A stretch of DNA of 64,000 nucleotides from NCBI GenBank assembly GCA_011322625.1, contig DRMH01000012.1, positions 32,387 through 96,386 on the forward strand, written 5' to 3'. A model generated the notes under the pieces. That model saw only the letters and a list, made by a program, of their open reading frames with translations. It was not told the origin of the DNA and made no database searches. This stretch comes from Thermosulfurimonas dismutans (GTDB lineage Bacteria > Desulfobacterota > Thermodesulfobacteria > Thermodesulfobacteriales > Thermodesulfobacteriaceae). The stretch's first letter is position 1. Each line of letters opens with the position of its first letter. Positions 1 through 64,000 of this stretch are shown one piece after another. Both the position numbers and the translations under genes were made by a program.

Positions 1-2
1 TT

Positions 3-518
3 CCGGCCTTTCTTGAGAATCCTCCGGACCGATGCTATTACTGCAAACGCGAGCTTCTGGTCCGTTTTCAGGAGGAAGCCGGGGGGAGGGTCCTCTGCGA
101 CGGGACCCAGGCCGATGACCTGCGAAGCGATCGTCCGGGGCTCAGGGCTCTGCGGGAACTCGGGGTAAGGAGTCCTCTGGCTGAAGCGGGTCTTTCCAAG
201 GAGGAGGTTCGGGCCCTGGCCCGAAATCTGGGGCTCCCTCAGGCCCGCAAACCCCCTTCACCGTGCCTGGCCACCCGTTTCCCCCCCGGGGAACCGGTGA
301 GGCGGGAGGCCCTGGTGAGGGTGGCCCGGGCCGAGGAGACCCTGAGGAAGAGGCTGGGCCTTGAGGTCCTTCGGGTGCGGTTTGTGCGCGGGGAGGCCCG
401 CCTGGAGGTACCCCCCTCCGAGATGGAAAGGGTCTTCGCCCGACGTCGGGAAATTTCCCGGTGTCTTCTGGATTTGGGATTTAAACGCGTAAGTCTGGAC
501 CTTATCGGTTATTTTTAG
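3..518 (+). CDS. larE: LarE-type ATP-dependent sacrificial sulfur transferase, 3' part
   Basis: The open frame runs in from the left edge and ends at TAG 516-518, giving the last 171 residues; the N-terminal PP-loop is outside the window. Visible family features are the NPPDRCYYCK segment, where the Cys that donates sulfur in LarE-type enzymes sits, then GTQADD and KPPSPCLATRFPPGEPV, and the C-terminal domain. LarE builds the nickel-pincer cofactor of lactate racemase-type enzymes by sulfur transfer to the pyridinium dicarboxylate intermediate. No larA, larB or larC is visible, so the physiological substrate here is inferred from family only. Confidence 0.85.
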   Translation, partial: PAFLENPPDRCYYCKRELLVRFQEEAGGRVLCDGTQADDLRSDRPGLRALRELGVRSPLAEAGLSKEEVRALARNLGLPQARKPPSPCLATRFPPGEPVRREALVRVARAEETLRKRLGLEVLRVRFVRGEARLEVPPSEMERVFARRREISRCLLDLGFKRVSLDLIGYF

Positions 519-524
519 TAGAAT
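496..524 (+). promoter_or_regulatory. Candidate sigma70-type promoter for the PhoU gene
   Basis: TGGACC (496-501) and TAGAAT (519-524) are separated by 17 nt, overlap the end of larE, and lie about 35 nt before the phoU ATG, which has a GAGGAG ribosome site at 543-548. Pattern match only. Confidence 0.4.
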
Positions 525-558
525 TTTTACGCGGAAATAAATCGAGGAGTCAGCCGGA

Positions 559-1881
559 ATGAGTATTCTGGTGGAAAGGGATCTGATGGAAATTCGTAAC
601 CATCTCCTAGAGATGTGTCATCTGGTGGTGGAGATGGTACGTTCGGCGGTGGTGGCCTTTGAGCGACGGGATCCGGAGCTGGCCCGCCGGGTGATCGAAC
701 AGGACACCCGGATCGATGAGCTGGATTTGAAGATCGACCAGATCTGTCTGGAGACCATCGCCCTCAAGCATCCGGTGGCCAGCGACCTGCGGTTTGTGGT
801 TTCCACCCTGGACATGATCCGGGATCTGGAGCGTCTGGGGGATCAGGCGGTCAACATTGCCGAAAGGGTGCCCCGGTTGCTTTCCCTGCCCCAGGTGTTC
901 ACCTGCCCGGTGGACCTTTCGGAGATGGCGCGCAAGGCCCTGCGTATGCTGGAGGAGGTCATCAACGCCTTCGTGGCCCGCGACGCCCAGAAGGCCCGGG
1001 AGATCAAGAGCTGGGATGACGAGGTGGATCGGTACAAGAAGATAGTGATCGAACGCATGGTGGAATGCATGGAGAGGAAACCGGAGGTGGTCCGGGCCGG
1101 GGTGGAGTATATCATTGTGGCCCAGAATCTGGAACGGGTGGCGGATCTGGCCACCAATATGGCCGAGGAGATCATCTATATCGTGGAAGGCAAACTGGTC
1201 AAACACGAGGAGGTGATTCCGGAATTCAAACCCGCGGAGCGTCCCGATCTCTTCGAGCTTCTGGAAAGACATGCCCGTCTGGTGATAGAATGCACCGAAC
1301 GTCTTCCCCTGGCGCTGGAGGCTTATTTTCAGCAGAACACCGGGCGGTTGCAGGAGATCTCCGAGGATATCATCGCCATCGAACGCGAGGCCGATCGCCT
1401 CAAGCAGAACATCCGGGGACATCTTCCCTACGGACTTATTACCCCGGTGGATAAGTTCGAGCTTTTCCTGTTTCTCAAGGAGCAGGATGCGGTAGCGGAT
1501 GCCGCCGAGGATATCCTCAAATGGTTAACCTTCAAACAGGTGAGGGTTCCGGAAGAGCTGGCCCGGGAGATCCTCCGGCTGCTCGAGGAGAACGTAAAGA
1601 CCGCGGAGTATCTGGTTCCCCTGGTGGAAAAGGCCAAGGTCTATATAGAGCGCGGGGATGACATCTCCCGTCAGGATGCCAAGGAAATCGTCCGCAATAT
1701 CCGGCAGCGGGAGCATGAAAACGATCTCCTGGCTACGGAGATCAAGCGCAAGATCTTCGCCCTTGATGAGGACTTCTTTAAGGTTTATTTTCTATTGAAG
1801 CTTCTGGAATACATCTGTGAGATTTCCGGGCGGACGGAGAATGCGGCGGATCTGATGCGAGCCATGATCGCCAAAGCCTAG
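559..1881 (+). CDS. PhoU / DUF47 (Pit accessory-type) fusion protein
   Basis: 440 residues, about twice the length of a PhoU. Residues 1 to about 220 are a PhoU protein with the tandem helical repeats (DELDLKIDQ...LKHPVASDLRF and DLERLGDQAVNIAERV; second copy near ARDAQKAREI...NLERVADLATNMAEEI). After a hinge near FKPAERPD, residues about 228-440 form a second helical bundle of the DUF47/TIGR00153 kind (HLPYGLITPVDKFELFLFLKEQDAVADAAEDI). PhoU controls the Pst transporter and phosphate two-component signalling; DUF47 proteins usually accompany Pit permeases. No transporter gene is adjacent. The ATG is supported by GAGGAG eleven bases upstream. Confidence 0.85.
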   Translation: MSILVERDLMEIRNHLLEMCHLVVEMVRSAVVAFERRDPELARRVIEQDTRIDELDLKIDQICLETIALKHPVASDLRFVVSTLDMIRDLERLGDQAVNIAERVPRLLSLPQVFTCPVDLSEMARKALRMLEEVINAFVARDAQKAREIKSWDDEVDRYKKIVIERMVECMERKPEVVRAGVEYIIVAQNLERVADLATNMAEEIIYIVEGKLVKHEEVIPEFKPAERPDLFELLERHARLVIECTERLPLALEAYFQQNTGRLQEISEDIIAIEREADRLKQNIRGHLPYGLITPVDKFELFLFLKEQDAVADAAEDILKWLTFKQVRVPEELAREILRLLEENVKTAEYLVPLVEKAKVYIERGDDISRQDAKEIVRNIRQREHENDLLATEIKRKIFALDEDFFKVYFLLKLLEYICEISGRTENAADLMRAMIAKA

Positions 1882-1891
1882 GGAGGACGGG

Positions 1892-3083
1892 ATGATAAAG
1901 GCAACCCTTCAGCCTGCGGAGATCAAAAACGAACTTCTTCGGGCCGAGGACAAGCTTTCCGAGTTAAGGAGGTGTCTTTGACCCGGCTTCCCTGAGGAAA
2001 CGTCTTTCCGAACTGGAAAAGGAGATTCTCCGTCCGGATTTCTGGGATTCTCCCTCGTCCCGAGAGATATTGAAGGAACGTTCCCGGTTGCAGGAGATCC
2101 TGTCCCGCTGGGAGGATCTAACCCGGGAGGTGGAGGATTTACGCGTTCTTTTTGAACTGGCGCTGGAGGAGGGCGACGAGGAGACCCTTCTGGAGGTCCA
2201 GAGGGGGCTGGCCAAGTTGCGGCGGGACCTGGAGGAGGAGGAATTGCGGATCCTTCTCTCCGGGGAGCATGATCACTCCAATGCCATTGTAACCATTCAT
2301 GCCGGGGCCGGGGGTACCGAGGCCCAGGACTGGGTGGAGATGCTTTTGCGGATGTACACGCGCTGGGCGGAGAAGAAAGGCTACCGGATCCGGGTGGTGG
2401 ATCTCCTCCCCGGGGAGGAAGCTGGGCTCAAGTATGTGACCTTCATGGTGGAGGGGCCCTATGCTTACGGGTACCTTAAGGCCGAAAAGGGGGTCCATCG
2501 ATTGGTGCGCATTTCCCCTTTCGACGCCAGCGGTCGCCGGCATACCTCCTTTGCCTCGGTTACGGTGATCCCGGAGATAGAGGAAAACATCGAGGTGGAG
2601 ATCCGTCCGGAGGACCTGCGCATTGAGACCATGCGGGCCTCGGGCCATGGGGGTCAACACGTAAACAAGACCGAAACCGCGGTGCGTATCACCCATCTTC
2701 CCACCGGGATTGTGGTCACCTGTCAGAACGAACGCAGCCAGCATCTGAACAAGGCTACGGCCCTGAAGATCCTCAAGGCCCGGCTTTACGAGCTGGAACG
2801 GCGTAAACTGGAGGAGAAGAAGGCCCAGTTAGCCGGGGAGAAGAAGGAAATCGCCTGGGGAAGCCAGATTCGTTCCTATATCCTTCAGCCCTACCGTCTG
2901 GTGAAGGACCACCGCACCGGTTACGAGACCGGCAATGTGGAGGCGGTACTGGATGGCGAGATAGATCCCTTTATTCGCACCTATCTTCTGACTCAGGCGG
3001 GCAAGGGTGGGGAGATGCCGGGATGGTCCGGTCCCGGCCCCCGGACGGAGAAGAAGGCGGAGGAGGTGCGTCTTGGCCCGTAA
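1892..3083 (+). CDS. prfB: Peptide chain release factor 2, with programmed +1 frameshift
   Basis: The gene reads ATG 1892 to CTT 1976-1978, meets TGA 1979-1981, and continues in the +1 frame from GAC 1980 to 3083: join(1892..1978,1980..3083), 396 residues. The shift site has the classic features: an internal Shine-Dalgarno-like AGGAGG just upstream, then CTT TGA C. The downstream part has the RF2 stop-codon reading tripeptide SPF (about residue 207) and the catalytic GGQ loop ([16 protein letters not shown], about residue 252). RF2 ends translation at UGA and UAA, and low RF2 favours the frameshift, an autoregulatory loop known in other bacteria. The C-terminus is longer than usual by about 25 residues and overlaps the start of carA. 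Confidence 0.95.
1964..1983 (+). promoter_or_regulatory. prfB programmed +1 frameshift signal
   Basis: AGGAGG at 1968-1973 followed at short distance by CTT TGA C (1976-1982). Ribosome pausing at the UGA with anti-SD pairing pushes the tRNA-Leu from CUU to UUU. The protein continues in frame directly after it, which supports recoding over a broken gene. Confidence 0.9.
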
Positions 3084-4206
3084 AAAGGGGGAAAGAGCCC
3101 TGGTTATGCTGGAGGACGGGACCCATTTCTGGGGCTGGTCTTTTACCGGTCCCGGTGAGGCCTTCGGGGAGATGGTCTTTAACACCGCCATGACCGGTTA
3201 TCAGGAGATCCTTACCGATCCCTCCTACAAGGGACAGATCGTGGCCATGACCTATCCCCTGATCGGGAATTATGGGGTGAATTCCGAGGATTCGGAGAGT
3301 CGGGGGATTCATGTGGAGGCCTTTGTGGTGCGGGAGTATCAGCCGCACTACAGTAACTGGCGAGCGGAAAAATCGCTGGCGGAGTGGCTTTCGGAAAACG
3401 GGGTGCTCGCCGTGGAGGGGATCGATACCCGGGCCCTTACCCGACACGTGCGCCTCTTCGGGGCCATGAAGGCCGGGATCACCACCGAGGACCTGGATCC
3501 CAAGAGGTTCCTGGAGCGGGTGAAGGAGAGTCCGGGGCTGGTGGGGCGGGACCTGGTGAAGGAGGTAACCTCCCCGCAACCCTACCGATGGCGGAAAGGG
3601 GCCATGGAGGAAGGAGTGGTTTCCTTTTCCGGAGAGGGGCGGATAAAGATCGCTGTACTGGATTGTGGGTTGAAGCTCAATCAGCTTCGGCTTTTTGAGG
3701 AAAGGGGTTGTGAGTGTGTGGTCTTTCCGGCCCATACCCCGGCCGAGGAGATTCTGGCTGCCGGGCCGGATGGGATCTTTCTTTCCAACGGTCCGGGGGA
3801 CCCGGCGGCCGTACCCTATGTGGTGGAAACGGTCAGGAATCTTCTGGGCAAGAGGCCCCTATTCGGTATCTGTCTGGGGCATCAGATGCTGGGGCAGGCC
3901 CTGGGGGCCTCCACCTATAAACTCAAATTCGGGCACCGGGGGGCCAACCATCCGGTAAAGGACCTCACCACCGGACGCATCGAGATTACCTCCCAGAACC
4001 ATGGTTTCTGCGTTCGGGCCGAGGAACTTCCTCCGGAGGTGGAGGTGACCCATATCAACCTGAACGATAATACCCTGGAGGGTATAAGACACCGGGAAAT
4101 TCCGGCCTTTTCAGTGCAATATCATCCGGAAAATGCACCGGGTCCGCACGATGCGGTGTATCTTTTCGATCGTTTCGTGGAGATGATTCGGGCCTATCTG
4201 GGATAG
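3073..4206 (+). CDS. carA: Carbamoyl-phosphate synthase small (glutaminase) subunit
   Basis: Makes ammonia from glutamine for the large subunit, feeding arginine and pyrimidine synthesis in the cytoplasm. The N-terminal CarA domain is clear ([18 protein letters not shown]), and the C-terminal class I glutaminase has the nucleophile in [10 protein letters not shown] and the His/Glu pair in [11 protein letters not shown]. The frame is open upstream to 3007, but that part is a low-complexity Arg-rich extension inside prfB. TTG at 3073 with AGGAGG at 3061-3066 gives 377 residues, the normal family length. It overlaps prfB by 11 nt and is followed immediately by ribF. carB is not in the window. 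Confidence 0.93.
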
Positions 4207-5154
4207 ATGAAGATTTATTATCCGCGGGATTTTCCCCTGCATTTAAAGAATCCGGTAGCCACCCTGGGTAATTTCGACGGGGTTCATGTGGGGCACCAGG
4301 CCCTCATTCGGGAGACGCTGGCCTGGGCCGATAGCCTGGGGGGAGAGCCTCTGGTGATAACCTTTGAGCCCCATCCGCGTAAGGTTCTCCAGCCGGCGGT
4401 CCCCCTTCGCCTTCTTACCCCCTTCGAGGAAAAGCTGGAATTTTTCGAGGAACTGGGGCTTTCCTCGGTGCTGATCATCCCCTTCGATCGGGAGGTGGCC
4501 GATCTTCCGGCCGAGGAGTTTGTAGAGGAATATCTGGTTTATGGCTTGAGATTAAGTGGTCTGGTGGTGGGGTTCAATTATCGGTTCGGGCGGGGGCGTA
4601 GCGGCGATTCCGATCTTCTGCGTCAGATGGGAGAGAGATACGGATTTCAGGTCCGGGTGATCCCTCCCCAGGTCCTGGATGGTCAGACGGTATCCAGCTC
4701 GCTCATAAGGGATTTCCTGCTTGAGGGCAAGGTCCGGCGGGGAGGAATATTTCTGGGGCGCCCCTATACCTTGCGGGGAAGGGTGATCCGGGGGGAGGCC
4801 CGGGGACATAGGCTGGGGTTTCCCACCGCCAATCTGGAGATCCCTTCCGAAAAACTCCTTCCGGCCCGGGGGGTCTATGCGGTAAAGGTGTTTTTCCGGG
4901 GGGAAGGAAAACCCGGGTTATTCCCCGGGGGCTGGCCCGGGGTGATGAACATAGGAGAAAAACCCACCTTCGGCCGCCACGCTCTGAGCGTGGAGGTGCA
5001 TATCTTCGATTTCGAAGGAGACCTCTACGGCCAGCTCCTGGAAGTGGAGGTACTTACTTTCCTGCGGCCGGAGAAGAAGTTTCCTTCCCCGACCGCCCTG
5101 ATCCAACAGATAGCCAAAGATTGTATGCAGGCCAGAAAATTGCTTGAAGCCTAG
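4207..5154 (+). CDS. ribF: Bifunctional riboflavin kinase / FAD synthetase
   Basis: 315 residues, the normal length. The N-terminal FMN adenylyltransferase domain has GNFDGVHVGH, the FEPHPRK loop and the SSSLIR motif. The C-terminal riboflavin kinase has GHRLGFPTANL, GVMNIGEKPTFG and the EVHIFDFEGDLYG strand. It converts riboflavin to FMN and FAD with ATP. The ATG directly follows the carA TAG, so the two are co-transcribed. Its stop codon overlaps the stop of the opposing HTH gene by four bases (CTAG). Confidence 0.95.
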   Translation: MKIYYPRDFPLHLKNPVATLGNFDGVHVGHQALIRETLAWADSLGGEPLVITFEPHPRKVLQPAVPLRLLTPFEEKLEFFEELGLSSVLIIPFDREVADLPAEEFVEEYLVYGLRLSGLVVGFNYRFGRGRSGDSDLLRQMGERYGFQVRVIPPQVLDGQTVSSSLIRDFLLEGKVRRGGIFLGRPYTLRGRVIRGEARGHRLGFPTANLEIPSEKLLPARGVYAVKVFFRGEGKPGLFPGGWPGVMNIGEKPTFGRHALSVEVHIFDFEGDLYGQLLEVEVLTFLRPEKKFPSPTALIQQIAKDCMQARKLLEA

Positions 5155-5387
5155 CCCTTTTTGCCCTTCTTGAGTTCCTCCACGAACTCATCAATAGGGT
5201 TTTTGCGTTTACCGGCTTTCTTAGGAATATTTACCCCGCGCTTGCGCAATTCACTTACCACTTTGGTAACCTGAAAGCGGCTTATGCCTAGCTTTTCGGC
5301 GATCTCCTGGGAGGTCATTTTATGATAATTTTCATAAATGAAACGGACATCCTCTTTAGTGATCATTCTGCTTCTTTTGCGTGCCAT
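5151..5387 (-). CDS. Small helix-turn-helix DNA-binding protein
   Basis: 78 residues. Residues about 10-50 form a homeodomain-like or resolvase-type HTH (VRFIYENYHKMTSQEIAEKLGISRFQVTKVVSELRKRG), with Lys/Arg-rich flanks suited to DNA binding. There is no ligand domain. AAGGAGGGG lies just upstream of the ATG and a good promoter lies at 5422-5449. I cannot assign a target. It could be an autoregulated transcription factor or a nucleoid-type protein. Confidence 0.7.
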   Translation of the reverse strand: MARKRSRMITKEDVRFIYENYHKMTSQEIAEKLGISRFQVTKVVSELRKRGVNIPKKAGKRKNPIDEFVEELKKGKKG

Positions 5388-5421
5388 GCTCTACCCCTCC
5401 TTTTCTGGATGTGATACTTTA

Positions 5422-5449
5422 ACCTTAATAGATTGATTTTGTTTGTCAA
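5422..5449 (-). promoter_or_regulatory. Promoter of the small HTH gene
   Basis: On the minus strand TTGACA (5449-5444), a 16-nt spacer and TAAGGT (5427-5422) precede a leader of about 30 nt with a strong AAGGAGGGG ribosome site. The -35 is a perfect consensus; the -10 is weak. Confidence 0.5.
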
Positions 5450-5453
5450 GAGT

Positions 5454-6206
5454 TTAATAGGAGATTTTGATGCTTTCTAAGCGAGTGAGAATTTCAGAAT
5501 GGGTTAAATCATGATGTAGAGGCGTAATGCTTATATAGCCTTGTTTCAAAGCTACTACATCGGTTTCCGGGTCTTCCTCCATGAATTCCTCTCCGCATTG
5601 CCAGTAATAAACATTCCCGTGAGGATCCAGACGTTTTTCAAAACGCTCTCTTAGTCTATTGGTGCCCTGGCGGGTGAATTTGATGCCTTTTATCTGTTGC
5701 GGAGGGAGATGGGGGATATTGACGTTCAAGCAGAAAGGAAAGGGAAGAGACCAGTGGAAGACTTGATCCACTAATACAGAAACGAAGTAGGCGGCAAAAC
5801 AGTAACTCTCCTGGCGATAGGCATCCAGGGACACGGCCAGGGCCGGCATACCCAGGATCGTGGCCTCGGTGGCTGCGGAGACCGTACCGGAATAAAGCAC
5901 GTTGATCCCTACGTTGGCTCCCCGGTTGATCCCGGAGATGACCATATCCACCGGGCCCACCAGTTCATAGAAAGCGAGTTTTACGCAGTCGGCAGGGGTG
6001 CCGTTTACCGCGTAGCCCCGAAACTCGCGGCCCCGGCGGACCATTCTTACCCGCAGGGGAACGGAAAGGGTGATGGCATGGCCCACGGCACTGCGCTCGG
6101 CCTCCGGGGCCACCACAATGACCTCATGATCCAGGGAAAGACACCGATAGAGCGCACACAGCCCCTCGGCGTAGATGCCGTCATCGTTGGTGAGAAGTAT
6201 CCTCAC
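5454..6206 (-). CDS. surE: 5'/3'-nucleotidase SurE
   Basis: 250 residues with the family signatures: the metal-binding NDDG at the N-terminus (MRILLTNDDGIYAEGL), GTPADCVKLA, and the SGINRGANVG...SGTVSAATEA phosphate/metal loop. SurE removes phosphate from nucleoside monophosphates and short polyphosphates. It is the last gene of an argJ - small Cys-rich - surE run on the minus strand, with its start inside the end of the upstream small gene. Confidence 0.95.
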   Translation of the reverse strand: MRILLTNDDGIYAEGLCALYRCLSLDHEVIVVAPEAERSAVGHAITLSVPLRVRMVRRGREFRGYAVNGTPADCVKLAFYELVGPVDMVISGINRGANVGINVLYSGTVSAATEATILGMPALAVSLDAYRQESYCFAAYFVSVLVDQVFHWSLPFPFCLNVNIPHLPPQQIKGIKFTRQGTNRLRERFEKRLDPHGNVYYWQCGEEFMEEDPETDVVALKQGYISITPLHHDLTHSEILTRLESIKISY

Positions 6207-6360
6207 CGCGGTTTTCCCCTTCCCTGCCCCGGTGTTCCTCCTTCCAGATGAGATAAAGCATGCACCCCGGGCGATGGGGACAGTAGTCGTGGGGGTGACG
6301 ACACCCTCCGGAAAGAGGGACTTCTTCCTGATATTTCATGCAGAATCCCTTTTCTTCCAT
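6181..6360 (-). CDS. Small Cys-rich protein between argJ and surE
   Basis: 59 residues: MEEKGFCMKYQ, then GGCRHPHDYCPHRPGC, then a hydrophobic/aromatic patch (MLYLIWKEE) and a polar tail. Four Cys and three His in the first 35 residues suggest a small metal-binding or redox fold. The frame is open to ATG 6390, but ATG 6360 has a TGAGGA ribosome site eight bases upstream and starts just after the argJ stop, so it is preferred. It overlaps surE by 26 nt. No function is recognised. The gap between argJ and surE is otherwise unexplained, which favours a real gene. Confidence 0.6.
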   Translation of the reverse strand: MEEKGFCMKYQEEVPLSGGCRHPHDYCPHRPGCMLYLIWKEEHRGREGENRGEDTSHQR

Positions 6361-6370
6361 GGATGGTTCC

Positions 6371-7531
6371 TCAGGTTCGGTATTCGGCATTGATCTTAAT
6401 ATACTCGTAGGAAAGGTCGCAGGTAAGTATTTCCACCGAGGCCGACCCCCGGGAAAGCCTTATCCGGAACGTGAACTCCGGGCGGCCCATCTCCCTCCGG
6501 GCCTCCTCTTCGGAAAGACCCCGGCCTTCTCTTACCAGGGGCACCTCGTTCACCAGGATCTCCACCCCCCGGGGATCAAGGCCCAGGCCGAGTTTGCCCA
6601 GGGCCACAAGGATCCGCCCCCAGTTGGGGTCTTCGCCGAAGAAAGCGGTCTTTACCAGAGGGGAGTCGGCCACGGCCCGGGCGAGCCTTTCCGCCTCCGT
6701 CGCATCCCGCGCCCCCTCCACCCTTATGCGCACCACCTTGGTGGCTCCTTCCCCGTCCTTTACCATGAGGTAGGAAAGCTCCCGGCACACCTCAAAAAGC
6801 GTCTTTCGGAAGGTTTCTTCCGCCTCCCGGGGAAGAACCCCAGCCCTTCCGTTGGCCAGGAGATAGACCGTGTCGTTGGTGCTGGTGTCTCCGTCAACGG
6901 TGATGCGATTGAAGGATTGATTTACCGCCTCGGAGAGGAGGCGCCTTAAGGTTTCGGCCGGGACTCCGGCGTCGGTAAGCAGGAAAGCCAGCATGGTGGC
7001 CATGTTCGGGGCGATCATCCCCGCCCCCTTGGCCAGCCCCAGGATCACGGCCCCGGTGCCCGGGATCTTCCGGCTTACCACCTTGGGAAAGGTATCGGTG
7101 GTCATCATGGCCCGGGCCACGAGTGCGGCCTTATCCCGGGAAAGGCCGGAGACGAGCTCCGGAAGACGGTCCTTGATCCGGGGAACGGGGAGCCGGGTGC
7201 CGATGACCCCGGTTGAGGCCGGAAGGATCTCCTCCGGCAAGACCCCGAGGCTCTGGGCCAGGGTCGCAAGGATTTCCCGGGCATCCGAAAGCCCCTCCGG
7301 CCCGGTGCAGGCGTTGGCGCAGCCGCTATTTACCAGCACGGCCCGTGCCGTCTCCCGGTTTTTAAGGCGCTCAAGCGCGAGGAGGACCGGCGCGGCCTTA
7401 AAGTCGTTCCGGGTAAAGACCCCGGCCCAGGCCGCCGGAACCTCGGAGATAATCAGCCCCAGGTCCGGCCGCCCCTGATACTTGATCCCGGCCTCCACCG
7501 CGGAAAAGAGAAAACCCTCCGGCACCAGCAT
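6371..7531 (-). CDS. argJ: Bifunctional glutamate N-acetyltransferase / ornithine acetyltransferase
   Basis: 386 residues. ArgJ recycles the acetyl group in arginine biosynthesis by transfer from N-acetylornithine to glutamate. Seen: the N-terminal VPEGFLFSAVEAGIK, NSGCANACTG, and the autoprocessing site MIAPNMATMLAFLLTDA, where cleavage before the Thr makes the alpha and beta chains. It ends INAEYRT as is normal for the family. Its promoter predicts a leaderless message. carA upstream in the window serves the same pathway. Confidence 0.95.
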   Translation of the reverse strand: MLVPEGFLFSAVEAGIKYQGRPDLGLIISEVPAAWAGVFTRNDFKAAPVLLALERLKNRETARAVLVNSGCANACTGPEGLSDAREILATLAQSLGVLPEEILPASTGVIGTRLPVPRIKDRLPELVSGLSRDKAALVARAMMTTDTFPKVVSRKIPGTGAVILGLAKGAGMIAPNMATMLAFLLTDAGVPAETLRRLLSEAVNQSFNRITVDGDTSTNDTVYLLANGRAGVLPREAEETFRKTLFEVCRELSYLMVKDGEGATKVVRIRVEGARDATEAERLARAVADSPLVKTAFFGEDPNWGRILVALGKLGLGLDPRGVEILVNEVPLVREGRGLSEEEARREMGRPEFTFRIRLSRGSASVEILTCDLSYEYIKINAEYRT

Positions 7532-7537
7532 GCCCTT

Positions 7538-7566
7538 ATCTTAAATCCTTTTTTCGGGGTTGACAA
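7538..7566 (-). promoter_or_regulatory. argJ promoter, predicted leaderless
   Basis: On the minus strand TTGTCA (7566-7561), a 17-nt spacer and TAAGAT (7543-7538) are followed by six bases and the ATG (7531). There is no room for a Shine-Dalgarno site. The -35 shares its bases with the divergent promoter of the rubredoxin-like gene. Confidence 0.6.
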
Positions 7567-7588
7567 AGTAGAGAATGTCTATTAACTT
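7560..7588 (+). promoter_or_regulatory. Promoter of the RCKP rubredoxin-like gene
   Basis: TTGACA (7560-7565), a 17-nt spacer and TAACTT (7583-7588), about 32 nt before the ATG. The -35 is the reverse complement partner of the argJ -35, so the two polymerases should exclude each other. Confidence 0.45.
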
Positions 7589-7620
7589 ATCTACAGAAGC
7601 TAAAAGCCAGGAGGTTCGAG

Positions 7621-7773
7621 ATGGCGGTCTGGAAATGTGAAAAATGCGGGTTCAGTAAGGAAAGTCGGTGTAAGCCCCGGAAGTGTCCGGAATGCGGCGA
7701 GGCCGGCACCTTCGTAAAGGAAGGGGCCGGGGCGAAGTCCTCGAGCCGGGGCGGATGTAAGAAATGTAAGTAG
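7621..7773 (+). CDS. RCKP-type rubredoxin-like small protein
   Basis: 50 residues, MAVWKCEKCGFSKESRCKP then RKCPECG, ending in a second Cys pair (GGCKKCK). The CxxC/CxxC knuckles resemble a rubredoxin iron or zinc site, and the RCKP-KKCPECG block is typical of small proteins in anaerobic deltaproteobacterial lineages. It has a GGAGG ribosome site (7610-7614), its own promoter and its own terminator, so it is monocistronic. Electron carrier or metal-binding regulator are both possible; the substrate is unknown. Confidence 0.8.
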   Translation: MAVWKCEKCGFSKESRCKPRKCPECGEAGTFVKEGAGAKSSSRGGCKKCK

Positions 7774-7810
7774 GCTTATTCCTGTCCCCCCTCCCTGCCT
7801 CCCTCCTCCT

Positions 7811-7844
7811 GCGGGGGCCCGCAACGGGCCCCCGCTTCTTATTT
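7811..7844 (+). terminator. Rho-independent terminator after the rubredoxin-like gene
   Basis: A perfect 11-bp stem (7811-7821 with 7825-7835), a CAA loop, then TTCTTATTT. The T tract overlaps the 3' end of the converging aldolase gene. Confidence 0.9.
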
Positions 7845-8397
7845 AAAAACGTCTTAAGAGCCGGGCGAGATAGGTCACGCGGGAGACCTTCTCGAGCACC
7901 AGGGCCAGGTTTACGGCCTCGGGAAGGTCCCGCCCCACACTTACGGCTCCGTGCCTTTCAAGGACCGCCACCCGGGCCTTCGCGAGGGCGCAGGCCACGG
8001 CCTCCGCAAGCTCCCTGGTTCCCGGGGGCTTAGGCGGAACCCGGGCCACCTCCCCGAGGAGGATCTCCCCCTCATAGAGGAGGTGCTCGCCGAAGTCGTG
8101 CCCGGCAAGGCTTAAGGCCAGGGTGTATGGGGGATGGGTGTGCACCACCGCGCGGACCCCGGGGTGTCGGCGATAAATCTCAAGGTGCATGGGAAGCTCC
8201 GAGGTGGGCCTTCCGGAAAGGACCCTCCCCGAGAGATCCACCTCGCAGATCTCCTCCGGGGAAAGCTCGGCCTTAAGCCCCCCTGAAGGGGTGATGAGGA
8301 TCTTCTCCCCCTCCCTTACGGAAAGATTCCCCTCGCTTCCGGAGATAAGCCCCTCCCGGGCGAGAAACCGCGTGTAGCGGGCAAGGGCCTTGCGCAT
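7843..8397 (-). CDS. Class II aldolase/adducin-family protein
   Basis: 184 residues, a single class II aldolase domain. Metal and substrate motifs are visible: GSEGNLSVR, TPSGG, VVHTHPPYT (two zinc-ligand His) and LERHGAVSVG (further His). The family includes L-fuculose-phosphate aldolase, ribulose-5-phosphate 4-epimerase and methylthioribulose-phosphate dehydratase. The short length and simple loops fit a fuculose-phosphate aldolase-like enzyme, but the sugar phosphate cannot be named. It starts two bases after the epimerase stop, so the pair is one operon. Confidence 0.8.
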   Translation of the reverse strand: MRKALARYTRFLAREGLISGSEGNLSVREGEKILITPSGGLKAELSPEEICEVDLSGRVLSGRPTSELPMHLEIYRRHPGVRAVVHTHPPYTLALSLAGHDFGEHLLYEGEILLGEVARVPPKPPGTRELAEAVACALAKARVAVLERHGAVSVGRDLPEAVNLALVLEKVSRVTYLARLLRRF

Positions 8398-8398
8398 T

Positions 8399-9370
8399 TT
8401 AGACGGATATGTCTTTTAGCCAGTATTTATTTTCCAAATACCATTTCACGGTACGCGAAAGGCCTTCGTCAAGGGAGATCTCTGGTCGCCAGTCAAGAAG
8501 CCTTTCCGCCTTTCCGATCTCCGCCCAGGTGACCTTCATGTCCGCCCGGTGAAACTCCCGGTACTCCACCCGGGCCTTCTTTCCCAGGAGGTTTTCTATC
8601 TTTTCAATCAGGGTATTGATGGAGACCGGGTTTCTTCCTCCGCCGAGGTTGATGATCTCGTAGCCGAGAGGCCTTAGGGCCCGCACCGTGCCCCGGGCGA
8701 TGTCGTCCACATAGGTGAAGTCCCGGGCCTGGGTGCCGTCCCCATAGACCACCACCGGTTTTCCCTCGTCAATCCACTTGATGAAGCGAAAATAGCTCAT
8801 GTCCGGGCGTCCGGCCGGTCCGAAGACCGTAAAGTAGCGGAGGACGGAGATGTCAAGCCCGTAGAGGTGATGATAGGTATAGGCCAGGACCTCTGCGGCC
8901 TTCTTGCTTGCGGCATAGGGGGAGAGGGGACGGTTCACCGGAAGGTCCTCCCGATAGGGAAGGGGGGATCCGGCATAGACCGAGGAGGTGGAGGCGAGGA
9001 CCATCTTCTTTACGCCCCTATCCCGCATGATCTCTAAGAGATTGAGCGTCCCCTCCACGTTGGTGCGGTAATAGACCCAGGGGTCCTCCATGCTTGCCCG
9101 CACCCCGGCCCGGGCCGCAAGATTTATCACCGCCTCTACCGGAAAGGTTTCAAAGAGGACCCTGAGGGCCCCGTGGTTTTCGATATCCACCTCCAAAAAC
9201 CGGAAGTCCGGATGTTTTTTGAGCTTTTCAAGGCGCCAGAGCTTGAGCCTTACCGCGTAATAGTCGTTCAGGTTGTCCACCCCGAGGACCCGGGCTCCCT
9301 CGGAAAGCAGGAACTCGCAGGTCTTCCAGCCGATAAACCCCGCCGCCCCGGTGACCAGAATCCAGCCCAC
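8399..9370 (-). CDS. NAD-dependent sugar-nucleotide epimerase (UDP-glucuronate 4-epimerase-like)
   Basis: 323-residue extended short-chain dehydrogenase. Seen: the Rossmann GAAGFIG, DNLNDYYAVRLK (typical of UDP-glucuronate 4-epimerases), STSSVY and the catalytic YAASK. The product probably feeds lipopolysaccharide or capsule. It starts at GTG 9370 with a strong AGGAGGGG site; TATAAT lies about 25 nt upstream at 9400-9395. The aldolase gene follows directly. Confidence 0.85.
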   Translation of the reverse strand: MGWILVTGAAGFIGWKTCEFLLSEGARVLGVDNLNDYYAVRLKLWRLEKLKKHPDFRFLEVDIENHGALRVLFETFPVEAVINLAARAGVRASMEDPWVYYRTNVEGTLNLLEIMRDRGVKKMVLASTSSVYAGSPLPYREDLPVNRPLSPYAASKKAAEVLAYTYHHLYGLDISVLRYFTVFGPAGRPDMSYFRFIKWIDEGKPVVVYGDGTQARDFTYVDDIARGTVRALRPLGYEIINLGGGRNPVSINTLIEKIENLLGKKARVEYREFHRADMKVTWAEIGKAERLLDWRPEISLDEGLSRTVKWYLENKYWLKDISV

Positions 9371-9427
9371 AGAACCCCTCCTTTTTGAGGAGGCATTATA
9401 GGCCCGGTTGGGTCCTTTAGGAAGGGT

Positions 9428-10636
9428 TTAGGGCAGGGCCCCGTTCTTAAAGGAGAGGGCAAGCCCTATGATCACCATCACCACGATCCAGAGCCAGGAA
9501 AGGAGTACCGAGAGCCTTCCCCAGCCGTGAGCCCCTACCTCCTTCTGGCCCCTTCCGGCCCGATAAACCACAAGCCCCACGTAACCCAGGATCACCAGCC
9601 CCATAAGGAAGGTGAGGAGAAAGAGGGCCGTTGAGGACCAGCTGGGATGGACCGGATAGCTGGCAAAGGAATACCCGGCCCGGGAAAGATATTTCATGCG
9701 CAGGGCCTCCCGGGTGTAACTCATGAAAAAGACCGTGGCCGCAAGAAGGGCCCCGATTCTTCCGGCGTGGGGCTCGGGATTGTGCCGCACCAGAAGCAGA
9801 TAAAGGATGAAAAGGAGCCCGAATCCGGCCCCGAGGAGGAAGAGGGGATGGGTGTAAAAGCGGAATTCCGCGGGAAGGGAAAGAAGCCACCAGATACCGA
9901 CTGCAGCCTGAAGCAGGGAAAAGATGAGGGCCAGGCGAGCCCCGGTGCGGGCCGCCCAGGAGAGATAATTCGGATCGTAGTCCGCACGTGGACGGAAATA
10001 GCGGGCATAAAAGAGGAGAAAGATCCCGGTTGTGGCCATCGAAGCCAAGAGAAAGTGAAGCAGTCGCGGGAGGCTCAGGGCAAAGAGTTTGCCCCCGGAC
10101 TGGTATTCCGTGCCTCCTTTTGCAGCCCATTCCGGCCATTTTTCCGGATGTAAGGCCTGAAGGGAAAGGGCATGGATGATCACCGCCACGAGAAGGAGGG
10201 AGATAAAGGCCACCAGCGGCCAGAGCGGATTCCCGGCCCCCTCGTAGCCTCCCCGGAGGTAATAGAGGTAAAGGAGGGAAAAGGAGAGAGCGATCAGGGC
10301 CAGGAAGGCCAGCGCCCACCAGGCGGAGATCACGTTGGAGAAATACCAGAAGGGGTCGTAAAGGACCTGAATAAAGAGGAGCGGGGCTACTGCCAGGACG
10401 ATGACCCAGGAAAGGGTGATGGGAAGGGCCCGGGAAAGGGAACGCGAAAGCCTCCGGCCGTAGGAGCCCCCGAAGAGCCTACCCCAGAGGAGGACGAGTG
10501 TTCCCCCCAGAACGAGGTTTACGGCCAGGATGTGAAGGGTAAAGGTCAGGACCAGCAGAAAGTCAAAGAGCCAGGGATAGAAAGGAAGCCCGCTTACATC
10601 CCGTAAATGTTGAAGATAGAGGGCCAGAGGCTCCAT
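9428..10636 (-). CDS. Cytochrome bd-like membrane subunit without c-haem (CydA'-like)
   Basis: 402 residues with about ten membrane segments. The N-terminal helices (FTLHILAVNLVLGGTLVLLWG) resemble those of the partner gene upstream and of CydA, with a His placed where CydA has a haem ligand. It lies 13 nt after the CydA-like gene, with a strong AAGGAGG site. I read it as the second, homologous subunit of a two-subunit quinol-linked complex, like the CydA/CydA' pairs of some bd-family enzymes. Whether it reduces oxygen is not known. Confidence 0.65.
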   Translation of the reverse strand: MEPLALYLQHLRDVSGLPFYPWLFDFLLVLTFTLHILAVNLVLGGTLVLLWGRLFGGSYGRRLSRSLSRALPITLSWVIVLAVAPLLFIQVLYDPFWYFSNVISAWWALAFLALIALSFSLLYLYYLRGGYEGAGNPLWPLVAFISLLLVAVIIHALSLQALHPEKWPEWAAKGGTEYQSGGKLFALSLPRLLHFLLASMATTGIFLLFYARYFRPRADYDPNYLSWAARTGARLALIFSLLQAAVGIWWLLSLPAEFRFYTHPLFLLGAGFGLLFILYLLLVRHNPEPHAGRIGALLAATVFFMSYTREALRMKYLSRAGYSFASYPVHPSWSSTALFLLTFLMGLVILGYVGLVVYRAGRGQKEVGAHGWGRLSVLLSWLWIVVMVIIGLALSFKNGALP

Positions 10637-10649
10637 CCTTCCCTCCTCC

Positions 10650-11981
10650 TTAGGGATTTTCTTTCACCAGGGTGGAGAGGTAGGCCCCGGCAGCCAGCCG
10701 CTCCTCCTCGGTGCCCACGAAAGGCGGCATATAGGGATAGCCGTCAAGCCCCTCCAGAAAGCCGGCGAGATCCTCCGGGGTTTTCAGCCCCAGACCCTTA
10801 AGAAGCCGGGGAAGACTCCGGAGTCCTTTCGGGGAAAGGGCGTGGCAGTTCGCACATTCGTGGGCCACCAGGATGCGCCCTACGGAAAGTCGGTTCTTCT
10901 CCGTGATGGTCCTTAGCTCCGGGGGAAGATAACCCAAACGGGAGAGATACCCCTTCTCGTTAAGGACCTCCACTTCGGAGGCTATGCCCTTGGCCGGAAG
11001 ATCCGCCCCCACCACCTGATGTGAGTACATGAAGCCGTTTATTATATAAGGACGACGTACGCCCTCTCGCAGCCCCTCTCCGGAGAGGATGCCCAGAAAG
11101 AGGATTATCAAGGTAAGAAGGGCCAGGGGGACATTATTTAATCTCGGAAAGAGGATCCCAAAGAGCAGGAAATAGAGGCCCACGATCCCTCCGGAGATCG
11201 CCGCCACCTTAAGAAGGGTGGAGAGATAGGGGAGGGTTCCTCCGAAGAGGAAATCCCGGGCCTCAGGGGGAAGTTTTTTAAGCCACCAGTAGCCGAAGAG
11301 GGTCCCGAGGATAAGCCCGAAAAGGCCCCAGGCCCCGGCAAGTCGGCTTACCTCCCGGGCCACCTCGCGCTCCTTAAGGGTGGCGGCAATAAGCAGCGCG
11401 TAGAGCCCGGCTATCCCGAACATGAAGAAGGTGCGGGCTCCGAGCTGGGGCCAGTAGGTGGGGTTGAAGAAGCCGTCGAAGAAACGACCGGTCTCAAGCC
11501 ACCTTCCCGGAGTGAGCATGAAGGCCAGGATCCCGGTGATGATGATCATGCTGATCCAGGCGGAAAGGGCGTAGAGATAGCCGATCCGAAGATGGGTGCG
11601 CTCGTCCACCTTGCCCAGGGTGTAATAGTAGGCATAGATGGTGGCCACCTCGATGAGGAAGAAGACCCACTCCGTGGCCCAGCCCCACACATAGTTGTGG
11701 ATCAGGGCCGAGATTCCCCGGGGGCTGGATACGGTGGCCGAATACCAGATCCCCACCCCGGAAAGCGAACCGAACACAAAACAGAAGATCAGGATGAGGA
11801 GGGTGTAGCGCCGGACAAAGGAAAGGAGCTCCGGCCGGCCCTCCCGATAGGCCTTCCCCTCAATATAGACATTGAACCAGAAGGCCCCCACTGCAAGATG
11901 GGAGGGAAGGATATGAAAGGAGGCGATAAGGCCGATTACCAGGGCCGAAGAAAGATAGGGTACCACCCAGATAGGATACAT
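10650..11981 (-). CDS. Cytochrome bd-family CydA-like subunit with C-terminal c-type haem
   Basis: 443 residues. The N-terminal half aligns by eye with CydA: a His-containing first helix ([15 protein letters not shown]), SGVGIWYSA, a helix with two Glu ([12 protein letters not shown]) and the helix ending [12 protein letters not shown]. The family's Q-loop is not obvious. The C-terminal soluble part carries one c-haem motif, CANCH (near 10846-10860), and a possible axial Met (PYMPPF). A periplasmic c-haem next to a bd-like core suggests electron exchange between quinol and cytochrome c. It has AGGTGGGG upstream and the promoter at 12011-12039. Confidence 0.7.
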
Positions 11982-12010
11982 ACCCCACCTCCCGGAGAAG
12001 ATAATTTTAG

Positions 12011-12039
12011 ATTTTATATAAAAAATTTTTTAAGATCAA
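12011..12039 (-). promoter_or_regulatory. Promoter of the cytochrome bd-like operon
   Basis: On the minus strand TTGATC (12039-12034), a 17-nt spacer and TAAAAT (12016-12011), in a short AT-rich island about 30 nt before the start codon. Confidence 0.5.
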
Positions 12040-12072
12040 GCCCAATTTTCGGGGTGGGTTCGCTCTCGGAGG

Positions 12073-12582
12073 TTAGGGGTGAGGGAGGTTTTTCTGGAGG
12101 AGGGTCCGGAGATAATCCTCGAGCAGGAAGAGGGTTCGGGCCTCGGGTTCCTGGGCCGCGGTGAGGAGGGTGAGTTTTTCCGCCGGGAACCTTTCCCGAA
12201 ACCAGGGACAGAAGAAGTTCCGGCAGAGGAGGGGGCGGGCGGGGAGGGAGCAGCCCTTTAGGCTAAGGAAGAAACAGCCGGAAGGAAAGGCCCTCCTTTC
12301 CGGAAGCCGGGCCCCTAGGGAGAGATTTATCAGAAGGAGTTCCCGGCTGACATGGAGTTCCATGTCCCGGCCGCAGCAGGTGGGCTCCCCCCGGGCCGCA
12401 CATTCCGCACAGAGTCGGTAGGCCCCGGTTTCGCGATAAAGCCTTTCGGTTTCCGCAAGGGCCTCCCGTAGATCCTCAAGGAGGCGAACTAAATAAGGGT
12501 CTTCGTAGAGCTGGGGCTTAAGCTTTCGCCACAGCTCGAGGGCTTCCTCCAGGGTGCGAAGGAAGAGGGTTTCGGATTTCAC
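12073..12582 (-). CDS. Cys-rich protein, possible YkgJ-like metal-binding domain
   Basis: 169 residues, all-helical at the N-terminus, then a Cys cluster: CAECAARGEPTCC, GCFFLSLKGC, then CRNFFC. Such clusters occur in YkgJ-type proteins that bind zinc or an iron-sulfur centre. The function is not known. It overlaps the DUF1015 gene by four bases (ATGA), so the two are translationally coupled. Confidence 0.65.
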   Translation of the reverse strand: MKSETLFLRTLEEALELWRKLKPQLYEDPYLVRLLEDLREALAETERLYRETGAYRLCAECAARGEPTCCGRDMELHVSRELLLINLSLGARLPERRAFPSGCFFLSLKGCSLPARPLLCRNFFCPWFRERFPAEKLTLLTAAQEPEARTLFLLEDYLRTLLQKNLPHP

Positions 12583-13823
12583 GGGCAGGGCGGTGAAGCC
12601 TCGGGATTTATGCGGAAGATGACCAGTCCGGTAAGGATTTTGGGGTAAAAGTAGGTGGATTTATGGGGCATGACCTTTCCGCTGCGGGCCACTTCCTCCA
12701 GTACCTTTGCCGGGGTGGGGGGAAGCAGAAAGGCCAGAGCCCCTTTGTCTGCTTCGTGGCGCACCTCCTCCGGCCAGGGAGTATAGGTGAGGAGACCCTT
12801 TTCCTTGAGGTCCTTTTCCGTTTCTCCGAAGAGCCGAAGCACGATCCGGGCGCACCAGGAGGCCGGGAGTCGGTTTTCCGGAAGCCCGCTTTCCCTTTCC
12901 CATCGTTCCAGGATCTCCCGGTGCAGGCGCACCTTATAGGCCCGGCGCTGAAAGAAAAGAAGAAAGGCCCCTTCCTCGGAGGGAAGGGATGCGGTGAAGG
13001 AGACCTCCCTCATCTCGCCCAGTTCCGTGAGGATCTCCCGTAGCCGGGACTCTTCAGGGACCCGTCTCAGGATACGATGGGTGGGCAATACCAGAAGTCC
13101 CGGGTCCTCGAAGGGGCACATGTACATCATCATGTAATGGAAACATCGGGGGCCTTCCGGACGCAGACGCGATTCCATTTCCTGGGCGTAGCGCAGAGCG
13201 GTGGTGTAGCGATGGTGGCCATCGGCGATATAGAAGGGCCTTTCCTGCCAGAAGGAACAGAGGGCCCGCTGTACTTCGGGGTCCCGGAGGCGATAGAGTT
13301 CGTGGCGCTGCCCTCCTTCGGTCTGAATTTCCAGGATTTTTTCCTCCGGGCGCGACTGAAGGGTGAAAAGTTCCGGATCGCGATAGAGAACAAAGATCTG
13401 GCTGAACTGAGCGGAGGTGGCCCGCAGGAGCTCCAGACGGTCCTCGGTCACCCGGGGGAAGGTCTTCTCATGGGGAAGGATTTTCCCCTGGGTAAAGGGA
13501 CTCAGCCGGACCAGGGCTATGAACCCCGTGCGGGTGTATTCTTTTCCGGCCACCGAGAAATGCAGACGATAGAGATAGATGCTGGGAGAGTCTTCCCGGA
13601 TGAGGATCCCTTCTTTTATCCACTGTTGGAGGGAGCGGGCGGCCTGGCGATAGCGTTCCGGCCCCCCGCCCAGCTCAAGATGAAAGATATTGTACGGATC
13701 GCGGCGCAGATATTCCTGGGCCTCCTCCGGCGTAACCACGTCGTAAGGCGGAGCCACCACCCGGGAGAGATCCACCCGCCCGGGATGATACCGCCAGCCG
13801 TAAAAGGGTCTTACCTCGGGCAT
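12579..13823 (-). CDS. DUF1015 family protein
   Basis: 414 residues, the normal family length. Signatures seen: an N-terminal RPF.GWRY...VVAPPYDVV, the middle ILPHEKTFP, then FYIADGHHRYTTALRY and the C-terminal HKSTYFYPK. The conserved His/Asp-rich ADGHHRY suggests an enzyme. The family is widespread in bacteria and archaea without an assigned reaction; some members sit near serine or amino acid metabolism. First gene of the pair with the Cys-rich protein. Confidence 0.85.
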   Translation of the reverse strand: MPEVRPFYGWRYHPGRVDLSRVVAPPYDVVTPEEAQEYLRRDPYNIFHLELGGGPERYRQAARSLQQWIKEGILIREDSPSIYLYRLHFSVAGKEYTRTGFIALVRLSPFTQGKILPHEKTFPRVTEDRLELLRATSAQFSQIFVLYRDPELFTLQSRPEEKILEIQTEGGQRHELYRLRDPEVQRALCSFWQERPFYIADGHHRYTTALRYAQEMESRLRPEGPRCFHYMMMYMCPFEDPGLLVLPTHRILRRVPEESRLREILTELGEMREVSFTASLPSEEGAFLLFFQRRAYKVRLHREILERWERESGLPENRLPASWCARIVLRLFGETEKDLKEKGLLTYTPWPEEVRHEADKGALAFLLPPTPAKVLEEVARSGKVMPHKSTYFYPKILTGLVIFRINPEASPPCP

Positions 13824-13927
13824 GGCCTTTCACCTAATATGAAACCTCTTTTTCGTCAACTTGCCTCGCGGGGTTTAGTGTTTATATGTTGAAATAGACC
13901 CGGTGATATCCTTAAGGGAGGGGAGGA

Positions 13928-14530
13928 ATGCAGGTTTTACTGGCCATTCTGGTAGCCGTAGCCATTCTGGTCCTTTTGGTGCTGGGGGTGGTGCTCTGGA
14001 AGCTAAAGGAGGTGCTGGAGAGGGTGCAGGTTACGGTGGCACGCTCGGAGCAGACCCTGGCGGCCACGACCCAGACCCTGGAAAGGGTTAACCATCTGGC
14101 CGAGGAGGTGGCGGTGCTGCCCGGGGCCATCCGGGAACTCCTGGATTCCTTCCGGGAAATAGCCCGGGATCTCTCCGAAGAGGTTAAGGCGCGTCTGGAG
14201 CGGCTGGATACTCTGCTTGAGGCCCTGGAAGGAAGGGTCTCCGGAGAAATCCCCCGGGTACTGGTGCAGACCGAACGCACCCTCTCGGAGGTGGAGGGGC
14301 TGATAGCCGGTCTGCGGGAGAAGCTTTCGGCGCTGGATGAACTGACCGAGGCGGTGCGAACCCTTTCCCGCTCTTTCCGCGAGGTGAGCCGCACGGCCAC
14401 CGTGGCCGTGGATACGGTAAATCGTGAGTTGCAGGACCTGGTGGTGGAGCTTTCGGCTGCCGTGGCCGGAGTGAGGGAAGGGATGAAGGTGGTTTCCAAA
14501 TTAATACCTTTCCGAAAACGTAATCCTTAA
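13928..14530 (+). CDS. Membrane-anchored coiled-coil protein (DUF948-like)
   Basis: 200 residues: one N-terminal membrane helix (MQVLLAILVAVAILVLLVLG) followed by a long heptad-rich region with regular Thr/Val/Leu spacing, and a basic C-terminus (FRKRNP). This matches DUF948-type proteins found beside YtxH-type proteins, as here (the next gene starts 15 nt later). A GGGAGG site precedes the ATG. Likely an envelope-associated structural or stress protein. Confidence 0.75.
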   Translation: MQVLLAILVAVAILVLLVLGVVLWKLKEVLERVQVTVARSEQTLAATTQTLERVNHLAEEVAVLPGAIRELLDSFREIARDLSEEVKARLERLDTLLEALEGRVSGEIPRVLVQTERTLSEVEGLIAGLREKLSALDELTEAVRTLSRSFREVSRTATVAVDTVNRELQDLVVELSAAVAGVREGMKVVSKLIPFRKRNP

Positions 14531-14545
14531 AGGAGGTGGTCAAAG

Positions 14546-14938
14546 ATGGCGGAACGGGGAATCTCTCTGGGTAATGTAGCGGTGGCTTTTGTCCTGGGAG
14601 GGCTGGTGGGAGCCGGTCTGGCTCTGCTTTTTGCCCCGGCCAGCGGCGAGGAGGTAAGGGAGCGGCTGCGTTCCAAGGGAGAGGAGACCAGGGAAAGACT
14701 GAGGGAGAAGACCGGGGAACTCCGGATGCGGGCCGAGGAATTACGGGAGCGGGCCGAGGAGCTCAAGAGTCGAATCCTGTCCGGAGCCGAGGAGATCAAG
14801 GGCCGCGGGATAGAGACGCTGGAGGAGGCCAAACGGGTGCTGGAGGAGGCCATCGAGGCCGGTAAGGAGGCCATGCGTCGGGAGAAGGAAAAGCTGGCCC
14901 AGAAGCTGAAAAGGGAGGAAGCCGCGGGGACGGCCTAA
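14546..14938 (+). CDS. YtxH domain-containing protein
   Basis: 130 residues: a glycine-zipper membrane segment (AVAFVLGGLVGAGLALLFAP) followed by ASGEEVRERL and a long highly charged helix, the layout of YtxH-family proteins. AAGGAGGTGGT precedes the start. Its stop overlaps that of nadK (CTAA). Confidence 0.85.
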   Translation: MAERGISLGNVAVAFVLGGLVGAGLALLFAPASGEEVRERLRSKGEETRERLREKTGELRMRAEELRERAEELKSRILSGAEEIKGRGIETLEEAKRVLEEAIEAGKEAMRREKEKLAQKLKREEAAGTA

Positions 14939-15717
14939 ATCTTGCTCTCCCCCCACCCGAGCTTATCCCTCAGGATGGTAAAATAGCTCCGGGTGGGGGA
15001 GGTGAGAAGTTTAAGCGGGCGCGGATGGCGCTGAATGGTTACCTTCCCCCCGGCCGGAAGTTCCCGGTTGATTCTTCCATCCACCACCAGATGCACCTCG
15101 GGAGAAGGGCTGATGAGCTGGATTTCCACCCGGGTTTCCGCCGGAAGGACCAGGGGCCGGGCGCTTAACATGAAGGGGCAGATAGGGGTCAGGACCAGGG
15201 CCTGAGTGCGGGGATGGAGAATGGGGCCCCCGGCGGAAAGATTATAGGCCGTGGAACCCGTGGGGGTGGCGGCGATGAGCCCGTCGCCGTAGTAGGTGGT
15301 GAGATATTCCTCTCCGGCCCGTACCCGCAGATGAATCATATGCCCCAGAGGCCCCTTGAGGATGGCGGCCTCATTAAGGGCCAGGAACTCCTCCCCCTTT
15401 AGGTTCACCCGCAGCAACATGCGTTCCTCCTGGGGCAGGTCTCCGCGGAGAAGACGGGAAAGAGCCAGTTCTGCTTCTTCCAGCTGAATTTCGGTGAGGA
15501 AGCCCAGTTTGCCGTAGTTTATCCCCAGGATGGGAAGATCCAGTTGATGGGCCACCGGAGCGGCCCGCAACAGGGTGCCATCCCCCCCCACCACCAGAAC
15601 GAAATCCGCTCCTTCCCCCCGGCGGGGGGATACGGTTTCAATGCCCATTTTCTCCAGGAGATCCACCAGAGGAGGTGGCAGGGAAAGCCCTTCCTTCAGA
15701 TAGAGAATGGCCCTCAT
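14935..15717 (-). CDS. nadK: NAD kinase
   Basis: 260 residues. It phosphorylates NAD to NADP. Seen: the catalytic VVGGDGTLLRA and the NAD-binding ATPTGSTAYNLSAGGPI, plus LGINYGKLGFL. nadE lies about 2 kb away, so two NAD(P) genes cluster here around lptD. Its promoter predicts a leaderless message. Confidence 0.95.
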   Translation of the reverse strand: MRAILYLKEGLSLPPPLVDLLEKMGIETVSPRRGEGADFVLVVGGDGTLLRAAPVAHQLDLPILGINYGKLGFLTEIQLEEAELALSRLLRGDLPQEERMLLRVNLKGEEFLALNEAAILKGPLGHMIHLRVRAGEEYLTTYYGDGLIAATPTGSTAYNLSAGGPILHPRTQALVLTPICPFMLSARPLVLPAETRVEIQLISPSPEVHLVVDGRINRELPAGGKVTIQRHPRPLKLLTSPTRSYFTILRDKLGWGESKI

Positions 15718-15725
15718 TGGTTGAC

Positions 15726-15753
15726 ATTTTAGAAGGTCTGGGCGAAAGGTAAA
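15726..15753 (-). promoter_or_regulatory. nadK promoter, predicted leaderless
   Basis: On the minus strand TTTACC (15753-15748), a 16-nt spacer and TAAAAT (15731-15726), then eight bases to the ATG at 15717. No Shine-Dalgarno sequence. Confidence 0.45.
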
Positions 15754-15755
15754 GT

Positions 15756-17873
15756 GTGAAGATCCCGGCCCTGGTGTGTCTTATTTTGATCCTGTGGGGT
15801 GGTCTGGCGCGTGCGGCCTGGCGGATCGAGGCCCGAAAACTGACCCTCTACCACCAGCGCCATATAGCCATCGCCGAGGGTCAGGTGGTTATCTCCGGTC
15901 GGGGGCTTACCATTTTTGCCCCCCGGGCCCGTTATGAAATGGAGACCAAACGCCTGTGGCTCTGGGGGCCGGTGAAGATACTCACCCCGCACGGGGACTG
16001 GCTCAAGGGAAAATGGGCGGTTATAGATCTGCGTTCCGGCGAGGGAGAGATAGAAGGGGCTTATCTCTTCATCAAGAAGGACCGGGTCCAGGTGCGGGCC
16101 AAGAGGATGGTCCGCCTGGGGGAGGACCGCTACGAGGCCTATCAGGCGGTGATTTCCACCTGCGATCTGCGGTGCGAGGAGGCCCCTCCCTGGAGTTTTC
16201 ACGCCCGGAAGGTGGAGATCCGGGAGGGAAGGGCCCGGGCCCACTGGGTCTCCTTCTGGGTTAAACGTCTCCCCCTGGCCCTGAGCCCTCTGGTGACCAT
16301 GGCCATCAAACGGAAACGTAAAAGCGGTTTCCTGTTCCCCCGTCTGGTTACCGGTTCTCGCTCCGGAGTGGGTGTGGAGGCCCCGCTTTTCCTGGCCCTG
16401 CACGATAGCTTCGATGCCACCCTCTCTCCCCTCTGGATGAGTCGGCGAGGGGTGCTGTTTTCCGTGGAGGGACGCTGGCGGCTGTCCCGGGATGCGCAGG
16501 GGATAATTCGCTATCGCTATCTCCACGATCGCCTGGAAGACCGCGATTATAACCACGACGGCATCGTACGCGGCAACACCAGCCGTTACTGGATAACCGC
16601 CCGCGTGGATCAGAGGCTTTCCCCCCGCACCGATCTTCACCTGGACCTGGATCTCCTTTCGGATCGGGATTTTCTGGAGGAGTTCGAGGGAGGGCCCTTC
16701 GGATTTTCCGAGACCAATCGGGTCTATCTGAAATGGTTCGGCCGGAGCCTGGAGGAAAGGAATCAGCGCTACCGCACCTCCAGGCTCTGGCTGGCCCATC
16801 GACGGTTCAATACCTATCTGGAAGCGGGGGGAGCTTACCGCGACTGGGTGCTTCCCGGCGGGCAGGCCACGGTGCTCTCCCCGCTGGCCGATATATACCT
16901 CTTTTCCCTGACCCGTCCGCTCCGGGGGCCCTTTACCTTCAACCTGGGGGCCGAGGGGACTTACTGGTATCGGGAAGAAGGGTCCAGAGGATGGCGATTT
17001 CACCTGGCCCCGGAGCTGGCCCTTAATCTGCCCCTGGGGCCTCTGGAAAATCGCTTCAGTTATCAGCTCCTTCACACCCGTTACGCCGTGGACTGGGACA
17101 ACGGCACCACCCGGGATCTGACCCGAACCCTCTATCAGATCAAGGCCGAAAGCACCCTGGAGTTTTATCGGGTTTATCCCCTGAACCACGGAGACCTGGT
17201 GGGTCTGAGACACAGTCTGCGCCCCTACCTGCGTTATTTTTATCGTCCGCCCAAAAACCAGGAGGATCTGCCCCTCTGGGAGAGTGCCGACCGTCTTCCC
17301 CCGGCCCATTACCTGGAATACGGGGTCCTCCAGTTCCTCACCGCCAAGAGCCGGTCCGGAGGAAAACCGCATTACTGGGATCTCATGCGTTTTAATCTCT
17401 ATCAACGTTACGATTTTCGACGGGAGGCCTCAGCCGGAGAAGAACGACATCCCTTTTCCAATCTCTTTTCCGAACTGGAAGTTCGCTTCCCCTCCCGGCT
17501 CAGTTTGCGCTACGATCTGGTCTATAATTTCTACGGTCTGGGGCTTACCCGACAGGAACTGAACCTCTCCTGGTCGCGTTTTCTCCTGGATCGGGTCAAT
17601 GTGGGGTATCAGAGAGACAAACTCCGGAGGATAAAACAGCTCAATCTTTCCGGACGCAAACGTTTCTGGCATCATTTCATCCTCCACGGGGCCCTTTCTC
17701 GCAATCTCATCCGCCAGGAGACCTCCTCGGCCTCTCTGGGTTTGACCTATGAGGGCTCGTGTTTCAGCCTGGATTTCACCCTGGGGGTGACGCCGGAGGA
17801 GACCCGTTTTTCCTTCTGGGTGAACCTCTACGGGTTGGGAGGCTACGGAAGACAGTTCACCCGGGGGCCGTGA
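15756..17873 (+). CDS. lptD: LPS-assembly outer membrane protein LptD (OstA)
   Basis: 705 residues. A signal peptide (VCLILILWGGLARA) leads into an OstA/LptA-like jelly-roll (IAEGQVVISGRGLTIFAPRARYEMET), then a beta-barrel of alternating strands to the C-terminus. The ISTCDLRCEE segment holds the Cys residues expected at the LptD disulfide region. LptD with LptE inserts LPS into the outer leaflet, which shows this is an LPS-making diderm. The start is GTG 15756 with GAAAGG upstream; TTGACA at 15721 could be its -35 but the -10 is unclear. Confidence 0.85.
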   Translation: MKIPALVCLILILWGGLARAAWRIEARKLTLYHQRHIAIAEGQVVISGRGLTIFAPRARYEMETKRLWLWGPVKILTPHGDWLKGKWAVIDLRSGEGEIEGAYLFIKKDRVQVRAKRMVRLGEDRYEAYQAVISTCDLRCEEAPPWSFHARKVEIREGRARAHWVSFWVKRLPLALSPLVTMAIKRKRKSGFLFPRLVTGSRSGVGVEAPLFLALHDSFDATLSPLWMSRRGVLFSVEGRWRLSRDAQGIIRYRYLHDRLEDRDYNHDGIVRGNTSRYWITARVDQRLSPRTDLHLDLDLLSDRDFLEEFEGGPFGFSETNRVYLKWFGRSLEERNQRYRTSRLWLAHRRFNTYLEAGGAYRDWVLPGGQATVLSPLADIYLFSLTRPLRGPFTFNLGAEGTYWYREEGSRGWRFHLAPELALNLPLGPLENRFSYQLLHTRYAVDWDNGTTRDLTRTLYQIKAESTLEFYRVYPLNHGDLVGLRHSLRPYLRYFYRPPKNQEDLPLWESADRLPPAHYLEYGVLQFLTAKSRSGGKPHYWDLMRFNLYQRYDFRREASAGEERHPFSNLFSELEVRFPSRLSLRYDLVYNFYGLGLTRQELNLSWSRFLLDRVNVGYQRDKLRRIKQLNLSGRKRFWHHFILHGALSRNLIRQETSSASLGLTYEGSCFSLDFTLGVTPEETRFSFWVNLYGLGGYGRQFTRGP

Positions 17874-17911
17874 GGTTGACCACCATATCCGGGCGCAGTA
17901 GTCTTTCGGGC

Positions 17912-19606
17912 ATGAGGATCGCCCTGGCCCAGATCAACCCCACGGTGGGTGATCTGGAAGGTAATCTGGAGAAGATCCTCGCTTACTGGGAAAGGGCCCG
18001 GGAGGTCTCGGCGGATCTGGTCTGTTTTCCCGAACTGGCCCTGTGCGGTTATCCTCCCCGGGATCTCCTCTACCGGCGGGAGTTCCTTGCCGCGCTGGAG
18101 GAGACCCTGCGGAAACTGGTCTCCCGGGTGGATCGGCCGGCCCTGGTCCTGGGGCTTCCGGAAAGGAACCAGGGCCCCGGACACCTCCTCTGGAACTCCC
18201 TGGTCTTTATTCGCGAACACCGGATCCTTTATCGCTATCGGAAGGGTTTGATCCCCTATTACGACATCTACGAGGAACCCAGGTATTTTGAAGGAGGCAC
18301 CGAGCCCGGGCTCCTTGAATTTTGCGGCCTGCGTCTGGGTTTCACCATCTGCGAGGATATATGGAACGAACCCGGTTTTGTCCCCAAACCCTATGCGCGA
18401 GATCCGGTGCGGGAGCTTTCCGCCTGTCGTCCCCAGGTGACCATCAATCTTTCCGCCAGTCCCTTTCACCTGGGAAAGCTTTCCACCCGGCTGGATCTCC
18501 TGGCCCGCAAGATCAGGCTCCTGGGCACGCCCTTTTTTTATGTCAATCAGGTGGGGGCCCAGGATCACCTCATCTTCGACGGGGCCAGTATGGTCCTTTC
18601 CCCGGAGGGGCGTATCCTGGCCCAGGCCCGGGATTTCGAGGAGGACCTCATCTGGTACGATCTGGCTACCGGAGAAGGCACCCTGCATCCCGTCTCCAGC
18701 CGCCGCTCCGAGGCCCTGCTTAAGGCCCTGGTCCTGGGGGTGAGGGATTTTTTCCGAAAGGTGGGGGCCCGCGGGGCCCTGATCGGTCTTTCCGGAGGGA
18801 TAGACTCCTCGGTCACCGCAGCCATCGCCGTAAAGGCCCTTTCTCCGGACCGGGTCATCGGGGTGCTGATGCCCTCCTCCTATAATCCCCCGGAAAGCGA
18901 GGAGGACGCCCTGCTTCTGGCCCGCAACCTGGGCATTCGAACCCTCAGGCTCCCCATTTCCGCCCCCTTTTCCGCCTTCCGGGAGGTCCTTTCCGAGGGA
19001 CTCGGAGAGAAGGTCTCCGGCCTGGTGGAGGAGAACCTTCAGGCCCGGATCCGCGGAGTCCTCCTTATGGCCCTTTCCAACCATTTTCCCGGATACCTGG
19101 TGCTCAATACCGGGAACAAGAGCGAAATCGCCGTGGGTTACTGTACCCTCTACGGGGATACCTGCGGGGCCCTTTCGGTCCTGGGGGACGTGACCAAGGA
19201 TCTGGTCTATGAACTGGCGCTGGAGATCAATCGCGAAGGGCCGGTAATCCCGGAACGGGTCCTGCGCAAGCCCCCCTCGGCGGAGCTGCGACCGGATCAG
19301 AAAGACGAGGACGATCTCCCCCCTTATTACCTGGTGAACAACGTGGTGCGCGCCTATGTGGAGCGGGGACTTTCTCCGGAGGAGATTATAAGGCTGGGGA
19401 TCCCGGAGAGGGTGGTCAGGGAGGTACTCGGAAGATTGCGTCGGGCGGAATTCAAACGCTGGCAGTTGCCTCCCACCCTGCGGGTAAGTCCCCAGGCCTT
19501 CGGTTACGGATGGCGCTATCCCATTGCCCACGGTTTCCCCCTGGAAAATCCGGAAAGGCTTTACCGATCCGGGGAACCGGAGAAAAAGACGCCGAGCGAG
19601 GGATGA
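17912..19606 (+). CDS. nadE: Glutamine-dependent NAD+ synthetase
   Basis: 564 residues from ATG 17912; the frame opens earlier (17759), but that part is a shadow of lptD. The N-terminal nitrilase domain has the Glu (CFPELALCGYPPRDLL), Lys (RKGLIPYYDIYEE) and Cys (FTICEDIW) triad that takes ammonia from glutamine. The C-terminal synthetase has the pyrophosphatase loop SGGIDSSV and NTGNKSEIAVGY. It makes NAD from deamido-NAD with ATP. The stop overlaps the cobO start (ATGA). Confidence 0.95.
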   Translation: MRIALAQINPTVGDLEGNLEKILAYWERAREVSADLVCFPELALCGYPPRDLLYRREFLAALEETLRKLVSRVDRPALVLGLPERNQGPGHLLWNSLVFIREHRILYRYRKGLIPYYDIYEEPRYFEGGTEPGLLEFCGLRLGFTICEDIWNEPGFVPKPYARDPVRELSACRPQVTINLSASPFHLGKLSTRLDLLARKIRLLGTPFFYVNQVGAQDHLIFDGASMVLSPEGRILAQARDFEEDLIWYDLATGEGTLHPVSSRRSEALLKALVLGVRDFFRKVGARGALIGLSGGIDSSVTAAIAVKALSPDRVIGVLMPSSYNPPESEEDALLLARNLGIRTLRLPISAPFSAFREVLSEGLGEKVSGLVEENLQARIRGVLLMALSNHFPGYLVLNTGNKSEIAVGYCTLYGDTCGALSVLGDVTKDLVYELALEINREGPVIPERVLRKPPSAELRPDQKDEDDLPPYYLVNNVVRAYVERGLSPEEIIRLGIPERVVREVLGRLRRAEFKRWQLPPTLRVSPQAFGYGWRYPIAHGFPLENPERLYRSGEPEKKTPSEG

Positions 19607-20118
19607 AGGGTTATATCCAGGTCTATACCGGGGAAGGAAAAGGGAAGACCACCGCTGCTCTGGGGCTGGCCCTGCGGGCCCTGGGGGCCGGGCTTCGGGT
19701 GGCCCTGATCCAGTTCCTCAAAAAGGGGGAGTACAGCGAGATTCGGGCCCTGACCAATTTCGGTCCCTGGGTGGAGGTCTGGCAGTTTCATTCCGGGGGG
19801 TTCGTGCGCGGGGAACCGGATGAGGCCGTAAAAGAGGCGGTGGCCCTGGGATGGGACAAGGCCCGAAGGATCATCCTCTCCGGGGATTTCGAGGTGGGGA
19901 TCCTGGACGAGATCAATCTGGTCCTGCACCTGGGCCTGATCCCGGTCTCCGAGGTGCTCGAGGTCCTTTCCTCCCGTCCGGAAGGGGTGGAGGTGGTGCT
20001 TACCGGGCGTTACGCCCCCCGGGCCCTGATCGAGGCCGCGGATCTGGTTACGGAGATGCGCAAGGTGAAACATTATTACGATCGGGGGGTGCCGGCCCGG
20101 AAGGGGATCGAAAAATGA
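19603..20118 (+). CDS. cobO: Cob(I)yrinic acid a,c-diamide adenosyltransferase
   Basis: 171 residues, CobO/BtuR type. The P-loop lies at YTGEGKGKTTAALG, then ALIQFLKKGEYSE and the GILDEINL motif. It adds the 5'-deoxyadenosyl group to reduced cobalt in corrinoid synthesis or salvage. ATG 19603 overlaps the nadE stop; the longer frame start at 19510 lies inside nadE. cobQ lies 2.6 kb downstream. Confidence 0.93.
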   Translation: MKGYIQVYTGEGKGKTTAALGLALRALGAGLRVALIQFLKKGEYSEIRALTNFGPWVEVWQFHSGGFVRGEPDEAVKEAVALGWDKARRIILSGDFEVGILDEINLVLHLGLIPVSEVLEVLSSRPEGVEVVLTGRYAPRALIEAADLVTEMRKVKHYYDRGVPARKGIEK

Positions 20119-20718
20119 TTACCTGAGCACCTCTCGATAGGTAAGGGCCCGTTTCAGGGTCAGGGGGTCGGCGTAACGTACCTCCATCCCCAGGGCCAGG
20201 CCACAGGCCAGACGGGTAACCCGCACCGGATAGTCCTTGAGCAACTCCAGGATATAAGCCGAGGTGGCCTCCCCGGCTGCGGTGGGAGAGAGGCCCAGCA
20301 GAACCTCCCGGATTCCGTTCTGTTTTATCCGGCTCAGGAGTTCCGGAAGGCGCAGTTCCTCCGGCCCCAGCCCGTCCCGGGGCGAAAGCAGCCCGTGGAG
20401 AACGTGATAACGCCCGCGGAAGACCCCGGCGGATTCGATCACCGCGAGCGCCGCCGGGTCTTCCACCACACACAGTACCGAAGGGTCTCGCTGCGGGTCC
20501 TGACACAGGGAACACAGGTCCTCTTCGGTGAAGTTTCCGCATTCCCGACACAACCTGATGCGGGGAAGTTCCCCCAGGGCCCGGGATAGTTCCTCGGCCC
20601 GTTCAGGATGTGAGACCAGGTAAAGGGCCAGCCGGGTGGCACTTTTTTCTCCCAGCCCGGGCAGAAGGGCGAGAGCCCGAATGGCCCGTTTTAGGGCTTC
20701 GGGAAATCCGGCTTCCAT
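20119..20718 (-). CDS. recR: Recombination mediator RecR
   Basis: 199 residues: the N-terminal HhH segment (ALALLPGLGEKSATRLALYL), the four-Cys zinc finger CRECGNFTEEDLCSLC, the Toprim domain (VLCVVEDPAALAVIE) and the C-terminal ATSAYILELL. It loads RecA with RecF/O at gaps. Third gene of dnaX-ebfC-recR, a conserved operon. The stop codon abuts the cobO stop with no gap. Confidence 0.96.
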   Translation of the reverse strand: MEAGFPEALKRAIRALALLPGLGEKSATRLALYLVSHPERAEELSRALGELPRIRLCRECGNFTEEDLCSLCQDPQRDPSVLCVVEDPAALAVIESAGVFRGRYHVLHGLLSPRDGLGPEELRLPELLSRIKQNGIREVLLGLSPTAAGEATSAYILELLKDYPVRVTRLACGLALGMEVRYADPLTLKRALTYREVLR

Positions 20719-20721
20719 TCC

Positions 20722-21045
20722 CTACATGCCGAAAAGTCCCGGGATTTTGAGCCCGCCCGTGATCTTGGCCATTTCCTCCTGTACCATTTCCTGGGAGCGC
20801 CTCAGGGCTTCGTTTACCGCCGCCACGATCAGATCTTCCAGCATCTCCCGATCTCCGGCTTCAAAAACCTCGGGGTCGATCTTTATCGAGACCACCTCCT
20901 GGCGTCCGTTGACCACCGCGGTGACCATTCCGCCCCCGGCGCTGGCCGAAACGGTGCGCTCCGCCAGCGTTTCCTGCAGTTCCGCCATCTTTTTCTGAAT
21001 CTTCTGTACCTGTTTCATGAGCTGTTGCATCTGCGGTGGAAGCAT
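20722..21045 (-). CDS. YbaB/EbfC nucleoid-associated protein
   Basis: 107 residues: helix (QQLMKQVQKIQKKMAELQ), then the beta region GGGMVTAVVNGRQEVVSIKIDPEVF and the C-terminal helix LIVAAVNEALRRSQE. It forms a tweezers-shaped dimer on DNA. Its place between dnaX and recR is the standard one. Confidence 0.95.
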   Translation of the reverse strand: MLPPQMQQLMKQVQKIQKKMAELQETLAERTVSASAGGGMVTAVVNGRQEVVSIKIDPEVFEAGDREMLEDLIVAAVNEALRRSQEMVQEEMAKITGGLKIPGLFGM

Positions 21046-21049
21046 AGGT

Positions 21050-22567
21050 TCACTCCTCTGTTCGGGGTTTTACCCAGGCCACCTTACCTCCGAAAATGGC
21101 CAGGGCTTCTTTTACCTCGGGTCTTTCGAGAAGCCTTTCCTTGAGGTTCTGCCCCGGGCTCTCCTCCACCCGGATTTCCAGGATCTTTCCGGTGCGGGTA
21201 AAAAAGTATCCGCTGAGCTCCTCCTGGAGATCCCGATCCTCAAGCAGGGTCCCCCGGGGGACTTTCAGCACCAGATGTTCCCCCTCTCTTTCCGGGGGGG
21301 AGAGGGAGGCCAGCAGGGCCGCAAAACGGGGTTTTTCCTTGCGGGCCTGAGCCAGGAATTCCTCCCAGGAGGTATCCGTTTCCGGCTTCGAGGGTTCCCT
21401 GGTCACGGTCTCCGCAGCCGGGGGGCCCTCCGGGGTCTTCTGATAAAGCTCCTCCAGTTTGCGCAAGATCTCCCTCAGGGAGGCCAGTTTCCCGATTTCA
21501 CAGAGCCGGGCCAGATGGAGTTCAAAGCTTAGGTGGGGATAGGCACTGCGTTTCAGGGCCTCGGTGCCCCGAAGAAGATGCTGGAAGAGGAGGAGGGCCT
21601 CCTCGGGTTCCACCTCCATGGATAGGGCTCGCAGGGTGGCGATTTCGGCCGGAGAGAGTTCCTCCGCCGGCCCCTTTCGGCTTACCTTGAAGGCCAGGAG
21701 ATGCCGGAAGAATTCGGTAAGACTTTCCGAAAGATAGACCAGATCCACCCCCTGACGATAGGCCTCCTCGGAGAGGGCCAGAACCTCGGCCAGGTCCCGA
21801 TTGATGATGGCCCGGGCCAGTTTTTCCACCAGTTCCCTTTCGGCCAGACCGAAGGCCTCAAGAAGCTCCTCCCGGGTGCGAACTCCGTAAGCCAGGGCCT
21901 GGTCGAGCAGAGAAAGGGCATCCCGCAGGCTGCCCTCGGCCTCCCGGGCCATGATCAGCAGGGCGTCTTCCTCTATCTGGACCCCTTCCCGCCGGGCTAT
22001 GTCCTGGAGATGTTCCACCAGCACCGCCGGGGGAATACGCCGGAAGTCGTAGCGCTGACACCGGGAGAGGATGGTCACCGGTAGCCGGTGGGGTTCGGTG
22101 GTGGCCAGGATGAAATAGACATGCGGAGGAGGTTCCTCCAGGGACTTGAGCAGGGCGTTGGCCGCCTCACGGGTGAGCATGTGGGCCTCGTCGATGATGT
22201 AAATCTTGGCTCTCCCCCGGGCCGGAGCGAACTTGAGATTCTCGCGCAATTCCCTTACCTCATCGATACCCCGGTTGGAGGCCGCGTCGATTTCGATCAC
22301 GTCCAGGGACCGGCCCGCGGTGATTTCCTCACAGGACAGACACCGATTGCACGGCTCCGCCGGATCGTTTCCTTCACAATTCAGGGCCTTGGCCACGATC
22401 CGGGCCACGGTGGTCTTTCCGACCCCTCTTATTCCGCAGAAGAGAAGGGCATGGGCCAGACGCCCCTGGCGCAGGGCGTTCTGGAGGGTGCGCACCACGT
22501 GAGGCTGCCCCACCACCTCGGCGAAACGCTGGGGCCGATATTTCCGTGCCAGGACCAGATAGGCCAT
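21050..22567 (-). CDS. dnaX: DNA polymerase III subunit gamma/tau
   Basis: 505 residues. AAA+ clamp-loader ATPase: YRPQRFAEVVGQ, Walker A GIRGVGKTTVARI, zinc module C..C (CEGNDPAEPCNRCLSC), Walker B DEAHMLTREAANALLKSLEEPP, then ATTEPHRLPVTILSRCQ. The C-terminal tau-specific part is short. No A-rich slippage run for a gamma product was noticed. The start has TATAGT ending ten bases upstream and no good ribosome site. Confidence 0.95.
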   Translation of the reverse strand: MAYLVLARKYRPQRFAEVVGQPHVVRTLQNALRQGRLAHALLFCGIRGVGKTTVARIVAKALNCEGNDPAEPCNRCLSCEEITAGRSLDVIEIDAASNRGIDEVRELRENLKFAPARGRAKIYIIDEAHMLTREAANALLKSLEEPPPHVYFILATTEPHRLPVTILSRCQRYDFRRIPPAVLVEHLQDIARREGVQIEEDALLIMAREAEGSLRDALSLLDQALAYGVRTREELLEAFGLAERELVEKLARAIINRDLAEVLALSEEAYRQGVDLVYLSESLTEFFRHLLAFKVSRKGPAEELSPAEIATLRALSMEVEPEEALLLFQHLLRGTEALKRSAYPHLSFELHLARLCEIGKLASLREILRKLEELYQKTPEGPPAAETVTREPSKPETDTSWEEFLAQARKEKPRFAALLASLSPPEREGEHLVLKVPRGTLLEDRDLQEELSGYFFTRTGKILEIRVEESPGQNLKERLLERPEVKEALAIFGGKVAWVKPRTEE

Positions 22568-22603
22568 TTCTTAGAGAACTATAGCGCCTTTCGGTCCGGA
22601 TAA

Positions 22604-22643
22604 AAAGGGGCCGGAGATTCGGCTCCGGGTTCGGATCCCCTTT
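22604..22643. repeat. Imperfect inverted repeat between dnaX and cobQ
   Basis: Outer arms AAAGGGG (22604-22610) and CCCCTTT (22637-22643) enclose inner arms CCGGAG (22611-22616) and CTCCGG (22623-22628), with an unpaired GTTCGGAT on one side. It sits in the divergent intergenic region, upstream of both starts. It may be an operator or a relic; no T tract makes it a terminator. Confidence 0.5.
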
Positions 22644-22686
22644 CACACCCCGAGGGGTAGTGGAAAGCAGACCCCGGAAAAGGGGG

Positions 22687-22692
22687 TAAAAT
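22687..22692 (+). promoter_or_regulatory. cobQ -10 element, predicted leaderless
   Basis: TAAAAT ends six bases before the GTG (22699) and nine before the following ATG (22702). No Shine-Dalgarno sequence; no clear -35. Confidence 0.4.
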
Positions 22693-22698
22693 GATCGG

Positions 22699-24129
22699 GT
22701 GATGGGAAAGGCCCTGGCCTTTGTGGGAACCATGTCCTCGGTGGGAAAGAGCCTGCTTGCGGCCCTGGCCTGCCGGTATTTTTCCCGCCGGGGGCTTCGG
22801 GTCTGGCCCTTTAAGGCCCAGAACATGAGTCTTAACGCCCTGGCCACCGAGGAAGGGGAGATGGCCTGGGCCCAGGCCTATCAGGCCTTGGCTGCCGGGC
22901 GCCGGCCCTCGGTGCGCATGAATCCCCTGCTGCTCAAGCCCCTGGCCGAACGTCGGGCCGAGATTATCTTCCTGGGGCGCCCGGAAGGGGTTCTCCCCGC
23001 CGGAGAATTCCGCGCGTTTCGCCGGCGCTACCGGGAACGCGTTTTCTCGGTGTTCGAGGAGGTGCTTTCCGCCAACGATCTGGTCATCGTGGAAGGGGCC
23101 GGAGGGCTGGCGGAATTGAATCTCCTGGACGGGGATCTGGCCAACTACGAGCTTCTGCGCACCTTCCGGGTTCCTTACGTCCTGATCGGAGACATCGATC
23201 GGGGAGGCATCTTTCCCCAGATCTGGGGGACCTACGCCCTCCTTCCCGAGCTCCGTGAACAATCGCTGGGTTTTGTGGTGAACAAGTTCCGGGGAGATCC
23301 CGGGCTTTTTGAGGAGGGAATGGAGCTTCTTGCCCGGCGCACCGGCAAACCGGCCCTGGGTCTCCTTCCCTATCTTCCGGATCATTTCCTGGAAGAGGAC
23401 AGCGCTTCCCTGCCCCTTTCCGCCGGGTTCAGGAAAGGGGAAGCCCTCCGGATAGCGGTCCTGGCCTATCCCTATCTCTCCAACTTTCTGGATTTCGATC
23501 CCCTGCGCCAGGAAGAGGAGGTGGAGGTGGTGTTTACCCGGGACCCCAGGACTCTCGCCGAGGCCCATCTGGTGATCCTCCCGGGGTCCCGCAATGTGGG
23601 CCAGAGCCTGAGATGGATAAGGGAACAGGGGCTTGAGGATCTCCTGCGGGAAAAGGCCCGCCGGGGTTTTCTGTTCGGTCTCTGCGGAGGTTTCCAGATC
23701 CTGGGAGAGGTTCTGGAGGACCCCGAAGGCCTGGAATTCGGGGGTCGGCTGGAGGGGCTGGGGATCCTTCCTCATCGGACCCTGTTCCGCCGACCCAAAC
23801 GGGCCGGAAGGCTGGAAGACCGCCCGGGGTTTCCCTTCTGGTCCGAACCCCTCTCGGGGTTTGAAATTCGCTACGGAAGGAGTTTTCTCGGCCAGAGAGA
23901 GATCGTGAGCCTGGCCTCGGAACGGGTGTTCGGCACCTACCTTCACGGGATCTTCTTTCAGGATCGCTTCCGGCACTCCTTCCTGGCCTATCTGCGTAAG
24001 ACCCTCGGTCTGCCGGCCGCCCCTCCTGTTTCCTATCAGAAAAGGGTGGAGGGGCTTCTGGACCGGGTCCTGGCCCGACCGGAATGGGCGGCCTTTTTCC
24101 GGCGCCTGGAAGATCTCTGGCTGGGCTAG
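22699..24129 (+). CDS. cobQ: Cobyric acid synthase
   Basis: 476 residues. It amidates four side chains of adenosylcobyrinic acid diamide using glutamine and ATP. The N-terminal ATPase has GTMSSVGKSLL and KAQNMSLNA; the C-terminal glutaminase has the nucleophile in GLCGGFQILGE and the His in YLHGIFF. The start is GTG 22699 or ATG 22702. No other corrinoid gene is next to it; cobO is 2.6 kb away. Confidence 0.94.
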   Translation: MMGKALAFVGTMSSVGKSLLAALACRYFSRRGLRVWPFKAQNMSLNALATEEGEMAWAQAYQALAAGRRPSVRMNPLLLKPLAERRAEIIFLGRPEGVLPAGEFRAFRRRYRERVFSVFEEVLSANDLVIVEGAGGLAELNLLDGDLANYELLRTFRVPYVLIGDIDRGGIFPQIWGTYALLPELREQSLGFVVNKFRGDPGLFEEGMELLARRTGKPALGLLPYLPDHFLEEDSASLPLSAGFRKGEALRIAVLAYPYLSNFLDFDPLRQEEEVEVVFTRDPRTLAEAHLVILPGSRNVGQSLRWIREQGLEDLLREKARRGFLFGLCGGFQILGEVLEDPEGLEFGGRLEGLGILPHRTLFRRPKRAGRLEDRPGFPFWSEPLSGFEIRYGRSFLGQREIVSLASERVFGTYLHGIFFQDRFRHSFLAYLRKTLGLPAAPPVSYQKRVEGLLDRVLARPEWAAFFRRLEDLWLG

Positions 24130-24938
24130 AGACGGTGGAGAAAATACACCCGGGTCTTTCCGGAGGGATTCTGGGGGAGGGAAGGGGGAAGCTCAAGAAG
24201 CTCGCGGGTGGAAAGTGGATAGAGCCATTCCGTAACCTCCAGACCGGGACCGAGGGAGCGGGAACCCATCTTCTGAGGGGCTAGATCGGCCCACTCCTCC
24301 AGTAGGGCCGGTTGATCTACGATCAGGGTTTCCGGCAGTTCGGAAAGTACCGGCAGGAGTTTCTTCCAGGCCCTCAATCTCTCCGTAAGGGCCGGTAGTT
24401 CCCAGTGGGGCTCCCGGACCTCGGTGACCCAACGGGGAAAGCGCACCTCGATGATGTCCCCCACGATCATGCGGGAGAGAAAACGGCTTTTCTCCTCCAG
24501 ACGTTTGAGTTCCTCGTCCAGACTTTCCAGTTTGTGGTCCAGTCTTTCCGCCAGGGCCAGGATTATCCGGGCGGAAAGCACCGGATCGTCTTCCCTCTGG
24601 TCTTCTCCCCGGAGGGCGCGTTTGATTTCCGAAACGCTTTCCTCGAGAGGCCCGGGGCTCCCTTTAAAGAGGGCTACATTTTCCGGATAACGCATAAGGA
24701 GCCCCCATTCTTCGTAGCCCTGGATGAGATCCAGAAAGGTTTTGAGTCGTTCGCCCAGAGGGGGAGGGGTGAGAAAACGGACCCGCCCCTCCTGGTTCAG
24801 TTCCCGGGCGAGGCCCTCCGGGGGATATTCAGCCGGACGTAACAGGACCAGTTGTTCCACCGTCTGGAGAGCGGCTTCGGCCAGATCCCTCCGAAGATAG
24901 GTTTGCGGATAGAGCAGAGCCTCCACGCCTGAAAGCAT
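24126..24938 (-). CDS. Hypothetical protein with central coiled coil
   Basis: 270 residues from ATG 24938, which has AGGA about eight bases upstream; the frame stays open further only as a shadow of the divergent antiporter. Seen: an N-terminal helical region (LYPQTYLRRDLAEAALQTV), a middle coiled coil (AERLDHKLESLDEELKRLEEKSRFL) and a C-terminal region with several Trp and Pro (RFPRWVTEVREPHWELPAL). No family is recognised. No signal peptide or membrane helix. The stop overlaps cobQ by four bases. Confidence 0.65.
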   Translation of the reverse strand: MLSGVEALLYPQTYLRRDLAEAALQTVEQLVLLRPAEYPPEGLARELNQEGRVRFLTPPPLGERLKTFLDLIQGYEEWGLLMRYPENVALFKGSPGPLEESVSEIKRALRGEDQREDDPVLSARIILALAERLDHKLESLDEELKRLEEKSRFLSRMIVGDIIEVRFPRWVTEVREPHWELPALTERLRAWKKLLPVLSELPETLIVDQPALLEEWADLAPQKMGSRSLGPGLEVTEWLYPLSTRELLELPPSLPQNPSGKTRVYFLHRL

Positions 24939-25024
24939 AGCTTTTTCCTGGTTTCGGTCAAGCCCCGGACCGGAGATTCCGAGAGGCGGGAGAAAAAGGG
25001 TTACCCGGGGGGTACTTTCGGTAA

Positions 25025-25030
25025 TAAACT
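25025..25030 (+). promoter_or_regulatory. Antiporter -10 element, predicted leaderless
   Basis: TAAACT ends seven bases before the ATG at 25038; TTACCC (25001-25006) is a possible -35 with an 18-nt spacer. No ribosome site. Confidence 0.35.
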
Positions 25031-25037
25031 CTAAAAC

Positions 25038-26297
25038 ATGGGCTCTCACTTTTTGCTGGATCTTCTTTTGGTCCTGAGCGGGGCCTGGGCTTTGGGGTAT
25101 CTGGCTCAATGGCTGGGGCTTCCGGTAATGCTGGGGGAGCTTGCCGCGGGTCTCCTCCTGGGGCCCACGGTGCTTGGGCTCATAAAGCCCTCCGAGGCCC
25201 TCGATCTTCTGGCCGAACTGGGGATCTTTTTGGCCATGTTTTACGCCGGGCTGGAGATGGATCCCCGGGAGCTTGTGGAACACTTCCGACCCTCGGTGGC
25301 GGTGGCTCTGGGGGGTTTCTTTCTGCCCTTTGTGCTGGGTGCCGGGGTGATTTATCTCCTGGGCGGGACCGTTTATCAGAGCCTGTTTGTGGGCATGGGC
25401 ACCTCCATCACCGCTATCGCCGTACAGGCGGTAATCCTTCAGAGCCTGCGCATTCATCGCACGCAGCTCGGCCACATCATCATAGGAGCCGCCCTGGTGG
25501 ATGATGTTCTGGCCCTGATCACCCTCTCCTTCCTGATCGGATTGGTGCGTCGGGGTCAGCCGGATCTCGCGGGTATGACTCTTCTCGCCCTCAAGGTCCT
25601 CCTTTTCTTCGGGCTCACCATTCTTATAGGCGAGTTTCTGGTCCCCAGGGTGGCCGGGAGGATCACCGATGAGGGCGGAAAGGCCCTTACCTTTGCCCTG
25701 CTGGTGGCCCTGATCATGGCCTATCTGGCCGAGAGGGCCGGGCTCCATCAGGTCATCGGGGCCTTTCTGGCCGGGCAGTTCGTGCGGCGGGAGATCCTGC
25801 GTCCGGAGGTCTATGAGAATATATCCCGGTATTTCTATGGCTTGAGCTATGGTTTCCTGTTGCCGGTCTTCTTCGTTACCCTGGGTTTTCAGTTGCACTG
25901 GAGTATGGAGCCCCGTTTCTGGCTCCTGGCGGGGCTCATCACCGCGGTGGCGGTGATAGGAAAATTCGCTGGAGCCGGGCTGGGGTTGAGGATCTTCGGC
26001 TTCGGATTCTGGGAATGTCTGGTGGTGGGGGCCGGAATGAATGGTCGGGGGGCGGTGGAGCTCATCGTGGCCGCGGTGGCCATGAACCTGAGCCAGGATC
26101 TCCTCTCCCGCGGGGTGATCTCGGCTCCCCTGCTCACCCCGAGCCAGTTTTCGGCCCTGGTAATCATGGCCTTCCTTACCACCTTTATGGCCCCTATTGT
26201 TCTGAAATGGGCGGCTTTGAGGGCCTGCCGCGGTTCGGAAAGGGCCGAGTTCTGTCGCTTGCTCCGGGAAGCCCGCCGGGAACCCGCTGCCGGTTAG
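25038..26297 (+). CDS. CPA2-family cation:proton antiporter (Kef-type)
   Basis: 419 residues, about 12 membrane segments (LPVMLGELAAGLLLGPTVLG; AMFYAGLEMDPRELVEHF; GAALVDDVLALITLSFLIG with the Asp pair of the ion site; MNGRGAVELIVAAVAM). There is no C-terminal TrkA-N domain, so it resembles the short GerN/NapA type rather than KefC. It probably exchanges Na+ or K+ for H+ across the inner membrane. Confidence 0.85.
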   Translation: MGSHFLLDLLLVLSGAWALGYLAQWLGLPVMLGELAAGLLLGPTVLGLIKPSEALDLLAELGIFLAMFYAGLEMDPRELVEHFRPSVAVALGGFFLPFVLGAGVIYLLGGTVYQSLFVGMGTSITAIAVQAVILQSLRIHRTQLGHIIIGAALVDDVLALITLSFLIGLVRRGQPDLAGMTLLALKVLLFFGLTILIGEFLVPRVAGRITDEGGKALTFALLVALIMAYLAERAGLHQVIGAFLAGQFVRREILRPEVYENISRYFYGLSYGFLLPVFFVTLGFQLHWSMEPRFWLLAGLITAVAVIGKFAGAGLGLRIFGFGFWECLVVGAGMNGRGAVELIVAAVAMNLSQDLLSRGVISAPLLTPSQFSALVIMAFLTTFMAPIVLKWAALRACRGSERAEFCRLLREARREPAAG

Positions 26298-26300
26298 GGG

Positions 26301-26705
26301 CTATCGGCTGAAGCGGAACCACAGGTCCCAGAGGATGGCCGCCAGGGAAAAGAGGGAAATAATGGTATAGTTCCAGCGCTCCTTGGACACCGCCAGACTG
26401 GCCACCAGATAACGCAGGGCCTCCAGATCGGCAGGGGAAAGATCGGACCGATTCTCCAGCTTTTCCAGAAGATGGAGCTCACGGATGGTGCGCCGGCGCC
26501 GGGCGGTGATGTAAGAGCGAAAGAGGAAAAAGATCATGTTCCCGCAGACCCCTATGTACCAAAGGAGATCGATGAGCTGGGGGCGATAGGCCTTGGCCAC
26601 CAGAATGAGCCGCAGGGAAAGGGAACCCGTTATCCCCAGGGCAAAAGCCAGCCAGGATACCCAGGTCGGAAACCGGTGAGGCACGTGAAACTTTTCCTCG
26701 GCCAT
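26301..26705 (-). CDS. Small membrane protein, unknown
   Basis: 134 residues with three or four predicted membrane helices (WVSWLAFALGITGSLSLRLIL; LLWYIGVCGNMIFFLF; IISLFSLAAILWDLWF) and an Arg-rich loop (ITARRRRTIRELHLLEKLENR) likely in the cytoplasm. No family recognised. It converges on the antiporter with a 3-nt gap. TACATT lies eight bases before the ATG and there is no ribosome site. Confidence 0.6.
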   Translation of the reverse strand: MAEEKFHVPHRFPTWVSWLAFALGITGSLSLRLILVAKAYRPQLIDLLWYIGVCGNMIFFLFRSYITARRRRTIRELHLLEKLENRSDLSPADLEALRYLVASLAVSKERWNYTIISLFSLAAILWDLWFRFSR

Positions 26706-26770
26706 GTTCTATGAATGTAACGGGAAAGGGGCCGAAGGCCAAACCCTGTGGGAGGGGGAAGGTCCTGTGT

Positions 26771-26776
26771 TAAAAT
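26771..26776 (+). promoter_or_regulatory. AddA-like gene -10 element, predicted leaderless
   Basis: TAAAAT ends seven bases before GTG 26784, with no ribosome site. It helps choose this start over the upstream in-frame one. Confidence 0.45.
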
Positions 26777-26783
26777 AGACCTC

Positions 26784-29276
26784 GTGCCGCAGGCCCTGGA
26801 ACTTCCCTTCTATCCCGAGCCGCGGGGGATTGTTCAGGTTTCGGCCTCCGCCGGAGCCGGGAAGACCTATCGCCTGGCCCTTCATTACCTGCGCCTTCTA
26901 AAAAGTCTTTCTCCCCCCTCGGAAGCGGGACTTTCCGCGGTGGTGGCCCTGACCTTTACCAACCAGGCCGCGGCCGAGATGCGCGAACGCATCCTCACCT
27001 TTCTTAAGCACATGGCTCTTGCGACCTCCCTGGGGCGCAGACTCTCGATGGAGACCGGGCTTTCGCCGGCTGAGGCCGAGGCCTGGCTGGAGACCATCTT
27101 TTCCGCCTATCCCGCCTTCCAGGTTCGCACCATAGACAGCCTCATCTTTACCCTCATTCGGGGACTGGCCTGGGAGCTGGGCTTAAGACCCGATCTTTCC
27201 GCGGAGATCCGGGAAGAATTCTTCCTTAATCGGGCCTTCGATCGTCTCCTCCTGCGTCTGCGCTCGGACCCCCGGGTGAGGTCCCTTTTCGAGGAGGCCC
27301 TCCAGACCTTCCTGGAGATCGAGGAACGGGGGGGATTCAACCCCGAAAGACACTTCCGCCGGCGTATGGAGGAGCTTCACCGGCTTCTGCGCCGCCGGGG
27401 AGGCGGAGGAAACTGGTCTCCCCCGCCGGCCTTTGAGGATCTGGTCGCCCTGGAGGAGGATCTGCGGGAACGGGGACGCAGACTCTCGGAAAGACTTTTC
27501 GGGCAACTGAGGCTTCAGCCCCGATACCCCGGCTGGCCCGAGGCCCTGGCGGATCCTCCACGTTATTTCGACCGCGCGGTTTTCAGGAAGGATTCCGTCC
27601 GGCAACTGGTGAAGGGCCGTATCCGGGCGGATCTGGAGCCCCTGGAGGAGGAGTTTCGGACCCTCAGGGCCCGTCTGGAGGTCTATCTCAAGGCCAAAGC
27701 CCGGGCCGAGGTGGCCCCTTACGAAAGGCTTTTCCGGGAGATCCTGCGCGAACTCCTCCATATCCGGGAGGAGGAAGGGGTGCTTCAGGCCGGAAGCTGG
27801 ACCGATCTCCTGGCCGAGCACGCCCGGGGACTCCTTCCCCTCATCTACCTGAAACTGGGTTCGCGTCTGCGACATTTTCTGCTGGATGAATTCCAGGACA
27901 CGGATCGCAAACAATGGGAGGCCCTGCGTCCCCTGGTGGAGGAGATCCTGGGAAGCGGGGGTTCGCTCTTTTATGTGGGGGATGTGAAACAGGCCATCTA
28001 TATGTGGCGCGGAGGGGATCCGGAACTTTTCTACGAGGTGCCCCGGAGTCTTCCGGCGGAACTCTCCGCAGAGATCCTCCCGGTGAACCGTCGTTCCGCA
28101 AGACGCATAGTCCTTTTCAATAACCTGCTTTTCTCGCGCCTACGCGAAAATCTGCCCCGGGTGGTCCGAAGGTTCCTTTACGGAGAACGCGAGCGAAGGG
28201 AATCCAGGGATTGCCCGATCTCTCAGGCGCTCACCCGGCGTCTTTCCGGGGTGTATCAGGCCGTGGAACAGGAGGTGCTTCCCGAAGCCCCGGAAGGGCG
28301 GGTGGAGTTTATCCGGGTCCCTTCGGACGAGGATCGGGAGGTCTTTCGTCAGGGGGTTTTCCGGGTCCTTGCGGAGATCATGCCCCGGCTCTATCAGGCG
28401 TATGTGGAGAAGGGGCGGAGCGTGGCCCTTCTGGTGCGGGAGAACCAGGAGGCCGAGGAACTGGCTACCTTTCTCTTCGGCCTGGGGATTCCTGCGGTCA
28501 CCGAACGGGCCCTGCGGCTCGAAAATTCGCCCCTGGTAAAGGGTCTCCTTTCCCTGCTCAAATACCTGGACTATCCCGCGGACGAGACCGCTCTGGCCGG
28601 TTTTCTGGCCAGTCCGTTTACCTCTCAGGGGGCGGAGATCCTAAGGGATTACTTTCGGGAGGGGAAAAGCCTGGAGGAGTTTCTGGCCCTGCGGGCCCCG
28701 GGGATCCTGAACCGGCTTCGGCGTCTCTCGGAACTTCACGAAAGAGGAATATCCATCTACGAACTGGTCCAGGAGATCCTCCGGGAATTCGGTCTTCGCG
28801 AACGTTTTCCCGAAGAGGAGCTTTATCTGATGCGTTTTCTTTCCACGGTCCTCTCTTATGAGGAGGAGGTTCTGGGGCTTTCGGATTTCCTGGCCCGCTG
28901 GGAGGAATCCGGCGGGGAGGAAAAGATCGGGCTTCCGCGCGAGCTTCAGGCCGTAAGGGTGTTTACCATTCATGCCTCTAAAGGGCTTGAATTCGACGCC
29001 GTGGTGATCCCTTTTCTCACTTGGGGGCCGAAAGGACGGGGAGAGGTGGTCCTTACCGACTGGGGGCTCATCCGGGCCCGAAGGGACTCGGCCGAGGAGG
29101 TGGCTCGCGCCCGGCTCGAGGAGAAGGCCCGGGAGGTCTTCGAGAGCCTGAACCTCCTTTATGTGGCTCTGACCCGTCCCCGCGAGGCCCTATATATTTT
29201 GCTTCCGGAAAAGACCCGCTACTACACCGTGGCCTCGGTCCTCCACGACCTCGGGGCCGAGAATCTTCTAGCCTGA
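26784..29276 (+). CDS. UvrD/RecB-family helicase, AddA-like without nuclease domain
   Basis: 830 residues, shorter than AddA or RecB (about 1200). All superfamily 1A motifs are present: Walker A SASAGAGKTYRLAL, TFTNQAAAEMRERI, Walker B LLDEFQDTDRKQWEAL, VGDVKQAIYMWRGGDP, TIHASKGLEFDAVVIP and LLYVALTRPREALYI. The protein stops about 40 residues after motif VI, where AddA would continue into its nuclease. A separate nuclease gene and an AddB gene follow, so this is a split AddAB helicase-nuclease for double-strand break repair. GTG 26784 is chosen from the -10 position; in-frame starts reach 26748. Confidence 0.85.
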   Translation: MPQALELPFYPEPRGIVQVSASAGAGKTYRLALHYLRLLKSLSPPSEAGLSAVVALTFTNQAAAEMRERILTFLKHMALATSLGRRLSMETGLSPAEAEAWLETIFSAYPAFQVRTIDSLIFTLIRGLAWELGLRPDLSAEIREEFFLNRAFDRLLLRLRSDPRVRSLFEEALQTFLEIEERGGFNPERHFRRRMEELHRLLRRRGGGGNWSPPPAFEDLVALEEDLRERGRRLSERLFGQLRLQPRYPGWPEALADPPRYFDRAVFRKDSVRQLVKGRIRADLEPLEEEFRTLRARLEVYLKAKARAEVAPYERLFREILRELLHIREEEGVLQAGSWTDLLAEHARGLLPLIYLKLGSRLRHFLLDEFQDTDRKQWEALRPLVEEILGSGGSLFYVGDVKQAIYMWRGGDPELFYEVPRSLPAELSAEILPVNRRSARRIVLFNNLLFSRLRENLPRVVRRFLYGERERRESRDCPISQALTRRLSGVYQAVEQEVLPEAPEGRVEFIRVPSDEDREVFRQGVFRVLAEIMPRLYQAYVEKGRSVALLVRENQEAEELATFLFGLGIPAVTERALRLENSPLVKGLLSLLKYLDYPADETALAGFLASPFTSQGAEILRDYFREGKSLEEFLALRAPGILNRLRRLSELHERGISIYELVQEILREFGLRERFPEEELYLMRFLSTVLSYEEEVLGLSDFLARWEESGGEEKIGLPRELQAVRVFTIHASKGLEFDAVVIPFLTWGPKGRGEVVLTDWGLIRARRDSAEEVARARLEEKAREVFESLNLLYVALTRPREALYILLPEKTRYYTVASVLHDLGAENLLA

Positions 29277-29396
29277 GGTTACTCCCCTCTCTCGGATACC
29301 CGCGCCCCGGGCTTCCGGAGATCTCCGTGTCGGGGGTTCGTTAGTAAATAACCGGGCGGGCGGAGGCGGGGTTCCGGAGGTAAAATAGGCCCCAGG

Positions 29397-29927
29397 ATGA
29401 GGCTCAGGATCTATCAGCAAAAGAGGGCCCTTGCCCTTCTCGGGGAAAGGGACGAGGAGCGGCAGCTCGGAGAGATGGCCCACCTGGCCCTCTATTTCCT
29501 GGAGGACTATGACGGAACCCCGGGGAGGATCGAAGAGGCCGTGTCCCGGGCCCTGGCCCTTTACACCGAACCCCTCCCGGAAAGGGAGAAATTTCGAAAA
29601 AGGCTCCTTGAGGTCCTTACGCGGGCCCTTTCCCATCCGGAGATCGCCCGCTTTTTTGCCCCGGGGATCCCGGACCTGAGGGAGCATCCCTTCGTCCGGC
29701 ATAAGGGGCGCGGCGGGGAACCCGAGGTCCACCGTCCGGATCGGGTGCTTCTCCTCCCCGAGGGGCCGGTGGTCCTGGAGTACAAGCTTCACCGGCCGGA
29801 GGACCCGGGCGAACACGAAAGACAGGTAAGGGAGTATCTCTCCGGGCTTTCCCTGGTGCTTAAGCAACCGGTTCGGGGATGTCTGGTCTATCTCGAGCCC
29901 CCGGAGGTGAGGGAGGTGCGTCCCTGA
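29397..29927 (+). CDS. Stand-alone RecB/AddA-type PD-(D/E)XK nuclease
   Basis: 176 residues. The C-terminal half has the core RPDRVLL...VVLEYKLH...HERQVREYLSGL, i.e. the D...ExK...Q pattern of RecB-family nucleases. It is preceded by a helical region (RQLGEMAHLALYFLEDY), as in the nuclease domain of AddA. It lies between the helicase and addB and overlaps the latter (TGATG), so it most likely supplies the nuclease missing from the helicase. TAAAAT (29381-29386) ends ten bases before the ATG. Confidence 0.75.
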   Translation: MRLRIYQQKRALALLGERDEERQLGEMAHLALYFLEDYDGTPGRIEEAVSRALALYTEPLPEREKFRKRLLEVLTRALSHPEIARFFAPGIPDLREHPFVRHKGRGGEPEVHRPDRVLLLPEGPVVLEYKLHRPEDPGEHERQVREYLSGLSLVLKQPVRGCLVYLEPPEVREVRP

Positions 29928-32767
29928 TGTCCGGGAAGGCCTGGATCATACCCCCCCAGGCGGGTTTCCTTCCCACCCTCAGCCGGGAAATCCTCCGCCG
30001 ACACCGCGAGGATCTCTCCCGGGTCACCGTGATCTTTCCCACCCGCCGGGCGGCCCATTTCTTTCGCTATTACCTGGGTCGGCACCTGCGAGGTTCTTTT
30101 TTCCTGCCCCGGATCTATGCCTTTTCCGACTGGGTGAATGAACTTGCCGTGCGCCTGGATCCCCGGCCGATCATTCCGCCGGCGGAAAGGGCCTGGTGGC
30201 TCTACCGGGTCGTTTCCGGCCGACCGGGGTTCGAACAGGTCACGGAGAGCTTCGACCGGTTTCTTCCCTGGGGACTTAGGTTCTCCGAGGTGCTGGAGGA
30301 ATTCGAACGGGAGGCCGTACCCCTTAAGGATCTTCTGGAACCCCCGGAGGATCTCCCCCCGCACGGACAGGCCTTTCTTTCCGCCCTTTCGGAGATCGGA
30401 AGGGACTTTCGGGAGATCCTTTCCGGTGCCGGGGTCACCACACCCGCGGCCCGACTGAGGCTTCTTTCCGAAAGGCTCCCGGAGGTCTTTTCCCCGGAGG
30501 GGCCGGTGTATCTCTGCGGTTTTGCCGCCCTTTCCCGGGCCGAAAGGTTCCTTTTCCGGCGACTTCTGGAACTGGGAGCGGAGGTCTTCCTGGAGATGGA
30601 CCCCGGGTGCCGGGCCCCGGATTTCCTGGCCGAGGTCTTAAGGGACCTCAAACTCTCCCCGGAGATCCTCTCCCGCCCCCGTTCCCGGAGACCCCGGCTG
30701 CGCTTCTTTGCCGCCGCCGATGTACATCAGGAGGTGCGGGAGGCCGCCCGGCTCCTTCCCCCGGATCCCGAGACCCCGGATGAGGTCCTGATCCTCTTGC
30801 CCGTGGCCGGACATCTCCTACCCCTGCTTTATACCCTCCCCGAGGACCTTCCGGTGAACATTACCCTGGGATTTCCGGTAAAACGCTCCCTTCCGGCCAC
30901 CTTTCTCCTTCTTCTGTTTGAGCTTTACGAGAAGCGTCTTTCGGAACGTTATCCGGTACTTACCTATCTCTCCCTGCTCAAACATCCCTATGCCCGGGGG
31001 GTTCTCGGGGCCTGGGCGGCGGAACTTCATGCCTTCGAGACCCGACTCCGGGCCCACGGAAGCCCCTATCTGAGCCTTTCCGAGATCGAGGATCTGGCCG
31101 GGGGAGTGGATCCCCTGCGGCGTTTCCACCGGGAATTCCTGGAGGTCTTTTACGGGGTAAAGACCCCCCGGGACTTCGCCCGGGTGCTTAAGGAGATCCT
31201 GCACCGAGTCCTTGAACCCCATCGGGAAAGACTCCGTGAGGCCCGGGAGAACCGCGAGATCCTGGCCCGGCACTTCCTCTACGCCTTTGAGACGGAGATC
31301 CTTCCGGTCTTTGAGAGCTCATCCTTTTCCGGAGAGCCCATGCCCCTGGAGGGTCTCTTTCGCATGTTCCGGGAATTACTCCAGACGGTTTCGGCCCCCT
31401 TCGAGGGGGATCCCCTGTGCGGGGTCCAGGTCATGGGGTTGCTCGAGACCCGGCTTCTTTCCTTCCGAAAGGTGATCGTGCTCGATGCCAACGAGGGGGC
31501 GCTTCCCTCGCCGGAGGAGATCAATCCGCTCCTTCCCGAGGGGCTGCGCCCGGCCCTTTCCCTTCCCCGGCGTTCGCGCCAGGAGGCCCTGGAACGGTAT
31601 TATTTCGACCGTTTGATAGCTTCCGCCAGAGAGGTGGAAATTTTCTATCTTTCGGTAACCGAATCCTCCTCGCGTCTTCCTCCCCGGGTGCGGAGCCGTT
31701 ATGTGGAAGCCCTCCTTTGGGCGGAGGAAAAAAGGAAGGGAGAACTCTTTACCCCGGGAAAGGGGCCGGTGCGGCATCTGAGTTTATCTCTCACGGCTCC
31801 GGAGCCCTTTCCGGGTATCCCCCGGGGAGAGGCCGAACGCAGGGAGGTGGAAAGACTCCTTTCCGGGGAAATAAGCGCCACCCTGCTTGAGACCTATCTG
31901 GATTGCCCGGCCCGTTTCTATTTTCGCTATCTCCTGGGGCTAAAACCCCCGGAACGCCTAACCGAATACGACGCCACCGCTCTGGGGACCCTCATTCACG
32001 CCGTGCTCGAGGATTACTTTCGTCCCTATCTGGGCAGGGAATATCTGCCCCGGGAACACAACGATCCTTCCCGTTTGTTGACCCTGTTTCGGGAGCGCTT
32101 CGAGAGGGACGGTCTCTCCCGTCAGCTGGGGCCGGAACGACGCTTTTTCGTGGAAAAGACCGCGGAATTCCGTCTGCGACGTTATCTCCAGAGCCTGGAG
32201 GCCCTTCCTCCCTTTCGTATCCTTTCCTTGGAGGAAGAGAAACGGCGCGAACACCCGGGGCTGGGCCTGCGCTTTCGGGGAAAGCTCGACCGGGTGGATG
32301 AGTTCGAAACCGGCCGGGTGGTGCTGGATTATAAGACCGGGGCCGGGGTGCGTTCCCTGAGCCTGAGACGCCTGCGGGAGATTCTGGAGGAGGCCAGGGA
32401 TATTCCCCGGGTTGAACCCACCCTGGAGGGGCTTCGCTTCCTGCGCGACCGCCTGCCGGATCTCCAGCTCCTTCTTTACCTCTTCCTGCGTCCCGAGGCC
32501 GGCGAGGCGGTTTATGTTCAGCTGGCAAGCGGCAAAGGGCGCGAGATCTTTAAGCCCCTCTTTTACCGTCCCCCCTTCAGTCCGCGTTCCGGAGATTTCC
32601 TGCGCGAGGAGGAGATCGAATACCTCAGGGAACGGGTCTTTCCCGCGCTCCTGGAGCGTCTGATCGAACACCTGCTTGCGGCGCCTTACTTTTTCATTCC
32701 GGAAAAGCCTCCGGGCTGTCGCTGGTGCGATTACCTTTATGCCTGCCCGGGAAGAAAACGGGCCTAG
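29927..32767 (+). CDS. AddB-like helicase/exonuclease subunit
   Basis: 946 residues from ATG 29927 (GGGAGGTG upstream). The N-terminal region is a degenerate helicase (VTVIFPTRRAAHFFRYYLG). The C-terminal nuclease has HAVLEDYF, GKLDRVDE, VVLDYKTGAG and LQLLLYLFLR. The Cys pattern of the AddB iron-sulfur staple is present: one Cys in DCPARFYFRYLLG and CRWCDYLYAC at the end. It partners the helicase and nuclease upstream. The stop overlaps the converging gene (CTAG). Confidence 0.85.
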   Translation: MSGKAWIIPPQAGFLPTLSREILRRHREDLSRVTVIFPTRRAAHFFRYYLGRHLRGSFFLPRIYAFSDWVNELAVRLDPRPIIPPAERAWWLYRVVSGRPGFEQVTESFDRFLPWGLRFSEVLEEFEREAVPLKDLLEPPEDLPPHGQAFLSALSEIGRDFREILSGAGVTTPAARLRLLSERLPEVFSPEGPVYLCGFAALSRAERFLFRRLLELGAEVFLEMDPGCRAPDFLAEVLRDLKLSPEILSRPRSRRPRLRFFAAADVHQEVREAARLLPPDPETPDEVLILLPVAGHLLPLLYTLPEDLPVNITLGFPVKRSLPATFLLLLFELYEKRLSERYPVLTYLSLLKHPYARGVLGAWAAELHAFETRLRAHGSPYLSLSEIEDLAGGVDPLRRFHREFLEVFYGVKTPRDFARVLKEILHRVLEPHRERLREARENREILARHFLYAFETEILPVFESSSFSGEPMPLEGLFRMFRELLQTVSAPFEGDPLCGVQVMGLLETRLLSFRKVIVLDANEGALPSPEEINPLLPEGLRPALSLPRRSRQEALERYYFDRLIASAREVEIFYLSVTESSSRLPPRVRSRYVEALLWAEEKRKGELFTPGKGPVRHLSLSLTAPEPFPGIPRGEAERREVERLLSGEISATLLETYLDCPARFYFRYLLGLKPPERLTEYDATALGTLIHAVLEDYFRPYLGREYLPREHNDPSRLLTLFRERFERDGLSRQLGPERRFFVEKTAEFRLRRYLQSLEALPPFRILSLEEEKRREHPGLGLRFRGKLDRVDEFETGRVVLDYKTGAGVRSLSLRRLREILEEARDIPRVEPTLEGLRFLRDRLPDLQLLLYLFLRPEAGEAVYVQLASGKGREIFKPLFYRPPFSPRSGDFLREEEIEYLRERVFPALLERLIEHLLAAPYFFIPEKPPGCRWCDYLYACPGRKRA

Positions 32768-33129
32768 ACGTAAAAGCCCCGGCGAAGCTTTTCGGCCTCC
32801 ACCCCGAAAAAGAGCGCGGCTTCGGAAAGCCCCTGCCGCAGCGGGCCCTCGGGGATCTCCCGCAGCAGGGATTCTAGCACCCGGGCCCGTTCCTCAAGGA
32901 TATCGGCCAGGGTCTCGGCCTGGGTGCGGGAGGAAGGGTCCTGCGCGAATCTCTCCAGCAGGGGAAGGACCTCCTCCACCAGGTCCAGGGCCTGGGTAAG
33001 GGAGGGATCGGAACCCTTATTGGCGGAAAGGGCCTCCCGGAGATAACTTTCAAACCCCTTTTCCACTTTCCCGGTCTTTTTCTCGGGGGTAAAATCTGGA
33101 GACAAACGTGGGTCCCAGAAGATCTTCAT
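32764..33129 (-). CDS. Small helical hypothetical protein
   Basis: 121 residues from ATG 33129, which has AGGAGGT seven bases upstream; the longer open frame is a shadow of the BON gene. Sequence features: FWDPRLSPDFTP at the start, then long Leu/Glu-rich helices (LTQALDLVEEVLPLLERFAQ; TLADILEERARVLESLLREI). No family is recognised. No signal or membrane helix. Confidence 0.65.
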   Translation of the reverse strand: MKIFWDPRLSPDFTPEKKTGKVEKGFESYLREALSANKGSDPSLTQALDLVEEVLPLLERFAQDPSSRTQAETLADILEERARVLESLLREIPEGPLRQGLSEAALFFGVEAEKLRRGFYV

Positions 33130-33183
33130 GCCGGACCTCCTATCTCTTATCCTAAATAACTTTTCGGAAGGAGACAAGAAAAC

Positions 33184-33753
33184 ATGAGAGTGCGCCTCCT
33201 GATCCTTCTTCTCGGGCTGTTTATGCTTTCGGGATGCGGGGTGGCCCTTGTGGCCGGGGGAGCCACTGCGGGCTACAAGGTGGCCACCGATCCGCGCTCC
33301 GTGGGCACCCAGACCGATGACGCCGCCCTTACCGCCAAGGTAAAGCTGGCGCTGCTCAAGGATCCGGTAACCAAGGCCCGAAAGATCGATGTGGATACGG
33401 TAAACGGGGTGGTGACCCTCACCGGGATGGTGGAGACCGAGGCGGAACGCCGCCGGGCCGAGGAGGTGGCCCGCAAGGTGGCCGGGGTGCGGGCGGTGCG
33501 CAACAACCTTATGGTGGGGCACCGGAGTTTCGGGCGCAGCCTGGACGACAAGCTCCTTACCGCCCGGATCAAGGCCAAACTCATCGCCGAGCCCGGGATC
33601 CGCTCCCTCTCCATCGATGTGGATACGGTAAACGGGGTGGTGACCTTGACCGGAGTGGTGAAGAGCGAGGAGCAGCGCCGGCGGGTGCTCGAGATCGTGC
33701 GCACCACCAAAGGGGTAAAACGGGTGGTGGACAATCTCACGGTTGAGCCCTGA
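33184..33753 (+). CDS. Lipoprotein with two BON domains (OsmY/DolP-like)
   Basis: 189 residues. A lipoprotein signal peptide with lipobox LSGC is followed by two near-identical BON domains, each containing [16 protein letters not shown] proteins bind phospholipid surfaces and help envelope integrity. GGAAGGAGA precedes the ATG. mnmG follows by one base. Confidence 0.88.
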
Positions 33754-33754
33754 T

Positions 33755-35638
33755 ATGGAGGTCTATCCCGAAAGGTTTGACGTCATCGTCATCGGGGCCG
33801 GGCACGCCGGGATAGAGGCCGCCCTTGCCGCCTCGCGCATGGGCTGTCGCGTCCTGGTCCTCACCGTAAACCTTGAACGCATCGGGGCCATGAGCTGCAA
33901 CCCGGCCATCGGGGGGCTGGCCAAGGGGCATCTGGTGAAAGAGATCGACGCCCTGGGGGGCGAGATGGCCCGGGCGGCAGACGAGTGCGGGATCCAGTTC
34001 CGCAGGCTCAACACCCGCAAGGGGCCGGCGGTGCGGGCCACCCGGGCTCAGGCCGACCGCATGCGCTACCAGGCCCGGATGTACCGGGTGCTCACCCGGG
34101 CCCCGCGGGTCACGGTGAAACAGGCCATGGTCTCCCGCATCCTTACGCGCGACCGGCGGGTCTATGGCGTTGAGACCCGGGTGGGGGAGGTCTATTACGG
34201 AAAGGCCGTGGTGGTGACCACCGGGACCTTCCTGCGGGGGCTCATTCATATCGGGCTCGAACACTTTGCCGCCGGCCGCATGGGGGACCCACCCTCAAAC
34301 CGTCTTTCCCGGTGCCTGCGAGAGCTCGGCTTTGAGATGGGCCGGCTTAAGACCGGAACCTGCCCCCGCCTTGACGGTCGCACCATAGACTATTCCCGGC
34401 TTGAGGTCCAGTGGGGCGACGATCCCCCGCCGCTTTTTTCCTTCCGCAACAAAGGAAAGCGCCCTCCGCTACCCCAGGTCCCCTGTTTCATCACCTACAC
34501 CACCCCCGAGACCCACGAGATCATCCGGGGAGCCGTGGACCGCTCGCCGCTCTTTACCGGGATTATCGAGGGGGTGGGGGCCCGATACTGCCCCTCCATC
34601 GAGGACAAGGTCTTTCGTTTCCCGGACCGGGAGCGGCACCAGATCTTCCTTGAGCCCGAGGGGCTTGATACCGTGGAGGTCTATCCCAACGGGATCAGCA
34701 CCAGCCTTCCGGTGGATGTCCAGTGGCGGATGGTGCGAAGCATCCCGGGGCTTGAGCGGGCGGAGATCCTGCGCCCGGGCTACGCCATAGAGTACGACTA
34801 CGTGAACCCCATCCAGCTCAAACACACGCTCGAGACCAAGCTCATTTCCGGGCTCTTCCTCGCCGGGCAGATAAATGGAACTTCCGGTTATGAGGAGGCC
34901 GCGGCCCAAGGGATCATCGCCGGGATCAACGCCGCCCTTTACGTGCGTGAGGAGGAACCCTTCATCCTGGACCGCTCCCAGGCCTATATCGGGGTCCTCA
35001 TCGACGACCTGGTGACCAAGGGCACCCGGGAACCCTACCGCATGTTCACTTCCCGGGCGGAATACCGCCTGCTTTTAAGGGAAGACAACGCCGACTTAAG
35101 GCTTACGCCCCTTGCCCGGCGCCTGGGGCTCATCTCCGATGAGGACTGGGCCCGTTTTGAGCGCAAGCGGGAGCTCCTTTCCCGGGGGCTTTCCCTGCTG
35201 CGGGAGCTTCGGGTGCGCCCGGAACGGGTGAACGCGGTGCTTGAGAGCCGGGGGGTGCCTCCCCTGCGGGAAACGGTGAAGCTTTACGACCTTCTGCGGC
35301 GCCCGGATGTGCCGCTCGAATGGATCCGGCCGCTCTTTCCGGAGCTTTCCGAACTTCCCGAGGAGGTGCTTGAGGAACTCGAGATCGAGACCAAGTATGC
35401 GGGCTATATCGAGCGGCAGCGGGCGGAGGTGGAACGTTTCCGCCGCTGGGAGAACATGCCCCTTCCCGAAGACCTTGATTACTGGAAGATCCCGGGTCTT
35501 TCAAACGAGGTGAAGGAAAAACTCTCTCGGGTTCGACCCCGGTCCTTCGGGCAGGCTTTGCGTATCTCCGGGGTCACCCCGGCGGCCATCGCCGCCATCC
35601 AGGTTTATCTCCGCAAACACGGCCACCGGAGTACCTGA
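33755..35638 (+). CDS. mnmG: tRNA uridine-5-carboxymethylaminomethyl modification enzyme MnmG
   Basis: 627 residues. The FAD-binding [38 protein letters not shown], the [11 protein letters not shown] loop, [13 protein letters not shown] and the C-terminal helical tRNA-binding domain ([10 protein letters not shown]...[12 protein letters not shown]) are all present. With MnmE it modifies the wobble uridine of several tRNAs. ATG 33755 follows the BON stop; a TTG at 33743 is also in frame. Confidence 0.95.
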
Positions 35639-35836
35639 TCAAATTACATAGTTCCAGGGGATGAGGAAGAGGTTAGGAGGGATCTCCAGGATCTCCTGAC
35701 CCAGATAGATGACCAGGCCGAAGGGGGCCCGGTTTTGAAAATCCCGCAGAAACTGCCTCAGGCCCGAGAGCTTTTTGGGTGAAACGGAGGAAGAGTTCTC
35801 TCCACGATAAGACGTTTCCGGTACATTGCTTGAAAA
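35639..35836 (-). pseudogene. C-terminal remnant of a DUF4143-type AAA ATPase
   Basis: On the minus strand 65 codons are open and end KLSGLRQFLRDF, then LVIYLGQEILEIPPNLFLIPW and NYVI. This is the typical end of ATPases with a C-terminal DUF4143 domain (a GLVIYLG strand followed by an IP segment before the stop). No start codon or ATPase part remains; an in-frame TAA closes it at 35837-35839. The stop sits directly after the mnmG stop. It is the only coding trace in the 307-nt gap before rpoH. Confidence 0.55.
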
Positions 35837-35932
35837 TTAACAAAACTCTTGTCGATTTTCAAGTAAATTTTTTCATCCGAGGGGGGTGCGGGGTTGGTCG
35901 GGGGTGGCTATAGAAAAGGGGACGGGGTAGGG

Positions 35933-35938
35933 TATAAT
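35933..35938 (+). promoter_or_regulatory. rpoH -10 element, predicted leaderless
   Basis: A perfect TATAAT ends seven bases before the sigma factor ATG (35946), in an otherwise G-rich stretch. No ribosome site and no clear -35. Confidence 0.5.
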
Positions 35939-35945
35939 ATCTTTC

Positions 35946-36938
35946 ATGGCTTCTAAGAAGAAGGCTTCCCCGAAGGATCCCTCGCTCCCCGAGGCCGAGG
36001 GACGGGGGCCCGAGGGCGAAGGCACCCTTCCGGTCCCGGCCCCCCTGGAGGAGGAAAAGAGGCTTCCCTCCGGGGTCGATCCCCTGCAGCGGTATCTTTC
36101 CGAGATCAGCAGGTTCCCTCTTCTTTCCCGGGAGGAGGAAGAACGCATCGCCAAGGAATATTACGAAACCCGGGACCCGCGCCTGGCCTACAAACTGGTG
36201 ACCTCCAACCTGCGCCTGGTGGTGAAGATTGCCCTTGAGTTTCAACAGTTCTGGAACCGCAACTTTCTGGATCTCATTCAGGAGGGGAATCTGGGGCTGC
36301 TTCAGGCGGTGCGCAAGTTCGACCCCTACCGGGGGGTGAAGTTTTCCTATTATGCCTCCTTCTGGATCAAGGCTTACATTCTCAAATACATTATGGACAA
36401 CTGGCGGCTGGTTAAGATCGGGACCACCCAGGCCCAGCGCAAACTCTTCTATAACCTCAAGAAGGAGAAGGAACGGCTCGAGGCCCTGGGGTTTAAGCCC
36501 ACCCCCAGGATGCTGGCCCAGAGATTGAAGGTGAAGGAGAAGGAAGTCATCGAGATGGAGCAGCGTCTTTCCGCCTCGGATGTGAGCCTGGAGGCCCCGC
36601 TCAAGGATGATTCCGAGGATACCTATCGCGATTTTCTGCGGGATCCCTCCCCTTCGGTGGAGGATCGTCTGGCCCGCGACGAGGTTCTGGCCCGTTTCTC
36701 CCAGATCCTCCATGAATTCGGTAAGACCTTACAGGACAAGGAAAAGGTGATCTTTTATGAACGCCTCCTTTCCGAGGAGCCGCTTACCCTTCAGGAGATC
36801 GGGAAACGTTTCGGGATTTCCCGGGAGAGGGTGCGGCAGATAGAGGAACGCCTGTTGAGAAAACTGCGCAAGTATCTTGAGGAGAGGTTGCCGGATGCGC
36901 ACAACTATCCGCTGGCCCTGGAAGGGGCTACTGCTTAG
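35946..36938 (+). CDS. rpoH: RpoH-like (sigma-32 type) RNA polymerase sigma factor
   Basis: 330 residues. Region 1.2 (LQRYLSEISRFPLLSREEE), region 2 (NLRLVVKIALEF, DLIQEGNLGLLQAVRKFDPYRG, YYASFWIKAYILKYIMDNWRLVK), the RpoH-box-like KLFYNLKKEKERL and region 4 (LTLQEIGKRFGISRERVRQIEERL) are present. The layout fits a heat-shock or general-stress sigma factor. A charged Pro/Glu-rich extension of about 40 residues precedes region 1.2. The TPR gene starts inside its 3' end. Confidence 0.88.
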   Translation: MASKKKASPKDPSLPEAEGRGPEGEGTLPVPAPLEEEKRLPSGVDPLQRYLSEISRFPLLSREEEERIAKEYYETRDPRLAYKLVTSNLRLVVKIALEFQQFWNRNFLDLIQEGNLGLLQAVRKFDPYRGVKFSYYASFWIKAYILKYIMDNWRLVKIGTTQAQRKLFYNLKKEKERLEALGFKPTPRMLAQRLKVKEKEVIEMEQRLSASDVSLEAPLKDDSEDTYRDFLRDPSPSVEDRLARDEVLARFSQILHEFGKTLQDKEKVIFYERLLSEEPLTLQEIGKRFGISRERVRQIEERLLRKLRKYLEERLPDAHNYPLALEGATA

Positions 36939-38484
36939 TCTGCTGGTCTGGTTGGTTCTGGGAACCACGGCTCAGGCCGGGCGCAGGGCCGAGGCCTATT
37001 ACCATTTCCTGGTGGCCATGCGTGCCTATCAGGAGGGAAAGCTATCCCTGGCCCGGAAGGAGCTTTATAAAGTCCTGCAGGAAGATCCGCGGGCCCTTTA
37101 TCCTCGCAAACTCCTGATCGAGATATATGGGCGTCTGGGACAATACGAAAAGGCCGAGACCCTGGCTCACGAGGCCCTGAAGCAGGCCCCGGACGATAAG
37201 GATTTGCTGCTCCTTCTGGCCCGCATCTATCTCTCGGAAAAGCGTCCGGCCCGGGCGGCGGTAACCCTGGAAAAGGTCCTGGAAAAGGACCCCACCAATG
37301 AGGAGGCCCTGGGGCTGCTCCTCAGCGCCTATTTAACCCAGCACGATCTCTCCGGGGCCCTTTCCTCTCTGGAGAGATTGCTCAAGGTCCATCCCCGTTC
37401 CTACACCCTGTGGTTGCTCAAGGCCCGTGTGCTCGCCAGGGCCGGCAAGCCGCAGGAGGCCCGGGAGGCCTATCTGCGGGCGGCGGAGCTTTCCTCCTAT
37501 CGTCTGGAAATAGTGATGGAGGCCGGAAGTTTCCTGCGCCGGATGGGAGATCTTCCCCGGGCCGAGACCCTTTACCGGGAGTTTCTCCGTCGCAACCCCC
37601 AGGATATTCACGCCTATCAGGCCCTGATCCAGATCCTGGTTACCGAGGAAAAATGGGAAGAGGCCGAAAAGCTCCTGCGCGAGGCCTTACAGAAATATCC
37701 GGAAAATACCGGCTTCAGATTCTTCCTGGGGGTGATCCTGGAGAGACAGGGCCGGAAGCAGGAGGCCCTGCGGATCTATGGGGAGATCTCCCCGGGAAGT
37801 CCCTTTTATCGTGACGCCCTGCAGCGGATCTATGATCTTACCCGGGAGCTTAAAGGAGATCAGGCGGCCCTCTCTTTCCTGGAGAAGTTAATCCACAGCC
37901 AGCCCCAGGATCCCCAGATTTATTTTTTTGCCGCCAGTGCAGCCGAACAGATGGATTATTGCCCCCAGGGGTTAAAGTTCGTGCAGGCCGGTTTGAAACG
38001 CTTCCCCGGGGATCGGAGCCTTATCCTTACCCAGGGGCTGCTCCTTTCGTGTCTGGGACGTCTCCGGGAGGCCCTGAACCTGGTGGAGCCCCTGCTCGAA
38101 CGCTATCCCGACGATCCCCTGGTGCTCAACTTTGTAGGTTATACCTATGCGGAACTGGGAGAGAATCTGGAGGTGGCCGAGCGGTATATTCGCAAGGCCC
38201 TGAAAAAACAGCCCCAGGCCGGCTACATCGTGGATAGTCTGGCCTGGGTGCTTTACAAACAGGGGCGGCTGAAGGAGGCCCTGCGGGAGATTCAACGCGC
38301 GGTAAAACTATCCCCCAAGGATGCGGTGATCCTGGAGCACGAGGGGGATATCCTCCAGGCCTTAGGACGATGTAAAGAAGCCTGCGAGGTATATCGAAAG
38401 GCGCTCTCCCTGACCAAACACCGGCGTGATCGGGAGCGTATCCGCAAAAAGGTGGCCTCGTGCCCCGAAAAGCCTTCCTCCTGA
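36895..38484 (+). CDS. Secreted tetratricopeptide-repeat protein
   Basis: 529 residues from ATG 36895 (GAGGAGAGG upstream, overlap of 44 nt with rpoH). A signal peptide (KGLLLSLLVWLVLGTTAQA) is followed by a dozen or more TPR units, e.g. AEAYYHFLVAMRAYQEGKLS, AKRTLEK-like helices and YAELGENLEVAERYIRKALK. A periplasmic scaffold is likely. The lipoprotein gene starts within its last codons, so they form an operon with rpoH. Confidence 0.85.
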   Translation: MRTTIRWPWKGLLLSLLVWLVLGTTAQAGRRAEAYYHFLVAMRAYQEGKLSLARKELYKVLQEDPRALYPRKLLIEIYGRLGQYEKAETLAHEALKQAPDDKDLLLLLARIYLSEKRPARAAVTLEKVLEKDPTNEEALGLLLSAYLTQHDLSGALSSLERLLKVHPRSYTLWLLKARVLARAGKPQEAREAYLRAAELSSYRLEIVMEAGSFLRRMGDLPRAETLYREFLRRNPQDIHAYQALIQILVTEEKWEEAEKLLREALQKYPENTGFRFFLGVILERQGRKQEALRIYGEISPGSPFYRDALQRIYDLTRELKGDQAALSFLEKLIHSQPQDPQIYFFAASAAEQMDYCPQGLKFVQAGLKRFPGDRSLILTQGLLLSCLGRLREALNLVEPLLERYPDDPLVLNFVGYTYAELGENLEVAERYIRKALKKQPQAGYIVDSLAWVLYKQGRLKEALREIQRAVKLSPKDAVILEHEGDILQALGRCKEACEVYRKALSLTKHRRDRERIRKKVASCPEKPSS

Positions 38485-39107
38485 TCCTTCTGATCCTGGG
38501 GGCCTGTGCCCGGCATCCCGTAGTACTTCCGGAAAAGGCCCTTTTTTCCGGAAGGAGCTATCAGGCCGTGGTGGTTTACCGGTTCCGGGGGGCGGGAAGG
38601 ACCTATCGGGGAAGGGCGGTCATCCTCACCGCAAAAGACCGGGTGTACGCGGAGGGACTTTCTCCCTTCGGGGGGGCCCTTTTTTCCCTGTGGCTTGAGG
38701 GTAGCCGGATCCGGTGGGTCTTCTATACCCGGGGGGCGACCGGTGGCTGGGATCTGATGCCTTCGGAGCCGCGTCTGGGGAGGCTCTGGCCGGCCCTTCT
38801 TCTGGGAAGGGTTCCCCGGGAGATGGCCCGGGATCTTGCCCGGCAGGGGAAGGTGTCTCTGGGACACGGCTATACTCTAAGACTTAAGGGGGCCCCCGTG
38901 AGATATCTCCTCACCTGGAAAGGAAGAAAGATCCTGGAGGTACGTCCCGGGGAAAAAGAGGTGGGGTTGAAGGTGCATCCCCTGCGCATCCAAGTGGTGC
39001 TCAGAGTGGCACGCGTCCTTCCCGGGCCCTGTCAGATTCCACCTCCTCCGCCGGTTCCGGTTTCCAGACTGGATTTGAATCGCTATCTGGGGATAAGCGG
39101 GGATTAG
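38460..39107 (+). CDS. Outer-membrane-type lipoprotein, DUF4292/LolB-like
   Basis: 215 residues, GTG start within the TPR gene. The signal peptide ends in the lipobox LGAC. The body is a beta-rich fold (YQAVVVYRFRGAGRTYRGRAVI, EGSRIRWVFYTRGA, YLLTWKGRKI) resembling LolB/DUF4292 lipoprotein-binding halves of barrels. It could receive lipoproteins released by the LolCD exporter encoded further on, but this is inferred from fold only. Confidence 0.65.
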   Translation: MPRKAFLLILLILGACARHPVVLPEKALFSGRSYQAVVVYRFRGAGRTYRGRAVILTAKDRVYAEGLSPFGGALFSLWLEGSRIRWVFYTRGATGGWDLMPSEPRLGRLWPALLLGRVPREMARDLARQGKVSLGHGYTLRLKGAPVRYLLTWKGRKILEVRPGEKEVGLKVHPLRIQVVLRVARVLPGPCQIPPPPPVPVSRLDLNRYLGISGD

Positions 39108-40318
39108 GAAAGACGACGGAATTCGAGTTCTTCTATGGCCATGGGGGTGGTGCGCCTCACGATGATCTCCCAGTTCCGATAGCGAAATTTCTCTCCGGGT
39201 CGGGGGATGCGTCCGGCCAGTTTGAGGAGGAACCCTCCCACGGTTTCGTAATCCCCCTCCGGTAAATCTATTCCCAGGTCCCGGGCGGCCTCCACCTCCA
39301 GGAAGGCCTTGACCAGATATCGACCCTCCTCCAGTTTCCGGTAGGCCGGGGGTTCCGATTCCCGTTCGTCCAGGAAGTCCCCCAGGACCTCCTCCATAAG
39401 ATCTTCCAGGGTAAGGATCCCTATGGCCGCTCCGTATTCATCCACCACCACAGCGAAATCCTCGCCGGAACGCTGCATTTCGGAAAGGGCCTCTGAGGCC
39501 GGTTTAAACTCGGGCAGATAGCGCACCGGCCGGAGGTAAGAACCGAGAGGGGCCTCCAGCGGAGCGTCCAGCAGTTCCTGGGCCCGCACTATGCCCACCA
39601 CCTTATAGACCCGATGGCGATATACGGGCAGGCGGGAGAATCCGTAACGGGCCAGGATCCGCAGGGCCTCCTCCACCGGGGCCTCCTCCGGGAGCATCTT
39701 GACCCGCACCAGGGGAACCATGACCTGATCCACGGTCTTTTCCGTGAATTCAAAGAGTCGGGAGAGGACCTTTTTTTCCAGGGGTTCGAGTTGTTCCTCG
39801 GAGGTGATAAGCCCTTTGAGTTCCTCGCGCAGGATGCGGGGAAGAGGCCTTTCCGAGAGACCGAAGGTCCGGAAGGTGCGGTTGAGGAGCCCGGAGACCA
39901 CCCAGACCAGGGGCAGGAGCAACCGGGAGAGGAGATAGAGGGGAGGGGCCAGGAGCGGAGCCAGGGTGGCGGCCCGGGCCCGGGCCAGGTTCTTGGGGAT
40001 GATCTGACCGAAAAGGAGCATTACCGGCGGAAGCCCAAGGAGAGCCATCCAGGGACCGTGACGGGGAAAGATCTCCAGGAGAAAACCGGTGGTGAAAACT
40101 CCGTTGGCGATAACACAGAGATTGAGTCCCAGCAGGGTGGTGGTGAGGAGTCTTTCCGGCTGGCGCAGAAGTTCCAGGGCCAGCCGGGCTCCCAGGTGCC
40201 GGCGGGAGAGATTTTCCAGATGGACCCTTTCCGCCGAGAGGATGGCGATTTCCGCGGCGGCGAAGAAGGCCTCCCCCAGCAGAAGAAAAAGAAAGACCAG
40301 ACTAGCCAGAAGTTTCAT
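39104..40318 (-). CDS. CNNM/CorC-family membrane protein (DUF21-CBS-CorC), copy 2
   Basis: 404 residues: an N-terminal DUF21 membrane domain (LLLGEAFFAAAEIAILSAERVHLE), two CBS domains (VDQVMVPLVRVKMLPEE; DFAVVVDEYGAAIGILTLEDLMEEVLGDF) and a C-terminal CorC_HlyC domain (YETVGGFLLKLAGRIPRPGE). Family members export or sense Mg2+ and divalent ions. It overlaps the start of its paralogue by 17 nt, so they probably work together. Confidence 0.88.
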   Translation of the reverse strand: MKLLASLVFLFLLLGEAFFAAAEIAILSAERVHLENLSRRHLGARLALELLRQPERLLTTTLLGLNLCVIANGVFTTGFLLEIFPRHGPWMALLGLPPVMLLFGQIIPKNLARARAATLAPLLAPPLYLLSRLLLPLVWVVSGLLNRTFRTFGLSERPLPRILREELKGLITSEEQLEPLEKKVLSRLFEFTEKTVDQVMVPLVRVKMLPEEAPVEEALRILARYGFSRLPVYRHRVYKVVGIVRAQELLDAPLEAPLGSYLRPVRYLPEFKPASEALSEMQRSGEDFAVVVDEYGAAIGILTLEDLMEEVLGDFLDERESEPPAYRKLEEGRYLVKAFLEVEAARDLGIDLPEGDYETVGGFLLKLAGRIPRPGEKFRYRNWEIIVRRTTPMAIEELEFRRLS

Positions 40319-41558
40319 GTTCGAGCCTGGTAATCAACAGGGTCTGGATACGACGTCCCCTTAGGGACTCTACCCGAAAACGGAATCCGAAACCCTCCAC
40401 CTCGTCCCCTTCGGAGGGGAGTTCCCCGAAGAGATGAAGCACCAGACTGGCCAGGGTCCGGAATTCCCCGGCCGGAAGTTCCGCCCCGGTCTCCCGATTG
40501 AAGTCTTCCACCTGCACCCATCCCTTGACCCGGTAGCACCCCGGGGCGATTTCCTGAAGCGGCGGTTCTTTGAGTTCTTTCTCCTGATAGATCTCCCCGA
40601 ACAGTTCCTCCAGTACGTCCTCCAGGGTAACCAGGCCGCTTATTTCGCCGTATTCGTTTACCACCAGAGCCAGTTTGACCCGTCGGCGCTGAAATTCCTC
40701 GAGCAGCCGACGCACGCGGGTCTTTTCGGGCACGAAGAAAGGCGGACGCACCAGATCCCCCAGGCGCACGGTTTGTTCCTGAAGCCGGGCCTTGAGCACA
40801 TCCTGAACATAGAGGATTCCCAGGGGGTGGTCCAGATTTTCGCGATATACGGGAATCTTGCGGAAGGGAGCCTTCCGCAGCCGGGAGAGGAGTTCCGGGG
40901 TTACCTCCTGGTCCGGAAGGGCCCAGATTTCCTGTCGCGGGGTCATAATGGCCGAGACCGGGGTTTCCTCGGTCTCGAAGAGACTATAGACGAAACGCCG
41001 TTCCTCCTCGCGCAGGGCTCCGGAGTGATAGGCCTCCTCCACCAGGCGCTTGATCTCCTCCTCGGGGGCCACCCGGAGGGAGGGGCCGTGAACCCCGGCC
41101 AGCCGGAAGAAGATCTGGGCCATTCCCAGTAACAGCCAGCGGAGCGGGGCGAGAACCGTTTCCGTCACCCGGAGGGGTCTGGAGACCACGCAGGCTACCC
41201 TTTCCCGAAAGCGTACCCCCAGCACCTTGGGGAAGAGGTCTCCCCATAGAAAGAGGATCCCGCTCATCAGGGGGTAGGCCAGCCATTTTCCGGCATGTCC
41301 CAGCCACTGAAAGAAGAACCAGCTGGCCAGGGAGGAGGAAAGGATATCCGCGATCTCGTTTCCCATGAGCACGGTGGTGAGAACACGCTGGGGGCTCCGG
41401 AGTAGCTGGGCCGCCAGGCGACAGGCGGCCCGCGAGTGGCGAGACAGTTTCCGGATCTCCAGACGGCTCAACGAGAAAAGGGCCGTCTCCGAACAGGTAA
41501 AAAAGGCCGAAAGGAGAACAAACAGGGTGATGAGGAGCCAGGTTGACCAGGGGTCCAA
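40302..41558 (-). CDS. CNNM/CorC-family membrane protein (DUF21-CBS-CorC), copy 1
   Basis: 418 residues with the same layout: DUF21 (LLSAFFTCSETALFSLSRLEIRKL), a CBS pair (VSAIMTPRQEIWALPD; LALVVNEYGEISGLVTLEDVLEELFGEI) and CorC_HlyC (FRTLASLVLHLFGELPSEGDEV). It is first in the two-gene unit. The two copies are clearly diverged (perhaps a third identical), so the duplication is old and each has probably specialised. Confidence 0.88.
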   Translation of the reverse strand: MDPWSTWLLITLFVLLSAFFTCSETALFSLSRLEIRKLSRHSRAACRLAAQLLRSPQRVLTTVLMGNEIADILSSSLASWFFFQWLGHAGKWLAYPLMSGILFLWGDLFPKVLGVRFRERVACVVSRPLRVTETVLAPLRWLLLGMAQIFFRLAGVHGPSLRVAPEEEIKRLVEEAYHSGALREEERRFVYSLFETEETPVSAIMTPRQEIWALPDQEVTPELLSRLRKAPFRKIPVYRENLDHPLGILYVQDVLKARLQEQTVRLGDLVRPPFFVPEKTRVRRLLEEFQRRRVKLALVVNEYGEISGLVTLEDVLEELFGEIYQEKELKEPPLQEIAPGCYRVKGWVQVEDFNRETGAELPAGEFRTLASLVLHLFGELPSEGDEVEGFGFRFRVESLRGRRIQTLLITRLEHETSG

Positions 41559-41603
41559 GTTCTTCTTTCCTCCTCCCGGGTTATCCGGTAAAAAGATAAT
41601 ACC

Positions 41604-42671
41604 ATGAATGGGAGATGGGTAACCTATTTTCTAGGCGGGGCCCTGGTGATAGTAGTCTTCGGGGCCCTGTTGCGTTTGCTGGAGCCCTTTTTTCGTCCCA
41701 TCTTCTGGGCCCTCATCCTGGGGCTTTATCTTTTTCCGGTAAATCGCTTTTTCCGCCGGCGCCTTAAGGGAAGACGGGGGCTTTCGGCCCTTCTTCTCAC
41801 CTTTCTGGTGGTTTTTTTCGTCCTCCTGCCCCTGAGCTTTATCCTTACCGAGGTTACCCGGCAGGCCCTGGAGATCGTGGGGCAGGCCCGTAAGGTCCTA
41901 CAGAGCGGTCCGGAGGGGATTGTTTTTTCTCTCCAGAAATATCCCCGCATCTATGCCCTGTTCAAGAGTATCCTCCTCAAGCTCTCCCCCTTTGAAAATC
42001 AGCTCAAACAGCTTCTTGCTGCTATGGCCTCCAGTGCCGGGCAGTTTCTCCTCACCCAGGGGAAGGCCCTCTTCCGGAATACGGTCCAGCTTTTTCTGGA
42101 CCTGGTCTTCATGCTCATCACCCTTTTTTACCTCTTCCGGGACGGAGACCTCTTTTATGAAGAGTTGAAGAAACTTTTGCCCACCACCGTGGAGGAGACG
42201 GAAAGGATCACCGGGAAGGTGCAGGAGGTTTTGCGGGCGGTGCTCTTTGGCGGGCTGCTTACCGGCCTGGCGCAGGGGGTGGCGGCCCTTATCATTTATC
42301 TCCTTCTAGGGGTGTCCCCGGCGGTGTTGCTGGGGTTGCTTACCGCTGCTTCTTCCTTCGTGCCCCTGGTGGGGACCACCCTGGTATGGGGGCCGGTGGC
42401 CGTCTATCTGATCCTCAAGGCCTCGGTCATCAAGGCCCTGATCCTTCTGCTCTACGGAGCCCTGGTTATAAGTCAGATCGATTCGTTGCTGCGTCCCTTC
42501 ATTGTGGGTTCTCAAACCGAGATCCACACCCTTTTCCTCTTCTTCAGTATCCTCGGGGGGCTCAAGGTCTTCGGGCTTCTGGGGGTCTTCCTGGGGCCGA
42601 TCATCCTTTCCCTGGCCATCTCCCTGGTGGAGATTTACCGACTCAAGGTCCAAAATGCCCGAACTGCCTGA
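41604..42671 (+). CDS. AI-2E family transporter
   Basis: 355 residues, seven or eight membrane helices: LEPFFRPIFWALILGLYLFPV, FFVLLPLSFILTEV, FLDLVFMLITLFYLFRDG, GGLLTGLAQGVAALIIYLLLGV, LKVFGLLGVFLGPIILSLA. This family exports small molecules or Na+/H+; autoinducer-2 export is shown for only a few members. It overlaps mutM by 17 nt. Confidence 0.85.
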   Translation: MNGRWVTYFLGGALVIVVFGALLRLLEPFFRPIFWALILGLYLFPVNRFFRRRLKGRRGLSALLLTFLVVFFVLLPLSFILTEVTRQALEIVGQARKVLQSGPEGIVFSLQKYPRIYALFKSILLKLSPFENQLKQLLAAMASSAGQFLLTQGKALFRNTVQLFLDLVFMLITLFYLFRDGDLFYEELKKLLPTTVEETERITGKVQEVLRAVLFGGLLTGLAQGVAALIIYLLLGVSPAVLLGLLTAASSFVPLVGTTLVWGPVAVYLILKASVIKALILLLYGALVISQIDSLLRPFIVGSQTEIHTLFLFFSILGGLKVFGLLGVFLGPIILSLAISLVEIYRLKVQNARTA

Positions 42672-43458
42672 GGTGGAGACCATTCGCCGCGATCTGCTCC
42701 CCCTGGTGGGAAGCAGGTTGAGGGAAATAAGGGTAAAGCAACCCCGGCTGGTGCGGCCGGATCCGGTTACCTTCCGGGCCTGGCTCCAGGGGCGAACCCT
42801 GCGGGGGATTTCCCGCCGGGGAAAGCTGCTTCTTTTCGACTGGGGGGAGATCCTCCTTTTGGTCCACCTGGGGATGACCGGGGCCCTTGTCCTGGCCGGG
42901 GACACCGCGGAACCCTCGCATACCCGGGTGATTCTGGAACTGGACCGGGGCCGCGTCTATTACACGGATCCCCGGGGGTTCGGCTGGCTTGAAGCCCTGC
43001 CCCGGGAGGACCTTTCCGGGCATCCCTTTTACCGGAAGCTGGGACCTGAGGCCCTGGAGATCTCCCTGGCCGAGTTCGAGGCCCGGCTGGCGGCCTCCCG
43101 CAGCCGGATCAAGTCCCTGCTTCTCGATCAGCGCGTTCTGGCCGGCCTGGGCAACATCTACACCGATGAGGCCCTCTTTCGAGCCGGGATTCATCCCGCC
43201 CGTAGGGCCGCGGATCTCTCCCCGGAGGAAAGGAAACGTCTCTATGAGGCCATAAGGGAGGTGCTCCGGCGGGGGATAGAGCTGCGAGGGTCCTCGGTGC
43301 GCAATTATGTAGATGGTCGGGGAAAAAGCGGACGCTTTCAGGAGGAGCATCGTGTCTATGGTCGAAGGGGGCTCCCCTGTCCCTCCTGCGGACGTCCGCT
43401 TCAGTACCGGAAGATCGCCGGACGCGGCACCACCTTCTGTCCTTTCTGTCAGCGGTAA
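42655..43458 (+). CDS. mutM: Formamidopyrimidine-DNA glycosylase
   Basis: 267 residues from ATG 42655, giving the obligatory PELPEVETI N-terminus (Pro nucleophile, Glu3); the frame is open earlier inside the transporter. Further: HLGMTGAL, the H2TH region LLLDQRVLAGLGNIYTDEAL, and the C-terminal zinc finger CPSCGRPL...TTFCPFC. It removes 8-oxoguanine and related lesions from DNA. Confidence 0.96.
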   Translation: MPELPEVETIRRDLLPLVGSRLREIRVKQPRLVRPDPVTFRAWLQGRTLRGISRRGKLLLFDWGEILLLVHLGMTGALVLAGDTAEPSHTRVILELDRGRVYYTDPRGFGWLEALPREDLSGHPFYRKLGPEALEISLAEFEARLAASRSRIKSLLLDQRVLAGLGNIYTDEALFRAGIHPARRAADLSPEERKRLYEAIREVLRRGIELRGSSVRNYVDGRGKSGRFQEEHRVYGRRGLPCPSCGRPLQYRKIAGRGTTFCPFCQR

Positions 43459-43487
43459 GGCTTCTTACTCCTATCCCAAAACGGGTT

Positions 43488-43493
43488 TAAACT
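43488..43493 (+). promoter_or_regulatory. rel -10 element, predicted leaderless
   Basis: TAAACT ends six bases before the GTG at 43500, with no ribosome site. Confidence 0.35.
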
Positions 43494-43499
43494 AAGATT

Positions 43500-45668
43500 G
43501 TGAAACGACCGCGCATAGTTCGTTTAAGCGATATCCTGGATCAGATTCAGAGTTATCTGCCCGGGGCCAACACCTACCTGGTGGAGAAGGCCTATGTTTT
43601 TGCCGCCCGGGCTCATGCCGGTCAGATCCGCAAATCCGGTGAGCCCTATCTCTCCCATCCCCTGGCGGTGGCTTACATTCTGGCCCGAATGAGGCTGGAT
43701 CTTCCCACCATCGCCGCCGGTCTTCTCCACGATACGGTGGAGGACTCTCCCTTCACCCTGGAGGATATCCGGCGCCACTTCGGGGAAGAGGTGGCCCTGA
43801 TCGTGGATGGGGTAACCAAGCTCTCCTCTCTGCCCTCCACCAGCCGCATCCATCAACAGGCGGAGAACTTCCGGAAGATGCTGCTGGCCATGGCCAAGGA
43901 CCTGCGGGTCATCCTGGTAAAACTGGCGGATCGGTTGCATAATATGCGGACCCTGGAATTTCAACCGGAACACAAACGCCGTCGGATAGCCCAGGAGACC
44001 CTGGACATCTACGCCCCCCTGGCCAGCCGTCTGGGGATCGACTGGTTGAAACAGGAACTGGAGGATCTTTCCTTTAAATACCTGTATCCGGAGGATTACG
44101 AGCGCCTGAAGGCCGAGGTGGAAAAACGGGTGGAGGAGGCCCAGAGTTATGTGGAGGAGGTCAAAAACCTGATTCGTGAGGCCCTGGAGGAACACGGTAT
44201 TAAGGCTCGGGTGCTGGGACGGACTAAACACCTCTGGAGTGTCTATCGCAAGCTCGAACGCTACGGCCTCACCATCGATCAGCTGGATCAGATCTATGAT
44301 CTCATCGGTTTTCGGGTCATCGTCAAGACGGTAAAGGAGTGCTACGAGGTCCTGGGGATCATCCATTCCCTCTGGCCCCCCATCCCGGGGCGCTTCAAGG
44401 ATTACATCAGCCTTCCCAAACCCAATCTCTATCAGAGCCTTCACACCACGGTGCTGGGGCCCAAGGGGAAACGCATCGAGATCCAGATCCGCACCGAGGA
44501 GATGGATCGCATCGCCAACGAGGGTATCGCTGCTCACTGGCTCTATAAGGAAGGGGCCATCCTTTCTCCGGAAAAGGTCAAGAAATTCGAATGGCTGGAG
44601 CGGCTGGTGGAACTGCAAAAGGAACTCCAGAATCCGCGTGAGTTCCTGGAATCCCTGCGCCTGGATCTCTTTCCGGAGGAGGTCTATGTGTTCACTCCGG
44701 ATGGCGACATCAAGGTCCTGCCCCGGGGGGCCACGCCGGTGGATTTTGCCTATGCCATTCATACCGAGGTGGGGAACCACTGTGTGCGGGCCTGGGTGAA
44801 CGGGCGTCTGGTGCCGCTGGATTATAAGCTGGAGACCGGGGATGTGGTTCGGATAGACACCTCGCCCCAGCAGCGTCCCAGCCGGGACTGGCTCAAGTTC
44901 GTAAAGACCAGTCGGGCCCGGAGTCGTATCCGACAGTGGCTGCGGCAGGAGGAGAAGGAACGGGTGATTACCGCCGGGCGGGAGATGCTGGCCCGGGAGT
45001 TCCGCAAGCGCAAGAAGAATCTGGCGGATTTTCTGGAATCCGAGGAGGCCCTGGAGGTGGCCCGACGTTTCAATCTCCGTAGCGTCGAGGACCTACTGGC
45101 GGCGGTGGGATACGGGAAGATCACCCCGCTTCAGGTGTTAAAGAAGTATCTCTGTGAGGAAAGAGAACCACCGCCCCCGCGGGACCTGCCGGAAAGGGAG
45201 CCGGAGTCTCTTGAGGTTTCCTCCTACGGGGAGGTGCTTCTCATGGATGGCACCCGGGATGTGCTCTTCCGGCTCAGTCGCTGCTGTAATCCGGTGCCCG
45301 GGGACGAGGTAGTGGGGTATATCACCCGGGGAAGGGGGATCTCCGTCCATCGGGTGAATTGTCCCAACGTAGCCGCCCTGGATGAGGACCGGAAGGTGGA
45401 GATCCGCTGGGACAAGGCCGACGGAAGGGCCCATCCGGTGCGACTATCGGTCATCACCCACGATCGCAAGGGTATGCTGGCCGCGGTCTCCGGAGCCATC
45501 AGTTCGGCCGAGGCCAATATCCTCAAAGCCGAGGTGCAGACCACCCCCGACCGCCGGGCTGTATTCGATATCGTGGTGGAGGTCACGGACCGCAGTCATC
45601 TGGAAAAGATCATGGCCAACCTGCGGTCCGTGGATGGGGTGCTTAAGGTGGAAAGACGTCTGGCTTAG
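43500..45668 (+). CDS. rel: Bifunctional (p)ppGpp synthetase/hydrolase (RelA/SpoT)
   Basis: 722 residues with all domains: the HD hydrolase (YLSHPLAVAYILARM, LLHDTVEDSPFT with intact HD and ED), the synthetase (GRTKHLWSVYRKLERYG, DLIGFRVIVKT, FKDYISLPKPNLYQSLHT, EIQIRTEEM), TGS (VYVFTPDGDIKVLPRGATPVDFAY), a zinc-finger-like Cys-Cys segment (RLSRCCNPVPGDEVVGYIT) and a C-terminal ACT domain. Both activities should be functional. It probably runs the whole stringent response, since no second copy is in the window. Start GTG 43500. Confidence 0.94.
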   Translation: MKRPRIVRLSDILDQIQSYLPGANTYLVEKAYVFAARAHAGQIRKSGEPYLSHPLAVAYILARMRLDLPTIAAGLLHDTVEDSPFTLEDIRRHFGEEVALIVDGVTKLSSLPSTSRIHQQAENFRKMLLAMAKDLRVILVKLADRLHNMRTLEFQPEHKRRRIAQETLDIYAPLASRLGIDWLKQELEDLSFKYLYPEDYERLKAEVEKRVEEAQSYVEEVKNLIREALEEHGIKARVLGRTKHLWSVYRKLERYGLTIDQLDQIYDLIGFRVIVKTVKECYEVLGIIHSLWPPIPGRFKDYISLPKPNLYQSLHTTVLGPKGKRIEIQIRTEEMDRIANEGIAAHWLYKEGAILSPEKVKKFEWLERLVELQKELQNPREFLESLRLDLFPEEVYVFTPDGDIKVLPRGATPVDFAYAIHTEVGNHCVRAWVNGRLVPLDYKLETGDVVRIDTSPQQRPSRDWLKFVKTSRARSRIRQWLRQEEKERVITAGREMLAREFRKRKKNLADFLESEEALEVARRFNLRSVEDLLAAVGYGKITPLQVLKKYLCEEREPPPPRDLPEREPESLEVSSYGEVLLMDGTRDVLFRLSRCCNPVPGDEVVGYITRGRGISVHRVNCPNVAALDEDRKVEIRWDKADGRAHPVRLSVITHDRKGMLAAVSGAISSAEANILKAEVQTTPDRRAVFDIVVEVTDRSHLEKIMANLRSVDGVLKVERRLA

Positions 45669-45862
45669 CGTACCGCCTTCTGCACCTTTCCGGCCTTTAT
45701 GCACCGGGTGCAGACCCGCATACGTTTTACCTGGCCGTTGGGCAGTTTCACCCTTACCCTCTGGAGATTGGGATACCACCACCGTCCGGAACGTTTGGCC
45801 GAATGGCTGATCTGATGTCCGGTATGGGGACGCTTGCCGCAAATCTGACAGATCCTGGCCAT
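45665..45862 (-). CDS. rpmB: 50S ribosomal protein L28
   Basis: 65 residues with CQICGKRPHTGHQISHSAKR and RVCTRC, the zinc-binding (C+) form of L28. AGGAGG lies just upstream. It follows bamA by 14 nt, so it is probably co-transcribed with the lysS-lolC-lolD-bamA operon. The stop overlaps the rel stop (TTAG). Confidence 0.96.
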   Translation of the reverse strand: MARICQICGKRPHTGHQISHSAKRSGRWWYPNLQRVRVKLPNGQVKRMRVCTRCIKAGKVQKAVR

Positions 45863-45876
45863 GGCTTTCCTCCTGC

Positions 45877-48546
45877 TTAAAAGCTTCCTCCCAGCTGGAA
45901 GTTCCAGTTGCTGCTATCCTCGCCGGGTTTTCTATCTATATTCCATCCGAACTCAACACGCAAGGGGCCCATGGGGGAGAGCCAGCGTATGCCGAACCCC
46001 ACGCTCTTGCGCAGATCCGAGGTGTCAAACCCGTGTTCCTTGTCCCACACCGTACCGGTATCAAAAAAGAGAACCCCTTTCAGATTGATGCTTTTGACCA
46101 GGGTGAAGATGGTTTCCGCCTGCATGAAGGCCATGCGGGTGCCTCCGATGCGTTCGCCGGTTTCCGGATCTATGGGACTCACATCCCCGGAGCGATAACC
46201 GCGGATGGAATTCAGCCCTCCCAGGAAGAACCGTTCGTAAACCGGCACCCTCTTACCGGAACCCTCGGTGATGTAACCGGCTCCCAGATGGATATGCCCC
46301 ACGAAGTCGCGAGGCAGGGGAAGAGGAAAATAGAAATGGCCCTGATAGATGGTCTTGAGATATTCGCTGTCGCCGCCCAGGAACTTTCCGGCCAGCTGAA
46401 AATCCAGACGCTGCAGAAGCCCCCGGCTGGGGACAAACCAGCGGTTGCGGGTATCATAGACCAGGCCCCCCTCCAGAGCGCTGGTGACATGGATGCTCAG
46501 CGATTCCCGGATGACCTTGGAAACCCAGGGATTGAGATCGCTGAGGTCGGTATCGTCGTAGCGATACCCTCCGTAAACCCGGAGATCCGGAGTCAGGGGA
46601 TAGCCCAGCCGGAAGCTCCCCCCGGAGCTCTCCCGGGTAAAGTCCTCGTATTCCCGGCTCCAGTTGTAAAGGCTTAAGGCCAGGGAAAATTTGGTGTCCC
46701 GGAAATAGGGATCGGCAAAATCCAGAGCGTAACGGTTGGACCTGGTGCCCAGAATCCCCTGGAAGGAAAGGGTCTGCCCCTTGCCCAGGAAGTTGCGCTG
46801 GGAGATCTGCCCCATGAGGATGAGTTTATCCACCGAACTGTATCCCGCTCCCAGGCTGAAGGTCCCGGTGGGCTGTTCCTTTACCTTTACCCACAGGTCC
46901 ATATAATTCTTCTGGACACTCTTTTCCTTTTCGATGGAGACGTCCTCGAAATAACCCAGTCTTCGGAGACGGATTTCGCTCTTTTTCAGGCGACTGGCAC
47001 TGAAGGGGCGCTGTTCCACGATCAGCAGTTCTCGCCGGATGACCTTATCCCGGGTCTTGGTATTCCCCACGATCTCTATGCGATTCACATAGACCAGGGG
47101 ACCGCGGTTGACCCTGAAGGTTACATCCACCGTATGATTCTCGGGATTGCGTTTGAGTTCCGGCTTGACCTCGGCATAGGCGTAACCCTTGTCGGCGAAG
47201 AGATCCGCGATGCGCATCTGGTCCCGCCGCAGGGCCTCCACGCTGAAATATTTTTCCTTGGGCAGGGTCAATTCCTTGAGAACGCGCTTGGGCGGATAAA
47301 GATCCTGGATGACCTTTACCTTTCCCACCCGATAACGCGGGCCTTCTTCTATGGGGATGGTGATATAGACCCAGCCCTTTTTCTCCCGGATCCGGGGTTC
47401 TCCCACCCGGGCCTCGATGTAGCCGTGATTGCGATAGAAGGTCTCGATCTTTTCCAGATCCCGGTAAAGGAAGGCCCGGCTATAAACTCCGGGTTCCACC
47501 GAGGGGGCCGGGGAGAGGAAGCCTTTTACGGTTTGTACGGCCTTTTTGGCCCAGGAAAAGGGGGTTTTTTCGCTGAGGGAGAGCAATTTTTTGAGCTGTT
47601 TATCGGAAAAGGCCCGGTTGCCCACAAACTCGATCTTTTTGATGTAAAGCTTGCGTCCCTCATGGATACGGAAGACCACCTTGACCTCGCGGCCGGAAAG
47701 AGACTGGACCTCCGGGACCACGCGGGTATGGAAGTATCCCTTCTGCTGATAAAGGGCCTTGATGGTCTCGGCGGCCCGATCTACCTCCTTGAGATTGAGA
47801 ATGGAATGAGGCTTCAGCTTGACCACCTTCTTCAGGTCCGAGGTGCTTATGGCTTTGTTCCCCTGGAAAACTATGCTCTTGATGGCGGGCTTTTCCACCA
47901 CCCGGTAGGTAAGGATGAGCCCCTGGGGGGACTCCTCCACGTCTGCCTGTACGTCCTCGAAATAACCCAGCTGATAGATATTTTTGATATCATGCCGGAT
48001 CTTGGTCAGATCCAGGAAATCTCCGGGTTTCAGGGATACCTTGTCCAGGATGACTTCTTTATCCACCCGCATGTTGCCGGCCACCCTTACCGCCACCACC
48101 TTTTTCTTTTCCAGGATACCGGCCACCAGGACCTCACCGGCCTGATCTTCCAGTTCGGGCCAATCCGAAAGGGCTCCGGCTACGTAGGCATGGCGGGGGG
48201 TTTCCCAGTCCCGGCGCAGGAAGGAAAAATCGAAACTCACCTGCCCCCCAATCTCGGTGACCGTTCCCCAGACCGCCACCACCGCCCCTTCCTCTTCCAG
48301 GATTCGCCGGATCTCTTGAGGGGTGGGAGGGGGTCCGGCCCGGATCTTTACCCGAAATCCCTGTTCTCTCAGATAGTCGGTGAGGCTTTCCTCCAGGCGC
48401 TTAAGAAGCATGGGGCGGGGGTGCGGGCCCTGATAGCGCAGGGTATAGAGGATAAGGGGAAGGCGCACCTGGACCTGGGCCGGGGTCCTGGTTCCCACAA
48501 GAAACCAGCAGACCACCAGCCATACCACCAGGATGGGCCTTCTCAC
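45877..48546 (-). CDS. bamA: Outer membrane protein assembly factor BamA
   Basis: 889 residues. Signal peptide, an extra N-terminal domain of about 130 residues (ESLTDYLREQGFRVKI...GAVVAVWGTVTEIGGQVSF), five POTRA domains (e.g. VRVAGNMRVDKEVILDK, IVFQGNKAISTSDLKKV, IEFVGNRAFSDKQLKKL, IEIVGNTKTRDKVIRREL) and the Omp85 barrel with RGYRSGDVSP and a C-terminal Phe. The extra N-terminal domain is common in deltaproteobacterial BamA proteins. GTG start overlapping the lolD stop. Confidence 0.92.
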   Translation of the reverse strand: MRRPILVVWLVVCWFLVGTRTPAQVQVRLPLILYTLRYQGPHPRPMLLKRLEESLTDYLREQGFRVKIRAGPPPTPQEIRRILEEEGAVVAVWGTVTEIGGQVSFDFSFLRRDWETPRHAYVAGALSDWPELEDQAGEVLVAGILEKKKVVAVRVAGNMRVDKEVILDKVSLKPGDFLDLTKIRHDIKNIYQLGYFEDVQADVEESPQGLILTYRVVEKPAIKSIVFQGNKAISTSDLKKVVKLKPHSILNLKEVDRAAETIKALYQQKGYFHTRVVPEVQSLSGREVKVVFRIHEGRKLYIKKIEFVGNRAFSDKQLKKLLSLSEKTPFSWAKKAVQTVKGFLSPAPSVEPGVYSRAFLYRDLEKIETFYRNHGYIEARVGEPRIREKKGWVYITIPIEEGPRYRVGKVKVIQDLYPPKRVLKELTLPKEKYFSVEALRRDQMRIADLFADKGYAYAEVKPELKRNPENHTVDVTFRVNRGPLVYVNRIEIVGNTKTRDKVIRRELLIVEQRPFSASRLKKSEIRLRRLGYFEDVSIEKEKSVQKNYMDLWVKVKEQPTGTFSLGAGYSSVDKLILMGQISQRNFLGKGQTLSFQGILGTRSNRYALDFADPYFRDTKFSLALSLYNWSREYEDFTRESSGGSFRLGYPLTPDLRVYGGYRYDDTDLSDLNPWVSKVIRESLSIHVTSALEGGLVYDTRNRWFVPSRGLLQRLDFQLAGKFLGGDSEYLKTIYQGHFYFPLPLPRDFVGHIHLGAGYITEGSGKRVPVYERFFLGGLNSIRGYRSGDVSPIDPETGERIGGTRMAFMQAETIFTLVKSINLKGVLFFDTGTVWDKEHGFDTSDLRKSVGFGIRWLSPMGPLRVEFGWNIDRKPGEDSSNWNFQLGGSF

Positions 48547-49232
48547 AGGGACACCTCCCTCAATCGTCCTGCCTCCAGCTTGAACACTCGATCCATGCGG
48601 GCCGCCAGCTCGAGATTGTGGGTGGCCACCACAAGGGTAGTATCATACTTTCGGTTCAATTGCAAAAGGATCTCCGTTACCTCCCGGGCGCTATCCACAT
48701 CCAGATTTCCGGTGGGTTCGTCCGCCAGGATCAGGCGGGGGGAAAGGACCAGGGCCCGGGCGATGGCCACCCGCTGGCGTTCCCCCCCGGAAAGCCCGGA
48801 AATCCGATGGTGGAGACGATGCCCCAGGCCGAGACGTTGCAGGAGTTCCCGGGCCCTTTCCTCCATTTCCCTGCGGGGACGGCCGGCCAGCAGACCGGGT
48901 AACATGACGTTTTCCAGGGGATCGAATTCGGGGAGGAGATAATGGAACTGAAAGATGAACCCCAGGTGGAGATTCCGATAGACGGAAAGGTCCTCATCGG
49001 AGAGGCTCAGAATATCCTTTCCGAAATGCAGTACCTGTCCGCGGGAGGGACGGTCCAGGCCCCCCAGGAGATGGAGGAGGGTGGTCTTACCCACCCCCGA
49101 GGGCCCCACGATGGCCACCTTTTCCGAGGGCCAGATCCGGAGATCTACTCCGCGCAGGATTTCCACCTCTCCCTCGGGGTGAGGAAAGACCTTGTGCAGG
49201 TTCCGGGCCTCCAGGGCCGGGATTTTATCCAT
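48543..49232 (-). CDS. lolD: Lipoprotein-releasing system ATPase LolD
   Basis: 229 residues from ATG 49232 (GGAGGTCC upstream); the frame is open earlier inside lolC. ABC ATPase motifs: Walker A GPSGVGKTTLLHLLGGLD, Q-loop FIFQFHYLLPEF, signature LSGGERQRVAIARAL, Walker B LILADEPTGNLD. It works with the LolC/E-type permease to release lipoproteins from the inner membrane, next to bamA. Confidence 0.93.
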   Translation of the reverse strand: MDKIPALEARNLHKVFPHPEGEVEILRGVDLRIWPSEKVAIVGPSGVGKTTLLHLLGGLDRPSRGQVLHFGKDILSLSDEDLSVYRNLHLGFIFQFHYLLPEFDPLENVMLPGLLAGRPRREMEERARELLQRLGLGHRLHHRISGLSGGERQRVAIARALVLSPRLILADEPTGNLDVDSAREVTEILLQLNRKYDTTLVVATHNLELAARMDRVFKLEAGRLREVSL

Positions 49233-50454
49233 GACGCAGGACCTCCGCCGGAGGGAGCTTGGCCGCCTGGCGCGCCGGAAAGAGGGCCGCAAGCAGGGTC
49301 AGGATCAGGGCCGAGATTACGATGATGGTTACATCCAGGGCTTCCACCCGCACCGGTAAATAGTCCACGGGATATACATCGCCGGGCAACCGGATCACCG
49401 GATACCGGGCCAGAAAGGCGCAGAGGGCAAGCCCCAGGGAGAGTCCCAGTCCGGTACCCAGGCCCCCCAGGAGCAACCCGCACCAGAGGAACAGGCGCAG
49501 AATGCTTCGTTCCGTGGCCCCCAGGGCCTTGAGCAGAGCGATATCCGGTCGTTTTTCCGAGATGAGCATGATCAGAGCGGCCACGATATTGAAGGCCGCC
49601 ACCACCACGATGAGGGTGAGGACCACGAACATGCCGGTCTTTTCCAGTTTGAGGGCCGAGAAAAGGCTTCGATTCAGGGTCTGCCAGTCCACCACATAGT
49701 AGGGGTAACCCAGGCTGGTGCGGATGAAACGGGCCAGTTTGCGGGCCTGGAAGGGGTGGAGAAGTTTGATTTCCAGGCCGGTTACCGCTTCCGGGGTCCC
49801 GGTAACCCGGCGGGCGGTGGAAAGCGGAGCCAGGGCCAAGGAGAGGTCGTAATCATAAAGACCGGTCTCAAAGATGGCCGCCACCCTGAGGGTGACGAAC
49901 CGGGGCATCAGGCCCAGGGGGGTGATGCGCCCCTGCGGCAGCAGCAATCTTACCCGATCCCCCACGCTAACCCTCAGCCGTTCGGCCAGACGCCGACCCA
50001 GGAATACCGGAGGCGGGGATCCTTTATCCGTAAGCTCTCCTGAGAGGAGGTGCAGGGTCTTGAGGTGTCGGATCTCCTCAAGCGGGATGCCCTTGAGAAA
50101 TACTCCGGCCTCCCCGGAGGGGGAGATCAGCAATCCCTGTTCGGAGATAAAGGGATAGATGCCCTCGAGCTTTATGCCTTTGCGCCGGGCCAGCTCTTCG
50201 AGGCGCCGGCCGATTTTTTTAAATTCCGTAAAGGGGCCATAGACCCGCTCCACCACCAGATGGGGATTGGCCGAGAGGATCTTTTCCTTCAGGATATCCT
50301 GAAAACCGCTCATCACCGCGATAACCACGATCAGGGCCGCCACTCCGATGGTTATACCGGCTACGGAGATATTGGCGATGACTCCGGTAAGGCGATCCCG
50401 CTTGCGGGAGAAGACGTACCGCCGGGCCACAAACCATTCAAAGGAAAATCCCAT
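49225..50454 (-). CDS. Lipoprotein-releasing system permease LolC/E
   Basis: 409 residues: an N-terminal membrane segment (GVIANISVAGITIGVAALIVVIAVMSGF), a MacB-like periplasmic domain and three C-terminal FtsX helices (MFVVLTLIVVVAAFNIVAALIML; FLWCGLLLGGLGTGLGLSLGLAL). Only one permease gene is present, so it probably forms a homodimer (LolF-like arrangement). It overlaps both lysS and lolD. Confidence 0.9.
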   Translation of the reverse strand: MGFSFEWFVARRYVFSRKRDRLTGVIANISVAGITIGVAALIVVIAVMSGFQDILKEKILSANPHLVVERVYGPFTEFKKIGRRLEELARRKGIKLEGIYPFISEQGLLISPSGEAGVFLKGIPLEEIRHLKTLHLLSGELTDKGSPPPVFLGRRLAERLRVSVGDRVRLLLPQGRITPLGLMPRFVTLRVAAIFETGLYDYDLSLALAPLSTARRVTGTPEAVTGLEIKLLHPFQARKLARFIRTSLGYPYYVVDWQTLNRSLFSALKLEKTGMFVVLTLIVVVAAFNIVAALIMLISEKRPDIALLKALGATERSILRLFLWCGLLLGGLGTGLGLSLGLALCAFLARYPVIRLPGDVYPVDYLPVRVEALDVTIIVISALILTLLAALFPARQAAKLPPAEVLRHG

Positions 50455-51947
50455 CAGGCCTCCGGTCGGAGATGCGGAAAGAGGATCACCTCCCGGATGG
50501 ACGGAGAGTCGGTGAAGAGCATTACCACCCGGTCGATGCCGATGCCCTCTCCGGCCGCCGGGGGCATACCGTACTCCAGCGCCCGGACGAAGTCCTCGTC
50601 TATCTCGGGATGGATCTCCGGGTCGTCCTCCAGGCGTTTCCGGATCTGTTCCTCGAATCGGGCCCGCTGATCGCGGGGATCGTTTAGTTCGGAGAAGGCG
50701 TTGGCCACCTCCCGTCCGGCTACAATAAGCTCAAAACGGTCGGTGATGGAGGGGTCCCGGTCGTTACGACGGGCCAGGGGCGAAAGCTCCACCGGAAACT
50801 CGGTAATGAAGGTGGGCTGGATGAGCTTGGGTTCCACCAGGGCGTCAAAGAGTTTGGCCCAGAGCTTCTGGAGAACGGGTTCGCGTGGATCCACCTTGAT
50901 TCCCTTTTCGGCGGCAAACTCCAGGATCTTCTCCCTGGACTCGAGTATCTCTTCCGGCACCCCTCCGATCTCTATCAGGGCCCGTCGATAGGGGATCCTG
51001 GGCCAGGGCGGAGTGAAGTCTATCTCCTGCCCCTGGTAGGTAATTTTCGGGCTTCCGTAAAGTTCCAGGGCCAGCCCCACAAAGATCTCCTCGGTGCGGC
51101 GCATGAGGTCTTCATAAGTGGCATAGGCCTCGTAGAATTCCAGCATGGTGAATTCGGGGTTGTGCTGGGTGGAAATGCCCTCGTTACGGAAGTTGCGGTT
51201 GAGCTCAAAGACCCGTTCGAAGCCTCCCACCAGGAGTCTTTTGAGATAGAGTTCCGGAGCAATGCGCAGATAGAGTTCGAGATCCAGGGCGTGATGATAG
51301 GTCTTAAACGGTCGGGCCGTGGCTCCGCCGGGGATGGGCTGCATCATGGGGGTTTCCACCTCCAGGAAACCGTTAGAGATGAAATAATCCCGCAGATAGT
51401 GAATGATGCGGGTGCGGGTGCGAAAGATCTCCCGCACGCGGGGATTCATGATCAGGTCCACGTAGCGCATACGATAGCGGAGTTCGGTGTCCCGGAGTCC
51501 GTGAAATTTTTCGGGAAGGGGACGGAAAGCCTTGGTGATCAGCCGTATATCCCTGGCCAGCACGGTGAGCTCCCCGGTTTTGGTGCGAAAGAGCGGCCCT
51601 TCCACCCCGATGATATCCCCGATGTCAAAGTACTTTTTAAAGAGTTTAAATTTTTCCTCTCCCACTTCGTCGCGTTTTACAAAGACCTGGATGCGACCGG
51701 TCTCATCCTGGATATGGGTGAAGACGGCCTTACCGAAGTCCCGTCGGGCCATCATTCGTCCGGCCAGCCGGAAGGTCTGTTCCAGTTTTTCCAGGGCCTG
51801 CTGATCGTATTCCCGGAAGAGTTCCTGGAGTACTCCGGCCCGATCCGTGGGCCGGAAATCGTTGGGGAAGAGGGGATGTCCCATCTGCTCCAGTTCCTCG
51901 GCCTTCCTGCGCCGGACCTCCAGAACCGTACTTTCCTCCTTCACCAC
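50454..51947 (-). CDS. lysS: Lysyl-tRNA synthetase, class II
   Basis: 497 residues: N-terminal OB-fold (LAGRMMARRDFGKAVFTHIQD), class II motif 2 (FRNEGISTQHNPEFTMLEFY) and motif 3 (GIGIDRVVMLFTDSPSIREV). It opens the lysS-lolC-lolD-bamA-rpmB operon. The start is GTG GTG at 51947/51944 with AGGAGG; the second GTG has the better spacing. Confidence 0.95.
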   Translation of the reverse strand: MVKEESTVLEVRRRKAEELEQMGHPLFPNDFRPTDRAGVLQELFREYDQQALEKLEQTFRLAGRMMARRDFGKAVFTHIQDETGRIQVFVKRDEVGEEKFKLFKKYFDIGDIIGVEGPLFRTKTGELTVLARDIRLITKAFRPLPEKFHGLRDTELRYRMRYVDLIMNPRVREIFRTRTRIIHYLRDYFISNGFLEVETPMMQPIPGGATARPFKTYHHALDLELYLRIAPELYLKRLLVGGFERVFELNRNFRNEGISTQHNPEFTMLEFYEAYATYEDLMRRTEEIFVGLALELYGSPKITYQGQEIDFTPPWPRIPYRRALIEIGGVPEEILESREKILEFAAEKGIKVDPREPVLQKLWAKLFDALVEPKLIQPTFITEFPVELSPLARRNDRDPSITDRFELIVAGREVANAFSELNDPRDQRARFEEQIRKRLEDDPEIHPEIDEDFVRALEYGMPPAAGEGIGIDRVVMLFTDSPSIREVILFPHLRPEA

Positions 51948-52575
51948 CTTCCTCCTAAAAGGGATGTGTCCGAAAGCATATTGTTTTCTCGGGAATTCTT
52001 CAAGCCCGTGCCTTCTCTTTGGCCGGAGTCTTTTCCCTCCCGGGCTCGATTTAAAGTTTTATAGCCCGATCAGCCTGTTCCCCTTGTCAGAAGGTCAAAT
52101 TTTTGGGATAATTGGAAAAGGAATTGTTTTTTTGAGTTGGTAGGAGATGGATGCGCCCGGGGGAGCATTGTTTTCCTGTAATTGCTGCGTGACTCATCGT
52201 ATCATAAAAGAATATAATCTTTTCTCGCTCCCCGATCTATTTTCAAAGATTTTGCCAACTCCTCCCTATCCACTCCTGGTTTTTTTCATGCTTTCTCGGC
52301 CAAGAGAATCTTTTTGGCCTTATATCATCCGTCAGCTTTTTGTCAAATTAAATACAAATTGTTTTTTGAAAAGTATTCAAAAAATATGGATAAAATTAAT
52401 ATTTTACATTGAAACATAGAATTATAAAAATTAATGGCAAAATTCTGGAATTTAGGGCAATTGATTTATTGAAAAATAAGAGCTAAAAATTTCTTAATAT
52501 AAACCCTTAAATCGGGGCCTCTATCTAATTAAAAGTAATGTTAGAAAAAATAATAAAAAAACAGAGATTAAAAAG
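51948..52575. other. Gene-free flank between lysS and the cassette array
   Basis: 628 nt with no credible gene. The first about 190 nt have the host base composition; from about 52200 the DNA turns AT-rich like the cassettes. It contains a near-consensus leftward promoter (52319-52346) with an inverted repeat, several weak rightward -35/-10 pairs, and the GTTAGA core site at 52540. No integrase gene or clear relic was found on either strand. Confidence 0.7.
52319..52346 (-). promoter_or_regulatory. Orphan leftward promoter with inverted repeat
   Basis: On the minus strand TTGACA (52346-52341), a 16-nt spacer and TATAAG (52324-52319). The inverted repeat GGCCAA/TTGGCC (52298-52303 and 52314-52319) covers the expected start point. 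The nearest gene in this direction is lysS, about 365 nt on. Confidence 0.5.
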
Positions 52576-52935
52576 ATGACTCGTGAACAATTTTTAAAAA
52601 AGTTACAGGAAGAAATTCCATATATTAAAGCTCATGAAGAAGATGATTGGGATTGGTACAATGAGGGGATGGAATTTCTCGAAAAAGGAGAACTGGAAAA
52701 AGCGGAGAAGAAATTTAAAGAGTTAATATTATCACAACCAGAACATCATGATGGGTATGAAGGGCTCGCCAGAGTTTATATGATGAAAGGAAGATTAAAA
52801 GAAGCAATATTTTTAATTGAAGAAGCTATTAAATTAGCAGAACGATTTTTAGAAGATGGTAGTCTGGATATAGAAGTTTTAGAAGAGTTAAAGCAATTAC
52901 GAGAGGAGATAAAAGGAAGAATACAACCTATCTAA
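52576..52935 (+). CDS. Cassette 1: small TPR protein
   Basis: 119 residues, acidic, with two TPR-type repeats (YNEGMEFLEKGELEKAEKKF and GYEGLARVYMMKGRLKEAIF). No signal peptide. Its stop TAA lies inside the inverse core ATCTAAC of attC1, as in many cassettes. No good ribosome site. Function unknown; TPRs mediate protein contacts. Confidence 0.8.
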   Translation: MTREQFLKKLQEEIPYIKAHEEDDWDWYNEGMEFLEKGELEKAEKKFKELILSQPEHHDGYEGLARVYMMKGRLKEAIFLIEEAIKLAERFLEDGSLDIEVLEELKQLREEIKGRIQPI

Positions 52936-52991
52936 CAACTCTCTTCAGCGGACCCGGCATACTGCCGGGCCGCTGATTTTTAGCGTTAGAA
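52930..52991 (+). repeat. attC-like recombination site 1
   Basis: Inverse core ATCTAAC (52930-52936), then left arm TCAGCGG-A-CCCGGC, a five-base loop ATACT, right arm GCCGGG-CCGCTGA and core GTTAGAA (52985-52991). The A between the two halves of the left arm has no partner, giving the single extrahelical base expected of attC. Length 62 bp. Confidence 0.85.
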
Positions 52992-52995
52992 AAAC

Positions 52996-53253
52996 ATGCC
53001 TATAATAAGCAGATTTTTAGGAATTCTCATTGTTATGTATTATCGAGATCATCTACCTCCTCATTTTCACGCCAAATACGGTGAATACGAAATTATTGTG
53101 GACATTAACTCCGGTCTCGTGGAAGGGAAATTCCCTAAAAGGGCTTTACGGCTGGTTCTAGAATGGTATGAATTATATAAGGAAGAATTATTGAGAAATT
53201 GGGAAAAAATGCAAAAGGGAGAACCTCCCGACCCAATACCTCCTTTGGAGTAA
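52996..53253 (+). CDS. Cassette 2a: DUF4160 protein
   Basis: 85 residues. The diagnostic block is MYYRDHLPPHFHAKYGEYE (HxPPHFHA), followed by GKFPKRALRLVLEWYELYKEEL. DUF4160 proteins are regularly found next to DUF2442 proteins and are considered toxin-antitoxin-like. The ATG lies eleven bases after the core site with no ribosome site, so translation may depend on the upstream transcript. Confidence 0.85.
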   Translation: MPIISRFLGILIVMYYRDHLPPHFHAKYGEYEIIVDINSGLVEGKFPKRALRLVLEWYELYKEELLRNWEKMQKGEPPDPIPPLE

Positions 53254-53257
53254 AGAT

Positions 53258-53551
53258 ATGAAAGATATGTTTATAAAAATAAAAAAAGCAGAATATATTA
53301 GAGATTACAAAATTAAGATAACTTTTGATGATGGGAGCGAAGGAATTGTAGATTTATCTGAAAGTTTAGAGGGTAAAGTTTTTGAAAGTTTAAAAGATAA
53401 GAAAAATTTCTCAAAATTTAAAGTAGATGAAGAGTTAGGAACGATCGTCTGGGAAAATGGTGCAGATTTAGCTCCAGAATATCTTTATTTTTTAGCTTTT
53501 AAAGATCGTAAAGATTTGCAATCAAAATTTAAAGAGTGGAAATACATCTAA
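53258..53551 (+). CDS. Cassette 2b: DUF2442 protein
   Basis: 97 residues, with IKITFDDGSEGIVDLSE, the LGTIVWENGADLAPEYLY segment and a C-terminal basic helix. A GGAG site precedes the ATG. The partner DUF4160 gene ends 4 nt upstream, and the stop lies in the inverse core of attC2. Possible antitoxin or DNA-binding half of the pair. Confidence 0.85.
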   Translation: MKDMFIKIKKAEYIRDYKIKITFDDGSEGIVDLSESLEGKVFESLKDKKNFSKFKVDEELGTIVWENGADLAPEYLYFLAFKDRKDLQSKFKEWKYI

Positions 53552-53607
53552 CAAACCTCTTCAGTGGACCCGGCTTAACGCCGGGCCGCTGAGTTTGAGC
53601 GTTAGAA
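53546..53607 (+). repeat. attC-like recombination site 2
   Basis: Inverse core ATCTAAC (53546-53552), left arm TCAGTGG-A-CCCGGC, loop TTAAC, right arm GCCGGG-CCGCTGA, core GTTAGAA (53601-53607). Same 62-bp length and same unpaired A as site 1; one G.T pair in the arm. Confidence 0.85.
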
Positions 53608-53638
53608 AAAATAATAATTAATTCGAGGTGATGTAAAA

Positions 53639-53848
53639 ATGAAACTTAAAATTATTTTAGAACCAAGTGAAGAAGGGGGATATACTGTATATGTTCCCAG
53701 TTTGCCAGGATGTATCAGTGAGGGAGATACCAAAGAAGAAGCCCTTAAAAATATTAAAGAAGCCATAGAATTATATCTTGAACCGGTTGAAGATGATTTG
53801 ATACCTTTTGAACAAACGAAAATGGAAATAATCGAATTAACTTTATGA
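53639..53848 (+). CDS. hicB: Cassette 3a: HicB-type antitoxin (short)
   Basis: 69 residues: KIILEPSEEGGYTVYVPSLPGC, SEGDTKEEALKNIKEAIELYLE, the RNase H-like HicB domain. It lacks the C-terminal DNA-binding domain of long HicBs. GAGGTGAT precedes the ATG. It overlaps hicA by four bases (ATGA). Confidence 0.9.
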   Translation: MKLKIILEPSEEGGYTVYVPSLPGCISEGDTKEEALKNIKEAIELYLEPVEDDLIPFEQTKMEIIELTL

Positions 53849-54072
53849 GCAAAGTACCCAGTTTGAATTATGATAAAGTTATAAAGGCTCTTCAGAGAGA
53901 TGGATGGGTTGTGGTAAGGCAGAAAGGAAGTCATATTCGATTACATAAATACACAAAAGATAAGAAATTAAAATTGATAGTTCCCGCGCATAAACCTATT
54001 AAAAGATCAACGCTGGCTCATATATTGAAACAAGCTGGATTGACTATAGAAGAATTCTTGAAGCTTTTATAA
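53845..54072 (+). CDS. hicA: Cassette 3b: HicA-type mRNA interferase toxin
   Basis: 75 residues: a double-stranded RNA-binding-like fold with VIKALQRDGWVVVRQKGSH, where the His of the GSH motif is catalytic in the family, then LIVPAHKPIKRSTLAHILKQAGL. Downstream of its antitoxin, the less common order but frequent in cassettes. Confidence 0.9.
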   Translation: MSKVPSLNYDKVIKALQRDGWVVVRQKGSHIRLHKYTKDKKLKLIVPAHKPIKRSTLAHILKQAGLTIEEFLKLL

Positions 54073-54074
54073 TT

Positions 54075-54134
54075 ATCTAACAACTCGCTTCAGCGGACCG
54101 GCGATACGCCGGCCGCTGAGTTGGGACGTTAGAT
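54075..54134 (+). repeat. attC-like recombination site 3
   Basis: Inverse core ATCTAAC (54075-54081), left arm TCAGCGG-A-CCGGC, loop GATAC, right arm GCCGG-CCGCTGA, core GTTAGAT (54128-54134), a full GTTRRRY. 60 bp. The core overlaps the last codons and the TAA stop of cusA on the other strand. Confidence 0.85.
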
Positions 54135-57100
54135 TTTTCGGCCCTGCCACCATTCGTAGAGTACGGGGATGAGGAAGAGGGTGACCAGGGTGGAGGTAAC
54201 CAGTCCCCCGATCATGGGGGCGGCGATGCGACGCATGACATCCGCCCCGGTCCCCCGAGACCAGAGAAGAGGCAGGAGCCCCACGATGGTGGTCATTACG
54301 GTCATCACCTTGGGACGCAGACGCAGCACCGCTCCCTCAATTACCGCTTCCCGCAGGTCGGCAGGATGGCGGAGTTTCCCGGATTCCAGGCGTTTTTTGC
54401 GGGCCACGTCCAGATAAACCAGCATTACCACCCCGGTTTCTGCCGCCACCCCGGCCAGGGCGATCATCCCCACCCCCACGGCCACGGAAAGATGATAGGA
54501 CAGAAGATAAAGAAGCCAGATGGAGCCCACCAGGGCGAAGGGCAGAGAAAGCATGATCAGGGTCACCTCCATAAAGTTACGGAAGTGAAGGTAAAGGAGA
54601 AAATAGATAAAAAACACGGTAAGAGGGATGAGCAGGGACAATCGGCGTTTGACCCGTTCCATAAAGAGGTATTGACCGCTCCACTCCAGAAAGTACCCCG
54701 GCGGAAGCTTTAACCTTTCCCGGACCAGCCGGCGGGCTTCTTGCACGTAGCTTCCTACATCTCTACCGGCTACATCCACATAGACATAACCCACCCGGAA
54801 GCCGTTTTCGTCCTTAATCATGGGAGGGCCGCCGATGGCCCGTATCTTTACCAGGTTCTTCAGGGGCACCATGGCCCCGGAGGGGGTCTTGATCAGGATT
54901 CGTTCCAGGTCCTCCGGAGTCTCCCGAAATTCCCGGGCGTACCGCACCAGAATGGGATAACGTTCCCGTCCCTCTACGGTGTAGCTCACGATGGTGCCTC
55001 CCACCGCGGTGCGGATGCGTTGCAGGACCTCCCCTACGTTCAGGCCGTAACGGGCGCAGGCCCACCGATCCGGGATCAGATCCACGTAGTAGCCTCCGAA
55101 GGTGCGTTCCGCATATACACTCCGGGTCCCCGGAAGATTCCGTAGCAGGGCCTCCAGTTCCTCACCGATGCGCTGGATCTGCCCCAGATCCTTACCGTAA
55201 ATCTTGATCCCTATGGGGGTGCGGATTCCGGTGGTGAGCATATCGATGCGGGCTTTTATGGGCATGGTCCAGGAATTGGTCCATCCCGGAAGACGTACCC
55301 GCTGATCCAGTTCGGAGATGAGTTTTTCCCAGGTCATTCCCGGACGCCACTGCCGGCGGGGTTTGAGAAGAATGGTGGTTTCCACCATGGAAAGGGGCGC
55401 GGGGTCGGTGGCTGTTTCCGCCCGGCCCACCTTACCGAAAACCCTCTTCACCTCGGGAAAACTGCGGATGAGGCGATCCTGAATCTGGAGGACCCTCACC
55501 GCCTCGGTGATGGAGATACCCGGGAGGGTGGTGGGCATGTAGAGGATGCTACCCTCGTTCAGCGGAGGCATAAATTCCGAACCCAGACGGGACCAGAGGG
55601 GCACGGTGAGCAGCAGGGCCACCAGGGAAGCCCCGAGTACGGCCCATTTGAACCGCAGGGCCAGCTTCAGCGCGGGACGATAAAGGGCTATGAGCAGGCG
55701 GGAGATGGGATTCTTCTCCTCGGATATGCCCCGTCGTACAAACCAGCTCATGAGGGCCGGGGCCAGGGTGATGGAGAGCAGGGCGGCAAAGAACATGGAA
55801 AAGGTCTTGGTAAAGGCCAGGGGCTTGAAGAGACGCCCCTCCTGGGCCTGAAGGGCGAAGACCGGGAGGAAGGAAAGGGTGATCACCAGGAGGGAGAAGA
55901 AGATAGGCGGCCCCACCTCCCGGGCGGCCCGCAGAATGATCTCCCGCCGGGCACCGGATTCGTGTTCCAGATGTTTGTGGGCGTTTTCCACCAGCACGAT
56001 CACCGCATCCACCATGGCTCCGATGGCGATGGCGATTCCTCCGAGGGACATGATGTTGGCGGTGATACGCAGCCAGTACATGGGAAGAAAGGAAAGGGCC
56101 ACCGCCACCGGGAGCACAATCACCGCCACAAGCGCCGAGGGAGGGTGGAGCAAAAAGATGAGGATCACCAGGGAGACCACCACCATCTCTTCCAGCAGGG
56201 TCTTTTTCAGGGTATGGATGGCCCGGAGGATGAGGTCCGACCGGTCATAGGTGGTAACGATTTTGACCCCCGGCGGAAGGGCGGGTTCGATCTCCTTCAG
56301 GCGTTCCTTCACCCGGCGGATGACATTAAGGGCGTTTTCCCCGTACCGCATGACCACGATTCCACCCACCACCTCGCCTTTCCCGTCGAGCTCGGCTGCT
56401 CCCCGGCGCAGGGCGGCACCGAGCCGGACTTCAGCCACGTCTTTCAGTCGAATCGGGGTCCCGGTGCGGGGGTCGTCGGCCACCACGATATTTTGCAGAT
56501 CCGTGAGGCTGCGAACGTAGCCCCGCCCCCGGATAAAGAATTCCCGCCCCGAGATTTCCAGTATCCGTCCCCCTACCTCCCGGTTGCTTTGTCGCACCGC
56601 CCGCACTATCTGCGGAAGGGAAAGGCCATGGGCGTAGAGTTTTACCGGATCGAGCAGGATCTGATATTCCTTGACGTATCCTCCCACACTGGCCACCTCG
56701 GCCACCCCGGGGACCGCCTCCAGCCAGTACTTGAGATAGAAGTCCTGGAAGGAGCGCAGCTCGGCCAGATCGTGGCGGCCGCTTTCATCCACCAGGGCGT
56801 ACTCGAAGACCCAGCCCACTCCGGTGGCGTCCGGCCCCAGGGTTACCCGGACCTCCGAGGGCAGACTACCTTTGACCCGGTCCAGATATTCCAGGACCCG
56901 GCTTCGGGCCCAGTAAAGGTCGGTTCCGTCCTGAAAGAGGATGTAGATAAAGGCCTGCCCGAAATAAGAATAGCCTCTTACGGTCTTTACCCGGGGGACG
57001 GAGACCAGGGCCGAGACCAGGGGATAGGTAACCTGATCCTCCATGAGATCCGGGCTGGCCCCGGGCCATTCGGCCACCAGGATTACCTGCACATCGGAGA

Positions 57101-57224
57101 GATCGGGTATGGCATCCAGAGGCACCCTCTTCAGGGCCCAGAGAGAGGCGGTGAGAAGAAAGGCGGTGAGGATGAGGACCAGAAAAGGATTTCGCCCGGA
57201 GACCTCAATGATGCGCGTGATCAC
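54129..57224 (-). CDS. cusA: CusA/CzcA-family heavy-metal RND efflux pump
   Basis: 1031 residues, full length. RND features: N-terminal helix (NPFLVLILTAFLLTASLWALKRVPLDAIPDLSDVQVI-type start), WPGASPDLMEDQVTYPL, the proton-relay helix GAMVDAVIVLVENAHKHLE, and TMPIKARIDMLTTGIRTPIG, which keeps the Met region that binds Cu(I)/Ag(I) in CusA. Proton-driven export from the inner membrane and periplasm with CusB and the TolC-type protein. Last gene of the operon. Its stop lies in attC3. Confidence 0.93.
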   Translation of the reverse strand: MITRIIEVSGRNPFLVLILTAFLLTASLWALKRVPLDAIPDLSDVQVILVAEWPGASPDLMEDQVTYPLVSALVSVPRVKTVRGYSYFGQAFIYILFQDGTDLYWARSRVLEYLDRVKGSLPSEVRVTLGPDATGVGWVFEYALVDESGRHDLAELRSFQDFYLKYWLEAVPGVAEVASVGGYVKEYQILLDPVKLYAHGLSLPQIVRAVRQSNREVGGRILEISGREFFIRGRGYVRSLTDLQNIVVADDPRTGTPIRLKDVAEVRLGAALRRGAAELDGKGEVVGGIVVMRYGENALNVIRRVKERLKEIEPALPPGVKIVTTYDRSDLILRAIHTLKKTLLEEMVVVSLVILIFLLHPPSALVAVIVLPVAVALSFLPMYWLRITANIMSLGGIAIAIGAMVDAVIVLVENAHKHLEHESGARREIILRAAREVGPPIFFSLLVITLSFLPVFALQAQEGRLFKPLAFTKTFSMFFAALLSITLAPALMSWFVRRGISEEKNPISRLLIALYRPALKLALRFKWAVLGASLVALLLTVPLWSRLGSEFMPPLNEGSILYMPTTLPGISITEAVRVLQIQDRLIRSFPEVKRVFGKVGRAETATDPAPLSMVETTILLKPRRQWRPGMTWEKLISELDQRVRLPGWTNSWTMPIKARIDMLTTGIRTPIGIKIYGKDLGQIQRIGEELEALLRNLPGTRSVYAERTFGGYYVDLIPDRWACARYGLNVGEVLQRIRTAVGGTIVSYTVEGRERYPILVRYAREFRETPEDLERILIKTPSGAMVPLKNLVKIRAIGGPPMIKDENGFRVGYVYVDVAGRDVGSYVQEARRLVRERLKLPPGYFLEWSGQYLFMERVKRRLSLLIPLTVFFIYFLLYLHFRNFMEVTLIMLSLPFALVGSIWLLYLLSYHLSVAVGVGMIALAGVAAETGVVMLVYLDVARKKRLESGKLRHPADLREAVIEGAVLRLRPKVMTVMTTIVGLLPLLWSRGTGADVMRRIAAPMIGGLVTSTLVTLFLIPVLYEWWQGRKI

Positions 57225-58446
57225 CTTGGCTGCCTCCGAAACTCTTCAGGGCCGCTTTAAGCCTGGATTCGGCATCGATCAGGAAATTGGCCGAAACCAC
57301 CACCTCTTCCCCGGGGTGCAGACCGGAAAGAACGATCCGCTCATGTCCCACCCGGCGTCCCACCCTTACCATGCGGGGTTCGAAGGTCCCCGGACCCTTG
57401 CGCACGAAGACGTAATAGTGCCGCCCTCCGTAGATGAGGGCCTCGTCGGGGATGACCATCCGCATCCCCAGCGGGACCCGCACCCGCACCTCGGCCCAGG
57501 CCCCGGGACGGAGGACCATTCGGGGGTTGGCCAGGCTCAGGCGCACCCGGAAGACCCGGAGTTTTTCCTCCACCCAGGGATAAATTTCCTCGATGCGGGC
57601 CCGGAATTTATGCTCGGTACCCGGAACGAGTATCTCCACCGGCAGGCCCACCCGTAAGAGAGGGGCCTCGGTTTCGTAAAAATCGGCCTCTATCCAGACC
57701 CGGGAAAGGTCCGCCAGACGGTAAAGGACCGAGGCCGGGGTAATGCGTTTACCGGGAAAGATCCTCTTTTCCACCACGAAACCGGATACCGGACTGGGCA
57801 CAGGAAAGGCCCGGACCGGTCTCCCGGTGGAGCGGATTTGCTGCAGGGTTTGCCGGGAGAGCCCCCAAAGAAGAAGCCGTTCCTCCGCGGCCCGGGCCGT
57901 CCTGCGGGCCAGAGCCAGGGCTCCGGAGGCCCCCTGACGTTTGAGATCCCGGGCCCAGGTGAGGGAACGCAGGAATTCCTCCTCGGTGGAGAGCACCTCC
58001 GGGGAATACAGGGTGAAGAGCGGAGTGCCCTTTTTTACCCAAATCCCTTCCTGATCTACATATACCCTTTCCACCCATCCCGAAACCCGGGTATGGACTT
58101 CGTAGATCCGGGTCTCGTCGTAGGTCACGCGGGCCGGAGCCCGAAGCTCCAGGACCACCCTGCGGTGGACCACCGGAGCGGTGCGCACCCCGATGAGCTG
58201 CTGTCTTTCCGGGGAAATCTGAACCGGGACCAGACCCATGCCCCGGGAGGAAGGGGCAGGTTGGCGGGGCCGGGCGGTGGCCTCCTTTACCGGCACCAGA
58301 TCCATGCCACAGATGGGACATTTTCCCGGGTGATCGGAGCGGTAGCTGGGATGCATGGGACAGGTATAGATGGTCTTGGCTGAGACATTAAAGGCCGCCG
58401 GGCCGAGGAAAAGCCATCCGGCTAGAAACAGGGCCGCCATCCTCAC
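57205..58446 (-). CDS. cusB: CusB-type periplasmic adaptor with heavy-metal-binding domain
   Basis: 413 residues from GTG 58446, which has AAGGAGGT six bases upstream and overlaps the TolC stop (GTGA); ATG 58440 is an alternative. After the signal peptide comes a YHS-like metal domain (YTCPMHPSYRSDHPGKCPICGMDLVP), then barrel-sandwich, alpha-hairpin (LRSLTWARDLKRQ...TARAAEERLLLWG) and beta-barrel regions. It links CusA to the outer-membrane channel. Confidence 0.92.
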   Translation of the reverse strand: MRMAALFLAGWLFLGPAAFNVSAKTIYTCPMHPSYRSDHPGKCPICGMDLVPVKEATARPRQPAPSSRGMGLVPVQISPERQQLIGVRTAPVVHRRVVLELRAPARVTYDETRIYEVHTRVSGWVERVYVDQEGIWVKKGTPLFTLYSPEVLSTEEEFLRSLTWARDLKRQGASGALALARRTARAAEERLLLWGLSRQTLQQIRSTGRPVRAFPVPSPVSGFVVEKRIFPGKRITPASVLYRLADLSRVWIEADFYETEAPLLRVGLPVEILVPGTEHKFRARIEEIYPWVEEKLRVFRVRLSLANPRMVLRPGAWAEVRVRVPLGMRMVIPDEALIYGGRHYYVFVRKGPGTFEPRMVRVGRRVGHERIVLSGLHPGEEVVVSANFLIDAESRLKAALKSFGGSQGDHAHH

Positions 58447-59723
58447 GGGATACCTCCTTGAGGCCCGGGGAGTTCCGGGACCAGGGTCCTCCCCAGAAGG
58501 GCCTGGATTCCGGCCAGGGCCGCCAGATAATTGACCCGATGCCGACACAGGGATAAACGGTGTTCCAGGAGCCGTCGAGCCCGCTCCAGGACGTTCAGAA
58601 AATCCAGTTTCCCGGTGAGATAATAAGTTCGGGCTGAATCCAGATCGGCCTGATCCTGCGGAAGGATCTCTTTTTCGTAGAGGCGAACGAGTTCGGCCTC
58701 GGTTCGAGCCTGATAGAGGAACCCCTGCAGGCGATAGCGCAGATCGGCCTTTACATCCTCCAGGTTTTCTCCGGCCGCCAGGGCCTCGTCCTTTTCGGCC
58801 CGGGCCAGAAGATCCTGTTTGCGGGAGATGAAGAGGGGGATGCTTATCCCGGCCCCGAATTCGTAAATCTCCGGGTAAGTCCCCCGGGAGTACCAGCCGG
58901 CGAAGAATTTGGGGTCCGGACGTTTTTCCAGTTCCGCCAGATGGGCCCGAAGCTCCCTCTCCCGAAGGTAGAGACGATAAAGGACTACCCGGGGAGCCTG
59001 TTCCAGAAAGGCGCTCAGGCGTTTTTCCTCGGGAAGGGAGGGAAGCCCGGCTGGAAGCTCAAGCTTCGGAAGCCGGGATACCCGGGTGAAAAGCAACCTT
59101 CGACTCAGACGCTCCCGGAGTACCTTCTGTCTTTCCAGATTGCGGGCCACTCTTTCCCTGAGGAGCCCCCTTTCCACCGCGGCCCGCAGGATATCGGCCT
59201 GGATCCCGGCTCCGGTCTGATATCTGGAACGGGCACTCTCTTCCAGTTCCCGCAGGATGCCGTCCATTTCCCGCAGGATCGCGGCCTCGCGTTCCAGATA
59301 GACGATCTCCAGAGCGCTTCGAACCAGATCCCGCCAGAGCTCCCAGCTCTTTTCCTCCCACTTAAGGCGCAGTTCCTGAGCCTTGAGGGCGGCTATCCTT
59401 TCCCGGGTCTTCCTCTTGCCCTTCCAGGGGACGGTCTGTTCGATCTTGATTCCGGCCATACTCATGGGTTCCTCGCCCAGGGTATTGGCCGGAACGGGAT
59501 CTCCGGCGTTACGGACCATGAAGGTAACCCGCGGGTCGGGCAGGGCTCCGGCCGGGGCGATGCGGTTTTCCTGGGCGCGGATCCGGGCCCGCAGGGCCGA
59601 AAGCACGGGATGATTCCGGAGAAGGAGCGGGGTTTGAAGCCGAAGAAAGTCGCGCAGGCTTTCCGCCCCGGCGGGAAGGACCAGCAGGAAAAGGAGCAGG
59701 AGGGCAAAGAGCCCCTGTTGCAC
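58443..59723 (-). CDS. TolC/CusC-family outer membrane efflux protein (internal start)
   Basis: If translated from GTG 59723, this is a normal 426-residue TolC-family protein with its own signal peptide (cleavage likely after PAGA) and the helical-repeat pattern: LRIRAQENRIAPAGALPDPRV-like first repeat, SMAGIKIEQTVPWKGKRKTRERIAALK, ARSRYQTGAGIQADILRA, EFGAGISIPLFISRKQDLL. It would complete a CusCBA tripartite pump with the next two genes. The ribosome site is weak. This is the biologically plausible unit within the longer frame. Confidence 0.7.
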   Translation of the reverse strand: MQQGLFALLLLFLLVLPAGAESLRDFLRLQTPLLLRNHPVLSALRARIRAQENRIAPAGALPDPRVTFMVRNAGDPVPANTLGEEPMSMAGIKIEQTVPWKGKRKTRERIAALKAQELRLKWEEKSWELWRDLVRSALEIVYLEREAAILREMDGILRELEESARSRYQTGAGIQADILRAAVERGLLRERVARNLERQKVLRERLSRRLLFTRVSRLPKLELPAGLPSLPEEKRLSAFLEQAPRVVLYRLYLRERELRAHLAELEKRPDPKFFAGWYSRGTYPEIYEFGAGISIPLFISRKQDLLARAEKDEALAAGENLEDVKADLRYRLQGFLYQARTEAELVRLYEKEILPQDQADLDSARTYYLTGKLDFLNVLERARRLLEHRLSLCRHRVNYLAALAGIQALLGRTLVPELPGPQGGIP

Positions 59724-61232
59724 GGCCCGGCGAGGGCGGGAGCCCTTCTCCGTGGTTAGCGGAAGGTGGCGGAGCCAGGGACATATCCGGCCCGGGAGGC
59801 GTTTTCCGAAAAGGGTCCTCTTGCCGGAGGCGGTGAAGAAAAACCTCCCTTTCGCCCGGGTAAGGGCCACGTAGAGCAGACGTTTCTCCTCCGCCGGATC
59901 CGCATCCGGAAATAGATTTAAGGGGAGAAGCCCCTCCTCGGCTCCCACCAGGATCACCGCCTCGGCCTCCAGTCCTTTGGCGCCATGGATGGTGAGGAGA
60001 TTTACCCCCTCCCGGGAAACGGAGATTAGATCCGCGGTGGAAAGAAACCTCAGCCTGGCGGCCAGTCGCTCCCTTTCTTCCCCGGAGAGGAGGTCCGAAA
60101 GGGAGGGCACCAGTTGGCGAACCTCTCGGCGTACCTCCTCCGGGGTGAGGGACCCTGCGGCGAGACCATCGGCGAGCCGGAGCAATTTCTGACGTCTTTC
60201 CTCGGCCTCGACCTCGGGTTCGGCTACCGGAAGCCCCTCCCGGAGCAGGGTCTCCTTCACCGGAGAGAGAACCGCCCGCAGCCTTGCCAGCACCAGGATC
60301 TCGTCCGGGGAGAGCCCCTCCCCGGCCCTTTCCAGATAGACTCCGCCGGTCAACTCCGCCACCAGTTTGGCCACACCTATGGCCTCGGCCTTTTCGGAGG
60401 GAAAGAGCCACCCCCGGATTTCTCCCCCGGAGCGGACCGCCTTAAGGGAGGCGGATCCGGAGAAGAGATCCTCCCGCAGGGATTCGGCCGTAGCCAGGAT
60501 CCTTTCCGGGACCCGGTAGGAGAGGGCCAGGGTATGGATGCTCAGGCCGGCTAACCCCTCAAGAAAGGTCTTGAGGGCCCGGGGATCGGCGCCGCGGAAA
60601 CCATAGATGGCCTGAGCAGGGTCTCCTACCAGGAAGAACCCCCCGGCCGGGAAAAGGGAGAGGAAACGGAAGATCTCCGGGGAGAGGTCCTGACATTCGT
60701 CGATGAGGACCTGATAGCCCGGGGGAAAAGGGGGCCTTTTTTCGGGCACCGCGAGGAGGAGCCGCAGGTAGTCGTAAAGATCGTTTGCGGAAAGGTAATC
60801 CAGATAGGCCTTGCGGAGGGAGGAATAGGCCGGGTGTCCGGAACGAACGGCCTCAAGAAGCTTGCGCGGAGATCCCGAAATTTTGAGCTTTCGGGCCAGA
60901 CGCTGGATCAGGTCCGTGGCCTCTTCCTCGGAAAGAAGCCGGGGCGGGGCGTCTGCGGCTTCATAAAGGAGGTCATAAGCCAGGGAATGAAAGGTCTCCA
61001 CGCGGGGCCCCGAGATTCCCAGGGCGGAGAGACGTTCGCGCAGCTCCCGGCAGGTCTTTACGGTAAAGGTGAGAAGAAAGATCCTTTCCGGAGGAACCCC
61101 CCGCCCCAGGAGATGAAGGACCCGGGCCAGGAGGAGGCGGGTTTTTCCGGCACCGGGGCCGGCTATCACCATGGCCGGCCCCGGGGTTTCGGCAGCCCTC
61201 TTCTGGAACTCGTCTAAAGGGAAACCCTTCAT
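58443..61232 (-). CDS. UvrD-type helicase fused in frame to a TolC-family outer membrane protein
   Basis: One frame of 929 codons with no stop. Residues 1 to about 490 are a complete small UvrD/Rep-type helicase: Walker A IAGPGAGKTRLLLARV, LLTFTVKTCRELRERL, LIDECQDLSPEIFRFL, VGDPAQAIYGFRGADP, LTIHGAKGLEAEAVILVG, RLLYVALTRAKGRFFF. It ends GRICPWLRHLP. Then PLTTEKGSRPRRA leads straight into a secretion signal (GLFALLLLFLLVLPAGAES) and a TolC/CusC protein (residues about 504-929). A cytoplasmic helicase joined to an exported channel makes little sense as one protein, so either TolC starts internally or a base change removed the helicase stop. ATG 61232 is chosen from the promoter. Confidence 0.75.
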   Translation of the reverse strand: MKGFPLDEFQKRAAETPGPAMVIAGPGAGKTRLLLARVLHLLGRGVPPERIFLLTFTVKTCRELRERLSALGISGPRVETFHSLAYDLLYEAADAPPRLLSEEEATDLIQRLARKLKISGSPRKLLEAVRSGHPAYSSLRKAYLDYLSANDLYDYLRLLLAVPEKRPPFPPGYQVLIDECQDLSPEIFRFLSLFPAGGFFLVGDPAQAIYGFRGADPRALKTFLEGLAGLSIHTLALSYRVPERILATAESLREDLFSGSASLKAVRSGGEIRGWLFPSEKAEAIGVAKLVAELTGGVYLERAGEGLSPDEILVLARLRAVLSPVKETLLREGLPVAEPEVEAEERRQKLLRLADGLAAGSLTPEEVRREVRQLVPSLSDLLSGEERERLAARLRFLSTADLISVSREGVNLLTIHGAKGLEAEAVILVGAEEGLLPLNLFPDADPAEEKRLLYVALTRAKGRFFFTASGKRTLFGKRLPGRICPWLRHLPLTTEKGSRPRRAVQQGLFALLLLFLLVLPAGAESLRDFLRLQTPLLLRNHPVLSALRARIRAQENRIAPAGALPDPRVTFMVRNAGDPVPANTLGEEPMSMAGIKIEQTVPWKGKRKTRERIAALKAQELRLKWEEKSWELWRDLVRSALEIVYLEREAAILREMDGILRELEESARSRYQTGAGIQADILRAAVERGLLRERVARNLERQKVLRERLSRRLLFTRVSRLPKLELPAGLPSLPEEKRLSAFLEQAPRVVLYRLYLRERELRAHLAELEKRPDPKFFAGWYSRGTYPEIYEFGAGISIPLFISRKQDLLARAEKDEALAAGENLEDVKADLRYRLQGFLYQARTEAELVRLYEKEILPQDQADLDSARTYYLTGKLDFLNVLERARRLLEHRLSLCRHRVNYLAALAGIQALLGRTLVPELPGPQGGIP

Positions 61233-61239
61233 GGAAATC

Positions 61240-61268
61240 TTTATAATCCCGCCCCCGGAGGGGAACAA
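61240..61268 (-). promoter_or_regulatory. Helicase/cus operon promoter, predicted leaderless
   Basis: On the minus strand TTGTTC (61268-61263), a 17-nt spacer and TATAAA (61245-61240), then seven bases to ATG 61232. Confidence 0.6.
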
Positions 61269-61313
61269 TATCCAATTAAAATTTCCTAAAACCTGGAAAA
61301 AATAGTCTAAACC

Positions 61314-61341
61314 TTGTTTCTGTAAACAGGCCTTATATACT
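61314..61341 (+). promoter_or_regulatory. ttcA promoter, predicted leaderless
   Basis: TTGTTT (61314-61319), a 16-nt spacer and TATACT (61336-61341), then seven bases to ATG 61349. No ribosome site. Divergent from the helicase promoter. Confidence 0.6.
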
Positions 61342-61348
61342 TGGGCCC

Positions 61349-62092
61349 ATGGCGCTATATCATAAGTTGAAACGACTCATAGGTCGGGCCCTCCATCGGT
61401 ACGAGATGCTGGCCCCCGGGGATCGGGTTCTGGTGGCTCTCTCCGGAGGGGCGGACAGTCTGGTCCTCACCTATTTTCTGGCCGAGTGGCGTCGCAAGGT
61501 CCCCTTCGATTACGAACTGCTGGCGGTGCATCTGGATATGGGTTTTGACCGGGGCCCGGGGTACCGGCAGGGGCTTTCCGCCCTGGAACGATTCTGTGAA
61601 GAACTGGGGGTGCCCTTTCGGGTGCTCGATACCGACTGCGCCACCCAGGCCCTTAAGGCCGCGGAACGAGGAAAACCCTCGCCCTGTTTCGTCTGCTCCT
61701 GGCACCGGAGAAAGTATCTCTTTCGGCTGGCCGGGGAGGAAAACTTCAACAAGATCGCTTTCGGGCACCACCGGGACGATCTGGTGGTGACCTTTTTCCT
61801 GAATATGTGTTTCCACGGGGAACTCTCCACCATTGTTCCGGTGCAGGAGATGTTCGGGGGACGCCTCTATCTTATTCGTCCCCTGGTTCTGGTGGAAAAG
61901 TCCGCCCTTAAGGCCTTTGCCCAGAGGGAAGGGTTCCCGGTGCTGGAGAATCCCTGCCCCTTTTCCGGGGAAACCCGCAGGGTCTTTATGGAGCGATGGC
62001 TGGAGGAACATCTTTACACCATCAATCCCAAGGTGCGGGGCTCGGTGTTTCGGGCCATCTTTAACTGTCGTCCGGAATATCTCCCGCGCTGA
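61349..62092 (+). CDS. ttcA: tRNA 2-thiocytidine biosynthesis protein TtcA
   Basis: 247 residues. PP-loop ATPase motif VALSGGADSLVL; the iron-sulfur Cys pair CFVCSWHRRKYLF; the third Cys in ENPCPFSGETRR; and GHHRDDLVVTFFLN. It thiolates C32 of certain tRNAs with an iron-sulfur cluster. It is somewhat shorter than the E. coli protein. Alternatives in the wider TtcA/TilS group are less likely because of the Cys pattern. Confidence 0.88.
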   Translation: MALYHKLKRLIGRALHRYEMLAPGDRVLVALSGGADSLVLTYFLAEWRRKVPFDYELLAVHLDMGFDRGPGYRQGLSALERFCEELGVPFRVLDTDCATQALKAAERGKPSPCFVCSWHRRKYLFRLAGEENFNKIAFGHHRDDLVVTFFLNMCFHGELSTIVPVQEMFGGRLYLIRPLVLVEKSALKAFAQREGFPVLENPCPFSGETRRVFMERWLEEHLYTINPKVRGSVFRAIFNCRPEYLPR

Positions 62093-62206
62093 ATCCCGCC
62101 TCCGGGGCCTTTTCGGGGCCGGGGTTTTGGTCCGAAGGAAGGGTTTACTTGAAGGAGAAAGGTTTTAAATTTTAAAGATCGGAAAGTTTAACGGGAGGTG
62201 ATGGAG

Positions 62207-62413
62207 ATGCCCATCTATGAATTTCGGTGTGACGATTGCGGGGAGCGTTTTGAGAAATTGTGTCTGAGCTCCCGTGACGAGCAAGAGACCCGGTGTCCGC
62301 GTTGCGGAAGTCCCCGGGTGCGGCGCGAATTTTCCACCTTTGCCTGTTCGCTGGGAGGCGGTTTCGGGTTCGGGTCCTGCGGCACCGGGGGGCACGGTTT
62401 CGGCTTCGGTTGA
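62207..62413 (+). CDS. FmdB-family zinc ribbon protein
   Basis: 68 residues: MPIYEFRCDDCGERFEKL, CPRCGS, then a Gly/Phe-rich tail (GGGFGFGSCGTGGHGFGFG). The two CxxC knuckles and the MPIYEF start are typical of FmdB regulatory proteins. ATG 62207 is eight bases after GGGAGG; earlier in-frame GTG and ATG codons overlap that site. Role unknown, often called a regulator. Confidence 0.88.
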   Translation: MPIYEFRCDDCGERFEKLCLSSRDEQETRCPRCGSPRVRREFSTFACSLGGGFGFGSCGTGGHGFGFG

Positions 62414-62450
62414 GCCTGAAGCCGGGAGGGGCGGTCCGTCCCTCGGAAAG

Positions 62451-62474
62451 GGCGGGGTGTTCCCCGCCTTTTTT
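62451..62474 (+). terminator. Rho-independent terminator after the FmdB gene
   Basis: Stem GGCGGGG/CCCCGCC with a TGTT loop, followed by TTTTTTC. DedA starts 25 nt later. Confidence 0.9.
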
Positions 62475-62499
62475 CATCTTTACCGGTCCGAGAGGGTGA

Positions 62500-63123
62500 A
62501 TGCTTACGGAAGTGGTCCATTTTCTGCTTGAGACCATCGGGCGTCTGGGTTATCCGGGGATCTTTCTACTGATGGCCCTGGAGTCCTCGTTCTTTCCCTT
62601 TCCCAGTGAGGTGGTGATCCCTCCGGCGGCCTATCTGGCGGCCCGGGGGGACATGGATCTTTTTCTGGTGATCTTTTCCGGTACCGGGGGGAGTCTGGCC
62701 GGGGCCTGGTTCAATTATCTCCTGGCCCTGAAGCTGGGGCGTCCGGCCCTGGGACATTTTCTGCGTCGTTACGGGGGGTATCTCTTTCTTTCCGAGGCCG
62801 CTCTGGTGCGGGTGGAGGAATTTTTCGCCCGTCACGGACATATCTCCACCTTTGTGGGGAGGCTTCTGCCCGGGGTGCGGCAGTATATAAGTCTTCCCGC
62901 CGGTCTGGGGCGCATGAATCCGTTCCTTTTTAGCCTCTTCACCCTGCTCGGGGCCGGCATCTGGGTCACGGTTCTGGCCCTTTGCGGTTATTTTCTGGGG
63001 AAAAATCAGGCCCTTTTACGCCAGGCCCTGCACCGGGCCGGGCTCGGAGCGGTGCTTCTGGCCCTCCTGTGTACGGGCCTTTATCTCTGGTATCACCGCC
63101 GGGGCTCAAAGACTTCCGCCTAG
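62500..63123 (+). CDS. DedA-family membrane protein
   Basis: 207 residues with about five membrane helices. DedA signatures: [20 protein letters not shown], the re-entrant [20 protein letters not shown], and [22 protein letters not shown] (the conserved F.GR..P.VR). These act as undecaprenyl-phosphate or phospholipid flippases, or need the proton-motive force for envelope integrity. GAGAGGGTGA precedes the ATG. Confidence 0.92.
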
Positions 63124-63129
63124 GGCAGT

Positions 63130-63909
63130 TTATTCCTCCGGGATATTTATCTTATCCCAGTCGTCGGGAATGGTTTCCAGCCGGGCAAGCTGTGGTTCGT
63201 GAAGGGGCAGGATGAGATCGGCCATCTTCTTGATGCGCAGGGTTTGTTCGTAGGCCTGATAGGCGTCGGTATGGATCCCCGGGGGAATAACCTCCCAGCC
63301 CAGGGCCCGCACCTCCCGCGGAGGCCAGTAGTTGGTGAAGATGGTGCAGACCCCGGTCAGCGCGGCTTTTCCCTTTTCCGTATCCACCAGCACGGTCATC
63401 CCTCCGTAGGTATGACCGGGGGTGTGGATCATCCAGATCCCGGGAAGGATCTCCTTATCCTCGGTGAGTTTGACGAACTGTCCGGCCTGATCCAGTTCCT
63501 CCACGAAATCCGCGGCGTAGCGAAAATCCAGCGGATGGGGTTCATAGAGGCTTTTGAACTCCAGTTCATGGGCATAGAAGACCGCGTTGACACACTTGAA
63601 GTCGTTTTCGCAGTGGTCATTATGGAGATGGGTGTGGAGCACGATATCGATGTCTTTGGGGGCCAGGCCGTAACGAGCCAGGGCCTCCTCGAAACGCCAG
63701 ATCTTGGCTCCCAGGGCCTTCTCCCGGGCTTCGGTAATCACCGGGCCGAGGTATCCGGTATCCACCAGGACTACTTTATCTCCTCCCTCGATCAGCCATC
63801 CACACACCGGAACATGGATCTCGCGACCGTAACCGTGCTGATAGGTCATCATACCCTGGTCAAAAATCTTGCTTCCGAGGACCAGGGGATGAATGCGATA
63901 GAGGGCCAT
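63130..63909 (-). CDS. Metallo-beta-lactamase-fold hydrolase (lactonase-like)
   Basis: 259 residues. The HTHLHNDHCEN (HxHxDH) zinc motif, VLVDTGYLG at the N-terminus, HTPGHTYGG and a late His (LPLHEPQL) define two metal sites. The layout resembles N-acyl-homoserine-lactone lactonases of the AttM/AhlD type, but the substrate is not certain. AGGAGG lies six bases before the ATG. It converges on dedA with a 6-nt gap. Confidence 0.88.
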   Translation of the reverse strand: MALYRIHPLVLGSKIFDQGMMTYQHGYGREIHVPVCGWLIEGGDKVVLVDTGYLGPVITEAREKALGAKIWRFEEALARYGLAPKDIDIVLHTHLHNDHCENDFKCVNAVFYAHELEFKSLYEPHPLDFRYAADFVEELDQAGQFVKLTEDKEILPGIWMIHTPGHTYGGMTVLVDTEKGKAALTGVCTIFTNYWPPREVRALGWEVIPPGIHTDAYQAYEQTLRIKKMADLILPLHEPQLARLETIPDDWDKINIPEE

Positions 63910-64000
63910 CCTCTTCCTCCTGCAAATTTTGTTGAGTCCAATTTACTTTTATAAGCCCCCGGATCCCTTAAGTCAAAGGGAGCCCGCCGGGAACAAATAC

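Follow-up and report, generated by a model that had tools for sequence, protein, structure and literature searches.

A three-cassette array between lysS and cusA

The window analysed, a 64-kb stretch of the genome of Thermosulfurimonas dismutans, carries between lysS and cusA an AT-rich insert made up of an integrase remnant, an attI region and three gene cassettes (Table 1). The middle cassette holds two short genes encoding a DUF4160 and a DUF2442 protein, and stands between a cassette for a TPR protein and a HicBA cassette. The cassettes are delimited by G^TT crossover points, those of cassette 2 being G52985^T52986 and G53601^T53602. The 2.1-kb array stretch has a G+C content of 34–36% against 59% overall, and nowhere else in the window does the value fall below 40% at the 600-bp scale.

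Table 1. Features of the insert and its cassettes (positions are those of the window).
Feature	Position	Strand	Evidence
AT-rich insert between lysS and cusA: integrase remnant, attI, three cassettes	52006..54132		absent from congeners G004 and G005; 34–36% vs 59% G+C
Degraded integron integrase 5' end, with stops and frameshifts, remainder missing	52052..52300	-	alignment of region 52004-52549
attI / putative cassette promoter region, ending at crossover G52540^T52541	52340..52540	+	conserved attI end
Cassette 1, 445 bp: 119-aa TPR protein (ORF 52576-52935)	52541..52985	+	TPR_2, 43.7 bits
attC1	52931..52990	+	pattern, folding, scanner
Cassette 2, 616 bp: DhiT/DhiA toxin-antitoxin	52986..53601	+	flanked by attC1 and attC2
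DhiT-family toxin, 85 aa, DUF4160	52996..53253	+	PF13711, 79.9 bits (cut-off 23); NF048015 toxin_DhiT, 84.4 bits (cut-off 100)
DhiA-family antitoxin, 97 aa, DUF2442	53258..53551	+	PF10387, 62.3 bits (cut-off 23.9); NF048016 antoxin_DhiA, 38.6 bits (cut-off 200)
attC2	53547..53606	+	pattern, folding, scanner
Cassette 3, 527 bp: HicB (53639-53848) and HicA (53845-54072)	53602..54128	+	domain matches, attC pattern
attC3, adjoining the cusA stop codon	54076..54133	+	pattern, folding, lysS-cusA comparison

Each of the three attC sites forms one bulged hairpin, as an attC should (-17 to -20 kcal/mol), with a single extrahelical base in the stem and TCTAAC/GTTAGA ends. On the + strand, the folding z scores range from -6.2 to -8.3, and none of 200 shuffles folded equally well. 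In the 1.91-Mb genome, the exact pattern TCTAACA-N34-64-CGTTAGA is matched only by these three sites, while the attC scanner returned zero sites on shuffled copies of the 64-kb window. Rfam gave no attC match here. Cassette 2 thus has R boxes (YYYAAC / GTTRRR) and a bulged hairpin on both sides, as an integron gene cassette should. The gene pair, both attC borders and the neighbouring HicBA cassette, as proposed in the initial annotation, are therefore correct to the base. At its right end (54129-54133) the array also supplies the stop codon of cusA, whose last residues read GRKI-stop here and GRK-stop in G004.

The DUF4160/DUF2442 pair and its relatives

DhiT and DhiA are the NCBIfam names for DUF4160 proteins of this type and their partners, which form a type II toxin-antitoxin pair, and both models match the window proteins, as they do those of Dickeya dadantii 3937 (PMC8198452). 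Since neither score reaches the NCBIfam equivalog cut-off (Table 1), the two proteins are to be taken as family relatives rather than as certified equivalogs of the Dickeya proteins; in particular, the antitoxin aligns only to positions 2-80 of the 160-position DhiA model, half of its length, unlike Dickeya DhiA. As in Dickeya, where the genes are a few bases apart or overlap, the toxin gene comes first and the antitoxin gene second, here at a distance of 4 bp. Neither protein was matched by PADLOC.

In Dickeya dadantii, growth is inhibited when DhiT is overproduced but not when DhiA is co-expressed, and both the antitoxin and the toxin-antitoxin complex repress their own promoter (PMC8198452). 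In Thermus thermophilus, no transformants were obtained with a plasmid that carried the DUF4160 gene and lacked its DUF2442 partner, and the module, named PEM, raised plasmid persistence (PMC12724237). In contrast, no stabilisation of a test plasmid in E. coli was seen with the Dickeya dhiTA operon, and thus addiction is not a uniform property of DhiTA. The toxin of the Thermus plasmid shares 55.8% identity with the window toxin over its length, and the PEM proteins are of similar size (87 and 92 aa). The description of the two window proteins as being of unassigned function is consequently out of date, since NCBIfam names their families and two papers, of 2021 on Dickeya and of 2025 on Thermus plasmids, report toxicity and neutralisation for relatives, which also support a toxin-antitoxin role more directly than the cassette context from which it had been proposed. 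Judged by sequence and by analogy, the pair is a known kind of toxin-antitoxin system, a sound but unsurprising example.

The setting differs from those of its relatives. The Dickeya operon is chromosomal, with its own repressed promoter, and the PEM module is plasmid-borne behind a rep gene, whereas the window pair is a cassette of a chromosomal integron with no room for a promoter. As part of a chromosomal array it resembles the cassettes of the sedentary chromosomal integrons of Vibrio (PMC11023631), which also hold toxin-antitoxin genes in attC-bounded cassettes, although the array of V. cholerae has 179 cassettes as against three, with a decayed integrase, here.

The AlphaFold2 model of the toxin (pLDDT 95.4) consists of five strands followed by two helices. 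Foldseek found no solved structure matching this fold at E <0.3 (best E 0.37), and a sequence search against solved structures gave nothing reliable. In a 57-sequence alignment, the motif H-x2-PHFH contains two invariant histidines, His19 and His25, and a third, His23, with a conservation of at least 90%; His23 and His25 lie on one strand of the model. The window toxin retains every residue that is invariant in this alignment. It may be guessed that the toxin is an enzyme acting through these three histidines, and it is conceivable, though somewhat improbable, that it attacks RNA or translation. The antitoxin model (94.2) matches the folds of 3K8R and of 2AUW (putative DNA-binding protein NE0471), the latter also being matched weakly by the antitoxin sequence. 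The 97-aa antitoxin has no HTH domain.

DUF2442 adjoins DUF4160 in all 80 of the best GTDB genome relatives (downstream in 79), in 32 of the 34 viral loci and in 26 of the 30 loci from the phylum, the remaining four of these being a divergent DUF4160 subtype of about 77–79 aa without an adjacent DUF2442 gene (L037, L051, L054 and L055, the last near attC-like sites). Natural fusions of both domains in one ORF occur on a viral contig (L152:4859-5599, with an HTH_3 domain at its end) and in the genome G098 (L047:1477-2016). The five DUF2442 ORFs that extend more than 70 residues past the domain (L139, L152, L157, L158 and L163) all lie on viral contigs, and scans of three of them (L152, L158 and L163) each confirmed an HTH domain. 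Furthermore, two loci (L114:3001-3252 and L128:3001-3252) each have one in-frame stop in the toxin frame, followed by a DUF2442 match, a possible case of toxin inactivation.

Expression signals and the state of the integron

Within the cassette, the toxin gene has a leader of 10 nt (52986-52995), and over positions 52432-53269 of the + strand a consensus scan, with other promoter types outside its reach, gave no sigma-70-like match; the number of promoter-like matches in the region is close to that expected by chance (11 against 7.0). The cassette thus showed no promoter ahead of its first gene. The proposed dependence of the pair on upstream transcription gains support from the leader and the scan, short of proof, and expression is likely promoterless within the cassette and not self-regulated. 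If so, the cassette differs from the toxin-antitoxin cassettes of Vibrio, which have been described with promoters of their own (PMC11023631).

Regarding translation, the Shine-Dalgarno score is 0 at the toxin start and -5.9 at the antitoxin start, where GGAG lies within the last codons of the toxin gene; in cassette 3 it is -7.2 for HicB and 0 for HicA. In a comparison of 100 loci from genomes and viruses, made with fixed antitoxin starts, the antitoxin had the stronger site at 55 loci and the weaker one at 27 (medians -5.9 vs -2.95, p = 0.00025), with a p value that ignores relatedness.

To the left of the cassettes, region 52004-52549 aligns with the intI start and attI of relatives with intact integrases (scores of 291 for G030, 232 for G007, 178 for G008 and 167 for G003), the best of 20 shuffles reaching 49 for the G030 alignment. 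By itself, the tblastn match of the G003 IntI to 52236-52054 is weak (E 0.16). The attI end, ATCTAA...TAAAAG..ATGTTA(G/T)A, is common to the window, G003, G008 and G030, and the same alignment places attI next to the first cassette, as in an integron. An intact intI was not found in the assembled genome (about 97% of the total), searched piecewise. Two intI 3' remnants lie elsewhere in it (L012 and L013, at C45:479-697 and C140:7230-7446), both adjoining tRNA nucleotidyltransferase genes, where the congeneric G003 keeps an intact intI; of five congeners, only G003 and G004 have an intact integrase. In G004 and G005, lysS and cusA are direct neighbours, an empty site into which the window has 2,127 extra bases (blastn break at 52005/54133 in the window and 3049/3051 in L174).

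The array is a decayed integron. Like a CALIN (cluster of attC sites lacking integrase), it has no intact integrase nearby; unlike one, it keeps attI and an intI remnant, and decayed integron is therefore the better term. An origin as a CALIN outside any integron was considered and dropped after the attI alignment. With most of the integrase gene lost, the cassettes are stranded, and since no intact integrase was found in the genome, the cassette is probably immobile now unless an integrase acts in trans. The view of the pair as a mobile cassette therefore holds for its past but probably not for its present.

Origin of the cassette and its meaning for integron decay

DhiTA pairs with attC on at least one side are also present in a genome of the same genus (G002), in one of the same family (G016), in G166 and G078, in a Deltaproteobacteria MAG (L071) and in Thiorhodospira sibirica (L077), and a further pair lies in the array of G032. 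Identity to the window toxin is no more than 52% for the toxin of G002 and 49% for that of G032, and several DhiTA lineages have thus entered cassettes. Most other DhiTA loci showed no attC with a scanner of moderate sensitivity, which failed to pick up the right border at L071 and at L044. The initial annotation had held that its reading would fall if neither protein were toxic and the pair were mostly chromosomal and fixed in other genomes; this is half the case, as most pairs elsewhere lie outside recognisable cassettes, but the pair is also carried on plasmids and viral contigs.

The same DhiTA cassette is present in the array of G016, at 83% nucleotide identity over 564 bp. The TPR cassette was found in two of the 30 family genomes searched, the source genome and G016, directly before DhiTA in both, with 87.6% amino acid identity between the proteins, and is absent from the other 28. 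By gene, nucleotide identity to G016 is 87.0% for TPR, 81.9% for DhiT and 85.1% for DhiA, as compared with 70% amino acid identity for lysS. The HicBA cassette, attC included, shares 92.2% nucleotide identity over 537 bp with a cassette of G030, a member of another family, whose lysS has 74% amino acid identity. Thus, cassettes are shared with other genera and families at 82–95% nucleotide identity while lysS stands at 70–74% in amino acids, and these values point to their arrival by horizontal transfer. In the sister DhiT cassette of G016 (L034, around 1722), ATA stands at the position of the start codon, with a stop just upstream; translation of this toxin may begin at an internal ATG, or the toxin may be switched off, perhaps a case of toxin activity lost without loss of the array.

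The reading that we consider highly probable is that a DhiTA-type type II module was captured as an integron cassette, joined the TPR and HicBA cassettes in a small chromosomal integron, and is now stranded in its decayed remains between lysS and cusA. The cassette borders, attI, the integrase remnant, the empty site in congeners and the relatives in other arrays are its observed part. The functional part would run as follows. Transcription would reach the pair by way of the TPR cassette, coming either from the attI side or from outside; the short leader and the lack of a Shine-Dalgarno sequence would keep toxin translation poor, and the good site in the last codons of the toxin gene would provide antitoxin in excess, which would bind and block the toxin. 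Autorepression of the operon would be improbable with an antitoxin that lacks an HTH domain. If the array were lost, free toxin would be left behind, and deletion would thereby be disfavoured.

The three alternatives concern the activity of the pair, its nature and the origin of the array. The pair could be a decayed or silenced toxin-antitoxin relic of no present function, having no promoter, weak toxin translation and no integrase. The integrase known only as remnants, the toxin Shine-Dalgarno score of 0, the G016 sister cassette without a toxin start codon and the truncated copies of the neighbouring toxin-antitoxin genes in G020 all fit with this; nevertheless, both window reading frames are intact and the toxin retains all the residues that are invariant in the alignment, and a relic is judged unlikely, albeit worth keeping in mind. 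Far less credible is a role outside toxin-antitoxin systems altogether, as a two-subunit protein or stress regulator that travels as a cassette by chance. Although the toxin fold is unlike that of any solved toxin and single genes were without effect in E. coli in the Thermus study (PMC12724237), relatives show toxicity and neutralisation in Dickeya, E. coli and Thermus, and are frequently carried on plasmids and viruses.

A similarly low probability is given to the array being an attC cluster that never had an integrase and was inserted at a secondary site. Such an origin would agree with the failure to find an intact integrase in the genome and with the array stopping exactly at an attC end within the cusA stop codon, but the intI 5' remnant and attI at the left, in the canonical divergent layout, speak against it, and it is already disfavoured by the attI alignment. 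Capture of a DhiTA module followed by stranding in a decayed integron is retained as the most probable explanation. The history of the pair is clearer than a reading of the window alone could show, ordinary in kind and well supported.

In a count by hand over ten arrays of the order, 16 of the 20 cassettes from genomes lacking integrase carried toxin-antitoxin genes, as did 10 of the 22 from genomes possessing one (two-sided Fisher test, p = 0.029), in a small sample with cassettes shared between arrays and a classification that was not blind; this excess is a lead only. One array, of ten cassettes, in a genome without integrase (L195, G016:C7:38000-46000), carries toxin-antitoxin genes in nine of them and sits in a sugar-nucleotide and glycosyltransferase gene cluster. 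We put forward, as a tentative and rather doubtful proposal, that toxin-antitoxin cassettes are the survivors of integron decay in this bacterial order, among them promoterless DhiTA modules whose toxin has a fold unmatched by solved structures and a mode of action that is possibly undescribed.

These results link the DhiT toxin family, recently validated and little studied, to integrons in several lineages. Moreover, with its empty site, attI, integrase remnant and relatives of every cassette, the locus offers a compact case for asking whether toxin-antitoxin cassettes remain when an integron dies, and the toxin, whose confident model has no solved counterpart, is a fair target in the search for a new toxin mechanism.
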